This document shows, in pieces, positions 1-64,000 of a stretch of DNA of 64,000 bases; position 1 is the first letter of the stretch; the number at the start of each line of letters is the position of its first letter. The notes beneath the pieces were generated by a model. It had not been told where the DNA came from, searched no databases, and saw nothing but the letters and a program-made list of their open reading frames with translations. The translations under genes were made by a program, and so were the position numbers. The DNA lies in NCBI GenBank assembly GCA_002692855.1, contig NZMJ01000119.1, forward strand, positions 1-64,000. The letters are read 5' to 3'. The stretch comes from Maricaulis sp. (GTDB lineage Bacteria; Pseudomonadota; Alphaproteobacteria; Caulobacterales; Maricaulaceae).

Positions 1-119
1 AAGATCGCCCGCTTGGGCGGCGGCGGTGTCGCGCGCAGCAACCGCCAGAGTATCGGCAGCGTCAAAAGCCCGAGCAGGGCGAAAGGCGCGGCAAAACCGA
101 GCGGACCGAGAGCGAACAT
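1..119 (-). CDS. DUF4159/BatA-type membrane protein, N-terminal fragment
   Basis: Only the first 39 codons are present; the gene runs off the left edge. The visible N-terminus starts MFALGPLGFAAPFALLGLL and continues into LPILWRLLRATPPPP, a single hydrophobic segment followed by the LPxLWxLLRxTPPPP signature that opens BatA-type aerotolerance-regulator and DUF4159 proteins. It lies 4 bases downstream of the DUF58 gene on the same strand, and the order MoxR, DUF58, DUF4159 is a common alphaproteobacterial arrangement. The protein is presumably inner-membrane with a large periplasmic or von Willebrand-like part outside the window. The identity is inferred from a short N-terminus plus context. 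Confidence 0.7.
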   Translation of the reverse strand, partial: MFALGPLGFAAPFALLGLLTLPILWRLLRATPPPPKRAI

Positions 120-123
120 CGCG

Positions 124-1023
124 TCAGGCCTCCCGTGACAGCGCGCGATACAGCGCCAGCACGGCCTGGGTCGCCGGTCGGTCGGTGCGATGGGTCACGA
201 TGGTCCAGCCGGTGCGGCGCGCCAATCCTTCCAGCGCAGCGCCATGCTCGGCCCAGCGGCGGCGATAGGTCTTCGCGGCTTCCTCGGCGCGGCCGAACAG
301 GAGAGTTTCGTGCCCCTCGGGCATCTCAAATCGCGTGCGGCCCTTGAACGGAAACTCGTCCTCCATCGGGTCGATCACGCGCAGCAGGACTCCGTGGACT
401 TGAAGGGCGGCGAAGCGCGATAGGCGCGCGGACCAGGTTTCGACCGGGTCCAGAAAATCGCTGGCAAGAACGCTCAGCCCGTAGCGCGACACGCTCGGCG
501 CTTCCACGGCCTGCGGATTGCCCGGTCCCGTTGCCAGACGGGTCGCAACGCGTTCCAGGCCCAGGGCCCGCGTCCGCGCCCGTTCCGACTCGCCCAGCAC
601 CGCGACGCGCTCACCGGCCCGTGTCAGAAGCGACGCCAGCGCGATCAGGCACACCGCGGCGCGATCGGACTTCAGCGGCAATTCGTGGGCAGACGCGAAG
701 GTCATCGACGGAGTCGCCTCACGCCACAGCCAGACCGTGCTGGCGGCTTCGCGTTCGTTCTCGCGCACGAACAGGCGTTGCGCCCGAGCCGACATTCGCC
801 AATCGACCGCCGCTGCCCCGTCTTCGGGGCGGTGGTGGCGATACTCCCAGAAATTCTCGCCTGTCCCGCGCTGCCGGCGGCCATGAACCCCTTGCGCCAC
901 GGTTGCCGCGATACGTTCGGCATCGGCCAGCAATTCGGGGAAGGGACGCGCGGCATCTTCCCCGGCCTGTCTCAGCCGGGTCAGCTTTTGCGATTCGTCT
1001 TGCCGGGAGAAGGGAGAGGCCAT
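124..1023 (-). CDS. DUF58 domain-containing protein
   Basis: 299 aa soluble protein. The family core GTGENFWEYRHHRPEDG followed by DWRMSAR (about residues 52-80) is the hallmark of DUF58, a von Willebrand-type domain module that partners MoxR AAA ATPases. The biochemical function of the family is not established; it is thought to work with MoxR in assembling or activating envelope or metal-containing proteins. It sits 12 bases after moxR and 4 bases before the DUF4159 gene, so the three are probably one operon. No signal peptide is visible. Length is normal for the family. Confidence 0.9.
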   Translation of the reverse strand: MASPFSRQDESQKLTRLRQAGEDAARPFPELLADAERIAATVAQGVHGRRQRGTGENFWEYRHHRPEDGAAAVDWRMSARAQRLFVRENEREAASTVWLWREATPSMTFASAHELPLKSDRAAVCLIALASLLTRAGERVAVLGESERARTRALGLERVATRLATGPGNPQAVEAPSVSRYGLSVLASDFLDPVETWSARLSRFAALQVHGVLLRVIDPMEDEFPFKGRTRFEMPEGHETLLFGRAEEAAKTYRRRWAEHGAALEGLARRTGWTIVTHRTDRPATQAVLALYRALSREA

Positions 1024-1035
1024 GAAGGGTCCGCG

Positions 1036-2040
<1,005 letters not shown>

Positions 2041-2129
2041 ACTGGGCTCCCTAACTCGGGTGGTGAGGGTGAAACAGAGGCGCATGGCCTGTTCGTGCCG
2101 GAGCATGAACGCGGGCGTGCGAGGTGTCC

Positions 2130-2696
2130 ATGTCTGCAAGGCCGGATGACGGAAAAGCAATGCAGTCCCTGCTGGATGCGGCCGCATCGGCGGGCGACGG
2201 CCTGCCGCCTGTCGAGAAGTGGAATCCCGAACACTGCGGTGTGATGGACCTCGAAATCCGGCGTGACGGGTCCTGGTGGCATGAAGGGCGGCGCATCACC
2301 CGCGACCGTCTTGTAAAGCTGTTTTCCCGAATCCTGCGAAAAGATGACGATGGCATTCATTATCTCGTGACGCCGGTCGAGAAGCAGGCCGTCCGGGTCG
2401 AGATTGCGCCCTTCCTGGCCGTGCGCGTTGACCGCGCGGACCGGGACGGAGAGCCGGTGCTGATCTTCACGACCAATCTCGGTGACCTCGCCGAATCCGG
2501 CCCCGATCATCCGATTCGCGTCGAGATTGATCCCGGAACCGGCGAGCCGACTCCCTTCGTGCGGATTCGGGGCAATCTCGAAGCGCTCATCAACCGGGCG
2601 GTATTCTATGAGCTGGTCGAACTGGCCGAGAAGCGCGGCGATGACCTCGTCCTGCGCTCGGGTGGCCAGGATTTCATTCTCGGGTCTGTTGCGTGA
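2130..2696 (+). CDS. DUF1285 domain-containing protein
   Basis: 188 aa from the ATG at 2130, which has GAGG 5 bases upstream; an in-frame GTG at 2124 would add two residues. The conserved N-terminal block PPVEKWNPEHCGVMDLEI and the WWHEGRRITRDRLVKLFSRIL segment are typical of DUF1285, a small cytoplasmic family of unknown function made of two similar beta-rich halves. Its stop codon overlaps the start of the Nudix gene (GTGA at 2693-2696), implying translational coupling. It opens a run of four overlapping or abutting genes ending with the CCA-adding enzyme, an arrangement seen in many alphaproteobacteria. Confidence 0.9.
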   Translation: MSARPDDGKAMQSLLDAAASAGDGLPPVEKWNPEHCGVMDLEIRRDGSWWHEGRRITRDRLVKLFSRILRKDDDGIHYLVTPVEKQAVRVEIAPFLAVRVDRADRDGEPVLIFTTNLGDLAESGPDHPIRVEIDPGTGEPTPFVRIRGNLEALINRAVFYELVELAEKRGDDLVLRSGGQDFILGSVA

Positions 2697-3301
2697 CGCC
2701 GGACGCGATCCTCGATCTTCTGCGCGACAGGCTCGACCCGGTGGAGGGCTGCGACCCGCGCCCGCTGCGCGGCGACAACGACCTCAACGACGTGGATTTC
2801 CCGGTGCGGACCCTGCGCCCTGCGGCAGTGCTGGCGCCCCTCGTCCTGCATGACGGGCCGCCGCGCTTCATCCTGACGCTGCGCGCCGAGCACCTGCCCG
2901 CCCATGCCGGGCAGATCGCCTTTCCCGGAGGCCGGGCGAATGCCGGCGAAAGCCTGCCTGACGCGGCCTTGCGCGAAACCGAGGAGGAAATCGGCATCGC
3001 GCCCGGCCAGGTCGAACTGATTGGCCGGTTCGACAGCTGGGAAACGGTGACGGGATTTCACGTCACCCCATTCGTGGGGATTGTGCAGCCAGGCTTCACG
3101 ATTGAACCGGACCCCGGCGAGGTGGCGGAGGTCTTCGAAACCCCGTTCGACTGGCTGATGGACCGGGCCAATCACAAGCTGCACGAGCGCGAGTTTCAGG
3201 GCCATATGCGCCGCTATTACGCCATGCCCTTCGGGGATCGCTATATCTGGGGGGCAACTGCGGGCATGCTGCGGGCGCTGCATGAAAGGCTGTATGATTA
3301 A
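2693..3301 (+). CDS. Nudix hydrolase, CoA pyrophosphatase type
   Basis: 202 aa. A complete Nudix box is present at about residues 81-103 (GGRANAGESLPDAALRETEE then EIGI), matching GX5EX7REUXEEXGU. The preceding block LPAHAGQIAFPGG is the UPF0035 / CoA-pyrophosphatase signature (NudL-like), which hydrolyses CoA to 4'-phosphopantetheine and 3',5'-ADP. It starts with GTG overlapping the DUF1285 stop. The family assignment is firm; the CoA substrate is inferred from the signature. Confidence 0.9.
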   Translation: MTPDAILDLLRDRLDPVEGCDPRPLRGDNDLNDVDFPVRTLRPAAVLAPLVLHDGPPRFILTLRAEHLPAHAGQIAFPGGRANAGESLPDAALRETEEEIGIAPGQVELIGRFDSWETVTGFHVTPFVGIVQPGFTIEPDPGEVAEVFETPFDWLMDRANHKLHEREFQGHMRRYYAMPFGDRYIWGATAGMLRALHERLYD

Positions 3302-3751
3302 GTGATGCTCAGACTTACCCTGATTGAACTCGTCCTTTTCCTGTCCCCGTTCGCCATTTATGGCGCGTGGCGACTGTTGCAGACGACCGTTCCGGACAAT
3401 CCCCGGCGCATGCCGAGCATCCTGCTCGGCCTCGTCGGCGGGTTTCTCGCGGCGATCGGTCTGATTGCGCTGGTGATTCTCGGCGAGCGTGGCCGGCCCG
3501 AAGATGGCCGCTACGTTCCCGCCCAGGTCGAGGATGGGCGCGTGCGCCATTCGGATTTCTCCGACACGGACGCACCGCGCAACGCATTGCCCGGCCGCCC
3601 CTTTGGCACCGACACCACGCAGGTCGACGAAGATCCCGGCGCTTTCGATGCCCCGGACTCCGATCCTCAGCCTGAACCCGATGTTCCCGATGACGCCGAG
3701 ATCGATGCGCCGCCCGAACAGCCGATCGATCCGCCCGTGGACCCGCAATGA
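3302..3751 (+). CDS. DUF6111-like membrane protein with acidic tail
   Basis: 149 aa. Two hydrophobic helices (about residues 3-25 and 38-62) are followed by ERGRPEDGRYVPAQVEDGRV, a motif of the small alphaproteobacterial DUF6111 family. The C-terminal 50 residues form a proline- and aspartate-rich low-complexity tail longer than I expect for the family. The GTG at 3302 directly abuts the Nudix stop; the ATG at 3305 is the alternative. The stop codon overlaps the start of cca (ATGA at 3748-3751). Function is unknown; the fixed position between Nudix and cca is the best identifier. Confidence 0.7.
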   Translation: MMLRLTLIELVLFLSPFAIYGAWRLLQTTVPDNPRRMPSILLGLVGGFLAAIGLIALVILGERGRPEDGRYVPAQVEDGRVRHSDFSDTDAPRNALPGRPFGTDTTQVDEDPGAFDAPDSDPQPEPDVPDDAEIDAPPEQPIDPPVDPQ

Positions 3752-4959
3752 TCTCACCTGATCGGCTTGAGCCGTCCGAGCACGACTGGCTGCTTGCACC
3801 GCCCACGCGCCGCGTGATCGAGGCGCTGGAAGGGGCCGAACCCCGCTCGGCGCGCTTTGTCGGCGGCTGTGTCCGCAACGCCTTGCTCGGCCAGCCGGTC
3901 AGTGACATCGACATCGCCACGACTTTGTTGCCCGAGCGCGCTGCGCAGGCCCTCAAGGCAGCCGGGATTGCCGTTCATCCGACCGGGATCGCGCACGGCA
4001 CACTGACGGCAGTCGCGAACCACCAGCCGTTCGAGATCACGACGCTTCGCCGCGACGTCTCGACGGACGGGCGCCGCGCGACGGTGGCCTTCACGACCGA
4101 CTGGGATGAGGACGCCCGGCGACGCGATTTCACGATGAACGCGATCTACGCCGAGCCGGACGGCACGCTGATCGACTATGTCGGCGGGGTGGAGGACGCG
4201 CTCCATCGGCGCATCCTCTTTATCGGCCGGCCTGAGGACCGTATCGCCGAAGACTATCTCCGCATCCTGCGCTTCTTCCGCTTCTACGCCTGGTACGCGC
4301 ATGGCGACCCGGACCAAGAAGCGCTCGCCGCCTGCGTGGCGATGAGGGACGGCCTGACGCAGCTCTCCGCTGAACGGGTCTGGAATGAGACAAAGAAGCT
4401 GCTCGCTGCCGAGGACCCGCGTACCGCTCTCGCCGCGATGGACGAGGCGGGCGTGATGGCGGCGCTCTACGGAGATTTGGACCGGGCACGGCTGGGCCGG
4501 CTGGTCGAGATGGGCGAGGCGGACGCCTTCCTGCGCTTCCTCGCTCTTTGCCCCGATGACGCGTCAGGCGAGGCGCTGGCGCAGCGCATGAAGATGTCGA
4601 ATGCCGAGAAGGACCGGCTGCGCGCCGCCCTCGATCCCGAACTTACCGAAGCCGTTGCGCGTGAATGGCAGACCCGCGCCGGGCTCGAAAAACTTGTCTA
4701 TCGCACGGGCAACCAGGCCATCGCCGACCGGCTCGCGCTCGACTTTGCGTCCGTGGAAACCCCGCCCGAAGGCTGGGGCGGTGCGCTGGCCCATGCCCGC
4801 AGCTTCGAGACACCCGAGTTCCCGGTGACGGGCGCCGACCTTCTGGCTGCAGGCGTGCCGAAAGGCCCCGAACTCGGAGACTCCCTTCGTCGCCTTGAAG
4901 ATCGCTGGGTCGATTCGCGCTTTGCGCTGACGAAGGCTGAGTTGCTTCAATCCCTCTAG
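3748..4959 (+). CDS. cca: CCA tRNA nucleotidyltransferase / poly(A) polymerase family
   Basis: 403 aa, class II nucleotidyltransferase fold. The N-terminal motif FVGGCVRNALLG with the metal-binding pair in SDIDIAT (about residues 32-55), RRDFTMNAIY and EDYLRILRFFRFYAWY (RNA and nucleotide-recognition segments) are all intact. Such enzymes add or repair the 3' CCA end of tRNA. The start ATG overlaps the preceding stop. Alphaproteobacterial CCA enzymes of this length are annotated as CCA-adding; poly(A) polymerase activity cannot be excluded from sequence. Confidence 0.92.
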   Translation: MISPDRLEPSEHDWLLAPPTRRVIEALEGAEPRSARFVGGCVRNALLGQPVSDIDIATTLLPERAAQALKAAGIAVHPTGIAHGTLTAVANHQPFEITTLRRDVSTDGRRATVAFTTDWDEDARRRDFTMNAIYAEPDGTLIDYVGGVEDALHRRILFIGRPEDRIAEDYLRILRFFRFYAWYAHGDPDQEALAACVAMRDGLTQLSAERVWNETKKLLAAEDPRTALAAMDEAGVMAALYGDLDRARLGRLVEMGEADAFLRFLALCPDDASGEALAQRMKMSNAEKDRLRAALDPELTEAVAREWQTRAGLEKLVYRTGNQAIADRLALDFASVETPPEGWGGALAHARSFETPEFPVTGADLLAAGVPKGPELGDSLRRLEDRWVDSRFALTKAELLQSL

Positions 4960-4972
4960 TGCGAATGCTCTT

Positions 4973-5025
4973 CAATCCCTCATCCTGAGGCGCTCGCGAA
5001 GCGTGCCTCGAAGGGCGAGGGATTG
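4973..5025. repeat. Imperfect palindromic intergenic repeat
   Basis: The segment starts CAATCCCTCATCCTGAGGC and ends GCCTCGAAGGGCGAGGGATTG in mirror image, with an inner CGCT...AGCG arm. This CCTCATCCTGAGG...CCTCGAAGG design is a widespread interspersed palindrome of alphaproteobacterial genomes. It lies between the convergent cca and hemF genes, where the hairpin could also help end transcription, though no T-run follows it. Confidence 0.6.
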
Positions 5026-5035
5026 ATCGAGATGA

Positions 5036-5911
5036 TCAGGGCCACTTCGCTTCCGGCGGCATGGAGGAGAGGATGGAATTGACGTTTCCGCCCGTCTCCA
5101 GCCCGAATTTCGTGCCACGATCGTAGAGCAGGTTGAATTCCGCATACCGCCCACGCCGGACCAGTTGTTCCTCGCGGTCGGCGTCCGTCCAGGCCTCGCC
5201 CATGTGCGAACGCGCAATGCGCGGCCAGACGTCGAGAAAGGCCTTTCCGACATTCTGCGTGAAGGCGAAGTCCGCCGCCCAGTCGCCTGTGTTCAGCCGG
5301 TCATAGAAGATGCCGCCGGTGCCGCGCGGTTCATTGCGGTGCTTCAGCCAGAAATATTCATCCGCCCATTTCGAGAAGCGGTCCCAGTAGTCTGCCCCGT
5401 GCGTGTCACAGGCTGTCTTCGCCGCCGCGTGGAATGCCAGCGTGTCGGGATGGTCCGCGCGGCGCTGGCTGTCCTGGGTCGGGTTCAGATCCATGCCACC
5501 GCCGAACCAGTGATCGGTGGTGACGATGAAGCGCGTATTCATGTGTACGGCCGGGACGTGCGGATTGCGCAGGTGCGCGATCAGCGAAATGCCCGACGCC
5601 CAGAAGCGCGGATCTTCGCTGGCGCCCGGGATCTGCGCCCGGAAGGCCTCTGAGAATTCGCCGAAAACCGTCGAACAATGCACGCCGACTTTCTCGAAGA
5701 AGCGGCCGCGCATCATCGAGGCAACTCCGCCGCCCTGGTCGCTCGACCCGTCTCCGCGCCGCCAGGTTTCGCGCTCGAACCGGCCTGCGTCGCCCGGATA
5801 GAGATGCGCAGGGGCTTCGTCTTCGATGCGCTCGAATTCCGTGCAGATGGAATCGCGCAAGGTCTCGAACCACTGCCGGGCGGTCTTTTTGCGGGTCTCG
5901 ATCTCGGTCAT
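5036..5911 (-). CDS. hemF: Oxygen-dependent coproporphyrinogen III oxidase
   Basis: 291 aa. It catalyses the aerobic oxidative decarboxylation of coproporphyrinogen III to protoporphyrinogen IX in haem synthesis. Conserved blocks include [48 protein letters not shown] and [20 protein letters not shown], which span the whole HemF family. The frame stays open to 6412, but the conserved protein begins at MTEIETRKK; the ATG at 5911 has AAGGAG about 10 bases upstream. Full length for the family. Confidence 0.96.
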
Positions 5912-6036
5912 GCGCCGGGCGCTCCTTCGATTTCGCGGCGAATGAAGCCTCTTGCGTGCGCCGGTGCAATGGGTCGTGACGCCGCAATGCAGCCGCGTCT
6001 GGCCGGGTGGCACGGCTCTGGCTAGTGTCCGCCTCC

Positions 6037-7515
6037 ATGACAGACGCCCGTACATTGCTCCAAGACGCCGAACGTGCCTGTGCGCGCGGCGACCGCATCG
6101 CCGGAATCGATCTCGTGCGCCGGATCGTGGCGAGCGACGAGAAGCTGGGCTCCGATTGGGCCATCCCGGCGATGATGGCCGCAGAGCTGCTGGACTATGA
6201 CACGGCCGCCCGGGCGGCCGCGAAACTGTGTGCCGAGGATGGCAGCGACCCGCGCCAGTGGCGCTTCTATGCCGGCCTGCTTCAGAATGTCGGCGAGGCG
6301 GGCAAGGCGATGGAGGTGCTGGGAAAGATCGGCGCTGACGCACCCGGCGACGCGGCGCTCGCCTATGAAACCGGGTTCGCGGCCAAGCTGGCCGGGGATT
6401 TTGACACGGCAAGGGAGCGTTTCGAGCAGGTCATCGCTCTGGATCCAAAACACCTTCTTGCACGCGCCGAACTGGGCACAATCCGGCGCGCGGTGAGCGG
6501 CGACGAGAACGTCCTCGAACTCGAGACCGAGCGCGTGCGCTGTCTTGAATCGGGCCGGCGTGACCGTCATGCCGCACGGATTTCATATGCCCTGGCCAAG
6601 GCATATGACGACGTGAAGTCTCACACGCTGAGCGCAAGACGGGTCGCGGAAGGTGCCGCGATGATGCATGAGGCCGAGCCTTATGATCCCGCTGCGAACC
6701 ATCGTTTCACCCGCGCGCTGATGACGCTCTACACCCCCGATTTCGTCGAGGCGCAGTCCGGCAAGGGGCACCGCGATGCGCGTCCGGTCTTCGTTCTCGG
6801 ACCGCCTCGCTCCGGCACGACGCTGGTGGAAGCCATCCTCGCCGCGCATCCCGGGGTGAAGGCAGGCGGCGAGCACAAGCTGATGTGGCTCGCTTCACTG
6901 GATTTGGGCGTGCAGGCGGACGGAACGCTGCACCGCTGGCTTGAAACCGCAGGCGAGGGCGCCTGGGAAAAGCTGGGCCAGCGCTATTGCGCCGACGTCG
7001 AGGCGCGCCTGGGCGACGCGGCGCGCTGGACCGACAAAAATCTCTACAATGTCACCCGCTTCGGTGCCGCGGCCCTCGCCTTGCCTGACGCACGCTTCAT
7101 CTGGTGCCGACGTGATGCGATGGATGTCGCCTGGTCAGCGTGGAAGACCCTGTTCGCGGAAGGCAATCGCTGGAGCTACGACCCCGTCGCGATTGCCGCC
7201 TTCCTGGCCGACTACGACATGCTGATGCAGCATTGGGTGACGCTGTTCCCGGACCGGGTCATGGAAGTGCGCTACGAAGATCTCGTCACTTCGCCCGATG
7301 ACCAGATCGCGCGTCTCCTGGACTTCTGCGGTCTCGAGGATGATCCCGCGACGCGGCGATTCCACGAGGCCAACCGCACCGTTGCCACGGCCAGCTTCGC
7401 GCAGGTGCGCCAGCCCATCAGTACCGCGTCGGTCGGGGCATGGCGGCGCTACATGCCCGAGGCCAAGCCGCTGGTTGACGCCCTTCATGCCGAGGGCGTG
7501 GTCTTCAACGACTAG
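6037..7515 (+). CDS. TPR-containing sulfotransferase family protein
   Basis: 492 aa from the ATG at 6037 (a GTG at 6007 would add 10 residues; neither has a strong ribosome site). The first half is tetratricopeptide-like helical repeat (for example [20 protein letters not shown]). From about residue 252 comes the sulfotransferase domain with the PAPS 5'-phosphosulfate loop [17 protein letters not shown], and later the 3'-phosphate segment [15 protein letters not shown]. Such proteins transfer sulfate from PAPS to an unknown acceptor, or are non-sulfating relatives. The stop codon is shared with trmL on the other strand. Confidence 0.85.
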
Positions 7516-7967
7516 GTCGCCCCGCAGTGCCGGGTCTGGCGAATCGCTTCGCCCAGAGCGATCCCCGCCGTCATCACCACATTCAGCGACCGGGCCGCGC
7601 CCGACAGGGGAATCACCACGCGCGCATCGGCGCTGTCGTGGACCTCGTCCGGCACGCCGGCGCTTTCGCGGCCCAGCAACAGGCGGTCATCGGGCCGGAA
7701 AGTGAAATCCCACAGGGGCTCGGCGCCGCGTGTCGTCAGCAGGACGGTGCGGCTGCCCGGTTCTGTATTTTGCCATGCAGCGAAACTCGCATGACGATGG
7801 ACCTGCGCCAACGCGCCGTAATCCATCGCGACGCGCCGGATTTCCTTGCCAGTCAACGGAAATCCGCACGGTTCTATGATGTCGAAAGGCACGCCGAAAC
7901 ACGCCGCGAGGCGAATGGCCGCACCGACGTTTTGCGGAATATCCGGTTGAAAAAAAGCGATCCGCAT
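7512..7967 (-). CDS. trmL: tRNA (cytidine(34)-2'-O)-methyltransferase
   Basis: 151 aa SPOUT methyltransferase. The knot motifs LLLGRESAGVPDEV and PLSGAARSLNVVMTAGIALG (AdoMet-binding trefoil) and the N-terminal IAFFQPDIPQNVGAAIRLA are diagnostic of TrmL, which 2'-O-methylates the wobble base of certain leucine tRNAs. The frame remains open on the minus strand through petA and petB up to 9977, but homology starts at MRIAFFQPD, so I place the start at 7967. The gene converges on the sulfotransferase; the two stop codons use the same CTAG at 7512-7515. Confidence 0.93.
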   Translation of the reverse strand: MRIAFFQPDIPQNVGAAIRLAACFGVPFDIIEPCGFPLTGKEIRRVAMDYGALAQVHRHASFAAWQNTEPGSRTVLLTTRGAEPLWDFTFRPDDRLLLGRESAGVPDEVHDSADARVVIPLSGAARSLNVVMTAGIALGEAIRQTRHCGAT

Positions 7968-8089
7968 TCTAAGCCGCGCTGGGGTCGGGGGCGATGCCTG
8001 CGGCGGTGTGCCGCTGTGCCTTCCCTTTGACCATGTATATTTTCTGCGCTGAACAAGCCCTTGGCTTCGACAGTGCGTCAAGCGGGGCA

Positions 8090-8113
8090 TCCATAAAGCG
8101 GCCGCTTTATGGA
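8090..8113. promoter_or_regulatory. 24-bp perfect palindrome upstream of petA
   Basis: TCCATAAAGCGG is followed immediately by its exact reverse complement CCGCTTTATGGA, with no spacer. It ends 25 bases before the petA start and 12 bases before the ribosome site. There is no following T-run, so it is not a simple terminator; its position suggests an operator or a 5'-UTR hairpin for the bc1 operon. Function is inferred only from symmetry and position. Confidence 0.55.
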
Positions 8114-8138
8114 CATGTGACAAGGAAAGAGGTCGGCA

Positions 8139-8699
8139 GTGACGGACCAGCACGGGCAGGAACCCACCCGCCGCGACTTTATCTACATTGCCGCTGGCGG
8201 CGCGGCAGCGGTGGGCGGTGTGCTCACCTTGTGGCCCTTTATCGATCAGATGAATCCGGCAGCCGATACGCTCGCGCTCGCCTCGATCCGTTTTGACACG
8301 GCACCGGTCGAGACCGGCCAGCAGGTCACGGTGATGTGGCGCGGTGGCCCGGTCTTCATCCGGCGCCGGACCCAGGCCGAGATCCAGGAAGCGGTGAATG
8401 TCGATGTCAGCGACCTTCCTGATGAACTGGCCCGCAATGAAAACCTGCCGGCGGATTCGCTGGCGACGGACGAGAATCGCCGGTATGTCGACGACCTTCT
8501 GATCATGAAGGGCAACTGCACCCACCTGGGCTGCGTGCCGCTGGGTGAAGCCGGCGATTATGATGGCTGGTACTGCCCCTGCCACGGATCGCACTACGAC
8601 ACGTCCGGCCGCATTCGCCGCGGCCCGGCACCTGAAAACCTGCCGGTACCGCCACTGCGCGCCGACGAGGCCAATCCGGCCGTCGTCGTGATCGGCTAA
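8139..8699 (+). CDS. petA: Ubiquinol-cytochrome c reductase iron-sulfur (Rieske) subunit
   Basis: 186 aa. The N-terminus TRRDFIYIAAGGAAAVGGV is a twin-arginine anchor sequence that also serves as the membrane helix. The 2Fe-2S ligands sit in CTHLGC and CPCHGS. It is the Rieske subunit of the cytochrome bc1 complex, passing electrons from ubiquinol to cytochrome c1 on the periplasmic side. The GTG start at 8139 has AAAGAGG about 6 bases upstream. First gene of the petABC operon, 18 bases before petB. Confidence 0.97.
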   Translation: MTDQHGQEPTRRDFIYIAAGGAAAVGGVLTLWPFIDQMNPAADTLALASIRFDTAPVETGQQVTVMWRGGPVFIRRRTQAEIQEAVNVDVSDLPDELARNENLPADSLATDENRRYVDDLLIMKGNCTHLGCVPLGEAGDYDGWYCPCHGSHYDTSGRIRRGPAPENLPVPPLRADEANPAVVVIG

Positions 8700-8717
8700 G
8701 GGGAGCGCGAGGGGAAA

Positions 8718-10010
8718 ATGAGCGGACCTTCGACTTACGAACCGCAGACCGGTGTTGAGCGCTGGCTCGACAGCCGTCTGCCCATCGTGCGCCTGATGTG
8801 GGATTCCTTTGTGGATTTCCCGACACCGCGCAATCTGAACTACTGGTGGACCTTCGGGGGCATCCTCGCGATCTTCCTGATGATCCAGATCATCACCGGC
8901 GTCGTGCTGGCCATGCACTACACGGCGAATGTCGATCTGGCCTTCGACAGTGTCCAGCGCATCCGCCGCGACGTGCCCTTTGGCTGGCTGATCCAGTCGC
9001 TGCACGCCAATGGCGCCTCCTTCTTCTTCCTTGCCGTCTACATCCACATGTTCCGCGGGATGTATTACGGGTCGTACAAGGCCCCGCGCGAGGTTCTCTG
9101 GATCCTTGGTGTCATCATCTACCTCCTGATGATGGCAACCGGCTTCCTCGGCTATGTCCTGCCCTGGGGCCAGATGTCCTACTGGGGCGCGATGGTCATC
9201 ACCAACCTGCTTGGCGCACTGCCGGTGGTGGGTGAAGGCATCCGTGAATGGCTGTGGGGCGGCTTCTCGGTCGGCAACGCCACGCTGACGCGCTTCTTCG
9301 CGCTGCACTTCCTGCTGCCCTTCGTGATCGCCGGCGTCGTGATCCTGCACATCTGGGCGCTGCACGTTCCGGGCAATGGCAACCCGACCGGCATCTCGGT
9401 GAAGACCAAGAAGGATACGCTGCCCTTCCACCCGTACTACACGGTGAAGGACGGCTTCGCGATCGTCGTGTTCCTGATGATCTTTGCGGCCTTCGTCTTC
9501 TACTTCCCGGATGCTCTGGGCCATGCCGACAACTATATCGAGGCGAACCCGCTGGTGACGCCGTCGCACATCGTGCCGGAATGGTATTACCTGCCCTTCT
9601 ACGCGATCCTGCGTGCCATCACCTTCGACATCGGTCCGATCTCGGCCAAGCTCGGCGGTGTGCTGGCAATGTTCGGCGCCATCGCGGTGCTGTTCATCCT
9701 GCCCTGGCTCGACACCTCGCCGGTGCGCTCGATGCGCTACCGTCCGGTGGCCCGGTGGTTCTTCCTGATCTTCGTCGCGGTCGCGATCGGCCTGGGCTGG
9801 TGCGGCGCGAACAATCCGGATGACCACGTCCTCGGGACACCGCTGCGCTTCGTGACCTTCGCGCAGATCCTGACGCTCTACTACTTCGCCTACTTCTTCG
9901 TGATCCTGCCGATCCTGGGCTTCACGGAGAGACCGAAGGAGCGTCCGGCCAGCATCGAGGCCGCCGTGCTCGGTCACAAGTCGACCGCCACCACGCAGCC
10001 CGCGGAATAG
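8718..10010 (+). CDS. petB: Cytochrome b of the bc1 complex
   Basis: 430 aa integral membrane protein with eight predicted helices. Family hallmarks include [11 protein letters not shown]-type sequence ([17 protein letters not shown]), paired haem-ligand histidines in the second and fourth helices ([39 protein letters not shown]) and the quinol-site [15 protein letters not shown]. It holds haems bL and bH and the Qo and Qi sites. Sits between petA and petC, 11 bases before petC. Confidence 0.97.
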
Positions 10011-10021
10011 GAGACAGCGAG

Positions 10022-10876
10022 ATGAAGACGCTTATTCGCAATCTTGCTGTCCTGTTCGGTGCAGCGGCCCTGACCACCGCTCCGGCGCTGGCCGCCGAGG
10101 GCGAGGCTCACGCCCCTGAAGCCCATGAGTGGACCTGGGATGGTCCGCTCGGACGCTTCGACCGGGCCCAGCTTCAGCGCGGCTTCCAGGTCTACCAGGA
10201 GGTTTGCGCCTCCTGTCACGCCCTGGAGCAGATCAGCTTCCGCAACCTGGCTGAAGGAGAGGGGCCGTTTACCTGCTTCCCCGATCCGGACGCGCACGAG
10301 GAAGACGGCCACCACGCCGAGCCGATCTGCTACGACAATCCGAACGACAACCCGATCATCCTTCAGCTCGCTTCGGGCTATCAGGTTGAAGACGGTCCCG
10401 ACGATGCCGGCGACATGTTCGAGCGACCCGGCATCCCGGCCGACCCGTTCCCGGCGCCCTTCGCCAACGAACAGCAGGCCCGCGCCTCAAACGGCGGCGC
10501 TTACCCGCCGGACCTGTCGCTGATCGTCAAGGCGCGCGGCGGTGGTGCGAACTATGTCCGCTCGCTCCTGCTGGGCTATCACGAAGCCCCGGCCGGCACC
10601 GACGTCCGTCCCGGCCTGCACTACAACGAGTACTTCCCGGGCGGCCAGATCGCCATGGCACCGCCGCTGATGGACGGTCTCGTCACCTATGCCGACGACA
10701 CCGAAGCCACGACCGAGCAGATGGCGGAAGACGTTGTCGCCTTCCTCGCCTGGGCGTCTGACCCGCACCGGGTCGAGCGCAATCGCTTGGGCCTGATGGT
10801 GATGATCTACTTCCTGATCTTCGCCGTCCTCTTGTGGTTCGCCTACAAGCAGGTCTGGAGCCGGGTCGAGCACTAG
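10022..10876 (+). CDS. petC: Cytochrome c1 of the bc1 complex
   Basis: 284 aa. A signal peptide ends near AAEGEAH; the haem-c attachment motif is VCASCHALE, the methionine ligand lies in IAMAPPLMDG, and the C-terminal helix LGLMVMIYFLIFAVLLWFAY anchors it in the membrane. It accepts electrons from the Rieske centre and passes them to soluble or membrane cytochrome c. A strong terminator follows 26 bases after the stop, closing the petABC operon. Confidence 0.96.
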   Translation: MKTLIRNLAVLFGAAALTTAPALAAEGEAHAPEAHEWTWDGPLGRFDRAQLQRGFQVYQEVCASCHALEQISFRNLAEGEGPFTCFPDPDAHEEDGHHAEPICYDNPNDNPIILQLASGYQVEDGPDDAGDMFERPGIPADPFPAPFANEQQARASNGGAYPPDLSLIVKARGGGANYVRSLLLGYHEAPAGTDVRPGLHYNEYFPGGQIAMAPPLMDGLVTYADDTEATTEQMAEDVVAFLAWASDPHRVERNRLGLMVMIYFLIFAVLLWFAYKQVWSRVEH

Positions 10877-10902
10877 GCTCGCCTCCACGCACACCTTTGA
10901 AG

Positions 10903-10930
10903 GGCCGCAGCGGTTTCGCTGCGGCCTTTT
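10903..10930 (+). terminator. Rho-independent terminator of petABC
   Basis: A 10-bp perfect stem GGCCGCAGCG / CGCTGCGGCC with a GTTT loop is followed directly by TTTT. It lies 26 bases after the petC stop and before mtnP. Confidence 0.85.
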
Positions 10931-10991
10931 GCGTTTCGGGTCTGTGACAATCGGGCCGGCTTGCTAGACTGGGCAGCAGGGGGAATGGCGA

Positions 10992-11870
10992 ATGACCGGC
11001 TGGACGCTTGGCATCATCGGCGGATCGGGACTTTACCGCATCGACGGGCTGGAGAATGTCCGGACCGAGATGGTCGAAACGCCCTGGGGCGCGCCGTCGG
11101 ACGCCATCACGATGGGGGAGATCAGCGGTGTCACGCTCTGCTTTCTGCCCCGGCACGGCCAGGGTCATTCCATCCCGCCCGACGCAATCAACTACCGCGC
11201 CAATATCGACGCCCTCAAACGTCTCGGCTGCACCGACATTGTGTCGCTCTCGGCCTGCGGATCGCTGCGCGAGGACTATGCACCCGGCGATTTCGTGCTG
11301 GTTGACCAGTATGTCGACCGCACGTCCGGGCGCGCGCGCAGCTTCTTCGGGGCGGGCTGCGTCGCCCATGTCGCACTGGCCGATCCGGTGTGTCCGCGTC
11401 TGGCCGGACTGGCCGCCGATGCCGCCGAAGCGGCCGGTGCGCGCACCCATCGCAGCGGCACCTATCTGGCGATGCAGGGGCCGCAGTTTTCCACCCGCGC
11501 CGAGTCCGATCTCTACCGCCAGTGGGGCTGCGACGTTATCGGGATGACGAATATGCCCGAGGCGCGACTGGCGCGCGAAGCCGAGCTGCCCTACGCTTCG
11601 GTCTGCATGGTCACGGACTATGACAGCTGGAAGAGGGGGGAGGCCGGCGTGGACGTTCAGGCGATCTTGAAAGTCATGGCGGCAAATACCGGCAAGGCGC
11701 AGGCGCTCGTCCGCGCACTCGCTGCAACCCTGGCATCGCGGTCCCGCACGCCATCGCCTTCGGGCGCCGAGACGGCGCTGGACGGGGCCATCCTCACCGC
11801 TCCTTCGGCGCGGGATCCAGCCGTGCTGGCGCGGCTCGATGCAGTCGCGGGTCGTGTTTTGACGGGGTAG
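10992..11870 (+). CDS. mtnP: S-methyl-5'-thioadenosine phosphorylase
   Basis: 292 aa. It cleaves methylthioadenosine with phosphate to adenine and methylthioribose-1-phosphate. Phosphate and substrate motifs are GIIGGSGLYRI, FLPRHGQGH, NYRANIDALKRLG, GPQFSTRAESDLY and the MTAP-discriminating IGMTNMPEARLAREAELPY with the catalytic aspartate in VTDYDSW. The released adenine would feed Apt, encoded 2 kb downstream on the same strand, so the two form a salvage pair. A PNP-type activity on other nucleosides is possible but the NMPE motif favours MTAP. Confidence 0.93.
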   Translation: MTGWTLGIIGGSGLYRIDGLENVRTEMVETPWGAPSDAITMGEISGVTLCFLPRHGQGHSIPPDAINYRANIDALKRLGCTDIVSLSACGSLREDYAPGDFVLVDQYVDRTSGRARSFFGAGCVAHVALADPVCPRLAGLAADAAEAAGARTHRSGTYLAMQGPQFSTRAESDLYRQWGCDVIGMTNMPEARLAREAELPYASVCMVTDYDSWKRGEAGVDVQAILKVMAANTGKAQALVRALAATLASRSRTPSPSGAETALDGAILTAPSARDPAVLARLDAVAGRVLTG

Positions 11871-11875
11871 GTTCA

Positions 11876-12616
11876 GTGCGCTCAATCGTGTGTCTGTTTT
11901 TCGTATCGGCGTTCGTGGCGGCAAGCGCCCCCGCTTTTGCTCAGGTCTATGGTGCCGTGACGGGGACCGATGTCAGCCGCGCCGAGAGCGCGATGGTCTC
12001 GGTCTACTGCCGTATCCCCGGCACCCAGCGCGCCTGGGTGTCGAGCGGTGTCGTCATCCAGTCCGATACGACCGGCGATGAGCGTCGAGGCGAGGTCGTG
12101 ATCACGACGGCGCACGGTGTGGGCCACTATGGCGACGATCGCCATGACGAGTGTTTCGTCGAGGGGCCAGACGGTGGCCACTACCGGGTAATCCGGACAT
12201 TCAACCCGCCGACGCTGGCATCGTCCTGGGAGGACTGGGCTGTTGTCGTCACCTCGCGCCCCTTCGAGGGTCCGGCGGTCCGTCTGCCCGTTCGCGGCAT
12301 TCAGGGCGTCGAGGGTGACGTTCCCGTCGCGATGGTCGGCCGCGATTTCACCAACCCGCAATGCCGTCTCTCGCGCTCGCGCCGCGTCAATGACGGCGGT
12401 CGGCTCGTCTATACGCACACCTGCGGTTCACGGCGGGGCCTGTCCGGTGCCCCGATCCTCGCGCAGGTCGATGGCGAGATGGCCGTGATCGCGATCAATG
12501 TCGGCCGCCTGTCCGGCGGCGCCGGTCCCGGCCAGCGCGCGATTGCGCGCGGCGTGGGTGACGGTTTCGACGCCATGATCCAGCGCGGCTTCGAGGCCAG
12601 CGCGCCCTTGCGCTAG
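11876..12616 (+). CDS. Exported trypsin-like (S1) serine protease
   Basis: 246 aa with a signal peptide (MRSIVCLFFVSAFVAASAPAF, cleaved near AFA-Q; here written to 20 residues only as MRSIVCLFFVSAFVAASAPA). The chymotrypsin-fold triad is visible: His80 in ITTAHGV, Asp120 in WEDWAVV and Ser190 in RRGLSGAPI, with a Cys pair flanking the serine loop. The product would be a periplasmic or secreted protease; substrate unknown. GTG start at 11876, 5 bases after the mtnP stop, so it is probably cotranscribed. Homologues with an altered triad exist, but all three residues are present here. Confidence 0.75.
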   Translation: MRSIVCLFFVSAFVAASAPAFAQVYGAVTGTDVSRAESAMVSVYCRIPGTQRAWVSSGVVIQSDTTGDERRGEVVITTAHGVGHYGDDRHDECFVEGPDGGHYRVIRTFNPPTLASSWEDWAVVVTSRPFEGPAVRLPVRGIQGVEGDVPVAMVGRDFTNPQCRLSRSRRVNDGGRLVYTHTCGSRRGLSGAPILAQVDGEMAVIAINVGRLSGGAGPGQRAIARGVGDGFDAMIQRGFEASAPLR

Positions 12617-12688
12617 CCACGGCTGGACGCCTGTCCCTGCCCGGTCTACCAAGCCCGCTTCCCAGTTCACCCGTCGAAGGGCCTATCC

Positions 12689-13090
12689 ATGTTGTCATTG
12701 ATCCTCGCGCTGGTGTCCGTTCAGGATGCTGACCTGCCGCCGCCGCTGGAGCGTGACTATCGCCCCTCTGTTCAGTGTGCCGAACACCTGACGGATGATC
12801 GCGCCCGGCGCTCCTGCCTCAATGACCTTCTCGACGTTGCGGAAGACCAGCTCGGCGCCGCGCTCGATGCCGCACGCAGCGAAGCGCGAGAGATTGATCT
12901 CGACATGCCGGGTGTGGCGCGCGCCGAAGCCAACCTGCAGGCGGCCAGCGCCGCCTGGACCACCTACCGCGATGCCGAGTGCGCCCGCCGGGCCTCGCTG
13001 CTGCTGCTCGGTCAGCATGGCGAGGACGAGCGGATCGACTGTCTGGTCGTGCTGACCCGGGCGCGCGCCGCCGAACTGGCGGAACACTAG
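12689..13090 (+). CDS. LprI/DUF1311-like protein
   Basis: 133 aa. A short N-terminal hydrophobic stretch is followed by four cysteines (VQCAEHL, RRSCLND, DAECARR, IDCLVV) and the AAWTTYRDAECARRA block that characterises the DUF1311 / lysozyme-inhibitor LprI family. Members are small periplasmic or lipid-anchored proteins; lysozyme inhibition is shown only for a few. The stop is 2 bases before the GST start. Exported location is likely but the signal sequence is short. Confidence 0.7.
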   Translation: MLSLILALVSVQDADLPPPLERDYRPSVQCAEHLTDDRARRSCLNDLLDVAEDQLGAALDAARSEAREIDLDMPGVARAEANLQAASAAWTTYRDAECARRASLLLLGQHGEDERIDCLVVLTRARAAELAEH

Positions 13091-13092
13091 GC

Positions 13093-13725
13093 ATGGGAAC
13101 GCCGGTCCTGCATATCGGCAACAAGCGGCTGTCATCGTGGTCGATGCGGCCCTGGCTGGTCCTGAAGAAGGCCGGCATCGCCTTCACCGAGACCCTCGTG
13201 CCGCTGGACCAGCCCGAAACGTCCGGGACATTGAATGCCCTCAGCCCCTCCGCGACCGTGCCGGTGCTGACGGTCGATGGCGCGGTGATCTGGGACAGCC
13301 TGGCGATCTGCGAATGGGCGGCCGAGCGCACGCCTTCGCTGTGGCCTGCCGACGCCGGTCAGCGCGCCCTGGCGCGCTCTGTGACCGCCAGCATGCATTC
13401 GGGTTTCGCTGCCCTGCGCCGCGACCTCTCGATGGATCTTCAGCGCCCGATCGGCGGTACGGACGTGTCAGTCCAGGCATGGACGGATATTGAGCGCCTC
13501 CTCGCCATGTGGGCGCTTTGCCCCGGCGGAGCAGGAGGCTTCCTGTTCGGGCAATGGTCGATTGCCGACGCGTTCTTCACGCCCGTCGCCGCCCGTTTCC
13601 GGACCTATGCGATTGACCTGCCGCCCCCGGCGCAGGCCTATGTGGACTTGCTGCTCTCCGACGCCGATTATCGCGAATGGGAAAAGGCCGGTCAGGCCGA
13701 GACCTTCGACGCCAAATTCCACTGA
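13093..13725 (+). CDS. Glutathione S-transferase family protein
   Basis: 210 aa. The N-terminal thioredoxin-like domain has [15 protein letters not shown] (catalytic serine region), PSATVPVL (cis-Pro) and [13 protein letters not shown] (glutathione gamma-glutamyl site); the C-terminal helical domain contains the conserved WSIADAFF N-capping motif. Soluble, probably detoxifying; substrate unknown. I start at the ATG at 13093 because homology begins with [13 protein letters not shown]. It lies between the LprI-like gene and apt with 2- and 11-base gaps. Confidence 0.9.
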
Positions 13726-13736
13726 CGGACCCTGAT

Positions 13737-14267
13737 ATGGATTTCATCCGCGACGCTATCCGCACGATTCCGGACTACCCCAGGAAGGGAATCCAGTTTC
13801 GTGACGTCACGACGCTGCTTAAGGACGCACGCGCCTTTCGCGCTGCCGTCGACCAGATGGTGATGCCGTGGGCGGGCGCAAAGATCGACAAGGTCGCCGG
13901 GATCGAGGCGCGCGGCTTCATCCTCGGCGGCGCGGTCGCGCACCAGCTTTCGGTCGGCTTCACGCCGATCCGCAAGAAGGGCAAGCTGCCTCACCGCACG
14001 CTGATCGAGGAATATGAGCTCGAATACGGCACTGACGCGATCGAGATCCATGTTGACGGGGTCGAGGAAACCGACCGCGTCCTGATCGTCGACGACCTCA
14101 TCGCAACGGGCGGCACAGCGGAGGCGGCGATCAACCTCCTGCGCCGCGCGGGCGCGGACGTTGTGGGCGCCACCTTCGTCATCGACCTGCCCGATCTGGG
14201 CGGGGCCAAGCGTATCGAGGACATGGGCGTCCCGGTCGCCAGCCTGGTAGCGTTCGAGGGGGAGTAA
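13737..14267 (+). CDS. apt: Adenine phosphoribosyltransferase
   Basis: 176 aa. It converts adenine and PRPP to AMP. The PRPP loop [17 protein letters not shown], the [16 protein letters not shown] segment and [16 protein letters not shown] at the N-terminus are all typical of Apt. The ATG at 13737 gives the standard family length; upstream codons in frame belong to the GST reading area. Works downstream of mtnP in adenine salvage. Confidence 0.96.
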
Positions 14268-14271
14268 ACTC

Positions 14272-14300
14272 CGTCATTCCCGCGCAGGCGGGAATCCAGA
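14272..14300. repeat. Short interspersed palindromic repeat
   Basis: CGTCATTCCCGCGCAGGCGG followed by GAATCCAGA: a small hairpin (TTCCCGC / GCGGGAA) of the GTCATTCCCGC-type repeat dispersed through many proteobacterial genomes. A decayed half-copy (CGCCGGAATGACGG) is visible right after the stop codon near 42836. Confidence 0.5.
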
Positions 14301-14317
14301 ACGCCCGGCAATTTGGC

Positions 14318-14358
14318 CCCCCGCCTTCGCGGGGGTGTCGAAGGGGAGTACGCTCCCC
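14318..14358. repeat. Two adjacent GC-rich hairpins
   Basis: First stem CCCCCGC-CTTC-GCGGGGG (14318-14335), then GGGGAG-TACG-CTCCCC (14343-14358). The second resembles the GGAGTAAACTCC at the apt stop. Together with the neighbouring repeat they fill the apt to membrane-protein gap; no T-run follows, so termination is uncertain. Confidence 0.5.
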
Positions 14359-14381
14359 CCAGCCATCCGGGAGACCTGCCC

Positions 14382-15038
14382 ATGTTCATCGGACATTACG
14401 GACCAGCACTCGCCGGCCCGCGCTTCGCGCCGGTGCCGCTCTGGATGCTCTTCATCGCCGTGCAATTCCTCGATTTTCTCTGGGGCGCCTTCATCGCGCT
14501 CGGTATCGAGCACGTGCGTGTGATGCCGGGCTTTACCGCGATGAGCCCGTTTGACCTCTATGACATGCCGTGGTCACACAGCCTCCTGATGGCGGTGGTG
14601 TGGTCGGCCGTCCTGGGGGGCGTCTGGTCCTTGCTCGCCAGAACCCGCAAGCGGGCAGGCGGGCTGGTGGTTGCGGCCGCGGTGATGTCGCACTGGCTGG
14701 CGGACCTTCTGATGCATGTGCCTGACCTGCCGCTCTGGCCGGGCGGCCCGCAGGTCGGTTTCGGCTTGTGGAACAATGCCCCGCTGACGTTGGTCGCCGA
14801 ATTCGGCGTACTGCTCGCGGGCTGGGTGGTCTACATGATGGCGACCCGGGCGAAGAATACGGTCGGGCGCTACGGCCCGGTCGTGCTGTTCGCGATCCTG
14901 GCCGGCCTTTACTGGCTGAACCACGTCATGCCGCCGCCGCCCGATCCGGTCACGGGCGGCCTCACCGCCATCGCGCTCTTTTCGGCGCTCTCCTTCCTAG
15001 CCTGGCTTTTGTGCGACCGGGTGCGGGTGGCGCGGTGA
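14382..15038 (+). CDS. YdjM/DUF457-like multi-pass membrane protein
   Basis: 218 aa with about six hydrophobic helices. WSHSLLMAVVW and SHWLADLLMHVPDLPLWP resemble the paired histidine/aspartate motifs of YdjM-type inner-membrane putative metal-dependent hydrolases. The ATG at 14382 is preceded by GGGAG. Function is unknown; permease-like annotations for such proteins have no experimental basis known to me. Convergent with the S10 peptidase, 19 bases apart. Confidence 0.6.
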   Translation: MFIGHYGPALAGPRFAPVPLWMLFIAVQFLDFLWGAFIALGIEHVRVMPGFTAMSPFDLYDMPWSHSLLMAVVWSAVLGGVWSLLARTRKRAGGLVVAAAVMSHWLADLLMHVPDLPLWPGGPQVGFGLWNNAPLTLVAEFGVLLAGWVVYMMATRAKNTVGRYGPVVLFAILAGLYWLNHVMPPPPDPVTGGLTAIALFSALSFLAWLLCDRVRVAR

Positions 15039-15057
15039 TCATCCGTCTGGGCCGGAT

Positions 15058-16563
15058 TTACCCCTCCAGTTCGCCGAGGATCAGTTCGCGCACATCGTTC
15101 GCGACCGCTTCGAGCGAGGGCGGGTGGATATACATCATGTGCCCGGATTCATAGTAGCGGAAGTGGACCCGATCCGGGTCAAAGCCCGGCTGGTTGAACA
15201 TCAGTTCGGCCCCGAAAAACGGCGTGGCCAGGTCGTAATAGCCCTGCGCCACCAGCACATCGAGGTCGGAGTTCTGCCGCATCGCGCGGGCCAGCCACGG
15301 GCCGACATTGGTATAGGCCGCACCCTGGCCGGTGGACCGGTCCCAGCCGCGCGACGTCGGAATGTCGATGACGGAATATTCGTCCGTGATGTCGACCCCC
15401 AGCTCGCGCGTGAAATGGTCCAGCATCGCGGCGGTATAGGCCCCGTCGATGCCATAGGCGGACGGGTCGTAGTCCGGCCCTTCACCGACGCCGTCGGGCT
15501 CCATGCCGGTATAGCGGCTGTCGAGACGTCCGACCGACAGCCCCTCATCGCGCCGCAATTCGCGCATGAACCGTCCGAGCGATACCCGCAGATTGGCGCG
15601 CATCAGGTAATCGGGTGACAGTCCGATGAAGCGCGACAATTCCTCGGCGACCGCCCGCCGGTCTTCGGCGGGCAATGACACGCCGCGCATCAGGGCCGGC
15701 ATGTAGGTGTCATAGGTGAAATCGCGCACGTCCTGAATGAAGGCGTCGATATCGCCGTCCCACGCGCTGCGGTCGACCTTCTCGTGATACCAGGCGGTGG
15801 CGGCGAAGCCGGGAACCAGGCCGGTATAGCCGATGTCATTGCCTTCCGACGTGTCATCGAAGCGGAAATCAAGTACGGTCGAGATCAGCGCCACGCCATT
15901 GATCGAGACGTCGGTCCAGCCGCCCTGCAACTCGTTCATCAGCGCCGCGATCCGCGTGGTGCCATAGCTTTCGCCAAGCAGGTATTTGGGACTGTTCCAC
16001 CGCTGGTTCTCGGTCAGCCAGCGCCGGATGAAGGCTCCCAGCGAAGCCGCGTCCTCGCGCACGCCCCAGAATTCAGCCGTGTCGGCATCGCCGACCGGAT
16101 GGCTCCATCCGGTGCCGACCGGATCGACGAAGACCAGGTCGGCGACATCGAGAATGGAGAATTCGTTGGCGACGATGGGATAGGGCGGCGCGCCATCATC
16201 GGTGGCATTGTCGGGCAGGACCACCCGGCGCGGACCGAACACGCCCATGTGCAGCCACAGGCTCGCGGATCCCGGTCCGCCATTGAAGATGAAGGCCACC
16301 GGACGCTGGGTCGGGTCGCCATTGCCTTCGCGGATATAGGCGGTGGAGAAGATCGCCGCGTTCGGCTCGCCGTCCTCGTTGTTGAGGATCATCTCGCCGG
16401 CCACCACGCGGTAGCGGACCCGCGTGCCATTGGCGGTCACCTGGCCGTCACTGGTGAAGACGCGTGCGCCGTCCTCGCGGGCTTCATTGCCCGAACTGTC
16501 CTGCGCGCCGGCAGAGCATGCCGCCAGCGCTGCGCCGATGGCGGCAGCGATCCAGAATTTCAT
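15058..16563 (-). CDS. S10 family serine carboxypeptidase, exported lipoprotein-like
   Basis: 501 aa. The N-terminus ends in a lipobox-like LAAC (about residue 15), suggesting a periplasmic lipoprotein. The oxyanion block FIFNGGPGSASLW, nucleophile elbow LLGESYGTTR and the C-terminal histidine block YESGHMMYIHPP make a complete carboxypeptidase-Y-type (alpha/beta-hydrolase) triad. It would trim peptides from the C-terminus outside the cytoplasm. Length and order match bacterial S10 peptidases. Confidence 0.9.
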   Translation of the reverse strand: MKFWIAAAIGAALAACSAGAQDSSGNEAREDGARVFTSDGQVTANGTRVRYRVVAGEMILNNEDGEPNAAIFSTAYIREGNGDPTQRPVAFIFNGGPGSASLWLHMGVFGPRRVVLPDNATDDGAPPYPIVANEFSILDVADLVFVDPVGTGWSHPVGDADTAEFWGVREDAASLGAFIRRWLTENQRWNSPKYLLGESYGTTRIAALMNELQGGWTDVSINGVALISTVLDFRFDDTSEGNDIGYTGLVPGFAATAWYHEKVDRSAWDGDIDAFIQDVRDFTYDTYMPALMRGVSLPAEDRRAVAEELSRFIGLSPDYLMRANLRVSLGRFMRELRRDEGLSVGRLDSRYTGMEPDGVGEGPDYDPSAYGIDGAYTAAMLDHFTRELGVDITDEYSVIDIPTSRGWDRSTGQGAAYTNVGPWLARAMRQNSDLDVLVAQGYYDLATPFFGAELMFNQPGFDPDRVHFRYYESGHMMYIHPPSLEAVANDVRELILGELEG

Positions 16564-16619
16564 GGGTCATCCTCCCCGATGTGTCCGGCGCGGAGACTAT
16601 CGGTCGGGGGCGGCGAGGG

Positions 16620-17435
16620 CTAGCGGGCTGAGGGTCTGGGATTCAGGTGCGCCGTCATCCACTTCGAGCCGAAGCAGACAATGTCATTGGCATTGAAAAG
16701 CTCGGCGCGTGCCCGCCCGACACGCCCGCACTTCGCCTTTCCGCTGGCCAGGAACTCGTTCAGGATTTCGGTAAAATAGTCACCGCCCTCCCACGGAGCG
16801 ATCCCGTCACTGTCGTCGAGACTGTCGACCTGGACGACCCGTGACCCGCGGTCATCGGTGATGTGATAGTGGCGGCTGGCGCGGCGCTTGTCGGCCACCC
16901 CCGCATAATATTCCGCCAAGTGCAGCGCGGTGACGGTATCGGTATCCGCGCCCAGCCTCAGTATCATGCCCTGGCGGTCGCACAGCCGATCCAGCGGCGA
17001 GTCGGGACCCAGGTAATCATTCAGCGGAATTTCGCTGACGATGTGGGCGGCGCCGGGTCCGATGGCGGCGAACCGGGAATCAGGATGCAGGCCCACGACC
17101 ACGCCGCCGGTCTGCCGGAACGCCTCGGCCAGCGCGCCGATTTCGGGGTCGGCCGGGGCGGTGCGGATATCGACAGGGGGCAGGGCTTCAAGTGCCGCGA
17201 TCTGCTCGGCGCGGGACAGGTGTTTCACCTCCTCGCGTCCGGCGTGATCGGTCCCGATCACCATCACCATCGTTCCCGCCGGTCCGATGCTGTCGCACAC
17301 GGCGGAGATCACGCTGTCGGCTCCGCCCTCGACCGGGCCGATGGCGCGCAGCGAGGCATGCACCATCACGGTGTCACCGGGCTGCAGGCCCAGCCGGGCA
17401 AGGTCGTCACCGAGGGAAAAGCGCGTTGCGTTCAT
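16620..17435 (-). CDS. AAC(3)-family N-acetyltransferase
   Basis: 271 aa. The family signature VMVHASLRAIGPVEGGADSV at the N-terminus, PDSRFAAIGPGAAHIV, and the histidine-containing TALHLAEYYAG block match the aminoglycoside 3-N-acetyltransferase family. Chromosomal members of environmental bacteria acetylate unknown amines, and some (YokD-like) are not resistance determinants, so no resistance is implied. Transcribed on the minus strand between the S10 peptidase and the paralogue pair. Confidence 0.85.
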   Translation of the reverse strand: MNATRFSLGDDLARLGLQPGDTVMVHASLRAIGPVEGGADSVISAVCDSIGPAGTMVMVIGTDHAGREEVKHLSRAEQIAALEALPPVDIRTAPADPEIGALAEAFRQTGGVVVGLHPDSRFAAIGPGAAHIVSEIPLNDYLGPDSPLDRLCDRQGMILRLGADTDTVTALHLAEYYAGVADKRRASRHYHITDDRGSRVVQVDSLDDSDGIAPWEGGDYFTEILNEFLASGKAKCGRVGRARAELFNANDIVCFGSKWMTAHLNPRPSAR

Positions 17436-17497
17436 GGCAGCAGTCTAGGACGCGTCCGCGATAACGTGCCCGCACAAATGCGTGATGAGACGGGCGG

Positions 17498-18112
17498 CTA
17501 CTCGCCCGCAGGAACGAAGACGGTGCGCGCCGCCAGTTGTCCGACGGCGGGTTCCAGCACCGACAGGCGTTCGCGAACGCCGGCTTCGTCGGGGCCTGTA
17601 ATCATCGCCTGGTACTGGACGTAGTGAGGCCCGGAATTCATCTGGTAGATCACGCCGCCGGTCAGCGCTCCGGTCTCTTCGTCGATGGCGCCGCCCCAGC
17701 ATCCGCGGAAGGTCAGCTCGTGCCCGTTCGCGTCCTCGACCGGCTGGTCAACCATCGTGGACGGGAGACCGGGCTCGCACAGCATCCGTGTCGAGGCCTC
17801 GGCGTCGGTCAGTTCGAAATAGGTCGCGCGAATTTCCATCGTGTATTCGCCGGCCGGCGCATCGCCGTAGATCATCGTCGCCAGGATCGGGTCGTGGATC
17901 GCCATGGCGAGGGTTTCCGGGCCGAGCACCTGGAAGCGCCCGTCAGCCTCGTTCGCATTGGTCTGCTGGACATAGTTCGAGATGCTGGTGGCGTAATTGC
18001 TCGCGGCTTCCGCGACACCGGCGGGAATTTCGGCGGTTGCGGTCTCTTCCGGGTCGGCAATCGCGTCCTGGCTGGACAGGGCAAGCGCGCAAATCAGCAT
18101 CAAAGCGGTCAA
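17498..18112 (-). CDS. Uncharacterised exported protein, paralogue 1
   Basis: 204 aa, function not recognised. A short hydrophobic N-terminus (TALMLICALALSS) suggests export. The start is a TTG at 18112, preceded 7 bases away by AAGGGAGA; the next ATG (18100) lies too far from that site. The C-terminal part (CWGG, then HYVQYQAMITGPDEAG, then a terminal VPAGE) matches the neighbouring gene at 18189-18833, so the two are tandem diverged duplicates. Two cysteines (MLCEPG and FRGCWG) are kept in both and could form a disulfide. Confidence 0.65.
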   Translation of the reverse strand: MTALMLICALALSSQDAIADPEETATAEIPAGVAEAASNYATSISNYVQQTNANEADGRFQVLGPETLAMAIHDPILATMIYGDAPAGEYTMEIRATYFELTDAEASTRMLCEPGLPSTMVDQPVEDANGHELTFRGCWGGAIDEETGALTGGVIYQMNSGPHYVQYQAMITGPDEAGVRERLSVLEPAVGQLAARTVFVPAGE

Positions 18113-18188
18113 CGTAATCTCCCTTGTTGCGCGGCAGTTTGATCGCTTGGCCTCCTGGCGTCGATCCCTGATCGCCAGTGAAGCCGGG

Positions 18189-18833
18189 TCATTCCGCAGA
18201 TGGCGCGATCACCGTATGGCGCACCAGCGGCTCGATCATGCGTTCGGTCATGGGCAGGCGCGCGCCGATGCCGGCCTCGTCCGGACCCACGATGCCGCTG
18301 CGGTACTGGACGTGGTAGTCGCCGTTGGACAGCTGATGCAGATAGCTGCCGATCAGCTCGCCTTCCTCTTCCCCCATGCGCCCGAACCAGCACACGCGGT
18401 AAGTCAGGACATTGCCTTCCGGGTCGGTGCCCATCTCGTCGACAACCGTGGTCTCCCCATCGCGATCGCAAAAGGCGTAGTCGGAGTTTTCCCCGTCGCT
18501 GAGGCGGAAGGCATGCACCGCGAAGTCGAGCGAATAGTCGGACGGATTTCCCTCAGCATAGGTCAGCAGCGCGTCCAGTTCGGGGGTTAGCCGCGCGATG
18601 ACCCTGTCGCGATCAGAAAGCGAAAAGACATCGAAGGGCGAATTGGCGAACACCGCCTCGCTCACCCGGACCAGCGCGCGCGCCGTGTTCTCGGCGCCGG
18701 GATCAAGTTCCAGTTCGCCGGGGACATCTTCCAGGTCGTCGACCATGCCATCGACGCTGCGCATCACCTGTTCGGCGACCACCTCGCCCTGTTGCTGCAC
18801 CAGAAGCGCAGCCGCCATAACCAGCTCGATCAT
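18189..18833 (-). CDS. Uncharacterised exported protein, paralogue 2
   Basis: 214 aa, function not recognised. MIELVMAAALLVQQQ is a short hydrophobic leader; GGGAGG-type ribosome site lies 6 bases before the ATG at 18833. It shares with the downstream paralogue the pattern C-x(n)-VVDE/VVDQ-x(n)-LTYRVCW, YHVQYRSGIVGPDEAG and an end in PSAE. Both paralogues have the same orientation, 76 bases apart, with no terminator between. Acidic, soluble apart from the leader. Confidence 0.65.
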   Translation of the reverse strand: MIELVMAAALLVQQQGEVVAEQVMRSVDGMVDDLEDVPGELELDPGAENTARALVRVSEAVFANSPFDVFSLSDRDRVIARLTPELDALLTYAEGNPSDYSLDFAVHAFRLSDGENSDYAFCDRDGETTVVDEMGTDPEGNVLTYRVCWFGRMGEEEGELIGSYLHQLSNGDYHVQYRSGIVGPDEAGIGARLPMTERMIEPLVRHTVIAPSAE

Positions 18834-18962
18834 CACATCCTCCCTGTCAGGGGCGCAGTGTGCGACGCGGGCCGGCGCGGGTCGATCCCCTGAACGGAGG
18901 GCGGTGATCGCGGCGACGTTCGCCTCTGGTGTTCGAACCGGGTTTGGCGCTAGAGGGGAGCC

Positions 18963-19844
18963 ATGAATTATCGTCACGCCTTCCACGCCGGAAACTTCGC
19001 CGATGTCCTGAAGCACGTCGTCTTCACGCTGTGCCTCGAACATCTGAACAAGAAGCCGAAACCCTACCGGGTGCTCGACACCCATGCCGGGATCGGCGCC
19101 TATGACCTGGCCGGAGACGAGGCCGCCCGCAGCCCGGAGTGGAAGGACGGTATTGCCCGCGTCCTCGAGGCCGAGCGCCCGGCGGATGTTGACCGCATCC
19201 TCAAGCCCTGGCTCGACATTGTCCGCGCGATGAATTCCGGCAAGACGCTGACGGCCTATCCCGGATCGCCGGAAATCGCGCGCCGCATGACCCGGCCCGA
19301 CGACCGGATCCAGCTGTGCGAACTGCACGAGGCAGACGCCCGGACGCTCGACAAGCGCTATGCGCTCGACAGCCGGATCAAGGTGGAAAAGCGTGACGGC
19401 TACAAGGCGATGGCCGGTGTCCTGCCGCCGAAGGAAAAGCGCGGCGTGGTCATTGTCGACCCGCCCTTCGAGCATCGCGACGAGATGGCCCACATGGCCG
19501 AGGCGATCAAGAAATCGCTGCCGAAATGGCCGACCGGTACCTATATTTTCTGGCGCTCGCTGAAGGACATGTGGGCATCGGAGCGCTTCGACAACGGCCT
19601 GGCCGAATGGCTGTTCGACGAGGGATTCGCGACCCCCGAAAACGTGTTGCGCGCGGATCTCTGGGTTCGCGATTTGGGTGAGGAAGGCAAGTTGCCGGGC
19701 GCCGGGATCGTCGTCGTCAATCCGCCCCACACGCTCGAAGCCGATCTGCTGATCCTCCTGCCCTGGCTGTCATCCTTGCTGCGGCAGGGCGAGGGCAATG
19801 GCTGGCGCCTTGATGGCGCGCTCGAGGAAGAACCCGAGGACTAG
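18963..19844 (+). CDS. rlmJ: 23S rRNA (adenine(2030)-N6)-methyltransferase
   Basis: 293 aa. The family start MNYRHAFHAGNFADVLKHVV, the AdoMet motif VLDTHAGIGAYDL and the catalytic DPPF (in VIVDPPFEHRDE) identify RlmJ, which N6-methylates A2030 of 23S rRNA. The promoter should lie in the 129-base gap shared with the divergent paralogue 2. Its stop codon is shared with the convergent transporter gene in a CTAG at 19841-19844. Confidence 0.95.
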   Translation: MNYRHAFHAGNFADVLKHVVFTLCLEHLNKKPKPYRVLDTHAGIGAYDLAGDEAARSPEWKDGIARVLEAERPADVDRILKPWLDIVRAMNSGKTLTAYPGSPEIARRMTRPDDRIQLCELHEADARTLDKRYALDSRIKVEKRDGYKAMAGVLPPKEKRGVVIVDPPFEHRDEMAHMAEAIKKSLPKWPTGTYIFWRSLKDMWASERFDNGLAEWLFDEGFATPENVLRADLWVRDLGEEGKLPGAGIVVVNPPHTLEADLLILLPWLSSLLRQGEGNGWRLDGALEEEPED

Positions 19845-21073
19845 TCCGGCTCGCCGGTCTGGAACAGGCGGCCCTGCTCGGTCCACAGCACGATGCCGAT
19901 TGCGAGCACACCCATCGCCGCCTGCCCGGCGACGAGCGGCAGGCCGGTGCCATTGTAAAGCTGGCCGATACCCAGACCGATAATCCCGCCCATCACGCCG
20001 GTGACGAAACCGTAGGCGGCGCTGGCCGTCCCGGCGATATGCCCGACCGGCTCCATCGCCAGCGCGCTGAAATTCGCCGCGATCAGGCCCAGCAGCATCA
20101 TCGAGGCCGCGAGCAGCACGGTGTAGGGGATGAAGGCGTCATAGCCCGTCAACAGGATGGCGGTATGGGCGAGGCTGATGACGGTGAAGGCGATCAGCGC
20201 TCCGTGTGACAGGCGGCGCTGTCCCATCCGTCCGACCAGCCGCGAATTGGCAAAGCTCGTCACCGCCATCGCTCCGGCGACGGCGGAAAACGCCAGCGGA
20301 AAGGCTTCGCCGAGCGCGAAATGCACTGCGAAGACCTGCTCGGCGGAATTGAGAAAGGCGTAGAGCCCGCCGAAGAACACACCGCCCGCCAGCGTATAGC
20401 CCAGCATCAGCCGGTGCTGCGTGGTTTCCCAAAACGCCTGCATGATCGGCACGAGCTTCAGCGGCCGCCGGTGCTCAGGCCGCAGCGTCTCGGGCAGGCG
20501 GATCGTCATCCACACGGCCACGAACACCGCGAACACGAACAGGAAAACGAAAATCCAGCGCCAGGGCGCGACGAACAGGATCAGCTGGCCCAGACCCGGC
20601 GCCAGCACCGGCACGATCATGAACACGGTCATCACCATGCTCATCACCTCGGCCATGCGGCGGCCGGATGTCAGGTCGCGGGCAATGGCAACCGAGATCA
20701 CGCGTGACGCCGCCGCTGTCATGCCTTGCAGGAAGCGCGCGGCCAGCAGCGTCTCGAAACTCGGCGCGGCGATGCACACCAGCGTCGCGATGAGGTAGAG
20801 GCCGAGCGCGGCCAGGAAGACGCGCTTGCGCCCGAACGCGTCGGCCAGCGGTCCATAGATCAGCTGTGCCACGCCGAACCCGATCAGGAAGGTCGAGATC
20901 ACGTATTGCCGGTCGTTGGCGTTCTCGACGCCCAGGTCCGCGGCAATCGTCCCCAGTGCCGGCAGCATCATGTCGATCGACAGCGCCACCATGGCCATCA
21001 TCGCGACGATCAGCGCGATCAGCTCGGCGAGCGAAACCGGCATGGGCCGCTGAGGGGCGGGGGAAGGGGACAT
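19841..21073 (-). CDS. Bcr/CflA family multidrug efflux MFS transporter
   Basis: 410 aa, twelve predicted transmembrane helices. GPLADAFGRKRVFLAALGLY is the loop 2-3 motif of drug:proton antiporters, and the helix-1 sequence IDMMLPALGTIAADLG and the helix-4/5 QGMTAAASRVISVAIARDL are typical of the Bcr/CflA subfamily. It would export a small molecule with proton exchange; the substrate cannot be read from sequence. The stop codon overlaps the rlmJ stop. Confidence 0.92.
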   Translation of the reverse strand: MSPSPAPQRPMPVSLAELIALIVAMMAMVALSIDMMLPALGTIAADLGVENANDRQYVISTFLIGFGVAQLIYGPLADAFGRKRVFLAALGLYLIATLVCIAAPSFETLLAARFLQGMTAAASRVISVAIARDLTSGRRMAEVMSMVMTVFMIVPVLAPGLGQLILFVAPWRWIFVFLFVFAVFVAVWMTIRLPETLRPEHRRPLKLVPIMQAFWETTQHRLMLGYTLAGGVFFGGLYAFLNSAEQVFAVHFALGEAFPLAFSAVAGAMAVTSFANSRLVGRMGQRRLSHGALIAFTVISLAHTAILLTGYDAFIPYTVLLAASMMLLGLIAANFSALAMEPVGHIAGTASAAYGFVTGVMGGIIGLGIGQLYNGTGLPLVAGQAAMGVLAIGIVLWTEQGRLFQTGEPD

Positions 21074-21193
21074 GGGCGCGTCTCCGGCGAAATCGGACGA
21101 CGCGGTGCGCCCGTCTCCGTCAGATGCGCCTCAATCGCGGATGGATCAAGAGTTCACCGATGAAGCGCGCGCGGTTCAGCGATGAATGGCGCC

Positions 21194-22291
21194 CTACACA
21201 TTGAACTTGAAGTGCATGACGTCGCCGTCCTGCACCACGTAGTCCTTGCCTTCCTGGCGCAGCTTGCCAGCCTCGCGCGATCCCGCTTCGCCCTTGTTGG
21301 CGACGAAGTCGTCAAAGGCGGTCGTCTCGGCGCGGATGAAGCCCTTCTCGAAATCGCCGTGGATCACGCCGGCGGCGCGCGGCGCGGTCCAGCCGCGCTT
21401 GATCGTCCAGGCGCGCGCTTCCTTGGGGCCGACCGTGAAATAGGTGATCAGGTCGAGAAGGTTGTACCCGGCATGGATCATCCGCGTCAGGCCGGTCTCC
21501 TCGAGGCCCAGCGCCTCGAGATAGTCCTTGCGCTCCTCGGGTGCGAGGACAGCAATCTCGGACTCGATCTTGGCCGAGATGACGACGGCAGGCGCGCCCT
21601 CGCCCTTGGCATAGTCCTCGACCCGTGCGGAGTGTTCATTGCCCGTGGCGGCGCTCTCCTCGTCGACATTGGCGATGTAGAGGACGGGCTTTGCGGTCAG
21701 TAATTGCAGCATCCGCCATTCGCGGCGCTTGTCGGCGGGCACGTCGGCGCGGCGGGCCGGGCGGCCTTCGCGCAGCTCGGCCAGCGCCAGGTCGATCAGC
21801 GCGAGCGCTTCCTTGGCTTCCTTGTCGCCGGTCTTGGCGCGCTTTTCGAGATTGGGCGAACGCTTCTCGAGGCTCTCCATGTCGGCGAGCATCAGCTCTG
21901 TCTCGACGGTCTCAAGGTCCGCGATCGGATCGACCTTGCCCTCGACATGGGTCACGTCGCCGTCTTCAAAACAGCGCAGCACGTATGCCACGGCATCGAC
22001 TTCGCGAATGTTCGCCAGGAACTGGTTGCCCAGGCCCTCGCCCTTCGATGCGCCGCGAACGAGGCCGGCGATGTCGACGAAGTTCATCCGCGTCGGAATG
22101 ATCTCCTTCGAGCTAGCGATCCTGGCCAGCACGTCGAGGCGCGGCTCGGGCATCGCCACGTCGCCGACATTCGGCTCGATCGTGCAGAAGGGATAGTTCG
22201 CGGCCTGAGCGGCTGCGGTCTGGGTGAGGGCGTTGAAAAGCGTCGACTTGCCCACATTCGGCAGGCCGACAATGCCGCATTTGAAACCCAT
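21194..22291 (-). CDS. ychF: Redox-regulated ATPase/GTPase YchF (Obg-like)
   Basis: 365 aa. G1 loop [10 protein letters not shown]3 DIAGLV, the altered G4 NVDE that confers ATP preference, and a C-terminal TGS domain ([14 protein letters not shown] to DVMHFKFNV) are intact. YchF/OLA1 binds ribosomes and modulates stress responses. I use the ATG at 22291, with GAGGA 5 bases upstream, rather than the one at 22306, because conserved sequence begins at MGFKCGIVG. It is the last member of the prs / rplY / pth / ychF cluster, here interrupted by other genes. Confidence 0.96.
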
Positions 22292-22337
22292 AGTGTCCTC
22301 GTTCACATTGCGCGCGTGCTTATAGAGAGGTTGGAGC

Positions 22338-22700
22338 GTGAGAGCGATAAGCGATTCAGATATCGACTACTTACGCGGATTCATTGATGAGCACCCACTT
22401 GGCTTCATCGGGTGGGGCGAGCATCAGATCCAGCTACGATACAACCGACTCCAGATTGATATTCAATGCGATTTTTTGATCGAATGGCCGGGAGGTAAGG
22501 CGCGCCGTCAGTTGCCGTTTAACGCTTCGCTTGAAGTCGGTCACCTGCTGGGAAAGCGTTTGATAAATTTCGAATGCAATGACGAGGGGCGTCTTGTCCT
22601 TCACGCATCAGACGCGGTGCGTCTTATGGTAATTCCCGACCATCAGCCGAACGAGCATTGCGTCATCCGAACGGACGAAAACGGCTTCGTCATTTTTTGA
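22338..22700 (+). CDS. Hypothetical protein, compositionally atypical
   Basis: 120 aa, not recognised. GTG start at 22338 with AGAGAGG about 7 bases upstream. Sequence is mixed alpha/beta in appearance (YLRGFIDEHPLGFIGWGEHQ; LVLHASDAVRLMVIPDH), with no signal peptide or membrane helix. Its base composition is clearly lower in GC than the flanking ychF and EF-hand genes, and it is the only plus-strand gene in a minus-strand run, so it may be a late arrival. Immunity-type small proteins can look like this, but I have no direct evidence for that. Confidence 0.55.
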   Translation: MRAISDSDIDYLRGFIDEHPLGFIGWGEHQIQLRYNRLQIDIQCDFLIEWPGGKARRQLPFNASLEVGHLLGKRLINFECNDEGRLVLHASDAVRLMVIPDHQPNEHCVIRTDENGFVIF

Positions 22701-22715
22701 CGCGGAGAAAGTGAA

Positions 22716-22747
22716 CGGCCGTGCCCCCGGCGAGGGGAGCACGGCCG
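22716..22747 (-). terminator. Hairpin terminator of the EF-hand gene
   Basis: On the minus strand, CGGCCGTGC and GCACGGCCG pair (9 bp), extended by an inner CCCC/GGGG, followed by TTCACTTTCT. It lies about 80 bases beyond the stop of the gene at 22825-23196. A second hairpin (GGCCTC-CCCGC-GAGGCC, around 22775-22791) precedes it. Confidence 0.55.
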
Positions 22748-22824
22748 CATCGGCACCGGTATCCGGCCTCGCGGGGAGGCCCGGGGGAGGGACGGGACCG
22801 GACCGGACGCCGATCCTCATCCGC

Positions 22825-23196
22825 CTATTGCGGGTCGGACGCGTCCGCTTCCGGTTCGTCATCGGAACCGTCGTCAAAGGTGATGCCGGTATCGGTCTCG
22901 ACCTCGATTTCGGACTCCACGTCCATCGGCTCGGTCTCGATGTCCATGTCGACTTCGGTGTCGATCTCGGCATCGGTCTCGGCCCAGACGGTGAACTCGT
23001 CTTCGCTCAAGCGGGCGTCGCCATCGGTATCGAAGGCGGCGAAGCCTTCGGCCGTCACGGCGGAATCGACCGCGTTGACTTCTTCCAGGGTGACGAAACC
23101 GTCGCCATTGGCATCAACGACGGCGAAGTCCTGGGCGCCAGCGGCACCCGCGAGTCCGGCCGCCAGGATCGAGGCGGCAAGGAGTTTGGCTTTCAT
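22825..23196 (-). CDS. Exported EF-hand protein with acidic tail
   Basis: 123 aa. Signal peptide MKAKLLAASILAAGLAGAAG; then two EF-hand loops, DANGDGFVTLEE and DTDGDARLSEDE, with the calcium-coordinating acidic positions in place. The remaining 60 residues are extremely acidic and repetitive (TEVDMDIETEPMDVESEIEV). Probably a periplasmic calcium-binding or buffering protein. Start at 23196 because it begins the signal peptide. It lies between pth and ychF, which are usually adjacent or nearly so. Confidence 0.8.
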   Translation of the reverse strand: MKAKLLAASILAAGLAGAAGAQDFAVVDANGDGFVTLEEVNAVDSAVTAEGFAAFDTDGDARLSEDEFTVWAETDAEIDTEVDMDIETEPMDVESEIEVETDTGITFDDGSDDEPEADASDPQ

Positions 23197-23379
23197 CGGT
23201 AACAACCTTGATTGCCGATCGCGTCTTACCGGGCGGGACAGGGGATGCCCTGCGCGAACAGGGGGATTTCCACGCCGAAACGTGACCCTTCGCGGGCAAG
23301 GCAGGGACCTTTCAAGGACGTTGCAGGACGGTATTCGGCGTAATCGGGGCAGACGTCGAAAGGCCGGGAAAAATGCGCG

Positions 23380-23988
23380 TTAATCCGTCTCCGGTCCGGA
23401 ATTTCCGGGCGCCGGCGCCAGGTGCGTGACCTTCGTCTGAAAGGCATCCACATCGCCGGCAGCGAGCAGCGGAAAGCTGCGCGCAATGGCGTCGATCAGA
23501 TCGCCGGCCCACTGCTCCTCGGCCTTGGGAATGTCCGCCAGCACCCAGCCGGTGACTTTTGCCTTGTCGCCCGGATGGCCGATGCCGATCCGTCCGCGGC
23601 GAACATCGGGGCTGACATGCGCAGCAATGGAGCGCAGGCCGTTGTTGCCTGCGTGGCCGCCGCCCGCCTTCAGGCGGAACTTGCCCGGCGCGAGGTCGAG
23701 CTCGTCATGAAAAACGACAATGTCTTCGGGCGGGATCTTGTAGAAATGCGCGGCTTCCAGAACGGCGCGCCCCGCCTCGTTGTAGAAAGTCTGCGGCTTC
23801 AGCAGCAGCACTTTTACGGGGCCTTTGGGCGTATCGACACTGCCTTCGGCGGCCAGGCCCTGAAAACGCGAACGCCACGGACCGAGATTCCAGTCCGCGG
23901 CGAGCGCGTCGAGGGTCATGAACCCTATATTGTGCCGGTTGCGCGAATATTTCGCGCCGGGATTGCCGAGTCCGACGATCAACAGCAT
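23380..23988 (-). CDS. pth: Peptidyl-tRNA hydrolase
   Basis: 202 aa. Pth recycles tRNA from stalled peptidyl-tRNA. LLIVGLGNPGAKYSRNRHNIGFM carries the catalytic histidine of NRHNIGF; FHDELDLAPGKFRLK and GGGHAGNNGLRSI are the other signatures. The gene is 57 bases downstream of rplY on the same strand, the common alphaproteobacterial arrangement. Note the written motif spans conserved residues 2-24 in two blocks: LLIVGLGNPGAKY and NRHNIGFM. Confidence 0.96.
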   Translation of the reverse strand: MLLIVGLGNPGAKYSRNRHNIGFMTLDALAADWNLGPWRSRFQGLAAEGSVDTPKGPVKVLLLKPQTFYNEAGRAVLEAAHFYKIPPEDIVVFHDELDLAPGKFRLKAGGGHAGNNGLRSIAAHVSPDVRRGRIGIGHPGDKAKVTGWVLADIPKAEEQWAGDLIDAIARSFPLLAAGDVDAFQTKVTHLAPAPGNSGPETD

Positions 23989-24045
23989 GTCTGCGCTCCG
24001 CCGGTTTCCGGTTTCAGCCGGGCGCTGCGGCGCGCAAGGCCGGGA

Positions 24046-24726
24046 TTAGTCTTCCGACTTGGCCTCGTCGCCTTCGCCTTCGCCGTCACCTTCGGTGGCT
24101 TCGGCATCGGTCTCATCACCGTCTTCAGCCTCGTCGCCCTCGACTTCGTCTTCCTCGAGCATCACGCGCGCGCCTTGCAGCGTCGCGATGGTGAAGTCGC
24201 GGTCGGTGATCGTCGGGGTGACACCCTTGGGCAGGTCGATGTCCGAGATGTGGATCGAATCGCCGATTTCCTTGCCGGTGAGGTCGATGAGGATCTCTTC
24301 CGGGATCGAGCCGGCCGGGCAGGACAGTTCAACGGCGTGACGCACGACGTTCAGGACGCCGCCGCGCTTCAGCGCCGGGCAATCGTCCTGGTTGGTGAAG
24401 TGCACGGTGACTTCGACGTCGATGCGCGTGTCCTTGGTCACGCGGAACAGGTCGATGTGCAGCGGCTCGTCGGTGACCGGGTGGAACTGGACGTCCTTCG
24501 GGATGACCGGCTGCTTGTCCTTGCCATGCTCGAGGGTGACCATGTGGGACAGGAACTTGCCCGTGTGGATCGCCTTGCGCAGGACGTTGGCCCGCACCGC
24601 AATCGCGACCGCACCCTGCTCGCCGCCATAAAGAACGCCAGGCACGAAGCCATCACGGCGCGCCGCGCGGGCAGCACCAGTGCCGGTGCCTTCACGCACC
24701 TCAACGGGGAGAACGATGTCGCTCAT
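24046..24726 (-). CDS. rplY: 50S ribosomal protein L25/general stress protein Ctc
   Basis: 226 aa, the long Ctc-type form: an N-terminal L25 5S-rRNA-binding domain (RAARRDGFVPGVLYGG) followed by the TL5-like beta domain and an acidic tail rich in Glu, Asp and Gly (EVEGDEAEDGDETDAEATEG). It binds 5S rRNA in the large subunit. The ATG at 24726 has AAGGA 8 bases upstream; a TTG one codon earlier is possible. Upstream of pth, downstream of the prs region. Confidence 0.95.
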   Translation of the reverse strand: MSDIVLPVEVREGTGTGAARAARRDGFVPGVLYGGEQGAVAIAVRANVLRKAIHTGKFLSHMVTLEHGKDKQPVIPKDVQFHPVTDEPLHIDLFRVTKDTRIDVEVTVHFTNQDDCPALKRGGVLNVVRHAVELSCPAGSIPEEILIDLTGKEIGDSIHISDIDLPKGVTPTITDRDFTIATLQGARVMLEEDEVEGDEAEDGDETDAEATEGDGEGEGDEAKSED

Positions 24727-24884
24727 CAATCCGGTCCTTCGAAAAATTCCGTGTCATATACGAACGCCGCAGTTTCCAAATTCCCGGAACCGCGGCATCC
24801 GAGGCCGCGCCAGGTCGCCCCGGCGCGTTTGAGCGGCGGCTAATAGCCGATCCGGACAAGGCGTGCAACCGTCCCGGTACGCGA

Positions 24885-24912
24885 AAAGCCGGTGCGTCGC
24901 AGCACCGGCTTT
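24885..24912 (-). terminator. Rho-independent terminator of the 24936-25481 gene
   Basis: Perfect 11-bp stem AAAGCCGGTGC / GCACCGGCTTT with a 6-base loop; on the minus strand it is followed by TC and ends in a T-run within the stem. It lies 23 bases beyond the stop codon, isolating that gene from rplY. Confidence 0.8.
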
Positions 24913-24935
24913 CCGAACCATTCCGGGTCAATGAC

Positions 24936-25481
24936 CTAGTTGGTCATCTGCTCCGCAGAATAGGTCGACGCGATCGACATGCGATACTCGTCGAGCGTCA
25001 GGATGGCATCGCCATCGGTATTGAATTCGTCGAACCGCGCGGCATAGGCGGTGTCCGACTGCCAGTCGGCCCATTCGGACCGGGCGACAACGCCGTCCTC
25101 ATTCAGGTCCATGGCGTAATAGACCTGTGCCAGCTTGTCCGAATTGGGAACTTCGATCACCGAAGCGGTCTGGACATAGGCACCATCCGTTTCATCCGGC
25201 TTCAGGCCGGTGGCGATGATCTCGCGGTCTTCGTTGTAGACGAAGGGCGTGTCGGGCTTGGGGTCGTACGACACCGGTTCATAACCTTCGCTCGACTCCG
25301 TCTTGATGACTTCGGCGTCAGCCGGGAGGTCGTCCACGAAGACAGCCGTACCACCGTGGCGGGTGGGGCTTTCACTCATATAGGCACCATCGGGATCGTC
25401 GACGATGTCGGCTTCCTGGGCGAGCGCGGCGGGGGTGATCGCCAGCGCTGCAACTGCGGTCAGCAGTGTCATGCGTTTCAT
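24936..25481 (-). CDS. Exported EF-hand-like protein
   Basis: 181 aa. Signal peptide MKRMTLLTAVAALAITPAAL with cleavage near ALA-Q. Two C-terminal EF-hand-type loops, DLNEDGVVARSE and NTDGDAILTLDE, probably bind calcium. The middle region (FVDDLPADAEVIKTESS and similar) is acidic and unrecognised. I start at 25481, which begins the signal sequence and has AAGGA 9 bases upstream. Inserted between prs and rplY and closed by its own terminator. Confidence 0.78.
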   Translation of the reverse strand: MKRMTLLTAVAALAITPAALAQEADIVDDPDGAYMSESPTRHGGTAVFVDDLPADAEVIKTESSEGYEPVSYDPKPDTPFVYNEDREIIATGLKPDETDGAYVQTASVIEVPNSDKLAQVYYAMDLNEDGVVARSEWADWQSDTAYAARFDEFNTDGDAILTLDEYRMSIASTYSAEQMTN

Positions 25482-25627
25482 GGCTTCATTCCTTCTTGTG
25501 CAGCTGCGTCGGGGGAGCGACGCAATCGCCCCATTAACGATTGGGACGCGGCACGGTTCCGGAATCAATCAGGCCAGCCTCCGTCTGGCGGCTGGCCTGA
25601 ATTGGAAAAGCTGCAAACGAAAAAGCG

Positions 25628-26578
<951 letters not shown>

Positions 26579-26644
26579 GGCAACCTCACTTCATCCAACC
26601 CGCGGTTCCCCTATCAGAGGCAGGCGCGCAATTGAACCGTGAAT

Positions 26645-27745
26645 TCATCCGTGGGCGTCGAATCCCGGCGGAGCGGGCAGGCCGGGTGAGGAAAGGGCGA
26701 TCACCTTGAACAGCGAACCCATCTGCTCGCCATCCGTTAAGCGCCACAATTGACGGGCGATTTCCTGTTTCCGGTCCGGATTGGCGCGCAGCAGGGCTGC
26801 CGCGCGGACCTCGATTCCCATCTGTGAAAGAAACTGCGCCTGCGTGACGGGACCGTGCACATCCAGCCCGGCCTCGCGCGCCGCCGCTGCGAGGCTCGCG
26901 AAGTCGACGCGTGCTGTCAGGTCCGCCGTTCCGGGTTCGCTCAGCACGTCGACCTTTTCGTGCGCCTTCAGGGCTTGCAGCGTATCCCCGGTCTCGGGTT
27001 CGGCGGGCCCATAGTCGATGAACAGGGCTCGGCCCGGATGCTGCGTGAAGCGTGCCGCCAGCGCGTCGACAACCTGCCGGTCTCCGGGCCGGATCTCGGC
27101 CAGGCTTCCATCCGCAGCATCGCGCAAGGCCGGGGCGATCAGCGCCGCGTCCTCGGGCGACAGCACCGGCCCGGTGCCAAAGGCGAGGCGTGCGGGATCC
27201 TCCGGGTCGAGACCCACCATGCGCTCGCGCCAAGCGCCGCCGGACTTCACGGCCTGGCGGACGGGCAGGCAGTCGAGGAATTCATTGCCGAGAATGACCG
27301 CGGGACCAGCCGGGACGGATTCGATGCGGTCGGCCCAACCGGTCATCACGCCCGCTGGCGTAAGGGTCCGGCCCTGGACCATCTTGAGTGCGGCGCTCGC
27401 TTCCACCAGCGTCACATCGACCGCGTCGATGAGGCCGGGTGCGGCACGGGCTGCGCGCAGCGCGTCGGCCATCATTGCGCCGGTTCCCGGACCGAGTTCG
27501 GCGAGGCGGAAGGGCCGGGGCTGTCCCAGATCCATCCAGGCCTGGACACACCACAGCCCGATCAGTTCGCCGAACATCTGGCTGATCACCGGCGCGGTGA
27601 TGAAATCCTCACCGGCCCCGATCGGGTTCTTGGTCGCGTAAAATCCGTCGCGCGGATCGAACAGGGCTTCGGCCATGAAGGCGGCCACGGAGACCGGTCC
27701 CTCGCGTCCTATTCGCTCCAGCAGCCTGTCGCCAATCGCGCTCAC
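26645..27745 (-). CDS. SAM-dependent methyltransferase, MidA/NDUFAF7 family
   Basis: 366 aa. The DUF185 fold is shown by GPVSVAAFMAEALFDPRDGF, FITAPVISQMFGELIGLW, the AdoMet motif LAELGPGTGAMMADALRA and VILGNEFLDCLPVRQ. The eukaryotic relative NDUFAF7/MidA arginine-methylates the NDUFS2 subunit of complex I; bacterial targets are likely similar but unproven. The start is a GTG at 27745 whose last bases overlap the lgt stop (GTGA), so the two are translationally coupled. Confidence 0.9.
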   Translation of the reverse strand: MSAIGDRLLERIGREGPVSVAAFMAEALFDPRDGFYATKNPIGAGEDFITAPVISQMFGELIGLWCVQAWMDLGQPRPFRLAELGPGTGAMMADALRAARAAPGLIDAVDVTLVEASAALKMVQGRTLTPAGVMTGWADRIESVPAGPAVILGNEFLDCLPVRQAVKSGGAWRERMVGLDPEDPARLAFGTGPVLSPEDAALIAPALRDAADGSLAEIRPGDRQVVDALAARFTQHPGRALFIDYGPAEPETGDTLQALKAHEKVDVLSEPGTADLTARVDFASLAAAAREAGLDVHGPVTQAQFLSQMGIEVRAAALLRANPDRKQEIARQLWRLTDGEQMGSLFKVIALSSPGLPAPPGFDAHG

Positions 27746-28623
27746 GCGGTCTTTTCGGTCTCGCGGACGGCCGGAGCCGGGACCGGTCCCTTTTTCCAGG
27801 CGCGCCAGACCAGCCACGCGCCGATCACGATCATCGGGATCGATAGCAGCATCCCCATCGTCACATAGCCTTGCAGGGCTTCGGGCATGTGCCGGTCAGG
27901 CTCGCGCACGGTTTCCAGCAGCGCGCGCGACAGGCCGTAGACCAGGAGGAACAGGCCGGAATTCATGCCCGGTCTCGCCAGCGAGCGGAAACGCCACGTG
28001 GCGATGTTGATGACGGTGAAGATCAGCACGCCTTCAAGCGCGGCTTCGTAAAGCTGGCTCGGATGGCGGCAGGCCCCGCTGGGGTCGCCGGCAAACTGCA
28101 TGCCCCACGGCAACTCGGTCGGGCGTCCCCACAATTCGCCATTGATGAAGTTTGCAACCCGCCCGAAGAACAGGCCGATCGGCGTCACGACGGCGGCGGC
28201 ATCGGCCACCCGGAACAGGTCCAGCTTGCGCGCACGGCATGTAAAGAACAGGGCCAGCGCCACGCCGATCAGCCCGCCATGAAAGGACATTCCGCCTTCC
28301 ACAATGCCGGTGAACACCCACAGCGGGCGCTCCCAGATCGCGTCGGTCTGGTAGAACAGGACATAGCCCAGCCGCCCGCCGGCCACGACGCCGATCGTGA
28401 CCCACAGCAGCAGGTCGTCGATATCCTCGACATTGAACGGCGTGCCGCGCGGCGGGATCCCCTTGGGGACGTAAAGCTTCGGCCGCCGCGACAACGCCAC
28501 CATGTAGCGCCAGCCCAGGAGCAGGCCCGCAATGTACGCCACCGCGTACCAGCGCAGGGCAAACGGCCCGATCTCGAAGATGATCGGATCGATCAGCGTA
28601 AAGGGGGGAATGCATTGCGTCAT
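27742..28623 (-). CDS. lgt: Prolipoprotein diacylglyceryl transferase
   Basis: 293 aa, about seven transmembrane helices. Catalytic and signature sequences include LRWYAVAYIAGLLLGWRY, FHGGLIGV (with the conserved His), FGRVANFINGELWGRPTELP and HPSQLYEA. It attaches diacylglycerol to the lipobox cysteine of prolipoproteins, so it serves the several lipoproteins in this window (S10 peptidase, lipocalin). I start at MTQCIPPF (28623). Coupled to the MidA gene. Confidence 0.95.
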   Translation of the reverse strand: MTQCIPPFTLIDPIIFEIGPFALRWYAVAYIAGLLLGWRYMVALSRRPKLYVPKGIPPRGTPFNVEDIDDLLLWVTIGVVAGGRLGYVLFYQTDAIWERPLWVFTGIVEGGMSFHGGLIGVALALFFTCRARKLDLFRVADAAAVVTPIGLFFGRVANFINGELWGRPTELPWGMQFAGDPSGACRHPSQLYEAALEGVLIFTVINIATWRFRSLARPGMNSGLFLLVYGLSRALLETVREPDRHMPEALQGYVTMGMLLSIPMIVIGAWLVWRAWKKGPVPAPAVRETEKTA

Positions 28624-28718
28624 GGCGCGTCCAGGTGTCCCGTGTCCGTTCCGCCGCATTGCGTCGCGGGGTGTGGCAACGCATATAGGAGGCTGAACAC
28701 TTAGCCAATGGCACTGGT

Positions 28719-29075
28719 ATGCAGACCCGTAACCCGTTTCTCAACGACTTCGCAGAACTCATGAGCGATGCCTTCGCCGCGGCACAGGCTGCGGGCGGCG
28801 AGGCCAAGACGGCCTTCAAGGCCCAGATGCACCGCGTTCTTGCCGAGATGGACCTCGTCGAGCGCGAGGAGTTCGAGGCCGCCCGTGACATGGCGGTGGC
28901 AGCGCGGGCGGAAAACGAAGCCCTGGCGAAGCGCGTCGAGGCGCTTGAAGCTGCGCTGAAAAAGACAACGGCCAAGACCGCCACCAAGCCGGCCAAGTCC
29001 GCGGCACCGGAGCGTCCGCGCTCCGGAACGCGTACCCCGCCGGCGCGCAAGGCCGCGAAGCCGAAAAAAGACTGA
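28719..29075 (+). CDS. ubiK: Ubiquinone biosynthesis accessory factor UbiK
   Basis: 118 aa. The N-terminal 75 residues (NPFLNDFAELMSDAF to ENEALAKRVEALEAAL) form the coiled-coil BMFP/DUF526 domain; the rest is a lysine/alanine/proline-rich tail. UbiK supports assembly of the soluble ubiquinone-biosynthesis complex. Upstream of ybjN and proC on the same strand, a frequent alphaproteobacterial order. Confidence 0.88.
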   Translation: MQTRNPFLNDFAELMSDAFAAAQAAGGEAKTAFKAQMHRVLAEMDLVEREEFEAARDMAVAARAENEALAKRVEALEAALKKTTAKTATKPAKSAAPERPRSGTRTPPARKAAKPKKD

Positions 29076-29193
29076 CTTCACCGTCATCCACAGGTTGGAC
29101 CAGAGGCGCGGTTGCGTGTGCTCTGGGAACAGCCCTACCGTCTTGCTGAGAGGCGCGATTCGACCGCGCCTTCAAAGGAGGGGACCCCCCGCA

Positions 29194-29694
29194 ATGGAAC
29201 TGGCTCCCGAACTGACCCATTCCGTCATCGACCCGCTCGACTCCGTCGAGCAGGCGGTGATCGGCGAACAATTGCCCTACGAACGCGATGACGCGGGCGA
29301 ATTGCACATGAGTGCGCCCGGCGCATGGCGTGACCACCAGCTCTGGTTTGCGTGGCGTCCCGAGCTGGAAGCCATCCACATCTGCTCCAGCCTCGATCTG
29401 AAAACGCCGCCCAACCGCTTTCGCGAAGTGTGCGAACTGGTCGCGCGCCTGAACGAGAAGCTCTGGTTCGGGCATTTCGACGTCTGGGCCGAGGATGGCG
29501 GCATCCTTTATCGCCATGCCGTGCCGCTGCCGCCGGGCGAATCCCTGTCGCCGGGTCAGGCGACGGCCCTCATCCAGGCTGCGCGTGAAGCCGGAGACCG
29601 CTTCTACCCGGCCTTCCAGTATCTCGTCTGGGGTGGAAAATCGGTCGATGAGGCGGCGCAGGCCGCGATGTTCGAAACCGCTGGTGAGGCATGA
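29194..29694 (+). CDS. YbjN domain-containing protein
   Basis: 166 aa. The family pattern, a type III secretion chaperone-like fold, is seen in RDHQLWFAWRPELEAIHIC, LVARLNEKLWFGHFDVWAED and GILYRHAVPLP. Function is unclear; YbjN of E. coli affects motility and stress. A strong AAAGGAGGGGA ribosome site precedes the ATG. A small hairpin (GGCGCG / CGCGCC, 29152-29170) lies just upstream. Its stop overlaps the proC start (ATGA). Confidence 0.88.
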   Translation: MELAPELTHSVIDPLDSVEQAVIGEQLPYERDDAGELHMSAPGAWRDHQLWFAWRPELEAIHICSSLDLKTPPNRFREVCELVARLNEKLWFGHFDVWAEDGGILYRHAVPLPPGESLSPGQATALIQAAREAGDRFYPAFQYLVWGGKSVDEAAQAAMFETAGEA

Positions 29695-30527
29695 GCGACA
29701 CCGCCAAACCATCGAAGACGGTTCTTATCGGGGCCGGCCGCATGGGCTCGGCGCTGGCGGCTGGCTGGCTCAAGAAGGGTGGCGCCGTCACTCCGGAAAA
29801 CCTGCTGATCGTCGATCCGGGCCGCAACGAACATTGCAAGGCCCTGGTGTCGAAACACGGCCTGAAACGCGTGCCCGAACTGGGCCCGCGCATGGCCAAG
29901 GACGTTTCCCTCGTCGTGCTCGGCGTCAAGCCGCAGAAGTTCGACGAGGTCGCTCCGGTCCTGAACGACATCCTGCCCGAGGACACGGCGATCGTGTCGG
30001 TCATTGCCGGAATCAGCGTCCGGCGGCTGCGCACGGCCTTCGGCGATCGGCCAATCGTGCGGGCCATGCCCAACACGCCGGCCTCGATCGGCAAGGGGAT
30101 CACCGTTGCCATCGCCAACGATGTCCCGGCGGCGATCAAGCGCCGGGCCGAAAAGCTCCTGAAGGTCGGGGGTCCGGTAGAATGGATCACGGATGAGCGG
30201 CACATGGGTGCGGTCACGGCGCTTTCGGGATCAGGTCCGGCCTATGTCTTCCTGCTGGCCGAGACGATGGCGGCGGCAGGATTTGCCGAAGGCCTGCCGC
30301 GCGAACTGGCCGAACGCCTGGCGCGCGAGACCATTATCGGCGCGGCCGCCCTGCTGGCGGAGTCTCCGGACAGCCCGGCGGATCTGCGCCGCGCCGTCAC
30401 GTCGCCGGGCGGCACCACCCAGGCTGCGCTCGACGTTTTGATGACCGGACTGCCGGACCTGATGCGCAACGCCATTTCCGCTGCCGAGCGGCAGTCCCGC
30501 AAGCTCGGCAACGAAAACGGCCGCTGA
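29691..30527 (+). CDS. proC: Pyrroline-5-carboxylate reductase
   Basis: 278 aa. Last step of proline synthesis: NAD(P)H-dependent reduction of pyrroline-5-carboxylate. The dinucleotide fold starts TVLIGAGRMGSALAAGW; the C-terminal signature ALSGSGPAYVFLLAETM and the RRAVTSPGGTTQAALDVL block are complete. Coupled to ybjN by a 4-base overlap; convergent with the secreted hypothetical, 5 bases apart. Confidence 0.96.
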   Translation: MSDTAKPSKTVLIGAGRMGSALAAGWLKKGGAVTPENLLIVDPGRNEHCKALVSKHGLKRVPELGPRMAKDVSLVVLGVKPQKFDEVAPVLNDILPEDTAIVSVIAGISVRRLRTAFGDRPIVRAMPNTPASIGKGITVAIANDVPAAIKRRAEKLLKVGGPVEWITDERHMGAVTALSGSGPAYVFLLAETMAAAGFAEGLPRELAERLARETIIGAAALLAESPDSPADLRRAVTSPGGTTQAALDVLMTGLPDLMRNAISAAERQSRKLGNENGR

Positions 30528-30532
30528 ACGCT

Positions 30533-30952
30533 TTAGCGCGGCTGACCGGTCCAGCTGTCGGTGGCGTCGCTATGGCATGAGCCGGTATGCGCCACGAAGC
30601 CGGTCGGGAAGCCGCCGGTGGTGAAGGTCATCTCGACCCGGCCCCAGACATTCGAAGTCTGGTCGTCTTCCATGACGATCGAGACATCGCAGGTCCAGCC
30701 GGCACGAGCGGGATGGGTCGCGATCCAGTATCCGTTAAAGACGCCGCGGCGATTGTCGTAATTGCCGCCGAGTCCGCGCACATAGACACGCAACTCGCCA
30801 TAGCGCGGATGCATCTGCTGCAGCACGGCCGTGCTGCCCTGGTCTTCAAGATAGACGACCATGCCGGCGTTCGAATCCCAGACCTCGTCCGCAACTGCCG
30901 GTGCCGACACGCAGGCGCACGCTGCCAGGGCAGTCATTGCAATCTTTCTCAT
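30533..30952 (-). CDS. Hypothetical secreted protein
   Basis: 139 aa, not recognised. A signal peptide (MRKIAMTALAACACVSAPAV, cleavage near AVA-D) precedes a mature domain with two cysteines (GWTCDVSIV and TGSCHSD) and many aromatic and Gly residues (VYVRGLGGNYDNRRGVFNGY), consistent with a small beta-sheet periplasmic domain. The ribosome site TAGGGGGG is just upstream of the ATG at 30952. No partner is evident. Confidence 0.7.
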   Translation of the reverse strand: MRKIAMTALAACACVSAPAVADEVWDSNAGMVVYLEDQGSTAVLQQMHPRYGELRVYVRGLGGNYDNRRGVFNGYWIATHPARAGWTCDVSIVMEDDQTSNVWGRVEMTFTTGGFPTGFVAHTGSCHSDATDSWTGQPR

Positions 30953-31016
30953 GTTTCCCCCCTAAATTATTGATCTTCAAAGCCTAGAGGTTAGGGCGGG
31001 GTGGGGCAAGGCAACC

Positions 31017-31487
31017 CTACCAATGCCCGTCCGGCTTGGCGCTGCCCTTCAGTTCGGCCAGTCGCCGCCTGACACCGCCCACCGTGCCTTCGGGCAGGGC
31101 GTCGGGTGCGAACCAGCCTGTCTCGGCGATTTCGTGGTGGGCGGTCATGTCGCACGGCGTCCAGCCGCGCACCCGGAACAGGGCGACGTGATCGCCCCTG
31201 AAGACACGCTCATTGAGATAAATACCCAGGAGTTCGGGCGGGCCGGACGGCACGACTCCGCCTTCCTCGGCGAGTTCCTTGATGATCGCCTGTTCCAGCG
31301 TTTCGCCGCGCTCCACGCCGCCGCCCGGAAAGTGCCAGCCGGCAACATAGGTATGGCGCACGAGCAGGATCTCGCCGCGTTCATTCTCCACCAGGCCGCG
31401 CACACCAAGCGTCATGCCGCGCCGCATCCGCCACCAGCGCTGGACGAGGGGGCGGGCGAGGGGTTCAGCCAGAATTCGAAGACTCAT
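31017..31487 (-). CDS. Nudix hydrolase
   Basis: 156 aa. The Nudix box is GGVERGETLEQAIIKELAEE followed by GGV (about residues 55-77), differing from consensus by K in place of R in the REUXEE core; catalytic glutamates are kept. The preceding RMRRGMTLGVRGLVENE and VRHTYVAGWHFPGG are typical of Nudix proteins of unknown substrate. A nucleoside-diphosphate derivative is the likely class of substrate. Confidence 0.85.
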   Translation of the reverse strand: MSLRILAEPLARPLVQRWWRMRRGMTLGVRGLVENERGEILLVRHTYVAGWHFPGGGVERGETLEQAIIKELAEEGGVVPSGPPELLGIYLNERVFRGDHVALFRVRGWTPCDMTAHHEIAETGWFAPDALPEGTVGGVRRRLAELKGSAKPDGHW

Positions 31488-31586
31488 CGCATTTCCTGTT
31501 ACGGCCTGAATTCCACCGCTAGCCCGCGCTGCGTGTCCGGGTTATGAACCGTGCCAAGTCTGTCACTTTGCCCGAGGGGAAATCGC

Positions 31587-31667
31587 ATGGCCGCCCTTTA
31601 TGCCATTCTGATCTGCGCCGGTGTGTTCGCACTGCTGAACCTTATCGAATACAAGCGTCTCGACTAG
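31587..31667 (+). CDS. Putative 26-residue single-helix membrane protein
   Basis: The reading frame encodes MAALYAILICAGVFALLNLI then EYKRLD: one membrane helix with a charged EYKRLD end. A strong ribosome site (GAGGGG) lies 7 bases upstream of the ATG, and the frame fits the gap before the antiporter gene by 21 bases. The shape resembles the tiny one-helix accessory proteins of membrane complexes. It has no homology evidence here. Confidence 0.55.
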   Translation: MAALYAILICAGVFALLNLIEYKRLD

Positions 31668-31688
31668 AGCCGACGGCACCGGCCCGGC

Positions 31689-32729
31689 ATGTCGCTTCTC
31701 GTTTCCTTCGCCCTTATTCTCGGGGGCATCGTCCTCCTCCTGTTCGGTGGAGATTTCCTGATTCGCGGTGCCACGGCGCTGGCGCGGAAGTGGAATATCC
31801 CGTCCCTGCTGATCGGTCTGACGATTGTCGCCTTCGGCACGTCAGCGCCTGAACTCGTCGTCTCGATTGATGCCGCGCTGTCGGGTTTCCCCGGCCTCGC
31901 CCTCGGCAATATCGTCGGTTCGAACATCGCCAACGTGCTGTTCGTTCTGGGGCTTCCCGCACTGTTCGGCGCCATTGCGACGAGCGCGCCGGGCGTCAAG
32001 CGTAATGCGGTTTTTGCCCTTCTGGCGGCCGGTGCGCTGGTCTTTACGGCGCGCGACGGTGCGATCTCGCTGGTCGAGGGCGGGCTGCTGTTCGCCCTGG
32101 TGGTGATCTTCGTCGCCTATATGGGCCTGCTGGCCCGCCGCAAGCCGGACGACCCCCTGCTCGCCGAACTGATCGAGGCTGACCACGCACCCGGCCTGCC
32201 GCAATCGGTCGCGACGATCACCGTCTTCCTGTTGATCGGCCTCGTCGCGCTGCCCATCGGCGCGCACATGATCGTCAATGGTGGCACCAATGCCGCCGCC
32301 CTGATGGGTGTGCCTGACGCCGTCATCGGCCTCACTGCCGTTGCCATCGGCACCTCCTTGCCGGAGCTGGCTGCGGTCATGGTCGCGGTCATCCGCCGCA
32401 ATGCCGACCTCGCCATCGGCAATGTGCTCGGCTCCAACATCTTCAACATTTTCGCGGTTGGCGGCGGTGCGGCAATCGCGACAGGCGTGACCGGCCAGTC
32501 CCTGTCGGTTCCCGAGCAGATCCTCGGCTTCGACATCTGGGTCATGGTCGCCGCCTCGGTCATCCTGACCGGCCTGGTCCTCGTCAAACGCCCGATTGGC
32601 CGCGTGATCGGCCTCGTCTTCTTCGCCGGCTACATCGCCTATATCGTCGCCCTGGCAGTGATGTATCCGGTCAATCTCGAAGCGGTGGGCGATCAACTCG
32701 AAGCCGAGATCGAGGAGGTCACCGAATGA
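31689..32729 (+). CDS. Calcium/sodium antiporter, CaCA superfamily (YrbG-like)
   Basis: 346 aa, about ten helices in two inverted halves. Each half carries the alpha-repeat signature: GTSAPELVVSIDAALSG with ALGNIVGSNIANV, and GTSLPELAAVMVAV with AIGNVLGSNIFNI. These glutamates and asparagines bind the exchanged cation. It would exchange Ca2+ for Na+ or H+ across the inner membrane. Coupled to the DsrE gene by ATGA. Confidence 0.93.
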   Translation: MSLLVSFALILGGIVLLLFGGDFLIRGATALARKWNIPSLLIGLTIVAFGTSAPELVVSIDAALSGFPGLALGNIVGSNIANVLFVLGLPALFGAIATSAPGVKRNAVFALLAAGALVFTARDGAISLVEGGLLFALVVIFVAYMGLLARRKPDDPLLAELIEADHAPGLPQSVATITVFLLIGLVALPIGAHMIVNGGTNAAALMGVPDAVIGLTAVAIGTSLPELAAVMVAVIRRNADLAIGNVLGSNIFNIFAVGGGAAIATGVTGQSLSVPEQILGFDIWVMVAASVILTGLVLVKRPIGRVIGLVFFAGYIAYIVALAVMYPVNLEAVGDQLEAEIEEVTE

Positions 32730-33268
32730 TCCGTCTTCTGACGCTGTTTGCTGCCCTATCGCTGACCCCGGCGGCCATCGCCGGGCCGGACGACTTCACC
32801 TATGGCCCGGTCTTCTCCGAATACGGGCGGGTCGCCGACGTGCCGGACGCCGAAGTCCTGCCCGAAGGAACGGTCATGCGGGTGGCGTTCGATGTCACCG
32901 ACGCAGCCGATCCCGGCGAGATCAACCGGCGTTTCGACAGTGCGGCGCGCTTCATCAACATGCATGCGCGGGCCGGCCTCGAACCGATGGATGTCGAAGT
33001 CGCGATCGTCATTCACGGCAGCGCCGTGGGCGATGTGACGAATGCAGACTGGTATGGCGAGCGGCATGACGGCGCTGAAAACGCCAATGCCGAGCTGGTC
33101 CGTCAGCTGATCGATCTGGGCGGTGTGCGCTTCATCGTCTGCGGCCAGTCGGCCACCTTCCAGGACGTGTCGGGCGAAGACCTGTTGCCGGGCGTCGAAA
33201 TGGCGCTGTCCGCGATGACGGCCCACGCCCTGCTGCAACAGGACGGTTATACGCTGAACCCGTTCTGA
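32726..33268 (+). CDS. Exported DsrE-family protein
   Basis: 180 aa. Signal peptide MIRLLTLFAALSLTPAAIAG, then a DsrE/DsrF/YchN-like domain; the family-type cysteine sits in VRFIVCGQSATFQ near residue 137. DsrE-fold proteins can carry persulfide sulfur, but exported versions are uncharacterised. Start ATG overlaps the antiporter stop, so the pair is cotranscribed; a functional link is not obvious. Confidence 0.75.
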   Translation: MIRLLTLFAALSLTPAAIAGPDDFTYGPVFSEYGRVADVPDAEVLPEGTVMRVAFDVTDAADPGEINRRFDSAARFINMHARAGLEPMDVEVAIVIHGSAVGDVTNADWYGERHDGAENANAELVRQLIDLGGVRFIVCGQSATFQDVSGEDLLPGVEMALSAMTAHALLQQDGYTLNPF

Positions 33269-33275
33269 GCGGGGC

Positions 33276-33677
33276 TTACTTCTTGCGGAAGCGCGTCAGG
33301 CCGACGGACTCGGCCTCCTTGTAAACATCCATCTTGCGGGTCGTGACCGCCGCCGCCAGAACCGCGTCGGGGGCCAGCGCAGCGTCGAGGATGGCGCCGC
33401 ACAGCGATTCCTGCAGGTCGAAGCGATGGTCGTTCAGTTCGCGGATCGCGTTGAACAGATAATCATAGTCCACGACCGTCTCGATCCGGTCTGACCCGTC
33501 CCAGCCCTTGGCCGAAACCACCGTCACGACGTCGATGCGCACCCGCTGGCGGCGGCCGCGTTCGTGGTCATGGATGCCGATCTCGACCTCCACCACGACA
33601 CCGTCGAGCCGGTAGACGAAGACATCATCGCCGCCTGACTGGGTCAGCGCGTCTTCAATGATCTGGGCGAGATTCAC
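33276..33677 (-). CDS. folB: Dihydroneopterin aldolase
   Basis: 133 aa. It converts dihydroneopterin to 6-hydroxymethyl-dihydropterin in folate synthesis. Features: VEVEIGIHDHERGRRQRVRI (substrate loop with the catalytic region), ETVVDYDYLFNAI and a C-terminal segment with VTTRKMDVYKEAESVGLT. The start GTG overlaps the SDR stop (GTGA at 33674-33677). Confidence 0.9.
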   Translation of the reverse strand: MNLAQIIEDALTQSGGDDVFVYRLDGVVVEVEIGIHDHERGRRQRVRIDVVTVVSAKGWDGSDRIETVVDYDYLFNAIRELNDHRFDLQESLCGAILDAALAPDAVLAAAVTTRKMDVYKEAESVGLTRFRKK

Positions 33678-34438
33678 TGGCCGTCCTCCGTGGCGCGCGG
33701 ATCGAACATCACGTCGCGCGGACGGGGGTCGAGATGCTGCCCGCCGTCAATCGTCACCGTCTCGCCCGTCATGGCCGGGGTCGCAAGGATGAAGCGCACC
33801 GCGCGCACGATGTCGTCGGGCTCCGCGCCGCCGCGCATCGGGTTCATGGCATGCGCCTTTTCGAACGCGCCCCGGCTCTGCCCGCCGGAGGGCAGGGTGA
33901 TGCCCGGCGCAATCGCATTGACGCGCACGGCGGGGGCGAGCGCCATGGCCAGGGTCTGTGTCGCGGCGTGCAGGCCGGCCTTCGCCAGCGTGTAGGAGAA
34001 GAAGTCCGGGTTGAGGTTGAACAGTTTCTGGTCGAGCAGGTTGATGATGCAACCCGACGCCCGTCCGGTGTGGGCCTTCGCCATTTCCGATGCCAGCAGA
34101 ACGGGCGCCATCAGATTGACCTTGAGCGCGGTCAGGAGGCTGTCCGGGGAGACGCTGGCGGGGTCGTCGTGCTCGAACACCGACGCGGAATTGATCAGCG
34201 CGTCGACGCGGCCCAGTGTCGACAGAAAATCGCGAATGCCGTCACTGTCCGACAGGTCGAACCCGGCGGTCCGTGCCGCCCCGCCGGTCTCGCGGACATC
34301 GGCAGCCACGGCTTCGGCCTCGGCCAGCGACGTGTTGTAATGGACGATGACTTCCCAGCCGTCTGCGCCCAGTCCGCGGGCAATGGCTGCACCGAGACGC
34401 TTGCCTGCACCCGTCACGAGGGCGATTTTACTGGCCAT
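33674..34438 (-). CDS. SDR oxidoreductase, pteridine-reductase (FolM/PTR1) type
   Basis: 254 aa. The cofactor motif is [12 protein letters not shown]: an arginine replaces the usual glycine, the TGxxxRxG signature of PTR1/FolM. The catalytic Tyr-Lys pair is in [11 protein letters not shown]. Coupling to folB by a 4-base overlap supports a role in reducing pterins (dihydromonapterin or dihydrofolate). GGGAGG lies 6 bases before the ATG at 34438, which overlaps the uvrC start on the other strand. Confidence 0.85.
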
Positions 34439-36347
34439 GAAAGCCTCCCGTCCTGAACGCCCGCCGATGGATGCGGCTGACAGCCCCGCTCCGTCTCCGG
34501 AAGGGGCCGAAAACCTGTCCGGTCCCGATATCATTGCGGGCTATGTGAAAAACCTGCCCGGCAAGCCGGGGGTTTACCGCATGTTCGGGGCGGATGGCGA
34601 GGTGCTGTATGTCGGCAAGGCGCGCAATCTGAAGAATCGGGTCGCGAACTACGCCAAGTCGGGCGGGCACACGAACCGCATCGCGCTGATGATCTCGCTG
34701 ACACGGTCGATGGAATTCGTCGTCACGGCGACCGAGACCGAGGCGCTGCTGCTGGAAGCCAACCTCATCAAGCGGCTCAAGCCCCGCTTCAACATCATCC
34801 TGCGCGATGACAAGTCCTTCCCCTACATCCTCATCCGCACCGGTCACGACGCGCCGCAGATCACGAAGCATCGCGGCTCGCGCAAGGCGAAGGGCGAGTA
34901 TTTCGGCCCCTTCGCCAGCGCCGGCGCGGTCAACCGGACGCTGAACACGCTGCAGAAGGCCTTCCTCCTGCGCACCTGCACCGACAGCGTCTACGAGGGC
35001 CGGTCGCGCCCCTGCATGCTCTATCAGATCAAGCGCTGCGCCGGGCCTTGCGTGGGGCTGATCGAGCCGGACGCCTACCGCGCCCTGGTCGGCGAGGCGG
35101 AGGCCTTCCTGCGCGGCAAGTCGAACGCGCTTCGCGAAGACCTCAGCGCCAAGATGCAGGCCGCGTCCGAGGCGCTTGATTTCGAGAGGGCAGCGAGCCT
35201 GCGCGACCGGATCAAGGCGATCGCCTCGGTCACGACCGACCAGGGCATCAATCCCGACGGGGTGGAGGAAGCCGACATCATCGCGCTCGCGCAGGAGGGC
35301 GGGAAGAGCTGCGTCCAGGTCTTCTTCTTCCGCGCCGGCCAGAACTGGGGCAACCAGTCCTTCTTCCCGCGCCATGAGCAGGACGCAGACCCGGCCGACG
35401 TCCTGTCGGCCTTCATCGCGCAATTCTATGATGATCGTCCGGCCCCGGCGCTGATCCTGACCTCGCACGCATTGCCCGATGGCGAACTGATCGCCGAGGC
35501 GCTGACGCTGCGCTCCAGCCGCAAGGTCACCGTCCACACGCCGTCGCGCGGGGAAAAGCGCAAGCTGGTCGCGCAGACCCGCCGCAACGCCGAGGAGGCG
35601 TTGACCCGCCGCATGTCGGAAAGCGCGTCTCAGGCCCAGCTTCTGAAAGGCGTCGCCAAGGTTTTCGCGCTGGCCGAACCGCCCCAGCGCATCGAGGTCT
35701 ATGACAATTCCCACATCCAGGGGACCAACGCGCTGGGCGCGATGATCGTCGCCGGGCCGGAAGGCTTCACCAAGAATCACTATCGCCGCTTCAACATGAA
35801 GCCCGAGGATGTCGTCACGAACGACGACTTCGCGATGATGAACGCCATGCTGCGCCGCCGCTTTTCCCGGATGCTGAAGGAACAGGGCGAGGGGGCTCCG
35901 GTGCCCGACCTGGTGCTGATCGACGGCGGCAAGGGCCAGCTCTCGGCCGCGCGCGCCGTGATGGAGGAACTCGGCCTGACTGATATTCCGCTCGCCGCCA
36001 TTGCCAAGGGGCCGGAGCGGGATGCGGGCCGCGAGGCCTTTTACATGGATGGCCGCGCGCCGTTCAAACTGCCGATGAACGACCCGGTGCTCTATTACCT
36101 CCAGCGCCTGCGCGACGAGGCCCACCGCTTTGCCATTGGCGGCCACCGCGCCAAGCGCGAACGCGCCATCCGCGACAACCCGCTCGACGGCATCCCCGGC
36201 GTCGGCCCGTCACGCAAAAAGGCATTGCTGGCGCATTTCGGATCGGCCAAGGCTGTGCGCGGTGCGGCGCTTTCCGATCTCGAAGGGGTGGAAGGCGTCT
36301 CCAAAGCCATGGCAAAACGTATCTATGACTGGTTCCGCGATGCTTAG
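34437..36347 (+). CDS. uvrC: Excinuclease ABC subunit C
   Basis: 636 aa from the ATG at 34437; an ATG at 34467 is equally possible because the first 30 residues are non-conserved and neither start has a good ribosome site. Domains: GIY-YIG nuclease ([20 protein letters not shown]), Cys-rich [23 protein letters not shown] motif ([19 protein letters not shown]), the RNase-H-like domain ([34 protein letters not shown]) and C-terminal HhH pair ([18 protein letters not shown]). It makes the dual incisions with UvrB, whose gene lies at 48837-50984. Confidence 0.96.
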
Positions 36348-36966
36348 ACAGCTGCCCAACGCCCTGACCGTGTTCCGTATCGCCGCCGCACCCGCGGGCG
36401 CAGTGATGATGATCCTCAGCTATGGCAGCGCCGAGGGCCGCCCGTTTGCCGGTTTCGACCTGTCGCCATTCCGGCACGAGGCCGGTGCCCTCGCGATTGC
36501 AGCCTTGGCGCTGTTTGTCGCGGCGGCGGTTACCGACCTGCTGGACGGATGGCTGGCGCGGGCGCTGGGTGCGGTGTCCCGTGCGGGGGCTCTGCTCGAC
36601 CCCATCGCCGACAAGGTGTTCGTGGCCTTCTGGCTGTTTGTCTGGGTGTGGATCATCGGGCCGGCCCCGCTGGTGGTCGTGCCCGCCGCAGCGATCATTT
36701 CGCGCGACATCATGATGACCGTGCTGCGCCTGCAGCGCCTCGATCAGGAAATCGTCCCCATCCCGGTCAGTTTCGACGCCAAGATGAAGACGCTGATCGA
36801 ATTCCTGATGCTGGCGCTGCCCTTCGTCGCCGGTTTCCTGGCGGCGAACGGCACGGCGGCAACCGACTGGTTCTTCATCGAGGCCTGGCTGTCGCTGCTG
36901 TGGTTCTCGGCAGCACTCAGCCTCTATACGGCCGCGCGCTATCTCTGGCCGAGGAAAGCGGCGTGA
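36340..36966 (+). CDS. pgsA: CDP-diacylglycerol-glycerol-3-phosphate 3-phosphatidyltransferase
   Basis: 208 aa membrane enzyme with about six helices. The CDP-alcohol phosphatidyltransferase motif DG-x2-AR-x8-G-x3-D-x3-D is intact at about residues 66-92 ([12 protein letters not shown], then LLDPIADK). It makes phosphatidylglycerol phosphate. The first residues [14 protein letters not shown] match the PgsA N-terminus; start at 36340 overlaps the uvrC stop by 8 bases. The gene following uvrC is pgsA in many alphaproteobacteria. Confidence 0.93.
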
Positions 36967-37670
36967 ACGCCGGAGCGGACACCGAGCCGCACCTTCTTAT
37001 CGTCGACGATGACGACCGAATCCGGTCGCTTCTGAAACGCTTCCTGGCCGAGCGCGGCTTTCGCGTGACGACCGCCCCGGACGGGGCCAAGGCGATGTCC
37101 CTGATGAAAGGGATGGAATTCGACCTTCTGATCCTCGACGTGATGATGCCCGGCATGGACGGGTTCGAATTGACGGGCGCGGTGCGGGAGAAGGGCGACA
37201 CGCCCATCATCCTGCTGACCGCGCGCGGCGAGGCCGGTGACCGCATCAAGGGGCTGACGCTGGGCGCCGACGACTACCTGCCCAAGCCATTCGAGCCGGA
37301 AGAACTGGTGCTGCGCATCCGGTCGATCCTGAAACGTGCCCGGCCCACCGGCCCGGCTCACACCAGGGTGCGGTTCGGGGCGTGGGAGTTCGACCTGGCG
37401 CAGGAAACCCTGTCGCGCGCCGGAACCCGCGCCCGCCTCACCAGCGGTGAGACAGCCCTGCTGGCGGCGCTCGCGGCCAGCCCGTCGCAATCGGTCAGCC
37501 GCTTCGCCCTGTCGGAAAAGACCGGCGGCGGAGAACGCGCGGTCGATGTTCAGGTGACCCGTCTGCGCCGCAAGATCGAACGCGATCCGCGCCAGCCCCT
37601 ACACATCCAGACTGTTCGCGGTGAAGGCTACAAGCTGATCGCCGACGCCATCTTCGAGGAGCAGGGCTGA
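36963..37670 (+). CDS. OmpR-family response regulator
   Basis: 235 aa. The receiver domain has LIVDDDDRIRSLLKR, the phospho-acceptor aspartate near residue 59 (LLILDVMMPGMDG) and lysine in DDYLPKPFEP; the C-terminal winged-helix has VDVQVTRLRRKIERDP and VRGEGYKL. It starts with a GTG that overlaps the pgsA stop (GTGA). The downstream histidine kinase gene is 4 bases away and is the likely partner. Confidence 0.93.
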   Translation: MNAGADTEPHLLIVDDDDRIRSLLKRFLAERGFRVTTAPDGAKAMSLMKGMEFDLLILDVMMPGMDGFELTGAVREKGDTPIILLTARGEAGDRIKGLTLGADDYLPKPFEPEELVLRIRSILKRARPTGPAHTRVRFGAWEFDLAQETLSRAGTRARLTSGETALLAALAASPSQSVSRFALSEKTGGGERAVDVQVTRLRRKIERDPRQPLHIQTVRGEGYKLIADAIFEEQG

Positions 37671-37674
37671 TCTC

Positions 37675-38994
37675 ATGGGACCGCTGAAGCGATATCTGCC
37701 CAAGGGGCTCTTCGCGCGGTCGCTGCTGATCTTCGTGCTCCCCGTGATGATGATGCAGGCACTGATCGCGTGGGCCTTCTTCGAGGAGCACTGGGAAAAC
37801 GTCACCAGCCGCCTGTCGGAAAGTGTCGCGGGCGATGTCGCGATGATGACGGCCCTGTTCGAGCAGACCGGCGAGGACGAGGAGGCGTTTGCCGACTATG
37901 CGCGCCACGCGCGGGAAAACATGCGGCTGGACGTCGATTTCCGGCCCGGTGACACTTTGCCGACGACGCGGCGGTCATCCTTCTTCCGCACGCTGGACCG
38001 CACTTTGCGCCGCGCCCTGACGGCGCAGATCGACCGGCCTGTATGGTTCGATACCACACGCTACAACCAGTATGTCGATATCCGCGTCCAGACCGATACA
38101 GGCGTGCTGCGCTACATCGCCTTTCGCGAACGTGCCTTCGCCACCACCGGCCATATCTTCATCCTGTGGCTTCTCGGTGCGACCGCCATTTTGACCGTCA
38201 TTTCGGTCATTTTCATCCGCAATCAGGTCAAACCGATCCGGCGGCTGGCCGATGCCGCCGAGCAGTTCGGCCGCGGCCAGGATGCAAACTGGTTCAAACC
38301 CGCCGGTGCCCGGGAAGTGCGCCAGGCCGCGCACGCCTTTCTCGAAATGCGACGGCGCATCCAGCGCCACCTGGACCAGCGCACCGGCTTGCTGGCCGGT
38401 GTCAGCCATGACCTGCGCACGCCGCTTACCCGGTTGAAGCTGCATCTGGCCTTGATGCCCGAGGGTCCGGACCGCGAGGAAGCGCGCCGCGACGTGTCCG
38501 AGATGGAGCAGATGCTCGACGAATACCTTACCTTCGCGCGCGGCGAAGCGGGGGAGGAAACCCGCGTCACCGACGTCTCCGCGCTGCTTGCCGAGGCCGC
38601 TGCCGATACTGAGCGCACCGGCGCGCGGATCGATCTGAAAGCCACCGATGCCGTCGAGGCGGCCATTCGCCCCGGCATGGTCAAGCGCGCCATCGTCAAT
38701 CTTCTGTCGAACGCCGCCATCCATGCCGACCATGTCTCGGTCAGCTTGCGTCAGGCCGGGAGCCGGATCGAAATCCTCGTTGACGATGACGGACCGGGCA
38801 TTCCGCCCGACCGGTATGAGGAGGCGTTCAAGCCGTTCTCGCGGCTGGACGAATCGCGCAACCAGAACCAGTCGGGCGTCGGACTGGGCCTCGCCATTGC
38901 CCGCGACGTGGCGCGAAGCCACGGCGGCGATGTCACCTTGTCAGAAAGCCCGCTGGGCGGGTTGCGGGCCAGCCTGTCGATCCCGATTGGCTGA
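37675..38994 (+). CDS. HAMP-type sensor histidine kinase
   Basis: 439 aa. Two transmembrane helices (about residues 18-38 and 155-180) flank a periplasmic domain; a HAMP linker follows, then HisKA with the phospho-accepting His245 in GVSHDLRTPLTRLKL and an ATPase domain with N box (VNLLSNAAIHAD), DDDGPGIPP and GVGLGLAIARDVARSHGG. EnvZ-like architecture. The stimulus is unknown. Forms a two-component pair with the regulator upstream. Confidence 0.93.
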   Translation: MGPLKRYLPKGLFARSLLIFVLPVMMMQALIAWAFFEEHWENVTSRLSESVAGDVAMMTALFEQTGEDEEAFADYARHARENMRLDVDFRPGDTLPTTRRSSFFRTLDRTLRRALTAQIDRPVWFDTTRYNQYVDIRVQTDTGVLRYIAFRERAFATTGHIFILWLLGATAILTVISVIFIRNQVKPIRRLADAAEQFGRGQDANWFKPAGAREVRQAAHAFLEMRRRIQRHLDQRTGLLAGVSHDLRTPLTRLKLHLALMPEGPDREEARRDVSEMEQMLDEYLTFARGEAGEETRVTDVSALLAEAAADTERTGARIDLKATDAVEAAIRPGMVKRAIVNLLSNAAIHADHVSVSLRQAGSRIEILVDDDGPGIPPDRYEEAFKPFSRLDESRNQNQSGVGLGLAIARDVARSHGGDVTLSESPLGGLRASLSIPIG

Positions 38995-39011
38995 CCCGCG
39001 CTGCGGGAGGT

Positions 39012-40025
39012 TCAGAAGCCTTCCAGCACCAGCTTTCCCTTGGCCTTTCCCGACTCCAGGAAGGTATGCGCCCGGATCAGGTTTTCGGCGTTGATCCTTC
39101 CCACTGTTTCGGTGGCCGTCGACCGGATCGTGCCCGCATCAATCAGGCGCGACACCGTGTCGAGGATTTCCTTCTGTCGGCTCATGTCGGCGGTCTGGAA
39201 CAGGGGCCGGGTGAACATCAATTCCCAATGAGCAGAGATCGACTTCGATTTGAACGGGACGATATTCAGCGTGTCCGGCGCTTCGATCAGGCCGAACCGG
39301 CCCTGCGGGGCCAGCAATTCGCCGGACGGGACGACATAATCTTGTGAATGGGTGGTGCAAAAGACATGTCCGGGCTGACCGATGCCCAGGGCGGCGATCT
39401 GGCCGGGCAGGTCCTGGCTGTGATCGACCACGTGATGCGCACCAAGCGCCTTCACCCAGTCGCGTGTCTCGGGACGCGAGGCAGTGGCGATAACGGTCAG
39501 GTCAGTCAGCGCGCGAAGAAGCTGTACGGCAATCGAACCGACTCCGCCCGCCCCGCCGATGATCACGACAGCCTTTGCAGCGCCCGGTACGGGATCGTTC
39601 ACCCGCAACCGGTCGAACAGCATTTCGTAGGCGGTCAGCGTGGTGAGGGGCAGGGCGGCGGCGGAAGCGGCGGGAATGGATTGCGGTGCATGTCCCACGA
39701 TGCGTTCGTCAACGAGGTGGAATTCGGCATTTGTACCAGCGCGGTCGATGACACCGGCATACCAGACCCGGTCACCCGCTTTGTACAGTGAGGTCTCGTC
39801 GCCTGCTTCGATCACTTCGCCGACGGCATCCCAGCCGAGAATGGCGGGACCGTCGCCTTCAGGCGGACGGGTCTTCCGGATCTTGAAATCAACCGGATTG
39901 ACCGAAACCGCATCGACACGCACCAGAAGGTCGCGTCCGGTTGCGGTCGGAGTTTCGGTTTCAAAATCGATCAGGGCGTCGGGACGATCGAGCGATCCCG
40001 CCTGTCTGTATCCAACGGCTTTCAT
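39012..40025 (-). CDS. Zinc-type alcohol dehydrogenase/quinone oxidoreductase family
   Basis: 337 aa. Medium-chain dehydrogenase of the zinc-independent quinone-oxidoreductase-like branch: RVDAVSVNPVDFKIR, ILGWDAVGEVIEAG, VVIIGGAGGVGSIAVQLL (NADPH motif AxxGxxG variant) and RPETRDWVKALGAHHVVDH. The zinc-ligand set of classical alcohol dehydrogenases is absent. Lies 27 bases downstream of an SDR gene and divergent from an HxlR regulator, a setting typical of electrophile or quinone detoxification. Confidence 0.85.
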   Translation of the reverse strand: MKAVGYRQAGSLDRPDALIDFETETPTATGRDLLVRVDAVSVNPVDFKIRKTRPPEGDGPAILGWDAVGEVIEAGDETSLYKAGDRVWYAGVIDRAGTNAEFHLVDERIVGHAPQSIPAASAAALPLTTLTAYEMLFDRLRVNDPVPGAAKAVVIIGGAGGVGSIAVQLLRALTDLTVIATASRPETRDWVKALGAHHVVDHSQDLPGQIAALGIGQPGHVFCTTHSQDYVVPSGELLAPQGRFGLIEAPDTLNIVPFKSKSISAHWELMFTRPLFQTADMSRQKEILDTVSRLIDAGTIRSTATETVGRINAENLIRAHTFLESGKAKGKLVLEGF

Positions 40026-40052
40026 GGGGGTGTCCTTGCAGGGCTGCGCGGT

Positions 40053-40862
40053 TCAGGCGAGGTAAGAGTCGATGAGCGTGTGGATGCGGTCGGTGACCGC
40101 ACCGGTCTTCCCGCTGTCGCGGGCATCAAAATGGGGTGGGCCGAAGTCGCCGGCGTCATTGTCGAAATAGCGCCCGTTCGCGGCGGCAAAGCGCGGCTCG
40201 GTCGCTGCGGCGACCAGAATGTCGGCGCCGATGCCGATATCCTTTCCGGCGATACCGAAACCTTCCTTGACCATCTTGCTGGCGAGCAGCGAGCCGGGAT
40301 TGACCGCAATGAAGACCGGTCCCGCCGCTCCATGCCTGTTGGCCATGTGTGCGGACCACATTGTCACGGCCAGCTTGCTCTGGGCATAGGCGTCCATGTC
40401 AGCCAGACGGGTTCTGCCTGATAGCGCGTCCAGATCGACGGACGCCTGCGCGGCGGAGGACAGAGTGATGACGCGGCTGTCGGGCGTCATCACGCCGAGC
40501 AAGGCTTCGGTCAAAAGGGCGGGGGCCAGTGTGTTGACGACGAAGCGTACATCCATTCCGTCCGCAGTGACGGGCGCGGACGTCTTCAGCACACCGGCAT
40601 TATTGATCAGCACGTCGATCCGGTCGTGATTGGCGCGAATGTCCCGCGCCATGCGGGCGACGTCTGCGAGGTCGGCGAAATCCGCCAGGAAGGTCTCCGA
40701 TCGGCCCACGCCCGGAATGGCACGCAGTTCGCCGGCCACACGGTCGAGCTTTTCCCGGCTTCGCCCGTGAAGCAGCAGCGTGTGCCCGGCGGGTGCGAGC
40801 CGACGGGCGGTTTCCAGCCCGATGCCGTCTGTCGCACCGGTGATGAGGAAGGTCTGGGGCAT
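40053..40862 (-). CDS. SDR family oxidoreductase (retinol-dehydrogenase-like)
   Basis: 269 aa from MPQTFLITG at 40862. Cofactor motif TGATDGIGLETARRLA, NNAG block LINNAGVL, catalytic Ser in TLSSAAQ and Tyr-Lys in DAYAQSKLAVT. Substrate unknown. Transcribed with the downstream dehydrogenase and divergently from hxlR, with a 115-base regulatory gap between. Confidence 0.88.
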   Translation of the reverse strand: MPQTFLITGATDGIGLETARRLAPAGHTLLLHGRSREKLDRVAGELRAIPGVGRSETFLADFADLADVARMARDIRANHDRIDVLINNAGVLKTSAPVTADGMDVRFVVNTLAPALLTEALLGVMTPDSRVITLSSAAQASVDLDALSGRTRLADMDAYAQSKLAVTMWSAHMANRHGAAGPVFIAVNPGSLLASKMVKEGFGIAGKDIGIGADILVAAATEPRFAAANGRYFDNDAGDFGPPHFDARDSGKTGAVTDRIHTLIDSYLA

Positions 40863-40929
40863 GGCGTCTGGCGTCCCTTGTGGCGGCTGCGGGCTTTGAC
40901 AACGGTGTCGAGGCAGCGCATATGCAGCC

Positions 40930-40972
40930 GCACATTCGAATGCGCAAGTACGCACAAGAAAGGCCTATAGGC
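40930..40972. promoter_or_regulatory. Palindromes in the SDR/HxlR divergent gap
   Basis: Three dyads are packed here: GCACATTCGAATGCGC (16 bp, one mismatch pair, 40930-40945), TGCG-CAAGTA-CGCA (40941-40954) and GCCTATAGGC (40963-40972). HxlR regulators bind such dyads near their own gene, so one of them is a candidate operator. Confidence 0.45.
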
Positions 40973-40977
40973 ACATA

Positions 40978-41340
40978 ATGGATACTGTAGACACGACGAA
41001 CGCCGCGACGGCCTCCCGCTTCGAGCGCTATGACTGCAGTGCCGGGTGTCCGGTCGAAGCCGCGCTTGAACAGATTTCCGGGAAATGGAAGGGATTGATC
41101 ATCTTCCACCTCCTTGATGGCACGCTGCGCTTCAACGAACTGGCCCGCCAGGTCGGGGGCGTGACGCAGCGCAGCCTCACCAAGCAGCTGCGCGAGCTGG
41201 AAGAAGCCGGCATTGTCGACCGGCAGGTTTACGCCGTCGTGCCGCCGAAGGTGGAGTATTCCCTGACCGACAAGGGACAGCACCTGCGCCCCGTCATCGA
41301 TGCGCTCGCCGAGTGGGGCGTGCGCTTCCCCAAGGGCTGA
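40978..41340 (+). CDS. HxlR-family winged-helix regulator with N-terminal cysteines
   Basis: 120 aa. The HxlR core runs from CPVEAALEQISGKWKGLIIF through LRFNELARQVGGVTQRSLTK to YSLTDKGQHLRPV. Two cysteines (C20 and C24) lie just before the DNA-binding domain, where YodB/QorR-type members hold a redox-sensing cysteine. Divergent from an SDR and a quinone-oxidoreductase-like gene, so a quinone or aldehyde sensor is plausible. No ligand is known. Confidence 0.9.
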   Translation: MDTVDTTNAATASRFERYDCSAGCPVEAALEQISGKWKGLIIFHLLDGTLRFNELARQVGGVTQRSLTKQLRELEEAGIVDRQVYAVVPPKVEYSLTDKGQHLRPVIDALAEWGVRFPKG

Positions 41341-41347
41341 GCCCGAG

Positions 41348-41515
41348 CAAACAAACGCCCCGGCCCGGATTTGAATCTCGGAGCCGGGGCGAGTTTGGTC
41401 ACGCACTCGAAGGGAGAAGTGTGCACTCCCGCATTCTTCCGCTTGAAAGTGTGCGGCGGACCGGGCGTCCCTGCGAGGGATGAACGGGAAACCCGGCCCG
41501 CCTTTGGGAGTGCAC
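41348..41515 (-). ncRNA. Candidate structured small RNA A (CUCCC-loop type)
   Basis: This falls in the 385-base gene-free gap 41341-41725. On the minus strand: an outer dyad GTGCACTCCC / GGGAGTGCAC (41421-41430 with 41506-41515) encloses inner hairpins (TCCCT-GCG-AGGGA); then a hairpin with loop TCTCCCTTCG; then a 9-bp GC stem (CGCCCCGGC / GCCGGGGCG, 41356-41391) followed by TTTGTTTG. The final stem plus T-rich tail looks like a terminator. It resembles candidate B at 56464. The remaining 41516-41725 holds the CtrA box and promoter of the next gene. Confidence 0.35.
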
Positions 41516-41654
41516 GCTCATGAAACTAGCGGTCCGGCAATGAATGCTGGCTGACGCCGGCAACCTTTGTTTGGACACCTTTGGGGCAGCTTCGCCGCTC
41601 TCCTGACAGGCGAGCGCCCTCCGCTTGGTTCGCGTTTGCGGTTTGCCGGGGGCG

Positions 41655-41670
41655 TTAAGCTGTGGTTAAC
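41655..41670 (+). promoter_or_regulatory. CtrA-type binding site
   Basis: TTAA-GCTGTGG-TTAAC matches the CtrA consensus TTAA-N7-TTAAC exactly, 55 bases upstream of the exported-protein gene at 41726. It overlaps the -10 side of a putative promoter (TTGCCG, 17 bases, TTAACT at 41643-41671). This suggests cell-cycle control by CtrA. Confidence 0.65.
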
Positions 41671-41725
41671 TTTCCTGACCAGCGCCGGGGGGCGGTGCAA
41701 ACGGACCCTGAGGATCACGATCCAG

Positions 41726-42139
41726 ATGAAGAAATTCCTGATTGCCACCGCCATTGCGGGCTTGATGGCCGCACCGGCTTTTGCTGACGGCATGGACAAT
41801 GCCACCGGCAACACCGTCCGCGTCATCATCGACGAGGCCGGCCACGGCTTCGACGCCTATTTCGACGCCGACGGTAGCTATTCCGACAGCCTGGGCCGCA
41901 CCGGTGCGACCTGGAGCCTGAGCGATTCCGGCGAGCTTTGCGTCAATCCGCCCGAGGGCATGATGCAGGAGGACGGGACGCCGATCGAACCCGATTGCGG
42001 CCCCTGGAACAGCGATCTCGCCGTGGGCGACAGCTGGGAAACCGATGGCTGGTCCGACGATGGTTCGACGCTCACCGTCTCGATCATCGAAGGCCGCGGC
42101 CACGACGCCCCGTCCCTTCCGCCGCGTCCGGCCGAGTAG
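41726..42139 (+). CDS. Exported hypothetical protein under a CtrA box
   Basis: 137 aa, not recognised. Signal peptide MKKFLIATAIAGLMAAPAFA, cleaved after AFA. The mature protein is acidic with two cysteines (GELCVNPP and PDCGPW) and Gly/Asp-rich turns (FDAYFDADGSYSDSLGRTG; SWETDGWSDDGSTL). Likely a small periplasmic or envelope domain. The CtrA site and the promoter lie just upstream, and a strong terminator lies just downstream, so it is a monocistronic unit. Confidence 0.7.
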   Translation: MKKFLIATAIAGLMAAPAFADGMDNATGNTVRVIIDEAGHGFDAYFDADGSYSDSLGRTGATWSLSDSGELCVNPPEGMMQEDGTPIEPDCGPWNSDLAVGDSWETDGWSDDGSTLTVSIIEGRGHDAPSLPPRPAE

Positions 42140-42170
42140 ACGTCACACGCGTAGATTACCCCTCCATCTT

Positions 42171-42220
42171 GGGGCGGCCCTACCTCCTTCGCGGAGGCCG
42201 GGCCGCCCGCTTTGTTTTTG
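42171..42220 (+). terminator. Rho-independent terminator of the 41726 gene
   Basis: Stem GGGCGGCCC / GGGCCGCCC with an inner CCTCC-TTCG-GGAGG-type hairpin, followed by GCTTTGTTTTTG. Confidence 0.8.
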
Positions 42221-42268
42221 CGTCCGGCACTAATCCCCGCCCGGACGCGCGCGCCCTAGCCTTGGCGC

Positions 42269-42835
42269 ATGACACCACCCGACCGCGAGACGATCCACGC
42301 CGCGCTGGCCCGCAAGGGCCATGTGCGCTTCGCCAGCCCCCGGGGCTATGACCTCAACATCGTGGCCGTGCGCGCCGCCAACCCGGTCCCCGGCCAGTTC
42401 GACGACTGGCTGAGCGTCAGCTGGCGCAGCGGCGCACACTGGCAGGACCTCGTCTTCAGCGTCACCACCGATCCGGGGCCCTACTACCGCGACCACCCGC
42501 TCCACCCCGCCGGCGCAGCGTTGCTGGCGGCGGGGCAGTATCGCGCCAGCCACCACATCGCCCGGCACAAGGGCCGCTATGAGGCGCTGTGCCAGCGGCC
42601 GGGCACGGCCCTGCCGGTCTGGCGCGGCGGCGCGCTGCACCGCGACGGGACGGGCCTCAACATCCACCGCGCCGCCGCAGCCGGCACCACCTCGGCGGTC
42701 GGGCGCTGGTCGGCGGGCTGCATCGTCCTGGCCAATGCCGACGACTTCACCGTCTTCATGGAGGTCTGCCGCATCGCGGCGCGGATCTGGGGCAATGCCT
42801 TCACCGTCACGCTGCTGGAGGAGCGGGATCTGTGA
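42269..42835 (+). CDS. Putative L,D-transpeptidase-like (YkuD-type) or phage lysin-like protein
   Basis: 188 aa. The C-terminal region has His133 in GLNIHRA and, 15 residues on, VGRWSAGCIVLANADDF, with Cys151: the H-x(n)-S-x-GC arrangement of the YkuD catalytic core, in the spacing seen in phage-type peptidoglycan enzymes. The N-terminal half is unrecognised. There is no signal peptide, which fits a phage origin or an unusual export route. The transpeptidase call rests on the motif only. Confidence 0.45.
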   Translation: MTPPDRETIHAALARKGHVRFASPRGYDLNIVAVRAANPVPGQFDDWLSVSWRSGAHWQDLVFSVTTDPGPYYRDHPLHPAGAALLAAGQYRASHHIARHKGRYEALCQRPGTALPVWRGGALHRDGTGLNIHRAAAAGTTSAVGRWSAGCIVLANADDFTVFMEVCRIAARIWGNAFTVTLLEERDL

Positions 42836-43000
42836 CGCCGGAATGACGGGTGAGGGGAATGAAAATACGGAACCCTCGCCGCTGCCAGACGCTTTTCCCT
42901 TCACACACGAAGGCGCGGGCGGTCACGCTCGCGCCATGTTAGGCTGGTTGGATGCGCGCCTGGGGACGCGGCGCGGAACCGGGAAGACAAGGGGAAGTTC

Positions 43001-43333
43001 ATGGGAATTCTGCTCGGACGCATCACGTCCACATCCGTCACGCTCGTCATCGCCTTTCTGCTCGCACTGGCGATGCTGGTCACGCTGGGGCTTTACGCGC
43101 CGAACGTCCTGAACTGGATTCTCGACGGCGCGGAGATGGTCGAGGACTGGCTGACCCATACCGGCCTGCCCAACCGCTACAACAATTTCGTCCGCCTCTT
43201 CCTGGGCGACGAACAGCTCACCTTCCTCTTCTTCACCATCATCGCGCGCATCATCGTCGCGATCGTCGGCACGGCGTTTTCCAGCGCCTTCTTCCCGAAG
43301 GAGAAGAAGCCTTACGAGAAGCGCTTCGGCTAG
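43001..43333 (+). CDS. Hypothetical two-helix membrane protein
   Basis: 110 aa. Two hydrophobic helices (about residues 14-34 and 74-96) flank a short segment containing HTGLPNRYNNFVRLFLGD; the C-terminus is basic (PKEKKPYEKRFG), presumably cytoplasmic. AAGGGGAAG lies upstream of the ATG. Not recognised. Convergent with the truncated gene next to it, 4 bases apart. Confidence 0.6.
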   Translation: MGILLGRITSTSVTLVIAFLLALAMLVTLGLYAPNVLNWILDGAEMVEDWLTHTGLPNRYNNFVRLFLGDEQLTFLFFTIIARIIVAIVGTAFSSAFFPKEKKPYEKRFG

Positions 43334-43337
43334 GGCC

Positions 43338-43649
43338 TCATTCCTCCACCACTTCCTCCCCCGGCGCCCACGGGCGGCACAGCGCCGAGCGCGGCACGAC
43401 CGGATAGGTGCCGCCATCGCGCATCGGCAGGCCGGAGGCGGCATGATGCCGGGCTTCAATGTACTCGCCCGGCTCGGGCGGCGGCGGCATGCGTGACGGG
43501 TCGGCGATGAAGACCGGGCGCTGCCTTTGCGCCACCTCCAGCCCCATCCGGTAGGTCAGGATCAGCCGCGCAATATCGAGCGGCATGGAATCGGGCGGGC
43601 GATAGCCGTCCGGCTTCGGCAGGGCGTTCAGCGCCTTTGCGGCGTCCTG
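43338..43649 (-). pseudogene. 5'-truncated gene fragment at the island edge
   Basis: The minus-strand frame is open from 43649 to the stop at 43338 and reads as ordinary protein from its first codon (QDAAKALNALPKPDGYRPPD, then SMPLDIARLILTYRMG, ending GEEVVEE), with no start codon near its upstream end; the ATG at 43586 has no ribosome site and would drop coding-like sequence. It looks like the C-terminal third of a longer protein cut off at 43650. The protein family is not recognised. Confidence 0.5.
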
Positions 43650-43803
43650 CTACGCGGCTTGACCGTCCTCAAAGGTGGCGGTTATCGCGCCGCCTATCCC
43701 GACCAGCGCAACAAGTGAGTTCTCCAGCGCGGAGCGCTCGCTTTTCTCCGCGAAGGCGGGGAAGGTTAGCTTAGCTATCCGCAGTGTGGGGGATGCAACG
43801 GAG

Positions 43804-44748
43804 GTGACTAGTGTTAACAGTACAAATCGCGGTTACAATACCGCCTCGTTGCAACTCGAATCGAAATTCTTGCGCGCGGACTTCAACTTGACCGAGATTG
43901 AAAGCAATCATTTGACAAGACACGGACCTAGCCCGATCCGTTGGGCCGGGAGCAAGCGCTATGTCGTAGCCGGCCTCTCCGACGCAATTCGTGAGAGTAA
44001 TTTGCATTATGTCGAGCCGTTTGCGGGTTCAGCCGCGCTGTTTTTCGGAGCACGACCAAACTCAGCCACCCTAGGCGACCTAAATGGTAAATTAATAAAT
44101 TTTTACAAGAGATTAAGAGAGGGCGCCAAAGAGCTACATGCTGGAATGTCCGGTTTAAGCAGAGACGTAGAAACATATAATCGAATCAGGAAAAAATTTA
44201 ATGAAGGGTCTGGAAACTCCCTCGAAGCGGCCATCCAGTTTGCGTATTTGAATCGCAACTGCTTCAATGGAATCTGGAGAACAAATCAAAGAGGAGAATT
44301 CAACGTTCCATTTAGTAAAAACAGTAGATCGGAATATCCGAGTGAAGAGCACTATCAAAAATCTGCTGAAAATCTAAAACGCGCAAAACTATATTGCTCT
44401 GATTTTCGTAAATTGATTGAACAAAATGCAAAAAAAGATTGCATTTTATTTGTCGACCCGCCATACTTTTCTGGTTCTGAGAGAATTTTTATTGAATACG
44501 GATCGGAGTGCTTCAAAAAGAATGACTTAGATGATCTAGTGTATTTGCTTCACAAAGCAAACCGCAATGGCGCAAGAATAATTTTTACATATCATAACGA
44601 CAAATCTGTCGCAGATAAGTTTCCGGGCTGGCTCAAGGGGAAGATATCTGTCACTCGGAACGTTGGGGGCTTCTCAGGGTCACGAAAGGGAGCGTCAGAG
44701 CTTCTGATTACAAATTGGCAACCAGCATTAAGGTGTCTCCCATGCTAG
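43804..44748 (+). CDS. D12-class adenine-specific DNA methyltransferase
   Basis: 314 aa from a GTG at 43804; the start is uncertain, with TTG at 43849 or 43888 also in frame. The D12/Dam-type motifs are present: AdoMet-site PIRWAGSKRY, EPFAGSAALFFGA, DLNGKLINFYKRLRE and the catalytic DPPY at about residues 218-221 (FVDPPYFSG), then GARIIFTYHND. It N6-methylates adenine at an unknown site. First gene of the AT-rich island, 16 bases before the phosphoesterase. No linked classical restriction enzyme is seen; the neighbours may supply that role. Confidence 0.88.
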   Translation: MTSVNSTNRGYNTASLQLESKFLRADFNLTEIESNHLTRHGPSPIRWAGSKRYVVAGLSDAIRESNLHYVEPFAGSAALFFGARPNSATLGDLNGKLINFYKRLREGAKELHAGMSGLSRDVETYNRIRKKFNEGSGNSLEAAIQFAYLNRNCFNGIWRTNQRGEFNVPFSKNSRSEYPSEEHYQKSAENLKRAKLYCSDFRKLIEQNAKKDCILFVDPPYFSGSERIFIEYGSECFKKNDLDDLVYLLHKANRNGARIIFTYHNDKSVADKFPGWLKGKISVTRNVGGFSGSRKGASELLITNWQPALRCLPC

Positions 44749-44764
44749 TGTTAGGGCGCCTCCC

Positions 44765-45952
44765 ATGAAAGATTTTCTTATTATTAGCGATATCCATTGT
44801 TCCGCAGATCCCCTAGGTGCGCACAACGGAACGTCATATGTAAGCAGCAAAATTTCAGATGGAGATATAAATCATCCTTTCGCTGGCATCCGGAAGGCAT
44901 TAACGGGGCATTCCGTCGATGCAGTTCTGTGTCCGGGGGACATAACCGATAAGGCGGAGCCCGACACCCTCATCTATGCATGGGGTGCCCTTGCGCAACT
45001 TAGTCGTGACCTGAATGCCGAGTTGATTGCTTGCTCAGGAAATCACGATCTCGACTCCCGTCATAAGCACAACGCAGATCCGGCTGGTCTTATTATGGCG
45101 CTTCGCCCACGCTTGCCATTACACGATAGAACGGCTTATTTAGAATATTGGGCCGAAAAATTCACTCTTTCGAGACGAAGCGATACAAGTTTACTAATTG
45201 TAAATACGGCCGCATTTCACGGTGGTGGTCCTAATCAGGCCGCTGAGCTCGAACACGGCCGCATTAGCGACCATACACTCGACAAAATACGGTCGGCACT
45301 TGCGGAGACTAACTTAGGCAGTTTTGGCGTTCTTCTGTGCCACCACCATCTAGTTCGCAACAACGAGGTTCGTGAAGTCGACTATTCGGAGGCAATCGGC
45401 GGCCAAGCGCTTCTGGAGATAATCGAGAGTACCGGTAAGCCATGGCTCGTGGTTCATGGTCATAAGCACCGCCCTCGCGTGATGTACGCTCAGGGGGGGA
45501 GTGGCTCACCCATCATCCTAAGCGCGGCCTCATTTAGCGCCAATGTACGTCGCGATGCACTAAATCACGCGCCTAATCAAATGCACTTAGTGAGTGTCGA
45601 TCCTGGCGCTGCTTCGGCAATGAATTTGGACCTCGTAGGCAAAGTTCGTAGTTGGAATTGGCTGCCGAACATCGGCTGGAAGCCTGCGATAAACCCTGCT
45701 GGGCTCCCACATGAGAGTGGTTTTGGTGCACGATCCGCGAAATCGCAGATCATTAGTGACCTAAAAAAATTAGCGGTAAGTCACAATGGAAACGTGATTA
45801 AACGCGCCGAGATACTCACTAGGGTGCCACTATTGGATTATCTCCTACCGCAAGATCTAGAAAGAGTGATCGAAGACTTAGAGTCGGACGCGGAAATTGC
45901 GTTAGCGCGAAACGAGGTAGGCCTATTAGCTGAGATTGGGGCAGTCACATGA
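44765..45952 (+). CDS. Calcineurin-like metallophosphoesterase
   Basis: 395 aa. All five metallophosphoesterase motifs are visible: D9/H11 (SDIHC), GDITD (58-62), GNHD (92-95), CHHH (192-195) and GHKH (232-235), so a two-metal active site is intact. The C-terminal 100 residues (SQIISDLKKLAVSHNG, RVIEDLESDAEIAL) look like a small helical or winged-helix domain, not part of the catalytic fold. It might be a nuclease or phosphodiesterase. Overlaps the ATPase start by 4 bases (ATGA), so it is coupled to it. Confidence 0.85.
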   Translation: MKDFLIISDIHCSADPLGAHNGTSYVSSKISDGDINHPFAGIRKALTGHSVDAVLCPGDITDKAEPDTLIYAWGALAQLSRDLNAELIACSGNHDLDSRHKHNADPAGLIMALRPRLPLHDRTAYLEYWAEKFTLSRRSDTSLLIVNTAAFHGGGPNQAAELEHGRISDHTLDKIRSALAETNLGSFGVLLCHHHLVRNNEVREVDYSEAIGGQALLEIIESTGKPWLVVHGHKHRPRVMYAQGGSGSPIILSAASFSANVRRDALNHAPNQMHLVSVDPGAASAMNLDLVGKVRSWNWLPNIGWKPAINPAGLPHESGFGARSAKSQIISDLKKLAVSHNGNVIKRAEILTRVPLLDYLLPQDLERVIEDLESDAEIALARNEVGLLAEIGAVT

Positions 45953-47712
45953 TTGGCGGATCTGAATTTAATGCACGATCGCTACCTGCCTCGGAAGTAG
46001 CAAGCTGGTTCGTACCTCCAGAAACCCACTTTGTACCTCTGCTTTCTCGTGATCACACCGTTATGGTAGGCCCAAGGGGTAGCGGCAAAACAACATTACT
46101 GAAAATGCTGACTATTAACGCATTGGAAAACTGGGATGCACCTGAGGCTGTAGAATACATAAATAAAATACACTTTAACGCGGCTCTGGTGCCGGGAGAT
46201 AGACTATGGGGACAGCAAGTATCAGAGGCAAATGAGAAGGCATCGGGCTTAGGAGAAAAAATATTCGTAGCGCATACGGTTCGCGCTCTCCTTCGGGCCA
46301 TGAAGGACGTAACGGTGGCGTCGGAGTTATCCACAATAACGAGCACATCACACCTGCACGCAAATATGGGTGTCGAGAACGAAGGGGTGTTGGCGGACAC
46401 TTTAGCCGAAACTTATGGTCTTTCCATAAGGCTTCGTTCATTGCTGGGCTTAATATTTATATTTGATCACATTCTGGCGAATACAGAACGCCTTGAAAGT
46501 TCTAGAGTTTTTGAAACTCAAAACCTCTCGGGTCTTTTAAGTGCTACGATTTCCGCTTTTAACGAATTGGCAGGGACACCGGATCGGCAGTGGGCACTTT
46601 TGTTCGATGAGCTCGAGATCGCCCCGGAGGGGATTCAATCGCTTCTTATGTCGCTCATTCGTAGTTCAGACCAGCGAATAATCTTTAAACTAGCTCTTGC
46701 TCCTTATACACCGTATGTCAAACAATCGCGGCCAGATGCGCCGCACATAAAACACGACTACAATGTCGTTTCTCTTACTTACCCTAATAAGGAAGACTCT
46801 CGGATATTCTCTCAGCAGATTGCGGAGAAGGTTTTTTCATCGTCTGCGAATGCCGACGTGAGATTGCTTAATGTCTTTGGCAGCAGCGCATTCCGAGTCA
46901 ATTACAACAAAGGAGAAAAGCTTCCACGGGAATTTCTGTCCCTCGCTCATAAAGATGAGTCGTTTGCTGAACACATAAAAATAACGGGACTTACAAAAAG
47001 GAACCTGAAGAACGAGAATGAGCGAGCGCAGCACATTAGGAAAATATCTCCGATTGTCAAAACGCGGGATTATTATCTTTCGAGCTTCCATAATGAGACC
47101 GCAAAACGCCATAGATCGCGAAAATCTCACGATTTGTACACGGGATACCCCACCATTCTTGAGGTTGCGGATGGTAACCCACGTGCCTTGTTGACAATGC
47201 TCGTCCCCATGGCGCGAGCAGTGCGGTACGTAACAGAAATTGGTCGACCCGGTTTGGTCCCTCGGAACCTTCAGGCCGACGCCGTTAAGAGGGCGGAATT
47301 TCTTCAAGCCTCTCTTCTAAACGTTATACCCGTTGAAATCGAGGGGAATGAGAAAAAGGGGCTACTCGGGTTCATCGACGATATAGGCCGATCGCTTCAA
47401 GCGCGTCTGATCTCTGGGCCGTTTAAGCCGGACTTATACTGCAGCTTCAATGTCGACCGAGATGTTACTGACAAAGAAGAGGCGGCAATTGGTCAGGCCC
47501 TGAATGTGGGGGCCATAATCTACGTGCCGCATCGCGACGCGAGCCCCGACGGGATTCTGAAGGGAATTAGGGGCATGCGGTTTAGGCTTTCCTATTCGTT
47601 GTCGGCGCGCTTCCGGTTACCCCTCACGCTCGGAGAGCCTCTAAACCTTTCAGCGTTATTGAAAAGAGCGAGGGAGTATGATGATGAGCAGCTTACCTTT
47701 TTCGAGAAGTAG
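45949..47712 (+). CDS. ORC/CDC6-like AAA ATPase
   Basis: 587 aa. N-terminal FNARSLPASEVASWFVPPE leads into Walker A GPRGSGKTTL (41-50); Walker B is WALLFDELEIAP near residue 220; ADGNPRALL (about 407-415) is a sensor-2-type segment. This matches the ORC-CDC6-like AAA family found in bacterial accessory regions. The C-terminal 150 residues are unrecognised. It could be a DNA-sensing or nuclease-loading motor. Overlaps the next gene by 35 bases. Confidence 0.7.
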   Translation: MIGGSEFNARSLPASEVASWFVPPETHFVPLLSRDHTVMVGPRGSGKTTLLKMLTINALENWDAPEAVEYINKIHFNAALVPGDRLWGQQVSEANEKASGLGEKIFVAHTVRALLRAMKDVTVASELSTITSTSHLHANMGVENEGVLADTLAETYGLSIRLRSLLGLIFIFDHILANTERLESSRVFETQNLSGLLSATISAFNELAGTPDRQWALLFDELEIAPEGIQSLLMSLIRSSDQRIIFKLALAPYTPYVKQSRPDAPHIKHDYNVVSLTYPNKEDSRIFSQQIAEKVFSSSANADVRLLNVFGSSAFRVNYNKGEKLPREFLSLAHKDESFAEHIKITGLTKRNLKNENERAQHIRKISPIVKTRDYYLSSFHNETAKRHRSRKSHDLYTGYPTILEVADGNPRALLTMLVPMARAVRYVTEIGRPGLVPRNLQADAVKRAEFLQASLLNVIPVEIEGNEKKGLLGFIDDIGRSLQARLISGPFKPDLYCSFNVDRDVTDKEEAAIGQALNVGAIIYVPHRDASPDGILKGIRGMRFRLSYSLSARFRLPLTLGEPLNLSALLKRAREYDDEQLTFFEK

Positions 47713-48646
47713 CCTCACCCTATGCGAAGAGCGTTCCGTACTCGGAGTGGAGGGTCTCAAAGAATTTGATGTGGTTGTCTGCGCCTTAGGTTACGAGACT
47801 CGATCGCGGTACGTAGCCGAAAATATAGAGTTTGTCGCTTCGACAAAAATTGCACTTACGTTTGATCACAATTTAAGCATTTCACGGAATGAAAATGAGC
47901 GCTGTTTTGATAGTTTTGGATTTAATAAGTACACCTTACAAGACAATCAATGGAAAATGGTTTTTGAAAAAATGGCGGTTAAAACAAATGAAGAAATTAG
48001 AATTGCTGTAGACATTTCATCTATGTCAAAAGAAATGATGGCGTGTGTTTTGAGTCGTATTGGAATGGTCGCCGACAAGCGGCCCGTTAAATTATTTTCG
48101 ATCTATGCGCCAACCTCGTATTACGAGCTTCGGGAACCATATCCGATTCAACGGCAGGGTCCTGTTTCGCCGCTTCTGGGCGGGGGGTATGCAAATCCCG
48201 AAAGTCCACTTGCAGCGATAGTCGGGCTAGGTAATGAAAGAGGACTTGCCGTAGGGGCGATTCAAGCGATCGAGCCATCCCTGCTCTGGACGTATGTCGC
48301 TATCGGATTCGATGAACGGTTCGGGCATGACGTCCGAAGCGCCAATGAAAATTTGTCAGAGATTTATGACTTAACAGAATTTACTTTCAAGATAGCGGAT
48401 CCGACGCTCTTGAGACAAGAGTTGCAGTCGAGTGTAATCACGCTTCGGCAGACGCACCGTGTTATGATTATTCCAATGGGTTCAAAAATATTTAGTCAAA
48501 TGTCAATACTGACAGCGTTTTTTGGGAAGTGTCCTGAATTGACGATATGGCAATTTTCAAGTGGATCAAATGCAACCGCATCGGATAGGGTTGCCGAAGG
48601 GAGTATTGTGACGCACGTTGCAACAATTAGGAGGTCGGATTTTTAG
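47678..48646 (+). CDS. Uncharacterised island protein with two Rossmann-like lobes
   Basis: 322 aa; ATG codons at 47678, 47681 and 47684 are all possible starts. No family recognised. Two halves each show a strand followed by a conserved-looking loop: AVDISSMSKEMMACVL (111-126) and VMIIPMGSKIFSQMSILTA (262-280), reminiscent of the D-x-S/T-G-x-S/T-K or GTK loops of nucleotide-sensing Rossmann folds such as CARF. Resemblance is by eye only. Last gene of the four-gene operon; 35-base overlap with the ATPase. Confidence 0.6.
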   Translation: MMMSSLPFSRSSLTLCEERSVLGVEGLKEFDVVVCALGYETRSRYVAENIEFVASTKIALTFDHNLSISRNENERCFDSFGFNKYTLQDNQWKMVFEKMAVKTNEEIRIAVDISSMSKEMMACVLSRIGMVADKRPVKLFSIYAPTSYYELREPYPIQRQGPVSPLLGGGYANPESPLAAIVGLGNERGLAVGAIQAIEPSLLWTYVAIGFDERFGHDVRSANENLSEIYDLTEFTFKIADPTLLRQELQSSVITLRQTHRVMIIPMGSKIFSQMSILTAFFGKCPELTIWQFSSGSNATASDRVAEGSIVTHVATIRRSDF

Positions 48647-48836
48647 AGAAAGTGAACGGCAGTGGATAAAATAAATTGCGCTGCATTTTATAGATCTGTT
48701 AATTCGAGTTATTTCACTACCTCTAATCTTTTAGTCTCGTCTCGTAACCAAGCCACCTCACTCCTTCGCTCTTGGCGGCGTTTCGCAGCGCAAACCTCAC
48801 CCCATTCGTTCTGCGGACTTCGGCGGGATGAAGCCC

Positions 48837-50984
<2,148 letters not shown>

Positions 50985-51044
50985 CCGCTTGTTATAGGGA
51001 TGCCGGCGCCACGTTTCCAGTTTGTTCTCTGCGTTTCCGGCGGG

Positions 51045-51623
51045 TCATTCGGGCAGACCCTCGCGCGGCATCGCGTCCACGTTCGCCCACTGGTCGGGGT
51101 AGATCAGCCCTTCGGTGTCGTAGCCGAGGCCGTTCAGGAATTGCAGGCGCTCGGCGATGAAGGCATCGCCCGGCTGCGGCTCTCGCGACAGGATCCAGAT
51201 ATAGCGGCCTGCGGGTTCCGACACGACGGCCCAACTGTAGTCCTCGGCGACGTCCAGGATCCAGTAATCGCCATAGAACGGGCCGAAGAAGCTGACCTCC
51301 AGCTTGGCATTCGTGACCGGATTGGCGAGACGGGCATGACCCTCCGCAACGTCCATTTCACCATCGAGTGAATTCTTCCAGCACCGGTTGATGACACGCA
51401 GATCGCCATCCTCGCGATACTCGTAGAAGGCCGTCACGCCGTGGCAATCCTGTTCGAACCCGTGATCGGCGCGCGCGATCTCGAACCACAGTCCCAGATA
51501 ACGGTCGAGATCGACCTCCTGAGCGACGGGCGGAGGCGTGTCGCCGGCCAGCCGGTCGCGCGGCCCGCTGGAACACGCTGCGAGTGAAAGGCCGATGAAG
51601 GCCATCAGTATGGGAAATCTCAT
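51045..51623 (-). CDS. Outer-membrane-type lipocalin lipoprotein (Blc-like)
   Basis: 192 aa from MRFPILMAFIGLSLAAC, where LAAC is a lipobox, so Lgt would lipidate it. The lipocalin signature YLGLWFEIARADHGFEQ with the GxW turn, YEYREDGDLRVINRC, and YGDYWILDVAEDYSWAVVSE identify a bacterial lipocalin of the Blc/ApoD type. It probably binds lipid-like ligands in the envelope. The frame stays open upstream to 51683 but the lipobox fixes the start at 51623. Confidence 0.92.
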   Translation of the reverse strand: MRFPILMAFIGLSLAACSSGPRDRLAGDTPPPVAQEVDLDRYLGLWFEIARADHGFEQDCHGVTAFYEYREDGDLRVINRCWKNSLDGEMDVAEGHARLANPVTNAKLEVSFFGPFYGDYWILDVAEDYSWAVVSEPAGRYIWILSREPQPGDAFIAERLQFLNGLGYDTEGLIYPDQWANVDAMPREGLPE

Positions 51624-51774
51624 GTATGAACCTGAACCGCTTATCAGGAAAAACGCCTGCCAATCTGGCAAGTTCCGTGGCAATTGACGTGTGATTTACA
51701 CCCTTGGTTAACACGGCCTGTCGCACTTTCGTCAAAACGGCAAGTCACGGGCAGAGGCGCAAGGCGCGCAATTT

Positions 51775-52314
51775 ATGTCGGGTAGTTTTGATCGCGTGCG
51801 AGTCCTCGTTGTTGAGGACAATCCGCATATGTCGAAAATCCTGCGGGTCATGCTGCAGGGTTTCGGCGTGCGCCTGATCGAAGAATGCCGTGACGCAGAA
51901 ACCGCGATTGAATCCCTCGCAGCCTTCAATCCCGACCTGCTGGTCGTCGACTACATGCTCGGCGAAATGGACGGGCTTGAACTGACGAAATTCGTCCGAA
52001 CGCACGATTCCAGCCCGAACAAGTATCTGCCTGTCCTGATGGTCACCGGATATACGGATCGTTCCCGTGTGATCGAGGCAATCAATGCCGGCGTGAACGA
52101 GTTCCTGGCCAAGCCCGTCAGGCCGATCGATCTCTACCAGCGCCTGATCGCAATGATTGAACGCCCTCGCCGCTTCATCCGTGTCGAAGGCTATTTCGGA
52201 CCTGATCGCCGCCGGCGCCAGGACCCGCGTTTCCACGGCCCGTGGAAACGGGCCCGGGACGAACAGAATGCTGGCGATGCCGACGCCAGTTCGCGCAGCA
52301 GCGACGCAGCCTAG
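51775..52314 (+). CDS. Single-domain response regulator with arginine-rich tail
   Basis: 179 aa. A complete receiver domain: VLVVEDNPHMSKIL, Asp59 in LLVVDYMLGEMDG and Lys in NEFLAKPVRP. After it comes a tail with VEGYFGPDRRRRQDPRF and GPWKRARDE and an acidic/serine C-terminus, with no DNA-binding domain. The arginine cluster resembles those of CheY-like c-di-GMP effector (Cle) proteins, which would act on motility or attachment. Kinase partner unknown. The stop is shared with the convergent aldolase gene at a CTAG. Confidence 0.85.
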   Translation: MSGSFDRVRVLVVEDNPHMSKILRVMLQGFGVRLIEECRDAETAIESLAAFNPDLLVVDYMLGEMDGLELTKFVRTHDSSPNKYLPVLMVTGYTDRSRVIEAINAGVNEFLAKPVRPIDLYQRLIAMIERPRRFIRVEGYFGPDRRRRQDPRFHGPWKRARDEQNAGDADASSRSSDAA

Positions 52315-53333
52315 CCGGAAGCAGCCTCCAGCAAGGCCAGCACGTCGTCTTCGCGCGTAGACCAGCTCGTGACAAATCGCGCGCTGCCGTCCGGCCATTG
52401 GTAGAACCCGGCACCGCCCGCCCGCATCCGTTCTGCCACCGGTTCAGGCAGGGTGACGAATATCTCGTTGCCGTCGACCGGGTGCGCCAACCGGACGCCA
52501 TCGATCGCGGACAGCCCTTCCGACAGCCGCTTGGCCATTTCGTTGGCGTGTTCGGCCAGGTCCAGCCAGAGATTGTCGGCCAGCCAGGCGTCAAACTGGG
52601 CTGCGACATAGCGCATCTTCGCGACCATGTGCCCGGCGCGCTTCTGGCGCGCCTGCAACTCGCCATACCGATTCATGACGGACGGAAACAGGATGACCGC
52701 TTCTGCCGCCAGCGCGCCATTCTTGGTCGCCCCGAGCGACAATATGTCGGCGCCCGCCTTCCAGCTGGCCTGAGCCGGGGTCATGCCGGACCCGGCGAGC
52801 AGATTGGCGAAGCGCGCACCGTCGAAATGAATGCCCAGACCACGCGCCCGCGCCGGAGCGGTCAGGGCAGCCAGCTCGTCGGCGGAATAGGCACAGCCGG
52901 ATTCGTTGAGGTTCGATACCGAGAGCGCGCGCGGCGGCGTGGTGTGGACGAAATCTTGCGGCCAGCTGTTCAGCGTCGCTTTCAGGGCCTCGAGGTCGAT
53001 CTTGGCATGTGCGCCGGGCAGGGGGATGAGCTTGGCCCCGCCGGTGAAGAATTCCGGGGCGCCGCGTTCGTCGCGGTGGATGTGCGCCTCGTCATGACAC
53101 AGCACTGCTCCGTGCGAGGGGCACAGGATGGACAGGGCGAGCGCATTCGACGCCGTTCCCGAAACGGTGAAGAGGACTTTCAACTCCGTCTCGAACACCT
53201 GCTTCAGGTGATCCTCGACGCGCTGACAGATGGGGTCGTTGCCATAGCTGGCGGCATAGCCGCCATTGGCATGCGCCATCGCGTCGAGCAAAGCAGGATG
53301 GGCGGGTGCGGTGGTGTCGGACAGGAAGTTCAT
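52311..53333 (-). CDS. Low-specificity threonine aldolase/beta-eliminating lyase
   Basis: 340 aa PLP enzyme. NFLSDTTAPAHPALLDAM at the start, LFTVSGTASNALAL, HDEAHIHRDERGAPEFF, LSVSNLNESGCAY, GIHFDGARFANLLAG and the PLP lysine in LSLGATKNGALAAEA match bacterial L-threonine aldolases. It cleaves threonine or allothreonine to glycine and acetaldehyde; stereospecificity cannot be read here. Confidence 0.9.
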   Translation of the reverse strand: MNFLSDTTAPAHPALLDAMAHANGGYAASYGNDPICQRVEDHLKQVFETELKVLFTVSGTASNALALSILCPSHGAVLCHDEAHIHRDERGAPEFFTGGAKLIPLPGAHAKIDLEALKATLNSWPQDFVHTTPPRALSVSNLNESGCAYSADELAALTAPARARGLGIHFDGARFANLLAGSGMTPAQASWKAGADILSLGATKNGALAAEAVILFPSVMNRYGELQARQKRAGHMVAKMRYVAAQFDAWLADNLWLDLAEHANEMAKRLSEGLSAIDGVRLAHPVDGNEIFVTLPEPVAERMRAGGAGFYQWPDGSARFVTSWSTREDDVLALLEAASG

Positions 53334-53366
53334 GGAATACAGACAGACCGCGCGGACCGCTGTCCG

Positions 53367-54047
53367 TCAATCCCCGAAGGCTGGGTCGGGGCGCGAGGCG
53401 GGCAGGGCGTCGCGCATCTGGTCCGCGCTCGACAGGTTTCGCCGCGCTGCCGGGTTATCGAGTGTCGGTTCGCCGGCCAGGATCGCGCCATTGTCTCCGA
53501 ACAGAGCACGGATTTGCGCTCGCGACAGGTCGAAACCGGCCATCATGTCTTCCGCGGGCACCTCGATGCGGGCTGTGCGCCGTGCCATTTCTCCGCACAC
53601 GCCAGTGCGGGCGAACCCTTCCGGGTCACCGGGGCATTGCAGGCCTGACAAGACGGAGCGGGTGCCGGGGGATACGGCATAGATGTCGCGCTCGCCGCTC
53701 GCCGGCGTGTCGGGCGGCTGGTCGACGGCACGTGCCGAAACGGGCGCGTCAGCCGCCGATGCAGCCTGGACCGGGCGTTCGGTTTCGACGGGCCGCACCG
53801 GTTCAGGCACTCGTTCGGGCGTCAGTTCGATTTCGGGGACCGGTTCAGGCTCCGGAACCGGCTCGGGTTCAGCCTCCGGTACCGGGTCGGGGTTGACCAG
53901 CACGACCGAAACGATTCGTGGCACGTCAGGTGCGGGTGGTTGCGACTGGAACAGTGCAAGAATCACGACGCCATTGATCAAAAGGCCAATGGCGACGGAC
54001 AGGATCCGGATACGGTAAAGCAGGAATATACGCGTCAGTCCGGCCAC
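53367..54047 (-). CDS. Membrane-anchored Pro/Glu-repeat protein (TonB-like architecture)
   Basis: 226 aa, GTG start at 54047 with GAGG 5 bases upstream. A single N-terminal helix (ILSVAIGLLINGVVILALF) is followed by a rigid PEAEPEPVPEPEPVPEIEL stretch, like the periplasm-spanning part of TonB, and then a C-terminal domain with two cysteines (LQCPGDPEG and GVCGEMA) that is not TonB's. Its function is unknown; the repeat could bridge the periplasm. Confidence 0.65.
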   Translation of the reverse strand: MAGLTRIFLLYRIRILSVAIGLLINGVVILALFQSQPPAPDVPRIVSVVLVNPDPVPEAEPEPVPEPEPVPEIELTPERVPEPVRPVETERPVQAASAADAPVSARAVDQPPDTPASGERDIYAVSPGTRSVLSGLQCPGDPEGFARTGVCGEMARRTARIEVPAEDMMAGFDLSRAQIRALFGDNGAILAGEPTLDNPAARRNLSSADQMRDALPASRPDPAFGD

Positions 54048-54194
54048 GCCGCCTCACCCGATCAACTCCCCGCCGCCGCCTTCCTACAGGACACGCCGAG
54101 GCGGCGCCACCGGGATCAACCCATGGCTGATCGGCGCAAGAAAGTCAGAGTTGGTTCGGAAAGCAGGAGATGCGGCGAGGGGACGGGAAAGGGC

Positions 54195-54377
54195 CTAGTC
54201 CATCGCCGATGCGATGACGGTTTCCTCGACGGGCACATCGGCCCAGACCAGGCTTCCGCTGGCAGGCTGGCCCTTGATGAACACAAAAGCCGTTACAGCC
54301 AGAACGATCATCGCCATGACAATGCCTGTCACCGATCCCATTCCGCCTGCGCGCTTATGTGTGTTCGTCTGAGCCAT
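54195..54377 (-). CDS. Hypothetical 60-residue single-helix protein
   Basis: MAQTNTHKRAGGMGSVTGIV opens the protein, then MAMIVLAVTAFVFIKGQP forms one membrane helix, with a short periplasmic end (GSLVWADVPVEETVIASAMD). GGGGAG lies 5 bases before the ATG at 54377. Not recognised. An upstream in-frame ATG (54434) would add a non-conserved stretch without a better ribosome site. Confidence 0.55.
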   Translation of the reverse strand: MAQTNTHKRAGGMGSVTGIVMAMIVLAVTAFVFIKGQPASGSLVWADVPVEETVIASAMD

Positions 54378-54526
54378 CGTCTCCCCACAACACCTCAAGT
54401 GCGGGTGTTGTTCCTCACGTTGGACAGTACACATGGCGTGTGAAGGGCGGGTTTATGACCATGGTTGCCAATGTGTGACCGGATTGGGGCGCGCAAGACG
54501 GTTCGCCCTATTGGCGCGCGGAGTGA

Positions 54527-55777
<1,251 letters not shown>

Positions 55778-55816
55778 ATATTGGAAACATCAATAGACCG
55801 CAGAGCAAGAAGTTAT

Positions 55817-55845
55817 TTGATCTATTGGTTGGGCATCACCATATG
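55817..55845 (+). promoter_or_regulatory. Putative promoter of dps
   Basis: TTGATC, 17 bases, CATATG lies 54 bases upstream of the dps start. A partly overlapping inverted repeat CAATAGA / TCTATTG (55791-55797 and 55821-55827) could bind a regulator of the LysR/OxyR type, but the spacing does not match the OxyR consensus. Confidence 0.35.
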
Positions 55846-55898
55846 ACAGTTGAACACGAGATCAGGGCGGTATTCCCGCCCGAAGCGAGGAGACTGCG

Positions 55899-56366
55899 AT
55901 GAGCATCAAGATGGGCCTGACCCAGGAACAGCGCGAAACGATGGCCGACGCCGTATCGGCGGTCCTGGCCGACACCTACGCGCTCTATTTCAAGACGCAC
56001 GCCTACCACTGGAATGTGACGGGCCCGCGTTTCCACGACCTGCACATGTTGTTCGAGACCCAGTACAACGAATTGTGGACGGCGACCGACGACCTGGCCG
56101 AGCGCGTCCGCGCGCTGGGCGTGATGGCGCCGAAATCCTATGCCGAGATGGACAAGTTCGCGACGGTGAAGTCCGAAGCGAAGGAAGCCAAGGCCGATGG
56201 CATGCTGAACGATCTCCTGAGCGGCCACGAGACCGTCGTGGCGACGATTCGCGACGCGCTGTCCAAGGCTGGCGACAATGGAGACGAGGCGACGGCCGAC
56301 ATTCTCTCTCCGCGCCTCAGCGCGCACGAGAAGATGGCCTGGATGCTCCGCTCGACGCTGGGCTGA
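55899..56366 (+). CDS. dps: Dps/ferritin-like DNA-binding protein
   Basis: 155 aa. The Dps ferroxidase segment THAYHWNVTGPRFHDLHMLF then ETQYNELW holds the metal ligands (H34, H46, D47-region, E53). Twelve such subunits store iron and protect DNA from peroxide. The N-terminus lacks a long basic extension, so DNA binding may be weak. A GAGGAG-type ribosome site precedes the ATG and its own terminator follows. Confidence 0.94.
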   Translation: MSIKMGLTQEQRETMADAVSAVLADTYALYFKTHAYHWNVTGPRFHDLHMLFETQYNELWTATDDLAERVRALGVMAPKSYAEMDKFATVKSEAKEAKADGMLNDLLSGHETVVATIRDALSKAGDNGDEATADILSPRLSAHEKMAWMLRSTLG

Positions 56367-56407
56367 GCCAAGACTTTCACACGGCCTGACACGGCCAGAC
56401 CGAACTG

Positions 56408-56436
56408 CCCCGGATGCCAGCGCGTCCGGGGTTTTT
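56408..56436 (+). terminator. Rho-independent terminator of dps
   Basis: Stem CCCCGGA / TCCGGGG with a 10-base loop followed by TTTTT, starting 42 bases after the dps stop. Confidence 0.85.
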
Positions 56437-56463
56437 CTTGGTCTGAAGAAGAAAACGGGAGCT

Positions 56464-56574
56464 GAAAAAGATTGCGCCGGGTCCGAGGGGAGGGAACGGA
56501 CCCGGCGCAGTGTCTGCATACTCTCGGGGAGGAGTGTGTATGCAATCTCGAAGGGGAACGTGGTGCGACGCACC
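56464..56574 (-). ncRNA. Candidate structured small RNA B (CUCCC-loop type)
   Basis: Part of the 305-base gene-free gap 56367-56671. On the minus strand: hairpin GGTGCG-T-CGCACC, then TTCCCCTTCGAG, then hairpin GCATAC...GTATGC exposing CTCCTCCCC, then a 12-bp perfect stem GCGCCGGGTCCG / CGGACCCGGCGC with loop TTCCCTCCCCT, ending AATCTTTTTC. This final stem is a textbook terminator, and the loops are complementary to ribosome-binding sites, as in alphaproteobacterial ar14/CcsR small RNAs. It may alternatively be the 3' UTR of lysR. Confidence 0.4.
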
Positions 56575-56671
56575 GTGTTCGTGGTGGGTATATGCGCGAG
56601 GACGGGTGTTTGTTCCAGAGACGATCGGTCAAATCGGCCATGCGTTTTTGCTGCACTGCGTCATGACGCGT

Positions 56672-57565
56672 TCAGCTTTCCCACTCCTTGGCTTCCTTCA
56701 GCAGGAAATCGCGGAATACCGACAGGCGTGACGACCCTCTCAATTCGCCCGGATAGACGAAATAGACGTCGAAGCTTGGCCCCTCGAGATCGGGCAGAAC
56801 GCGCACCAGCGTGTCATGCCCACGCGTGACATAATCGGGCAGGCCGGCAATGCCGATCCCGGATTCCACCGCCTTCACGATGGCGTAGATCGTGTTGGCT
56901 TCCATGACGGCAGGGCGTGGCGGATCACCGGGCTTGCGTCCGATCCCGGCGGCCCATTCCAGATTTCGGATCGGCGCCATCTGCGGCGGTCCATAACGGA
57001 TGATCTGGTGGTCATCGAGCGCATCCGCGCTGCCGGGAACACCCTCGCGGTCGAGATATTCCTGGCTTGCGAACAGGTGTTGGCGCGCGGTCAGCAATTT
57101 GCGCTGGATGACATCGTTCTGGGTCGATTCCCACGGACGAATGGCGCAGTCCGCTTCAAGGCCGGCAATGTCGAACTCGTGGTCATCCAGCAGCAGGTGG
57201 ACGCGGATGTCGGGATAAGCCTCACGGAACTTGGCAATGCGCGGTGCCAGCCAGATCGCCCCCAGGGCGGTCGGTGCCGTCACGCGCAAATCACCGGACG
57301 GGTTGTCATGGCTGTCATCGACGACCGAGCGGGCCAAGGCGACCTTGGCGGCGATCTCCTTGGTGATCTCGTGCAGCAGCCGGCCGGGCTCGGTGGGGAT
57401 CAGGCCGCGCGCGTGGCGGTGGAACAGCTTCACCCCGAGCACGTCTTCCAGTGCGGCGAGCTGCCGGCTGACAGCGGATTGCGACAACAGCAGCGAGTCG
57501 GCGGCACCGGTCAGCGAACCGGCCTCCGCCGCCGCGTGAAAGGTTTTCAGCTTGTCCCAATCCAT
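56672..57565 (-). CDS. LysR-family transcriptional regulator
   Basis: 297 aa. The N-terminal helix-turn-helix (DWDKLKTFHAAAEAGSLTGA, then SQSAVSRQLAALEDVLGVKL) is followed by a periplasmic-binding-protein-like effector domain (LRVTAPTALGAIWLAPRIAK). Its MDWDKLKTFHA start is shared by a subgroup often found near trxB in alphaproteobacteria; here trxB is 3 kb away with AKR and DUF547 genes between. Effector unknown. The candidate RNA B follows it on the same strand. Confidence 0.92.
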   Translation of the reverse strand: MDWDKLKTFHAAAEAGSLTGAADSLLLSQSAVSRQLAALEDVLGVKLFHRHARGLIPTEPGRLLHEITKEIAAKVALARSVVDDSHDNPSGDLRVTAPTALGAIWLAPRIAKFREAYPDIRVHLLLDDHEFDIAGLEADCAIRPWESTQNDVIQRKLLTARQHLFASQEYLDREGVPGSADALDDHQIIRYGPPQMAPIRNLEWAAGIGRKPGDPPRPAVMEANTIYAIVKAVESGIGIAGLPDYVTRGHDTLVRVLPDLEGPSFDVYFVYPGELRGSSRLSVFRDFLLKEAKEWES

Positions 57566-57775
57566 GACGTGTTTCCTCCCGAACCCAGCTTGTTCAGAAA
57601 CCCGCCCCTCAGGTCAAGCGCGGGGCCACCGGAACCCGCCTTTCGATCAAATTTCATTTCAACCGATCACGCCTCTTGCGGAATCACGAAAGCGGGAGCA
57701 TATGCCGCGCCGCGATCAGCCATCGCGGTGCCCGCCCAGGGCTGGCACCCCCTCTATTTTCAGGACGAAAGCGCA

Positions 57776-58072
57776 ATGCGCACCCGTATCATTCTGGCGA
57801 CCCTCACCACCCTGGCGATGGTCTCTGTCTCGGCCTACGCCTTCCAGGAAGCCGAAACCCCCGTCACCGATCAGGTCGAAGTCGAAGCGGTTGTCGAAGC
57901 CGCCGAGCCGGTCGAAGTCGACGCGGTCGTGACCGAAGAAACCGTTGGCGTCGAAGCCGTCGCGGTTGTTGCTGAAGACGCCGAGCACGTCGAGCAAGGC
58001 GACCACGCAGAGCACGCTGACGAAACCCACACCGAAGTGGTTGTGGAAGTGACCGAAGAGCCGACGCTCTAG
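57776..58072 (+). CDS. Exported acidic low-complexity protein
   Basis: 98 aa. Signal peptide MRTRIILATLTTLAMVSVSA (cleavage near AYA-F); mature sequence is a repetitive run of Val, Glu, Ala and Asp (VEVEAVVEAAEPVEVDAVV) ending with several histidines (EQGDHAEHADETHTE). It might bind cations, but function is not established. Start at 57776 is preceded by AGGA. Followed by a strong terminator. Confidence 0.7.
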   Translation: MRTRIILATLTTLAMVSVSAYAFQEAETPVTDQVEVEAVVEAAEPVEVDAVVTEETVGVEAVAVVAEDAEHVEQGDHAEHADETHTEVVVEVTEEPTL

Positions 58073-58097
58073 TCATCGCCGCTTGTAGCGAACACGG

Positions 58098-58125
58098 AAA
58101 CGGCGGGCCAATGGCCCGCCGTTTT
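58098..58125 (+). terminator. Rho-independent terminator (possibly bidirectional)
   Basis: Stem AAACGGCGGGCC / GGCCCGCCGTTT, 12 bp, loop AAT, then T. It separates the exported-protein gene from the convergent aldo/keto reductase, and the symmetric A/T ends suit termination in both directions. Confidence 0.8.
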
Positions 58126-58128
58126 CGC

Positions 58129-59121
58129 TTACCGGTTGATCGCCGCCATTCCGGTCGCATTGTAGCGGTCGCCCCTGACCTGATCGGCCAGTGGTTCGAG
58201 CCGCCTGATGTGTTCCTCGGCCAAGACCAGCTTCGACGCGCCGAGATTGGATTTCAGATTGGCCAGCTTGGTCGTGCCGGGAATGGTGACAATATCGCCG
58301 CCGCGCGACAGCACCCAGGCCAGCGCGACCTGACCCGGCGTGCCGCCAGCCTCTTTTGCCACGGCCTTGATTTCGTCGACCAGTGCCAGGTTGGCTTCAT
58401 AGGCACCCTCGGCCCAACGCGGCTGCATCTCGCCTGAGCGAAACTCGCCCTGACCGCCCGGCTTTTGATCGCGGGTGAAGGCCCCGGTCAGCATGCCGCG
58501 CCCGAGCGGGGAGTAAGCGACCAGCGTGGCCCCGGCGGTCCGCAAATGGTCGAGCAGGACGGTTTCCACGTCGCGCGAGAAGATCGAATATTCGCTTTGC
58601 ACCGCCGCCACGGGGTGAACAGCATTGGCCTTGGCGAAGGTCGCGCCACTGACTTCCGACAGGCCGATGGCCCGTACCTTGCCCTCGGCGACCAGTTCGC
58701 CCATCGCGCCGACCGTCTCCTCGACAGGGGTGCCGGGATCAAGGCGGTGCAGATAGTAGAGGTCGATGACGTCCGTGCGCAGGAAGCGCAGCGAGTTCTC
58801 GACCGCCCGGCGCATGTTGGCGGGTGAGCCATCGACGGAAGCGCCCGTGCGATTGCCCTTGTCATCGAAGGTGTATTTGGGACCGAATTTCGTTGCGATG
58901 CGCACCTTGTCCCGGCGGCCCTGAAGTGCCTCGCCGAGCAGGGCCTCGTTGCGCCCGTAGAGTTCAGCCGTATCGAAATGGTCGACGCCGAGATCAACCG
59001 CCTCGTGGATCAGCCTGATCGCTTGGGCGTGGTCGGCGGGCGGTCCGTAAAAGGCGGATAGTCCCATGCAGCCGAGGCCAATGGGATTGACCTGGAACGG
59101 GCCGATCGTGCGTCTGTCCAT
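58129..59121 (-). CDS. Aldo/keto reductase
   Basis: 330 aa TIM-barrel NADPH oxidoreductase. The catalytic tetrad is visible: Asp in HFDTAELYGRNE (with Tyr), Lys in RIATKFGP and His in YYLHRLDP; the cofactor motif near GTTKLANLKSNLGA is typical of the AKR13/YakC-like group. Substrate unknown. GGAGGAC lies 7 bases upstream of the ATG at 59121. Confidence 0.92.
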   Translation of the reverse strand: MDRRTIGPFQVNPIGLGCMGLSAFYGPPADHAQAIRLIHEAVDLGVDHFDTAELYGRNEALLGEALQGRRDKVRIATKFGPKYTFDDKGNRTGASVDGSPANMRRAVENSLRFLRTDVIDLYYLHRLDPGTPVEETVGAMGELVAEGKVRAIGLSEVSGATFAKANAVHPVAAVQSEYSIFSRDVETVLLDHLRTAGATLVAYSPLGRGMLTGAFTRDQKPGGQGEFRSGEMQPRWAEGAYEANLALVDEIKAVAKEAGGTPGQVALAWVLSRGGDIVTIPGTTKLANLKSNLGASKLVLAEEHIRRLEPLADQVRGDRYNATGMAAINR

Positions 59122-59196
59122 GAGATGTCCTCCGGGGGCGATCCCTTGATCGTAGGGACCCGCACCCGGAGGTAAAGCCGTTCAGGGGAAAGTCGC

Positions 59197-60351
59197 CTAG
59201 TTCAGCGACTCGTCTTCCTCGGTATCGGGGTCATCGGTGGGGATGTCGCGAACATAGACCCGGCCATAGGTGCCATTGCGGATCAGTTCGAGGCGGCGGA
59301 TCTCGACGTCGCGGATCAGCGCCTGCGCGGTTTGCGGGATCCGGCCGCACACGCCGCTCGACACCAATCCTTCGGCGCTCCAGCTCTGGACAGTGTTGTC
59401 TCCTACCCCGCCGGTGCAGCGGCTGGAGCCGTTGATCAGGTCGGCGATCTCCCAGGCCTCGACATCGGCATCGATCGGCAGATTGCCGCGAAGCTGGTCG
59501 TGCGCGGAATCGATCGCATAGGCCGACAGGTGGGCGCGCAGGTCGCGGCCCCAGTCCGGGAAGAAATAGGGGCGTGCATCGGCATAGATGACCGACACTT
59601 CGAGTTCGTTGCGGTCGATTTCAATGCCGCGCAGAGAATTGATGAATTCGGCAGCGTTGTTGCCGAGCGCCGTCCAGACATTGTCGCCGGTATAGGCGTT
59701 GCGCAGGATGTTCGGGCTGCCGACGGCACCGTTGAAGAAGCCGTAGATCACCAGCGGATCGTTCCACTGTTCGTAGACGATGCGCATCCGGATGTCGTTG
59801 AGGCTCAGCGGAACGCCGGCCACGGTCAGTATCTTGGCTTCGTAGAGCGGCTCGCCATTGATCCGGACGCGGTTCACGCGGGTGACGGGGTATTCGAGCA
59901 TCAGCTGCTCGATCACCGCAACATTGTGAAGGTTCATCCAGTAGGCCAGCTGCTCGTCCGAGGACAGGCGGGCGAAATCGACACGCTCGGGGAGGGTTTC
60001 AAGATCGCGGCGATACTCGCTGATCGCGTTCTCATACTCGTCGCTCATCAGGTGATAGACGACGCGGTTGCCCTCATAGCGATAGCGGCTGTCATTGCCG
60101 GTATTGATGCGTGTACCGGTGAGGATCGGACGACCGGCAGGCGGTTCACGGTCCGACAGGCCGACATCATAGACGATGTCGCGCAAGAGATCGGTCCAGA
60201 TCTGGTAGTCCACCGACGGGCCACCAGTCGCGTTGGAGCGGCTGAAGCTGGAGAATTCCGGCGCAAGCCCGTTCTGGGCCATCGCTGCGGGAGCCGCAGC
60301 GCACAGCGCCAACGCGGCCACAGCGGCTTTCAGCGAGGAGGTGAGTGTCAT
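59197..60351 (-). CDS. Exported DUF547 domain-containing protein
   Basis: 384 aa. Signal peptide MTLTSSLKAAVAALALCAAA with cleavage after AMA. The DUF547 region contains LAYWMNLHNVAVIEQLMLEYP, LYEAKILTVAGVPLSLNDI, and IYGFFNGAVGSPNILRNAY, conserved in this family of unknown function. The N-terminal 90 residues and the C-terminus with CTGGVGD and VSSGVCG are less conserved. A near-consensus CtrA site lies about 90 bases upstream. Confidence 0.9.
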   Translation of the reverse strand: MTLTSSLKAAVAALALCAAAPAAMAQNGLAPEFSSFSRSNATGGPSVDYQIWTDLLRDIVYDVGLSDREPPAGRPILTGTRINTGNDSRYRYEGNRVVYHLMSDEYENAISEYRRDLETLPERVDFARLSSDEQLAYWMNLHNVAVIEQLMLEYPVTRVNRVRINGEPLYEAKILTVAGVPLSLNDIRMRIVYEQWNDPLVIYGFFNGAVGSPNILRNAYTGDNVWTALGNNAAEFINSLRGIEIDRNELEVSVIYADARPYFFPDWGRDLRAHLSAYAIDSAHDQLRGNLPIDADVEAWEIADLINGSSRCTGGVGDNTVQSWSAEGLVSSGVCGRIPQTAQALIRDVEIRRLELIRNGTYGRVYVRDIPTDDPDTEEDESLN

Positions 60352-60432
60352 GACGTATGTCCCTGGCCCGTAATTGTAAAAAGCACGCCCGCTTCATGCG
60401 GCCGCGTGCCTTCGCGTGTGCTTACAGGTCGC

Positions 60433-60447
60433 TTAAAACAAATTTAT
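60433..60447 (-). promoter_or_regulatory. Near-consensus CtrA-like site upstream of DUF547 gene
   Basis: TTAA-AACAAAT-TTAT matches TTAA-N7-TTAA at seven of eight fixed positions. It is 82 bases upstream of the DUF547 start, between that gene and trxB. Weaker than the 41655 site. Confidence 0.3.
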
Positions 60448-60489
60448 CCGGCGGTCGACGGGGACCATCGCCGGGCGAGTCCCGCCGTG

Positions 60490-62411
<1,922 letters not shown>

Positions 62412-62450
62412 GGCTCTTGTTGCGGGTAAGCGTGACCCCGCGTCAAGCCA

Positions 62451-62490
62451 CAGGTACTTGACACCGATAGCAGGTATGCGACAGTTGTCA
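62451..62490 (+). promoter_or_regulatory. Direct-repeat operator candidate of the BlaI gene
   Basis: CAGGTACTTGACA (62451) and CAGGTATGCGACA (62471) match at 10 of 13 positions and start exactly 20 bases apart, two helical turns. The first includes a TTGACA -35-like box (62458-62463). A partial dyad to TTGTCA (62485) follows. BlaI-type dimers bind such sites, so autoregulation is likely. Confidence 0.5.
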
Positions 62491-62511
62491 CATCAAAACG
62501 AGAGACCCGTC

Positions 62512-62886
62512 ATGGAAAAACCCAGCCCATCGGAAATGTTGGTGCTCAAATCGCTCTGGAGCCAGTCACCGCTCGGCACGCGCGAAATCCAGGAGCGGGC
62601 AGGTACGCCGCAGGGCTGGGCCTATTCCACCACCCGCACCCTGATCGCCCGCATGGTCGAAAAGGGGTTGATCGAAAAGGGCGATGCTCACGGGCTGGCT
62701 GTTTTCGCACCGAAAGCCACGAAGGCGCAGGTGCTCAGCGCCATGATACGCAGCTTTTCAGCGCAGATCTTCGATCTCGACGAGCCGCTTCCGGCTTCGG
62801 CCTTTGCGTCCAGCCCGTTGCTGGACCCTGCCGATATCGCCGAGCTCGAACGACTGCTCGCGGAAAAACCCGAAGGTGACGCATGA
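62512..62886 (+). CDS. BlaI/MecI-family repressor
   Basis: 124 aa. The winged-helix SPSEMLVLKSLWSQSPLGTR, GWAYSTTRTLIARMVEKGLI and KATKAQVLSAMIRSFSAQIF match BlaI/MecI/CopY repressors; such proteins release DNA when cleaved by the partner M56 protease. Start at 62512 because conserved sequence begins at MEKPSPSEM. Stop overlaps the M56 gene start (ATGA). Confidence 0.92.
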   Translation: MEKPSPSEMLVLKSLWSQSPLGTREIQERAGTPQGWAYSTTRTLIARMVEKGLIEKGDAHGLAVFAPKATKAQVLSAMIRSFSAQIFDLDEPLPASAFASSPLLDPADIAELERLLAEKPEGDA

Positions 62887-64000
62887 GTGCGGTGGGGCTG
62901 GGGCTCGCATTTGCGGCCAGCATCGCGATTGCCGCGATTGCATGGGGATTCGGGCAACGCGAAATGCGCCGGGAGGTCTATTGGGTGGGCGCCCTGACAC
63001 TGGCCGGGCTCCCGGTCCTGATCTGCGTCCTGTCGCCCTTTCTGGGCGCGTTTATGCCAACGATCGCACCGCCGCTTGAGCCGGTTGCAAATCTGATTGC
63101 GCCGCGGTTCGCGCCGGGCATCCCGGCCTTGCCCGTCGCCGCGTCCTCTTCGATCCGCTGGGACCACCTCGCACTGGCGCTCTGGATCGCCGGGGCAGCC
63201 CTTCGTGCCGCCATCGAATTGCGCCGGTCTCTGGCGCTTCACAGGCGGTTGCGACGCACCAGCGAGGCCGATACGGCGACCCGTAAACGTGTAGCCCGTG
63301 CCGCGCGCGCCCTTGGAATTGCGGTTGAGATCGACACCCGCGTCGACGACATTCGCTCGCCCTTCGTGAGTGGTCTTGGCCGGCCCGTGCTGGTTCTTTC
63401 GCAGGCATGCGAGACCAGCGATGCCGTTCTGGCCCACGAACTGGCGCATGTGCGCCGACGCGACAGCTGGGCACGTCTGGCCGCGCGGCTGACCGGAATG
63501 GCGCTGTGGTTCAACCCCTTCGTTTTCCTCATCGAGCGCGAACGCCTCCTGGCATCGGAAATCGCCTGCGACCGGATTGCGCTTGAAACCCTCGGACACG
63601 GCAGGGCGCGTTCCTACGCCCGTTCCCTGCTGGACGCAGCCTGCGCGAATTCGGGGCCGCAGGCCGCGCTTGGATTTGGCGTGGCTCCGAAAAAGGCACT
63701 CGAAATGCGCATACGTTCAATTCTCTCACCGGCCCCGAAGACCCGCACGGCCGGCGGTATGGTCGCGCTGGCGGCGCTCTCCGTTCTGGCCGTACCGGTC
63801 GCGGGATTGCAGGTCGCCGAAGCGGCCGGCATGGCGGCCAATCCGGATTTCACATCACCAGTCGTTCAAGGGCGAACCACTTCCCGTTTCGGTCCCGCAG
63901 CGCCGGGTCCCGACGGTCCGCGTCTTCATGGCGGGCAGGACATTGCCGCGCCGACGGGCACACCCGTCACGGCCCCGGCCAGCGGCCGCGTGACCTATGC
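62883..64000 (+). CDS. M56 metallopeptidase (BlaR1-like) fused to M23 peptidase, partial
   Basis: Open frame from 62883 to the right edge (about 372 codons) with no stop. The N-terminal part has three to four helices (LGLAFAASIAIAAIAWGFG and others) and the M56 zinc motif HELAH at about residues 185-189, with the third ligand glutamate in ASEIACDR about 34 residues later. After a helix (GGMVALAALSVLAVPVAG) comes TSRFGPA and HGGQDIAAPTGTPVTAPASG, an M23 (LytM) zinc-peptidase start. The sensor thus has an external peptidoglycan-endopeptidase-type domain. The cognate target is the BlaI gene next to it. Confidence 0.88.
   Translation, partial: MSAVGLGLAFAASIAIAAIAWGFGQREMRREVYWVGALTLAGLPVLICVLSPFLGAFMPTIAPPLEPVANLIAPRFAPGIPALPVAASSSIRWDHLALALWIAGAALRAAIELRRSLALHRRLRRTSEADTATRKRVARAARALGIAVEIDTRVDDIRSPFVSGLGRPVLVLSQACETSDAVLAHELAHVRRRDSWARLAARLTGMALWFNPFVFLIERERLLASEIACDRIALETLGHGRARSYARSLLDAACANSGPQAALGFGVAPKKALEMRIRSILSPAPKTRTAGGMVALAALSVLAVPVAGLQVAEAAGMAANPDFTSPVVQGRTTSRFGPAAPGPDGPRLHGGQDIAAPTGTPVTAPASGRVTY

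What the first reader, a model, noticed from the sequence alone, without database searches (positions are those of the whole stretch)
43804..48646. Four-gene AT-rich island: methyltransferase, phosphoesterase, ORC-like ATPase and an unknown protein
Sequence: composition changes sharply from the GC-rich flanks, the four genes are packed with 16-base spacing and 4- and 35-base overlaps, and motifs for a D12 adenine methyltransferase, an intact five-motif metallophosphoesterase and a Walker A/B AAA ATPase are visible. Known: D12 methyltransferases often protect host DNA, and phosphoesterases with DNA-translocating ATPases (Mre11/SbcD-type) cut DNA. Inference: this may be a modification-coupled defence system, with the methyltransferase marking self and the phosphoesterase plus ATPase acting on unmodified DNA. 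I do not recognise this exact set as a named system.
Basis: partly seen in the sequence, partly recalled or inferred. Interest (0 to 1): 0.85.

Follow-up and report, generated by a model that had tools for sequence, protein, structure and literature searches.

The report
GATC-methylation-linked CARF defence operon
A four-gene island (DNA adenine methylase, phosphoesterase, ORC/STAND-type ATPase and a hidden double-CARF sensor) looks like a widespread but rare bacterial immune system that seems to need methylated host DNA: it carries its own Dam-type methylase mainly where the host lacks one.

Summary
In detail: four tightly packed genes in a 47.8% GC block (rest of window 64.8%), catalytic motifs intact. 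The "unknown" fourth protein is a stand-alone tandem CARF protein (PADLOC clade CARF6; its model resembles Can1, Csm6 and SAVED sensors). Phosphoesterase, ATPase and CARF gene occur together in 69 of 75 homologous loci from seven phyla; four of the other six are cut by contig ends. In distant variants HD-CE or PRTase-CE replaces the phosphoesterase, suggesting a nucleotide-directed effector rather than an Mre11-like nuclease. In sister species the same site beside uvrB holds Gabija or CBASS: a defence hotspot. Type III CRISPR is absent from 51 of 51 carriers tested, so the CARF ligand is unknown. Most interesting: 11 of 11 scan-type loci with a readable, methylase-free slot lie in genomes with a separate Dam, whereas 6 of 53 with operonic Dam have a second one. 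This fits a need for GATC-methylated self DNA, but gives only 4-5 independent contrasts (p 0.125), and one remote relative has no Dam. The parts, and perhaps the set, were catalogued computationally before; my searches found no experiment in print.

The parts
43912..44748 (+). Dam-family (D12) adenine DNA methyltransferase; longest ORF starts GTG 43675, other in-frame starts GTG 43804 and TTG 43885; domain from ~43933
   Evidence: TIGR00571 179 bits, above cut-off; PF02086 119 bits; profile matches DpnII methylase 2dpm 2e-54 and E. coli-type Dam 4rtj 4e-41
44765..45952 (+). calcineurin-like metallophosphoesterase with C-terminal winged helix (PF24408), probable effector
   Evidence: PF00149 41 bits, PF24408 41 bits; best NCBIfam match DS9_1 anti-phage phosphoesterase, 58 bits, far below its cut-off of 420; D9 H11 D59 N93 H94 H193 H233 H235 identical in 65 of 65 relatives, H231 in 62
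45949..47712 (+). ORC/CDC6-STAND clade AAA+ ATPase, probable sensor/transducer
   Evidence: PF24389 337 bits; model pLDDT 92; matches 2qen Z 14.5, Cdc6 1fnn Z 12.8, BrxC 9zll Z 11.4
47678..48646 (+). stand-alone tandem CARF (CARF6) protein, probable ligand sensor
   Evidence: PADLOC PDLC01915 1e-44; model pLDDT 93; Can1 6sce Z 12.4 over 224 residues, Can2/Csm6/Csa3 Z 11-12.7 on residues ~175-300
43651..48799 (.). lower-GC insert between the L,D-transpeptidase side and uvrB
   Evidence: blastn to sister genome G400 stops at 43650 and resumes at 48800; GC 47.8%
48837..50984 (-). uvrB, the chromosomal anchor of the hotspot (not part of the system)
   Evidence: ORF; copies 80-93% identical in sister genomes

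Best explanation
A modification-gated anti-phage operon. The Dam-type enzyme methylates GATC in the host genome, marking self (inferred). The ORC/STAND ATPase and the tandem-CARF protein form the constant sensor-transducer pair: during infection by unmethylated DNA, or on binding a nucleotide ligand that appears then, the ATPase assembles and switches on the phosphoesterase (inferred). The phosphoesterase destroys a nucleotide or phosphodiester pool that the phage needs, stopping replication or the cell (inferred from its relatives and from its replacement by HD-CE and PRTase-CE domains in the same slot). Shown here: gene identities, intact active sites, operon cohesion, defence hotspot, absence of type III CRISPR in the carriers tested, and the inverse relation between operonic Dam and resident Dam. 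Confidence is for the whole chain; for 'a defence system' alone I would say about 0.9.
For: Cohesion: phosphoesterase next upstream of the ATPase in 71 of 73 loci with room, CARF next downstream in 71 of 72; Dam-type methylase directly upstream of the phosphoesterase in 52 of 67; divergence of all four genes is correlated (Mantel r 0.84-0.91, 53 loci). Swaps: HD-CE in L047 and L050, PRTase-CE in L046, L051 and L052, in all five with ATPase and CARF6; gene 1 is a C5 methylase in L047 and another D12 type in L063 and L065. Methylation: 11 of 11 scan-type loci with a readable methylase-free slot lie in genomes with another Dam of 277-319 bits; 6 of 53 genomes with operonic Dam (own included) have a second Dam over the cut-off; Fisher p 2e-7 on the 59 rows in the tree. 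Residues aligned with N120, R124, N126 and P134 of Dam conserved in 54, 54, 52 and 53 of 54 operonic enzymes. Hotspot: Gabija and CBASS genes at the same site in sister species.
Against: The Dam pattern was noticed after the fact, and methylase-less hosts are mostly one order in which Dam is general (recalled); only 4 independent pairs on supported branches, 5 on all (sign test median p 0.125; concordant in 196 of 200 pairings, one pair uninformative in 4). Six carriers have two Dams (L118, L105, L112, L130, L131, L082). A remote calcineurin-type trio (L048, genome G274) has neither a methylase found upstream nor a Dam over the cut-off (50 bits), so 11 of 12 if it is counted; PRTase-CE carriers G043, G384, G187 and HD-CE carrier G366 have no Dam match. 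So not every variant needs Dam. Of the contig-cut loci L084 and L094 show no Dam. The effector substrate is untested: phosphoesterase folds also include nucleases. GATC specificity rests on alignment only. Odds lowered from 0.50 to 0.47 on re-check because of L048/G274.
Confidence: 0.47

Rival explanations
1. Restriction-like nuclease: the phosphoesterase, loaded by the ATPase, cuts unmethylated phage DNA directly.
For: Methylation link; phosphoesterase C-terminal winged helix PF24408 could bind DNA; ATPase resembles DNA-binding ORC/Cdc6 and BrxC; HD domains can be DNases too (Cas3; recalled).
Against: Sequence profile nearer Lmo2642/Rv0805 than SbcD/Mre11; slot exchangeable with HD-CE and PRTase-CE, the latter not a nuclease fold; a CARF sensor would be superfluous.
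Confidence: 0.2
2. The phosphoesterase is a signal enzyme: it makes or destroys the ligand of the CARF protein (a cyclic or linear nucleotide), and the ATPase is the actual effector or scaffold.
For: Nearest solved relatives by profile are Lmo2642, Rv0805 and other phosphodiesterases (activities recalled). No synthase of known messengers among the four proteins; RAMPs in 0 of 51 and SMODS cyclase in 8 of 51 carriers tested.
Against: HD-CE and PRTase-CE in the same slot would have to act on the same signal; no toxic domain is recognised in the ATPase.
Confidence: 0.13
3. The methylase is only loosely linked (regulatory, or an addiction-type self-guard), and the Dam pattern reflects host phylogeny.
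For: Methylase-less loci cluster in Vibrio/Pseudoalteromonas-like hosts; 4-5 independent contrasts only; PRTase-CE variants and the remote trio L048 do without Dam.
Against: Also holds in Acidobacteriota L070 and in gammaproteobacterial MAG L071, while gammaproteobacteria without a second Dam over the cut-off (L068, L079, L090, L096, L098, L101, L128) carry the operonic one; tight co-divergence of methylase with the rest.
Confidence: 0.19

Closest known systems
CARF6 clade / Calcineurin-CE, HD-CE and PRTase-CE systems (recalled: Makarova et al. 2020 NAR; Nicastro et al. 2023 NAR gkad879, neither held here)
   Same: Gene 4 falls in PADLOC's CARF6 models, the ATPase in PF24389, the effector-associated winged helix in PF24408; remote variants use HD-CE and PRTase-CE.
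   Different: I could not read whether those papers describe this four-gene order or the Dam relation; here the Dam pattern and the defence hotspot are added.
BREX (PglX methylase + BrxC ORC/Cdc6 ATPase + PglZ phosphatase-fold)
   Same: Works-like: self-marking adenine methylase, ORC-clade ATPase (BrxC 9zll Z 11.4) and a phosphohydrolase.
   Different: No PglZ, PglX or BrxC family among the hits of the four proteins (neighbours not scanned for them); Dam-type methylase; has a CARF protein.
RADAR (RdrA ATPase + RdrB deaminase)
   Same: Top Foldseek match of the ATPase is RdrA, weak at E 1.6e-3; ATPase paired with a nucleotide-directed enzyme (RADAR chemistry recalled).
   Different: Effector is a phosphoesterase, not a deaminase; methylase and CARF protein have no counterpart (recalled).
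Type II R-M with DpnII-type methylase
   Same: Methylase nearest DpnII M (2dpm, 2e-54).
   Different: No restriction endonuclease family among the four proteins' hits; multi-protein ATPase/CARF machinery.
Type III CRISPR CARF effectors (Can1, Csm6)
   Same: Gene 4 model shares the double-CARF arrangement with Can1.
   Different: Too short for a fused effector (322 aa, spanned by the CARF match); no RAMP in 51 of 51 carriers tested.
Clover (HD dNTPase CloA + nucleotidyltransferase CloB), PMC12265719 (passages read)
   Same: Defence by an enzyme acting on free nucleotides under nucleotide control.
   Different: Different effector fold; no nucleotidyltransferase among the four proteins.

Membership tests
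Dam (D12) adenine methyltransferase | profile above curated cut-off with SAM motif and DPPY | tested here: met
   TIGR00571 179 vs 115 bits; WAGSK, EPF-GS and DPPY invariant in 4 aligned enzymes
Dam (D12) adenine methyltransferase | GATC specificity | tested here: inconclusive
   Residues aligned with Dam N120/R124/N126/P134 conserved (role of these residues recalled); no activity data
CARF proteins (CARF6) | CARF Rossmann fold | tested here: met
   PADLOC CARF6 1e-44; model to Can1 Z 12.4, Can2 12.7, Csm6 12.6
CARF proteins (CARF6) | binds cyclic oligonucleotide from type III CRISPR or CBASS | tested here: inconclusive
   Binding not testable; RAMP in 0 of 51 carriers, SMODS in 8 of 51, none in own genome
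ORC/CDC6-like ATPase (PF24389) | profile above cut-off with intact Walker A and B | tested here: met
   337 vs 27 bits; GxRGxGKT and DExE in 65 of 65, partly by selection of the search patterns
Mre11/SbcD nuclease | SbcD/Mre11 profile and Rad50/SbcC partner | tested here: not met
   sbcd 19 vs 78 bits cut-off; PDB profile hit 3e-4 only on motif region; the partner is ORC/STAND-like
BREX | PglZ and BrxC/PglX families | tested here: not met
   No PglZ, BrxC or PglX family among Pfam, NCBIfam or PADLOC hits of the four proteins; neighbouring genes were not scanned for them
Type III CRISPR ancillary system | Cas10/RAMP in genome | tested here: not met
   PF03787 0 of 51 including own genome. The Cas10 palm model passes its cut-off in 11 of 50 carriers, at 27-35 bits, but also rings in E. 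coli, so these are taken as GGDEF-type cross-hits
Calcineurin-CE nucleotide-targeting effector system | calcineurin domain with PF24408 winged helix | tested here: met
   PF24408 41 bits vs 27, PF00149 41 bits vs 21.5
Calcineurin-CE nucleotide-targeting effector system | degrades free nucleotides | not testable with these tools
   needs enzyme assay

The most novel reading that the evidence does not exclude
An immune system in which GATC methylation is the self mark, supplied by its own Dam or by the host's housekeeping Dam, and in which a stand-alone double-CARF protein senses a nucleotide signal that comes from neither CRISPR nor CBASS and, through an ORC/STAND ATPase, unleashes a swappable nucleotide-destroying effector: a link between DNA-modification immunity and nucleotide-messenger immunity.
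Probability: 0.33. Interest if true: 0.9.

Novelty: new variant of a known kind. Interest (0 to 1): 0.74.

Why it matters
CARF domains are best known as receptors for CRISPR messengers; here one occurs in genomes without that source, so its ligand is an open and testable question. If Dam is the self mark, a housekeeping methylase doubles as an immune password: phages that carry their own Dam, or hosts that lose it, would matter in a new way. It also gives a clean genetic test: the operon should tolerate loss of its methylase only in dam-positive cells.

Tried and rejected
Prophage or metabolic module: no phage record matches the ATPase or phosphoesterase and the viral-contig scan with the ATPase found no relative; genes 1 and 4 were not searched in phages. 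Single-sequence scan of genome contigs gave nothing; an alignment was needed. PF24389 alone is loose: 83 of 398 phylum genomes ring at E 0.001 but only 14 pass the cut-off. The Cas10 palm model PF22335 is unspecific here (11 of 50 over its cut-off at 27-35 bits, E. coli control rings), hence RAMPs. No match in E. coli genomes with one Aliivibrio ATPase gene at DNA level, a weak negative. Sequence search of the PDB with gene 4 gave only a designed protein; the fold comparison resolved it. Foldseek for the ATPase had no hit at E below 0.001; the VIA Z values mix ORC, STAND, clamp-loader and other AAA+ chains, so only the clade is claimed. Promoter-like sites were at chance level (6 found, 5.8 expected); the edge regions showed no repeat family beyond a 16-base pair of copies on the left, within the flank, and one palindrome (the two edges were searched separately, not against each other). 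A first script picked wrong reading frames for several host Dams; corrected.

Papers: ten library searches (listings only) found none describing this operon; the two most relevant papers (Makarova 2020; Nicastro 2023) are not held, so prior description cannot be excluded. Passages only were read of PMC12839542, PMC12265719, PMC10853773 and PMC4012209.

Rows left out of the two-way Dam count: loci whose gene-1 slot is cut by a contig end or broken (L067, L078, L084, L087, L094, L104, L122); of these L087, L104, L067 and L122 have a Dam elsewhere, L084 and L094 show none, L078 only a methylase fragment. Also L063-L065 (other D12 type; no TIGR00571 match), L088, L102, L127, L129 (Dam elsewhere in the locus), L133 (not tested), the plasmid locus L045 (methylase-free, host chromosome not tested) and the remote trios L048 (G274: no Dam over the cut-off) and L049 (not tested). 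L130 and L131 were not in the trees because their ATPase is truncated by the contig. For methylase-free loci only some neighbours were scanned for other methylases; none was seen.
Full report
What is there. The window holds a 5.1-kb lower-GC insert (43651-48799; 47.8% GC against 64.8%; lowest of 194 same-size windows elsewhere 62.5%) with four same-strand genes spaced 16, -4 and -35 bases. Gene 1 is a Dam-family adenine methyltransferase (TIGR00571 179 bits; nearest solved relative the DpnII methylase). Gene 2 is a calcineurin-like phosphoesterase with a C-terminal winged helix (PF00149, PF24408); its best NCBIfam match, far below cut-off, is an anti-phage phosphoesterase (DS9_1, 58 of 420 bits). 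Gene 3 is an ORC-CDC6-like ATPase (PF24389). Gene 4, without a Pfam family over its cut-off, matches PADLOC's CARF6 models (1e-44).

Gene 4 is a tandem CARF protein. An AlphaFold2 model from 69 sequences (pLDDT 93, pTM 0.92) aligns over 224 residues with Can1 (Z 12.4, rmsd 3.6), a nuclease with two CARF domains (recalled), and its second half with Can2, Csm6 and Csa3 (Z 11-12.7); SAVED domains of Cap5 follow at Z 8-9. Foldseek alone was weaker (best E 1.8e-4, Cap5). Conserved residues D112, Y143, G185, G268 and K270 (69 of 69), E187 (68), N223 (67), R42 (66) and E40 (65) mostly lie at or just after strand ends of the two Rossmann halves (from the DSSP line); that this is the ligand face in CARF proteins is recalled.

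Gene 3. The model (pLDDT 92) is nearest to archaeal ATPases 2qen and 2fna (Z 14.5, 14.1; STAND-like by recall), then Cdc6, ORC and BrxC; Foldseek's first match is RADAR RdrA, at only E 1.6e-3; by sequence the PDB gave short P-loop matches only, an ABC-F protein first and ORC4 second. Gene 2: eight of nine metal/catalytic positions checked are identical in 65 of 65 relatives, the ninth in 62. Its profile matches Lmo2642 at 2e-17 along 277 positions, Rv0805 at 5e-10 and SbcD at 3e-4, the last two over about 60-80 positions only.

The set recurs. A scan of one genome for each of 84,980 species with the ATPase alignment gave 75 loci, assigned to Pseudomonadota, Bacteroidota, Actinomycetota, Acidobacteriota, Verrucomicrobiota, Planctomycetota and Gemmatimonadota, plus SAR324 (one Rhodococcus record was sorted by the taxonomy helper as Cyanobacteriota). 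All three of phosphoesterase, ATPase and CARF gene are present in 69 of 75; of the other six, four are cut by contig ends (L094, L122, L130, L131), L078 is a short contig without the phosphoesterase, and L133 is remote. The phosphoesterase lies directly upstream in 71 of 73 loci with room (not L078, L133), CARF directly downstream in 71 of 72 (not L133), and the Dam-type methylase directly upstream of the phosphoesterase in 52 of 67. Five plasmid records hold ATPase and gene 4; of the four regions inspected, three have the identical four-gene order, and Pseudoalteromonas has a 614-aa unknown protein in the gene-1 slot. Because the scan patterns included the Walker motifs, their invariance is partly by construction. 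The family is rare: PF24389 passes its cut-off in 14 of 398 phylum genomes and in 1 of 99 close relatives, the window's own.

Slot swaps. More distant operons keep ATPase + CARF6 but replace the effector: HD-CE (PF24391) in L047 and L050, PRTase-CE (PF24390) in L046, L051 and L052, each with a CARF6 neighbour at E below 1e-78. Gene 1 changes as well: C5-cytosine methylase in L047, a different D12 methylase in L063 and L065. Three unrelated enzyme folds in one slot are, by recalled literature, predicted to act on free nucleotides; hence the view that gene 2 does. HD domains can also be nucleases, so this is an inference.

Where it sits. Of 8 genus genomes, six show the 3' side of uvrB, and in all six a block of lower GC than its surroundings follows it: Gabija (GajA 743, GajB 646 bits) in G400, CBASS (cyclase 469, E2 141, phospholipase 320 bits) in G398, a type II/IIG methylase-like protein (153 bits) in G404, an NDT_II-A match (148 bits) in G402, an unrecognised pair in G399, and this operon in the window. 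The junctions are closely bracketed only with G400; in G399, G402 and G404 the flanking genes lie 15-19 kb apart, and G398 has no transpeptidase match. This is strong location evidence for defence.

No known messenger source. RAMPs of type III CRISPR occur in 0 of 51 carrier genomes, own included, while four control genomes ring; SMODS cyclases occur in 8 of 51, not in the own genome. These calls were given 51 of 76 carriers (75 scan loci plus own). The Cas10 palm model passed its cut-off weakly in 11 of 50, but also rings in E. coli. So, at least in most carriers, the CARF ligand comes from something else, or the protein is not a messenger receptor.

Methylation. TIGR00571 was run on the own genome and the genomes of 74 of the 75 scan loci (L133 left out). 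The eight loci with a readable but methylase-free slot (L070, L071, L080, L085, L089, L093, L099, L110) all lie in genomes with another Dam of 277-314 bits; V. owensii's reads as an ordinary E. coli-type Dam (judged by eye). Three further such loci found afterwards in the order of G510 (G709, G784, G798) also have one (293-319 bits): 11 of 11. In that order 6 of 394 genomes hold the system, and none of the six has the operonic Dam. Of 53 genomes with the operonic Dam, 47 have no other Dam over the curated cut-off; the six that do are L118 (284 bits plus two more), L105 (189), L112 (186), L131 (174; its operonic copy has a stop codon), L130 (122 and 118) and L082 (115, borderline). Which hit is operonic was decided by coordinates. 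Fisher's exact p on the 59 rows in the first tree is 2e-7, but relatedness shrinks this to 4 independent pairs on supported branches (5 on all), concordant in 196 of 200 pairings, median p 0.125. The idea arose itself; the later three genomes are a weak prospective test since Dam is general in that order (recalled).

Results against it. The remote calcineurin-type trio L048 (G274) has no methylase found upstream and no Dam over the cut-off; counted in, the tally is 11 of 12. PRTase-CE carriers G043, G384 and G187 and HD-CE carrier G366 have no Dam match, and HD-CE carrier G049, which has a C5 methylase, only one below the cut-off. So the Dam link, if real, belongs to the nearer calcineurin clade.

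Reading. The pattern says that this clade lives where GATC is methylated, by its own enzyme or the host's. A self mark is the simplest reason. Sensing by ATPase + CARF and nucleotide destruction by gene 2 are inferred. What it works like: BREX and RADAR in logic; what it is: a CARF6/ORC/calcineurin-type system whose parts have published family models. I recall that computational surveys (Makarova 2020, Nicastro 2023) covered CARF6 and these effector domains, but could not read them.

Noticed in passing
L156:426-4003; L157:16276-19298; L158:12600-15741; L159:11787-14485; L160:16712-19435: The 3' side of uvrB is a defence hotspot in this genus: Gabija, CBASS, a type IIG/II-like methylase and an NDT_II-A match; L157 holds an unrecognised 265 + 740 aa pair with weak helicase similarity (possible new system).
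   Followed up: partly
window 43338-43586: 82-aa ORF resembling the C-terminal part of a 274-aa ORF (HTH-like N-terminus, by eye) at the same place in sister locus L156:4402-5226; the insert seems to have cut it.
   Followed up: partly
L047:6672-11727; L050:530-7966: Variant operons: C5-cytosine methylase + HD-CE + ATPase + CARF6, and HD-CE + ATPase + CARF6 with DUF6339 and two unknown proteins.
   Followed up: partly
L046:8331-12015; L051:7838-13975; L052:7562-14993: PRTase-CE + ATPase + CARF6 variants; L051 adds a HAD-like protein and L052 a PfkB-like kinase upstream, hinting at nucleotide or sugar chemistry.
   Followed up: no
L048:7912-12370: Remote phosphoesterase + ATPase + CARF6 trio without a methylase found upstream, in a genome without a Dam over the cut-off: an exception to the Dam pattern.
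   Followed up: partly
L045:5892-7736: 614-aa protein without a Pfam family over cut-off in the gene-1 slot; its C-terminal part has a D...E-x-K pattern as in restriction nucleases (judged by eye).
   Followed up: no
L131 around 5929-6777: Operonic methylase broken by a stop codon in a genome that has a second Dam elsewhere.
   Followed up: partly
L089:4287-5663: A guanylate-cyclase-family protein with an AGS_C sensor domain (Pycsar-like, recalled) stands upstream of the operon in Pseudoalteromonas rubra.
   Followed up: no
L104:4813-8123: TniQ and a Csy2-like gene (as in Tn7-like CRISPR transposons, recalled) downstream of the operon in Vibrio mytili.
   Followed up: no
L043:12460-15932: CHAT-domain protein and a second metallophosphoesterase beside the operon on a Methylobacterium plasmid.
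   Followed up: no
own genome G000: 4.07 Mb with 5.9% contamination against 2.2-2.8 Mb for the seven genus mates: the assembly may be mixed; the uvrB context still fits the genus.
   Followed up: no
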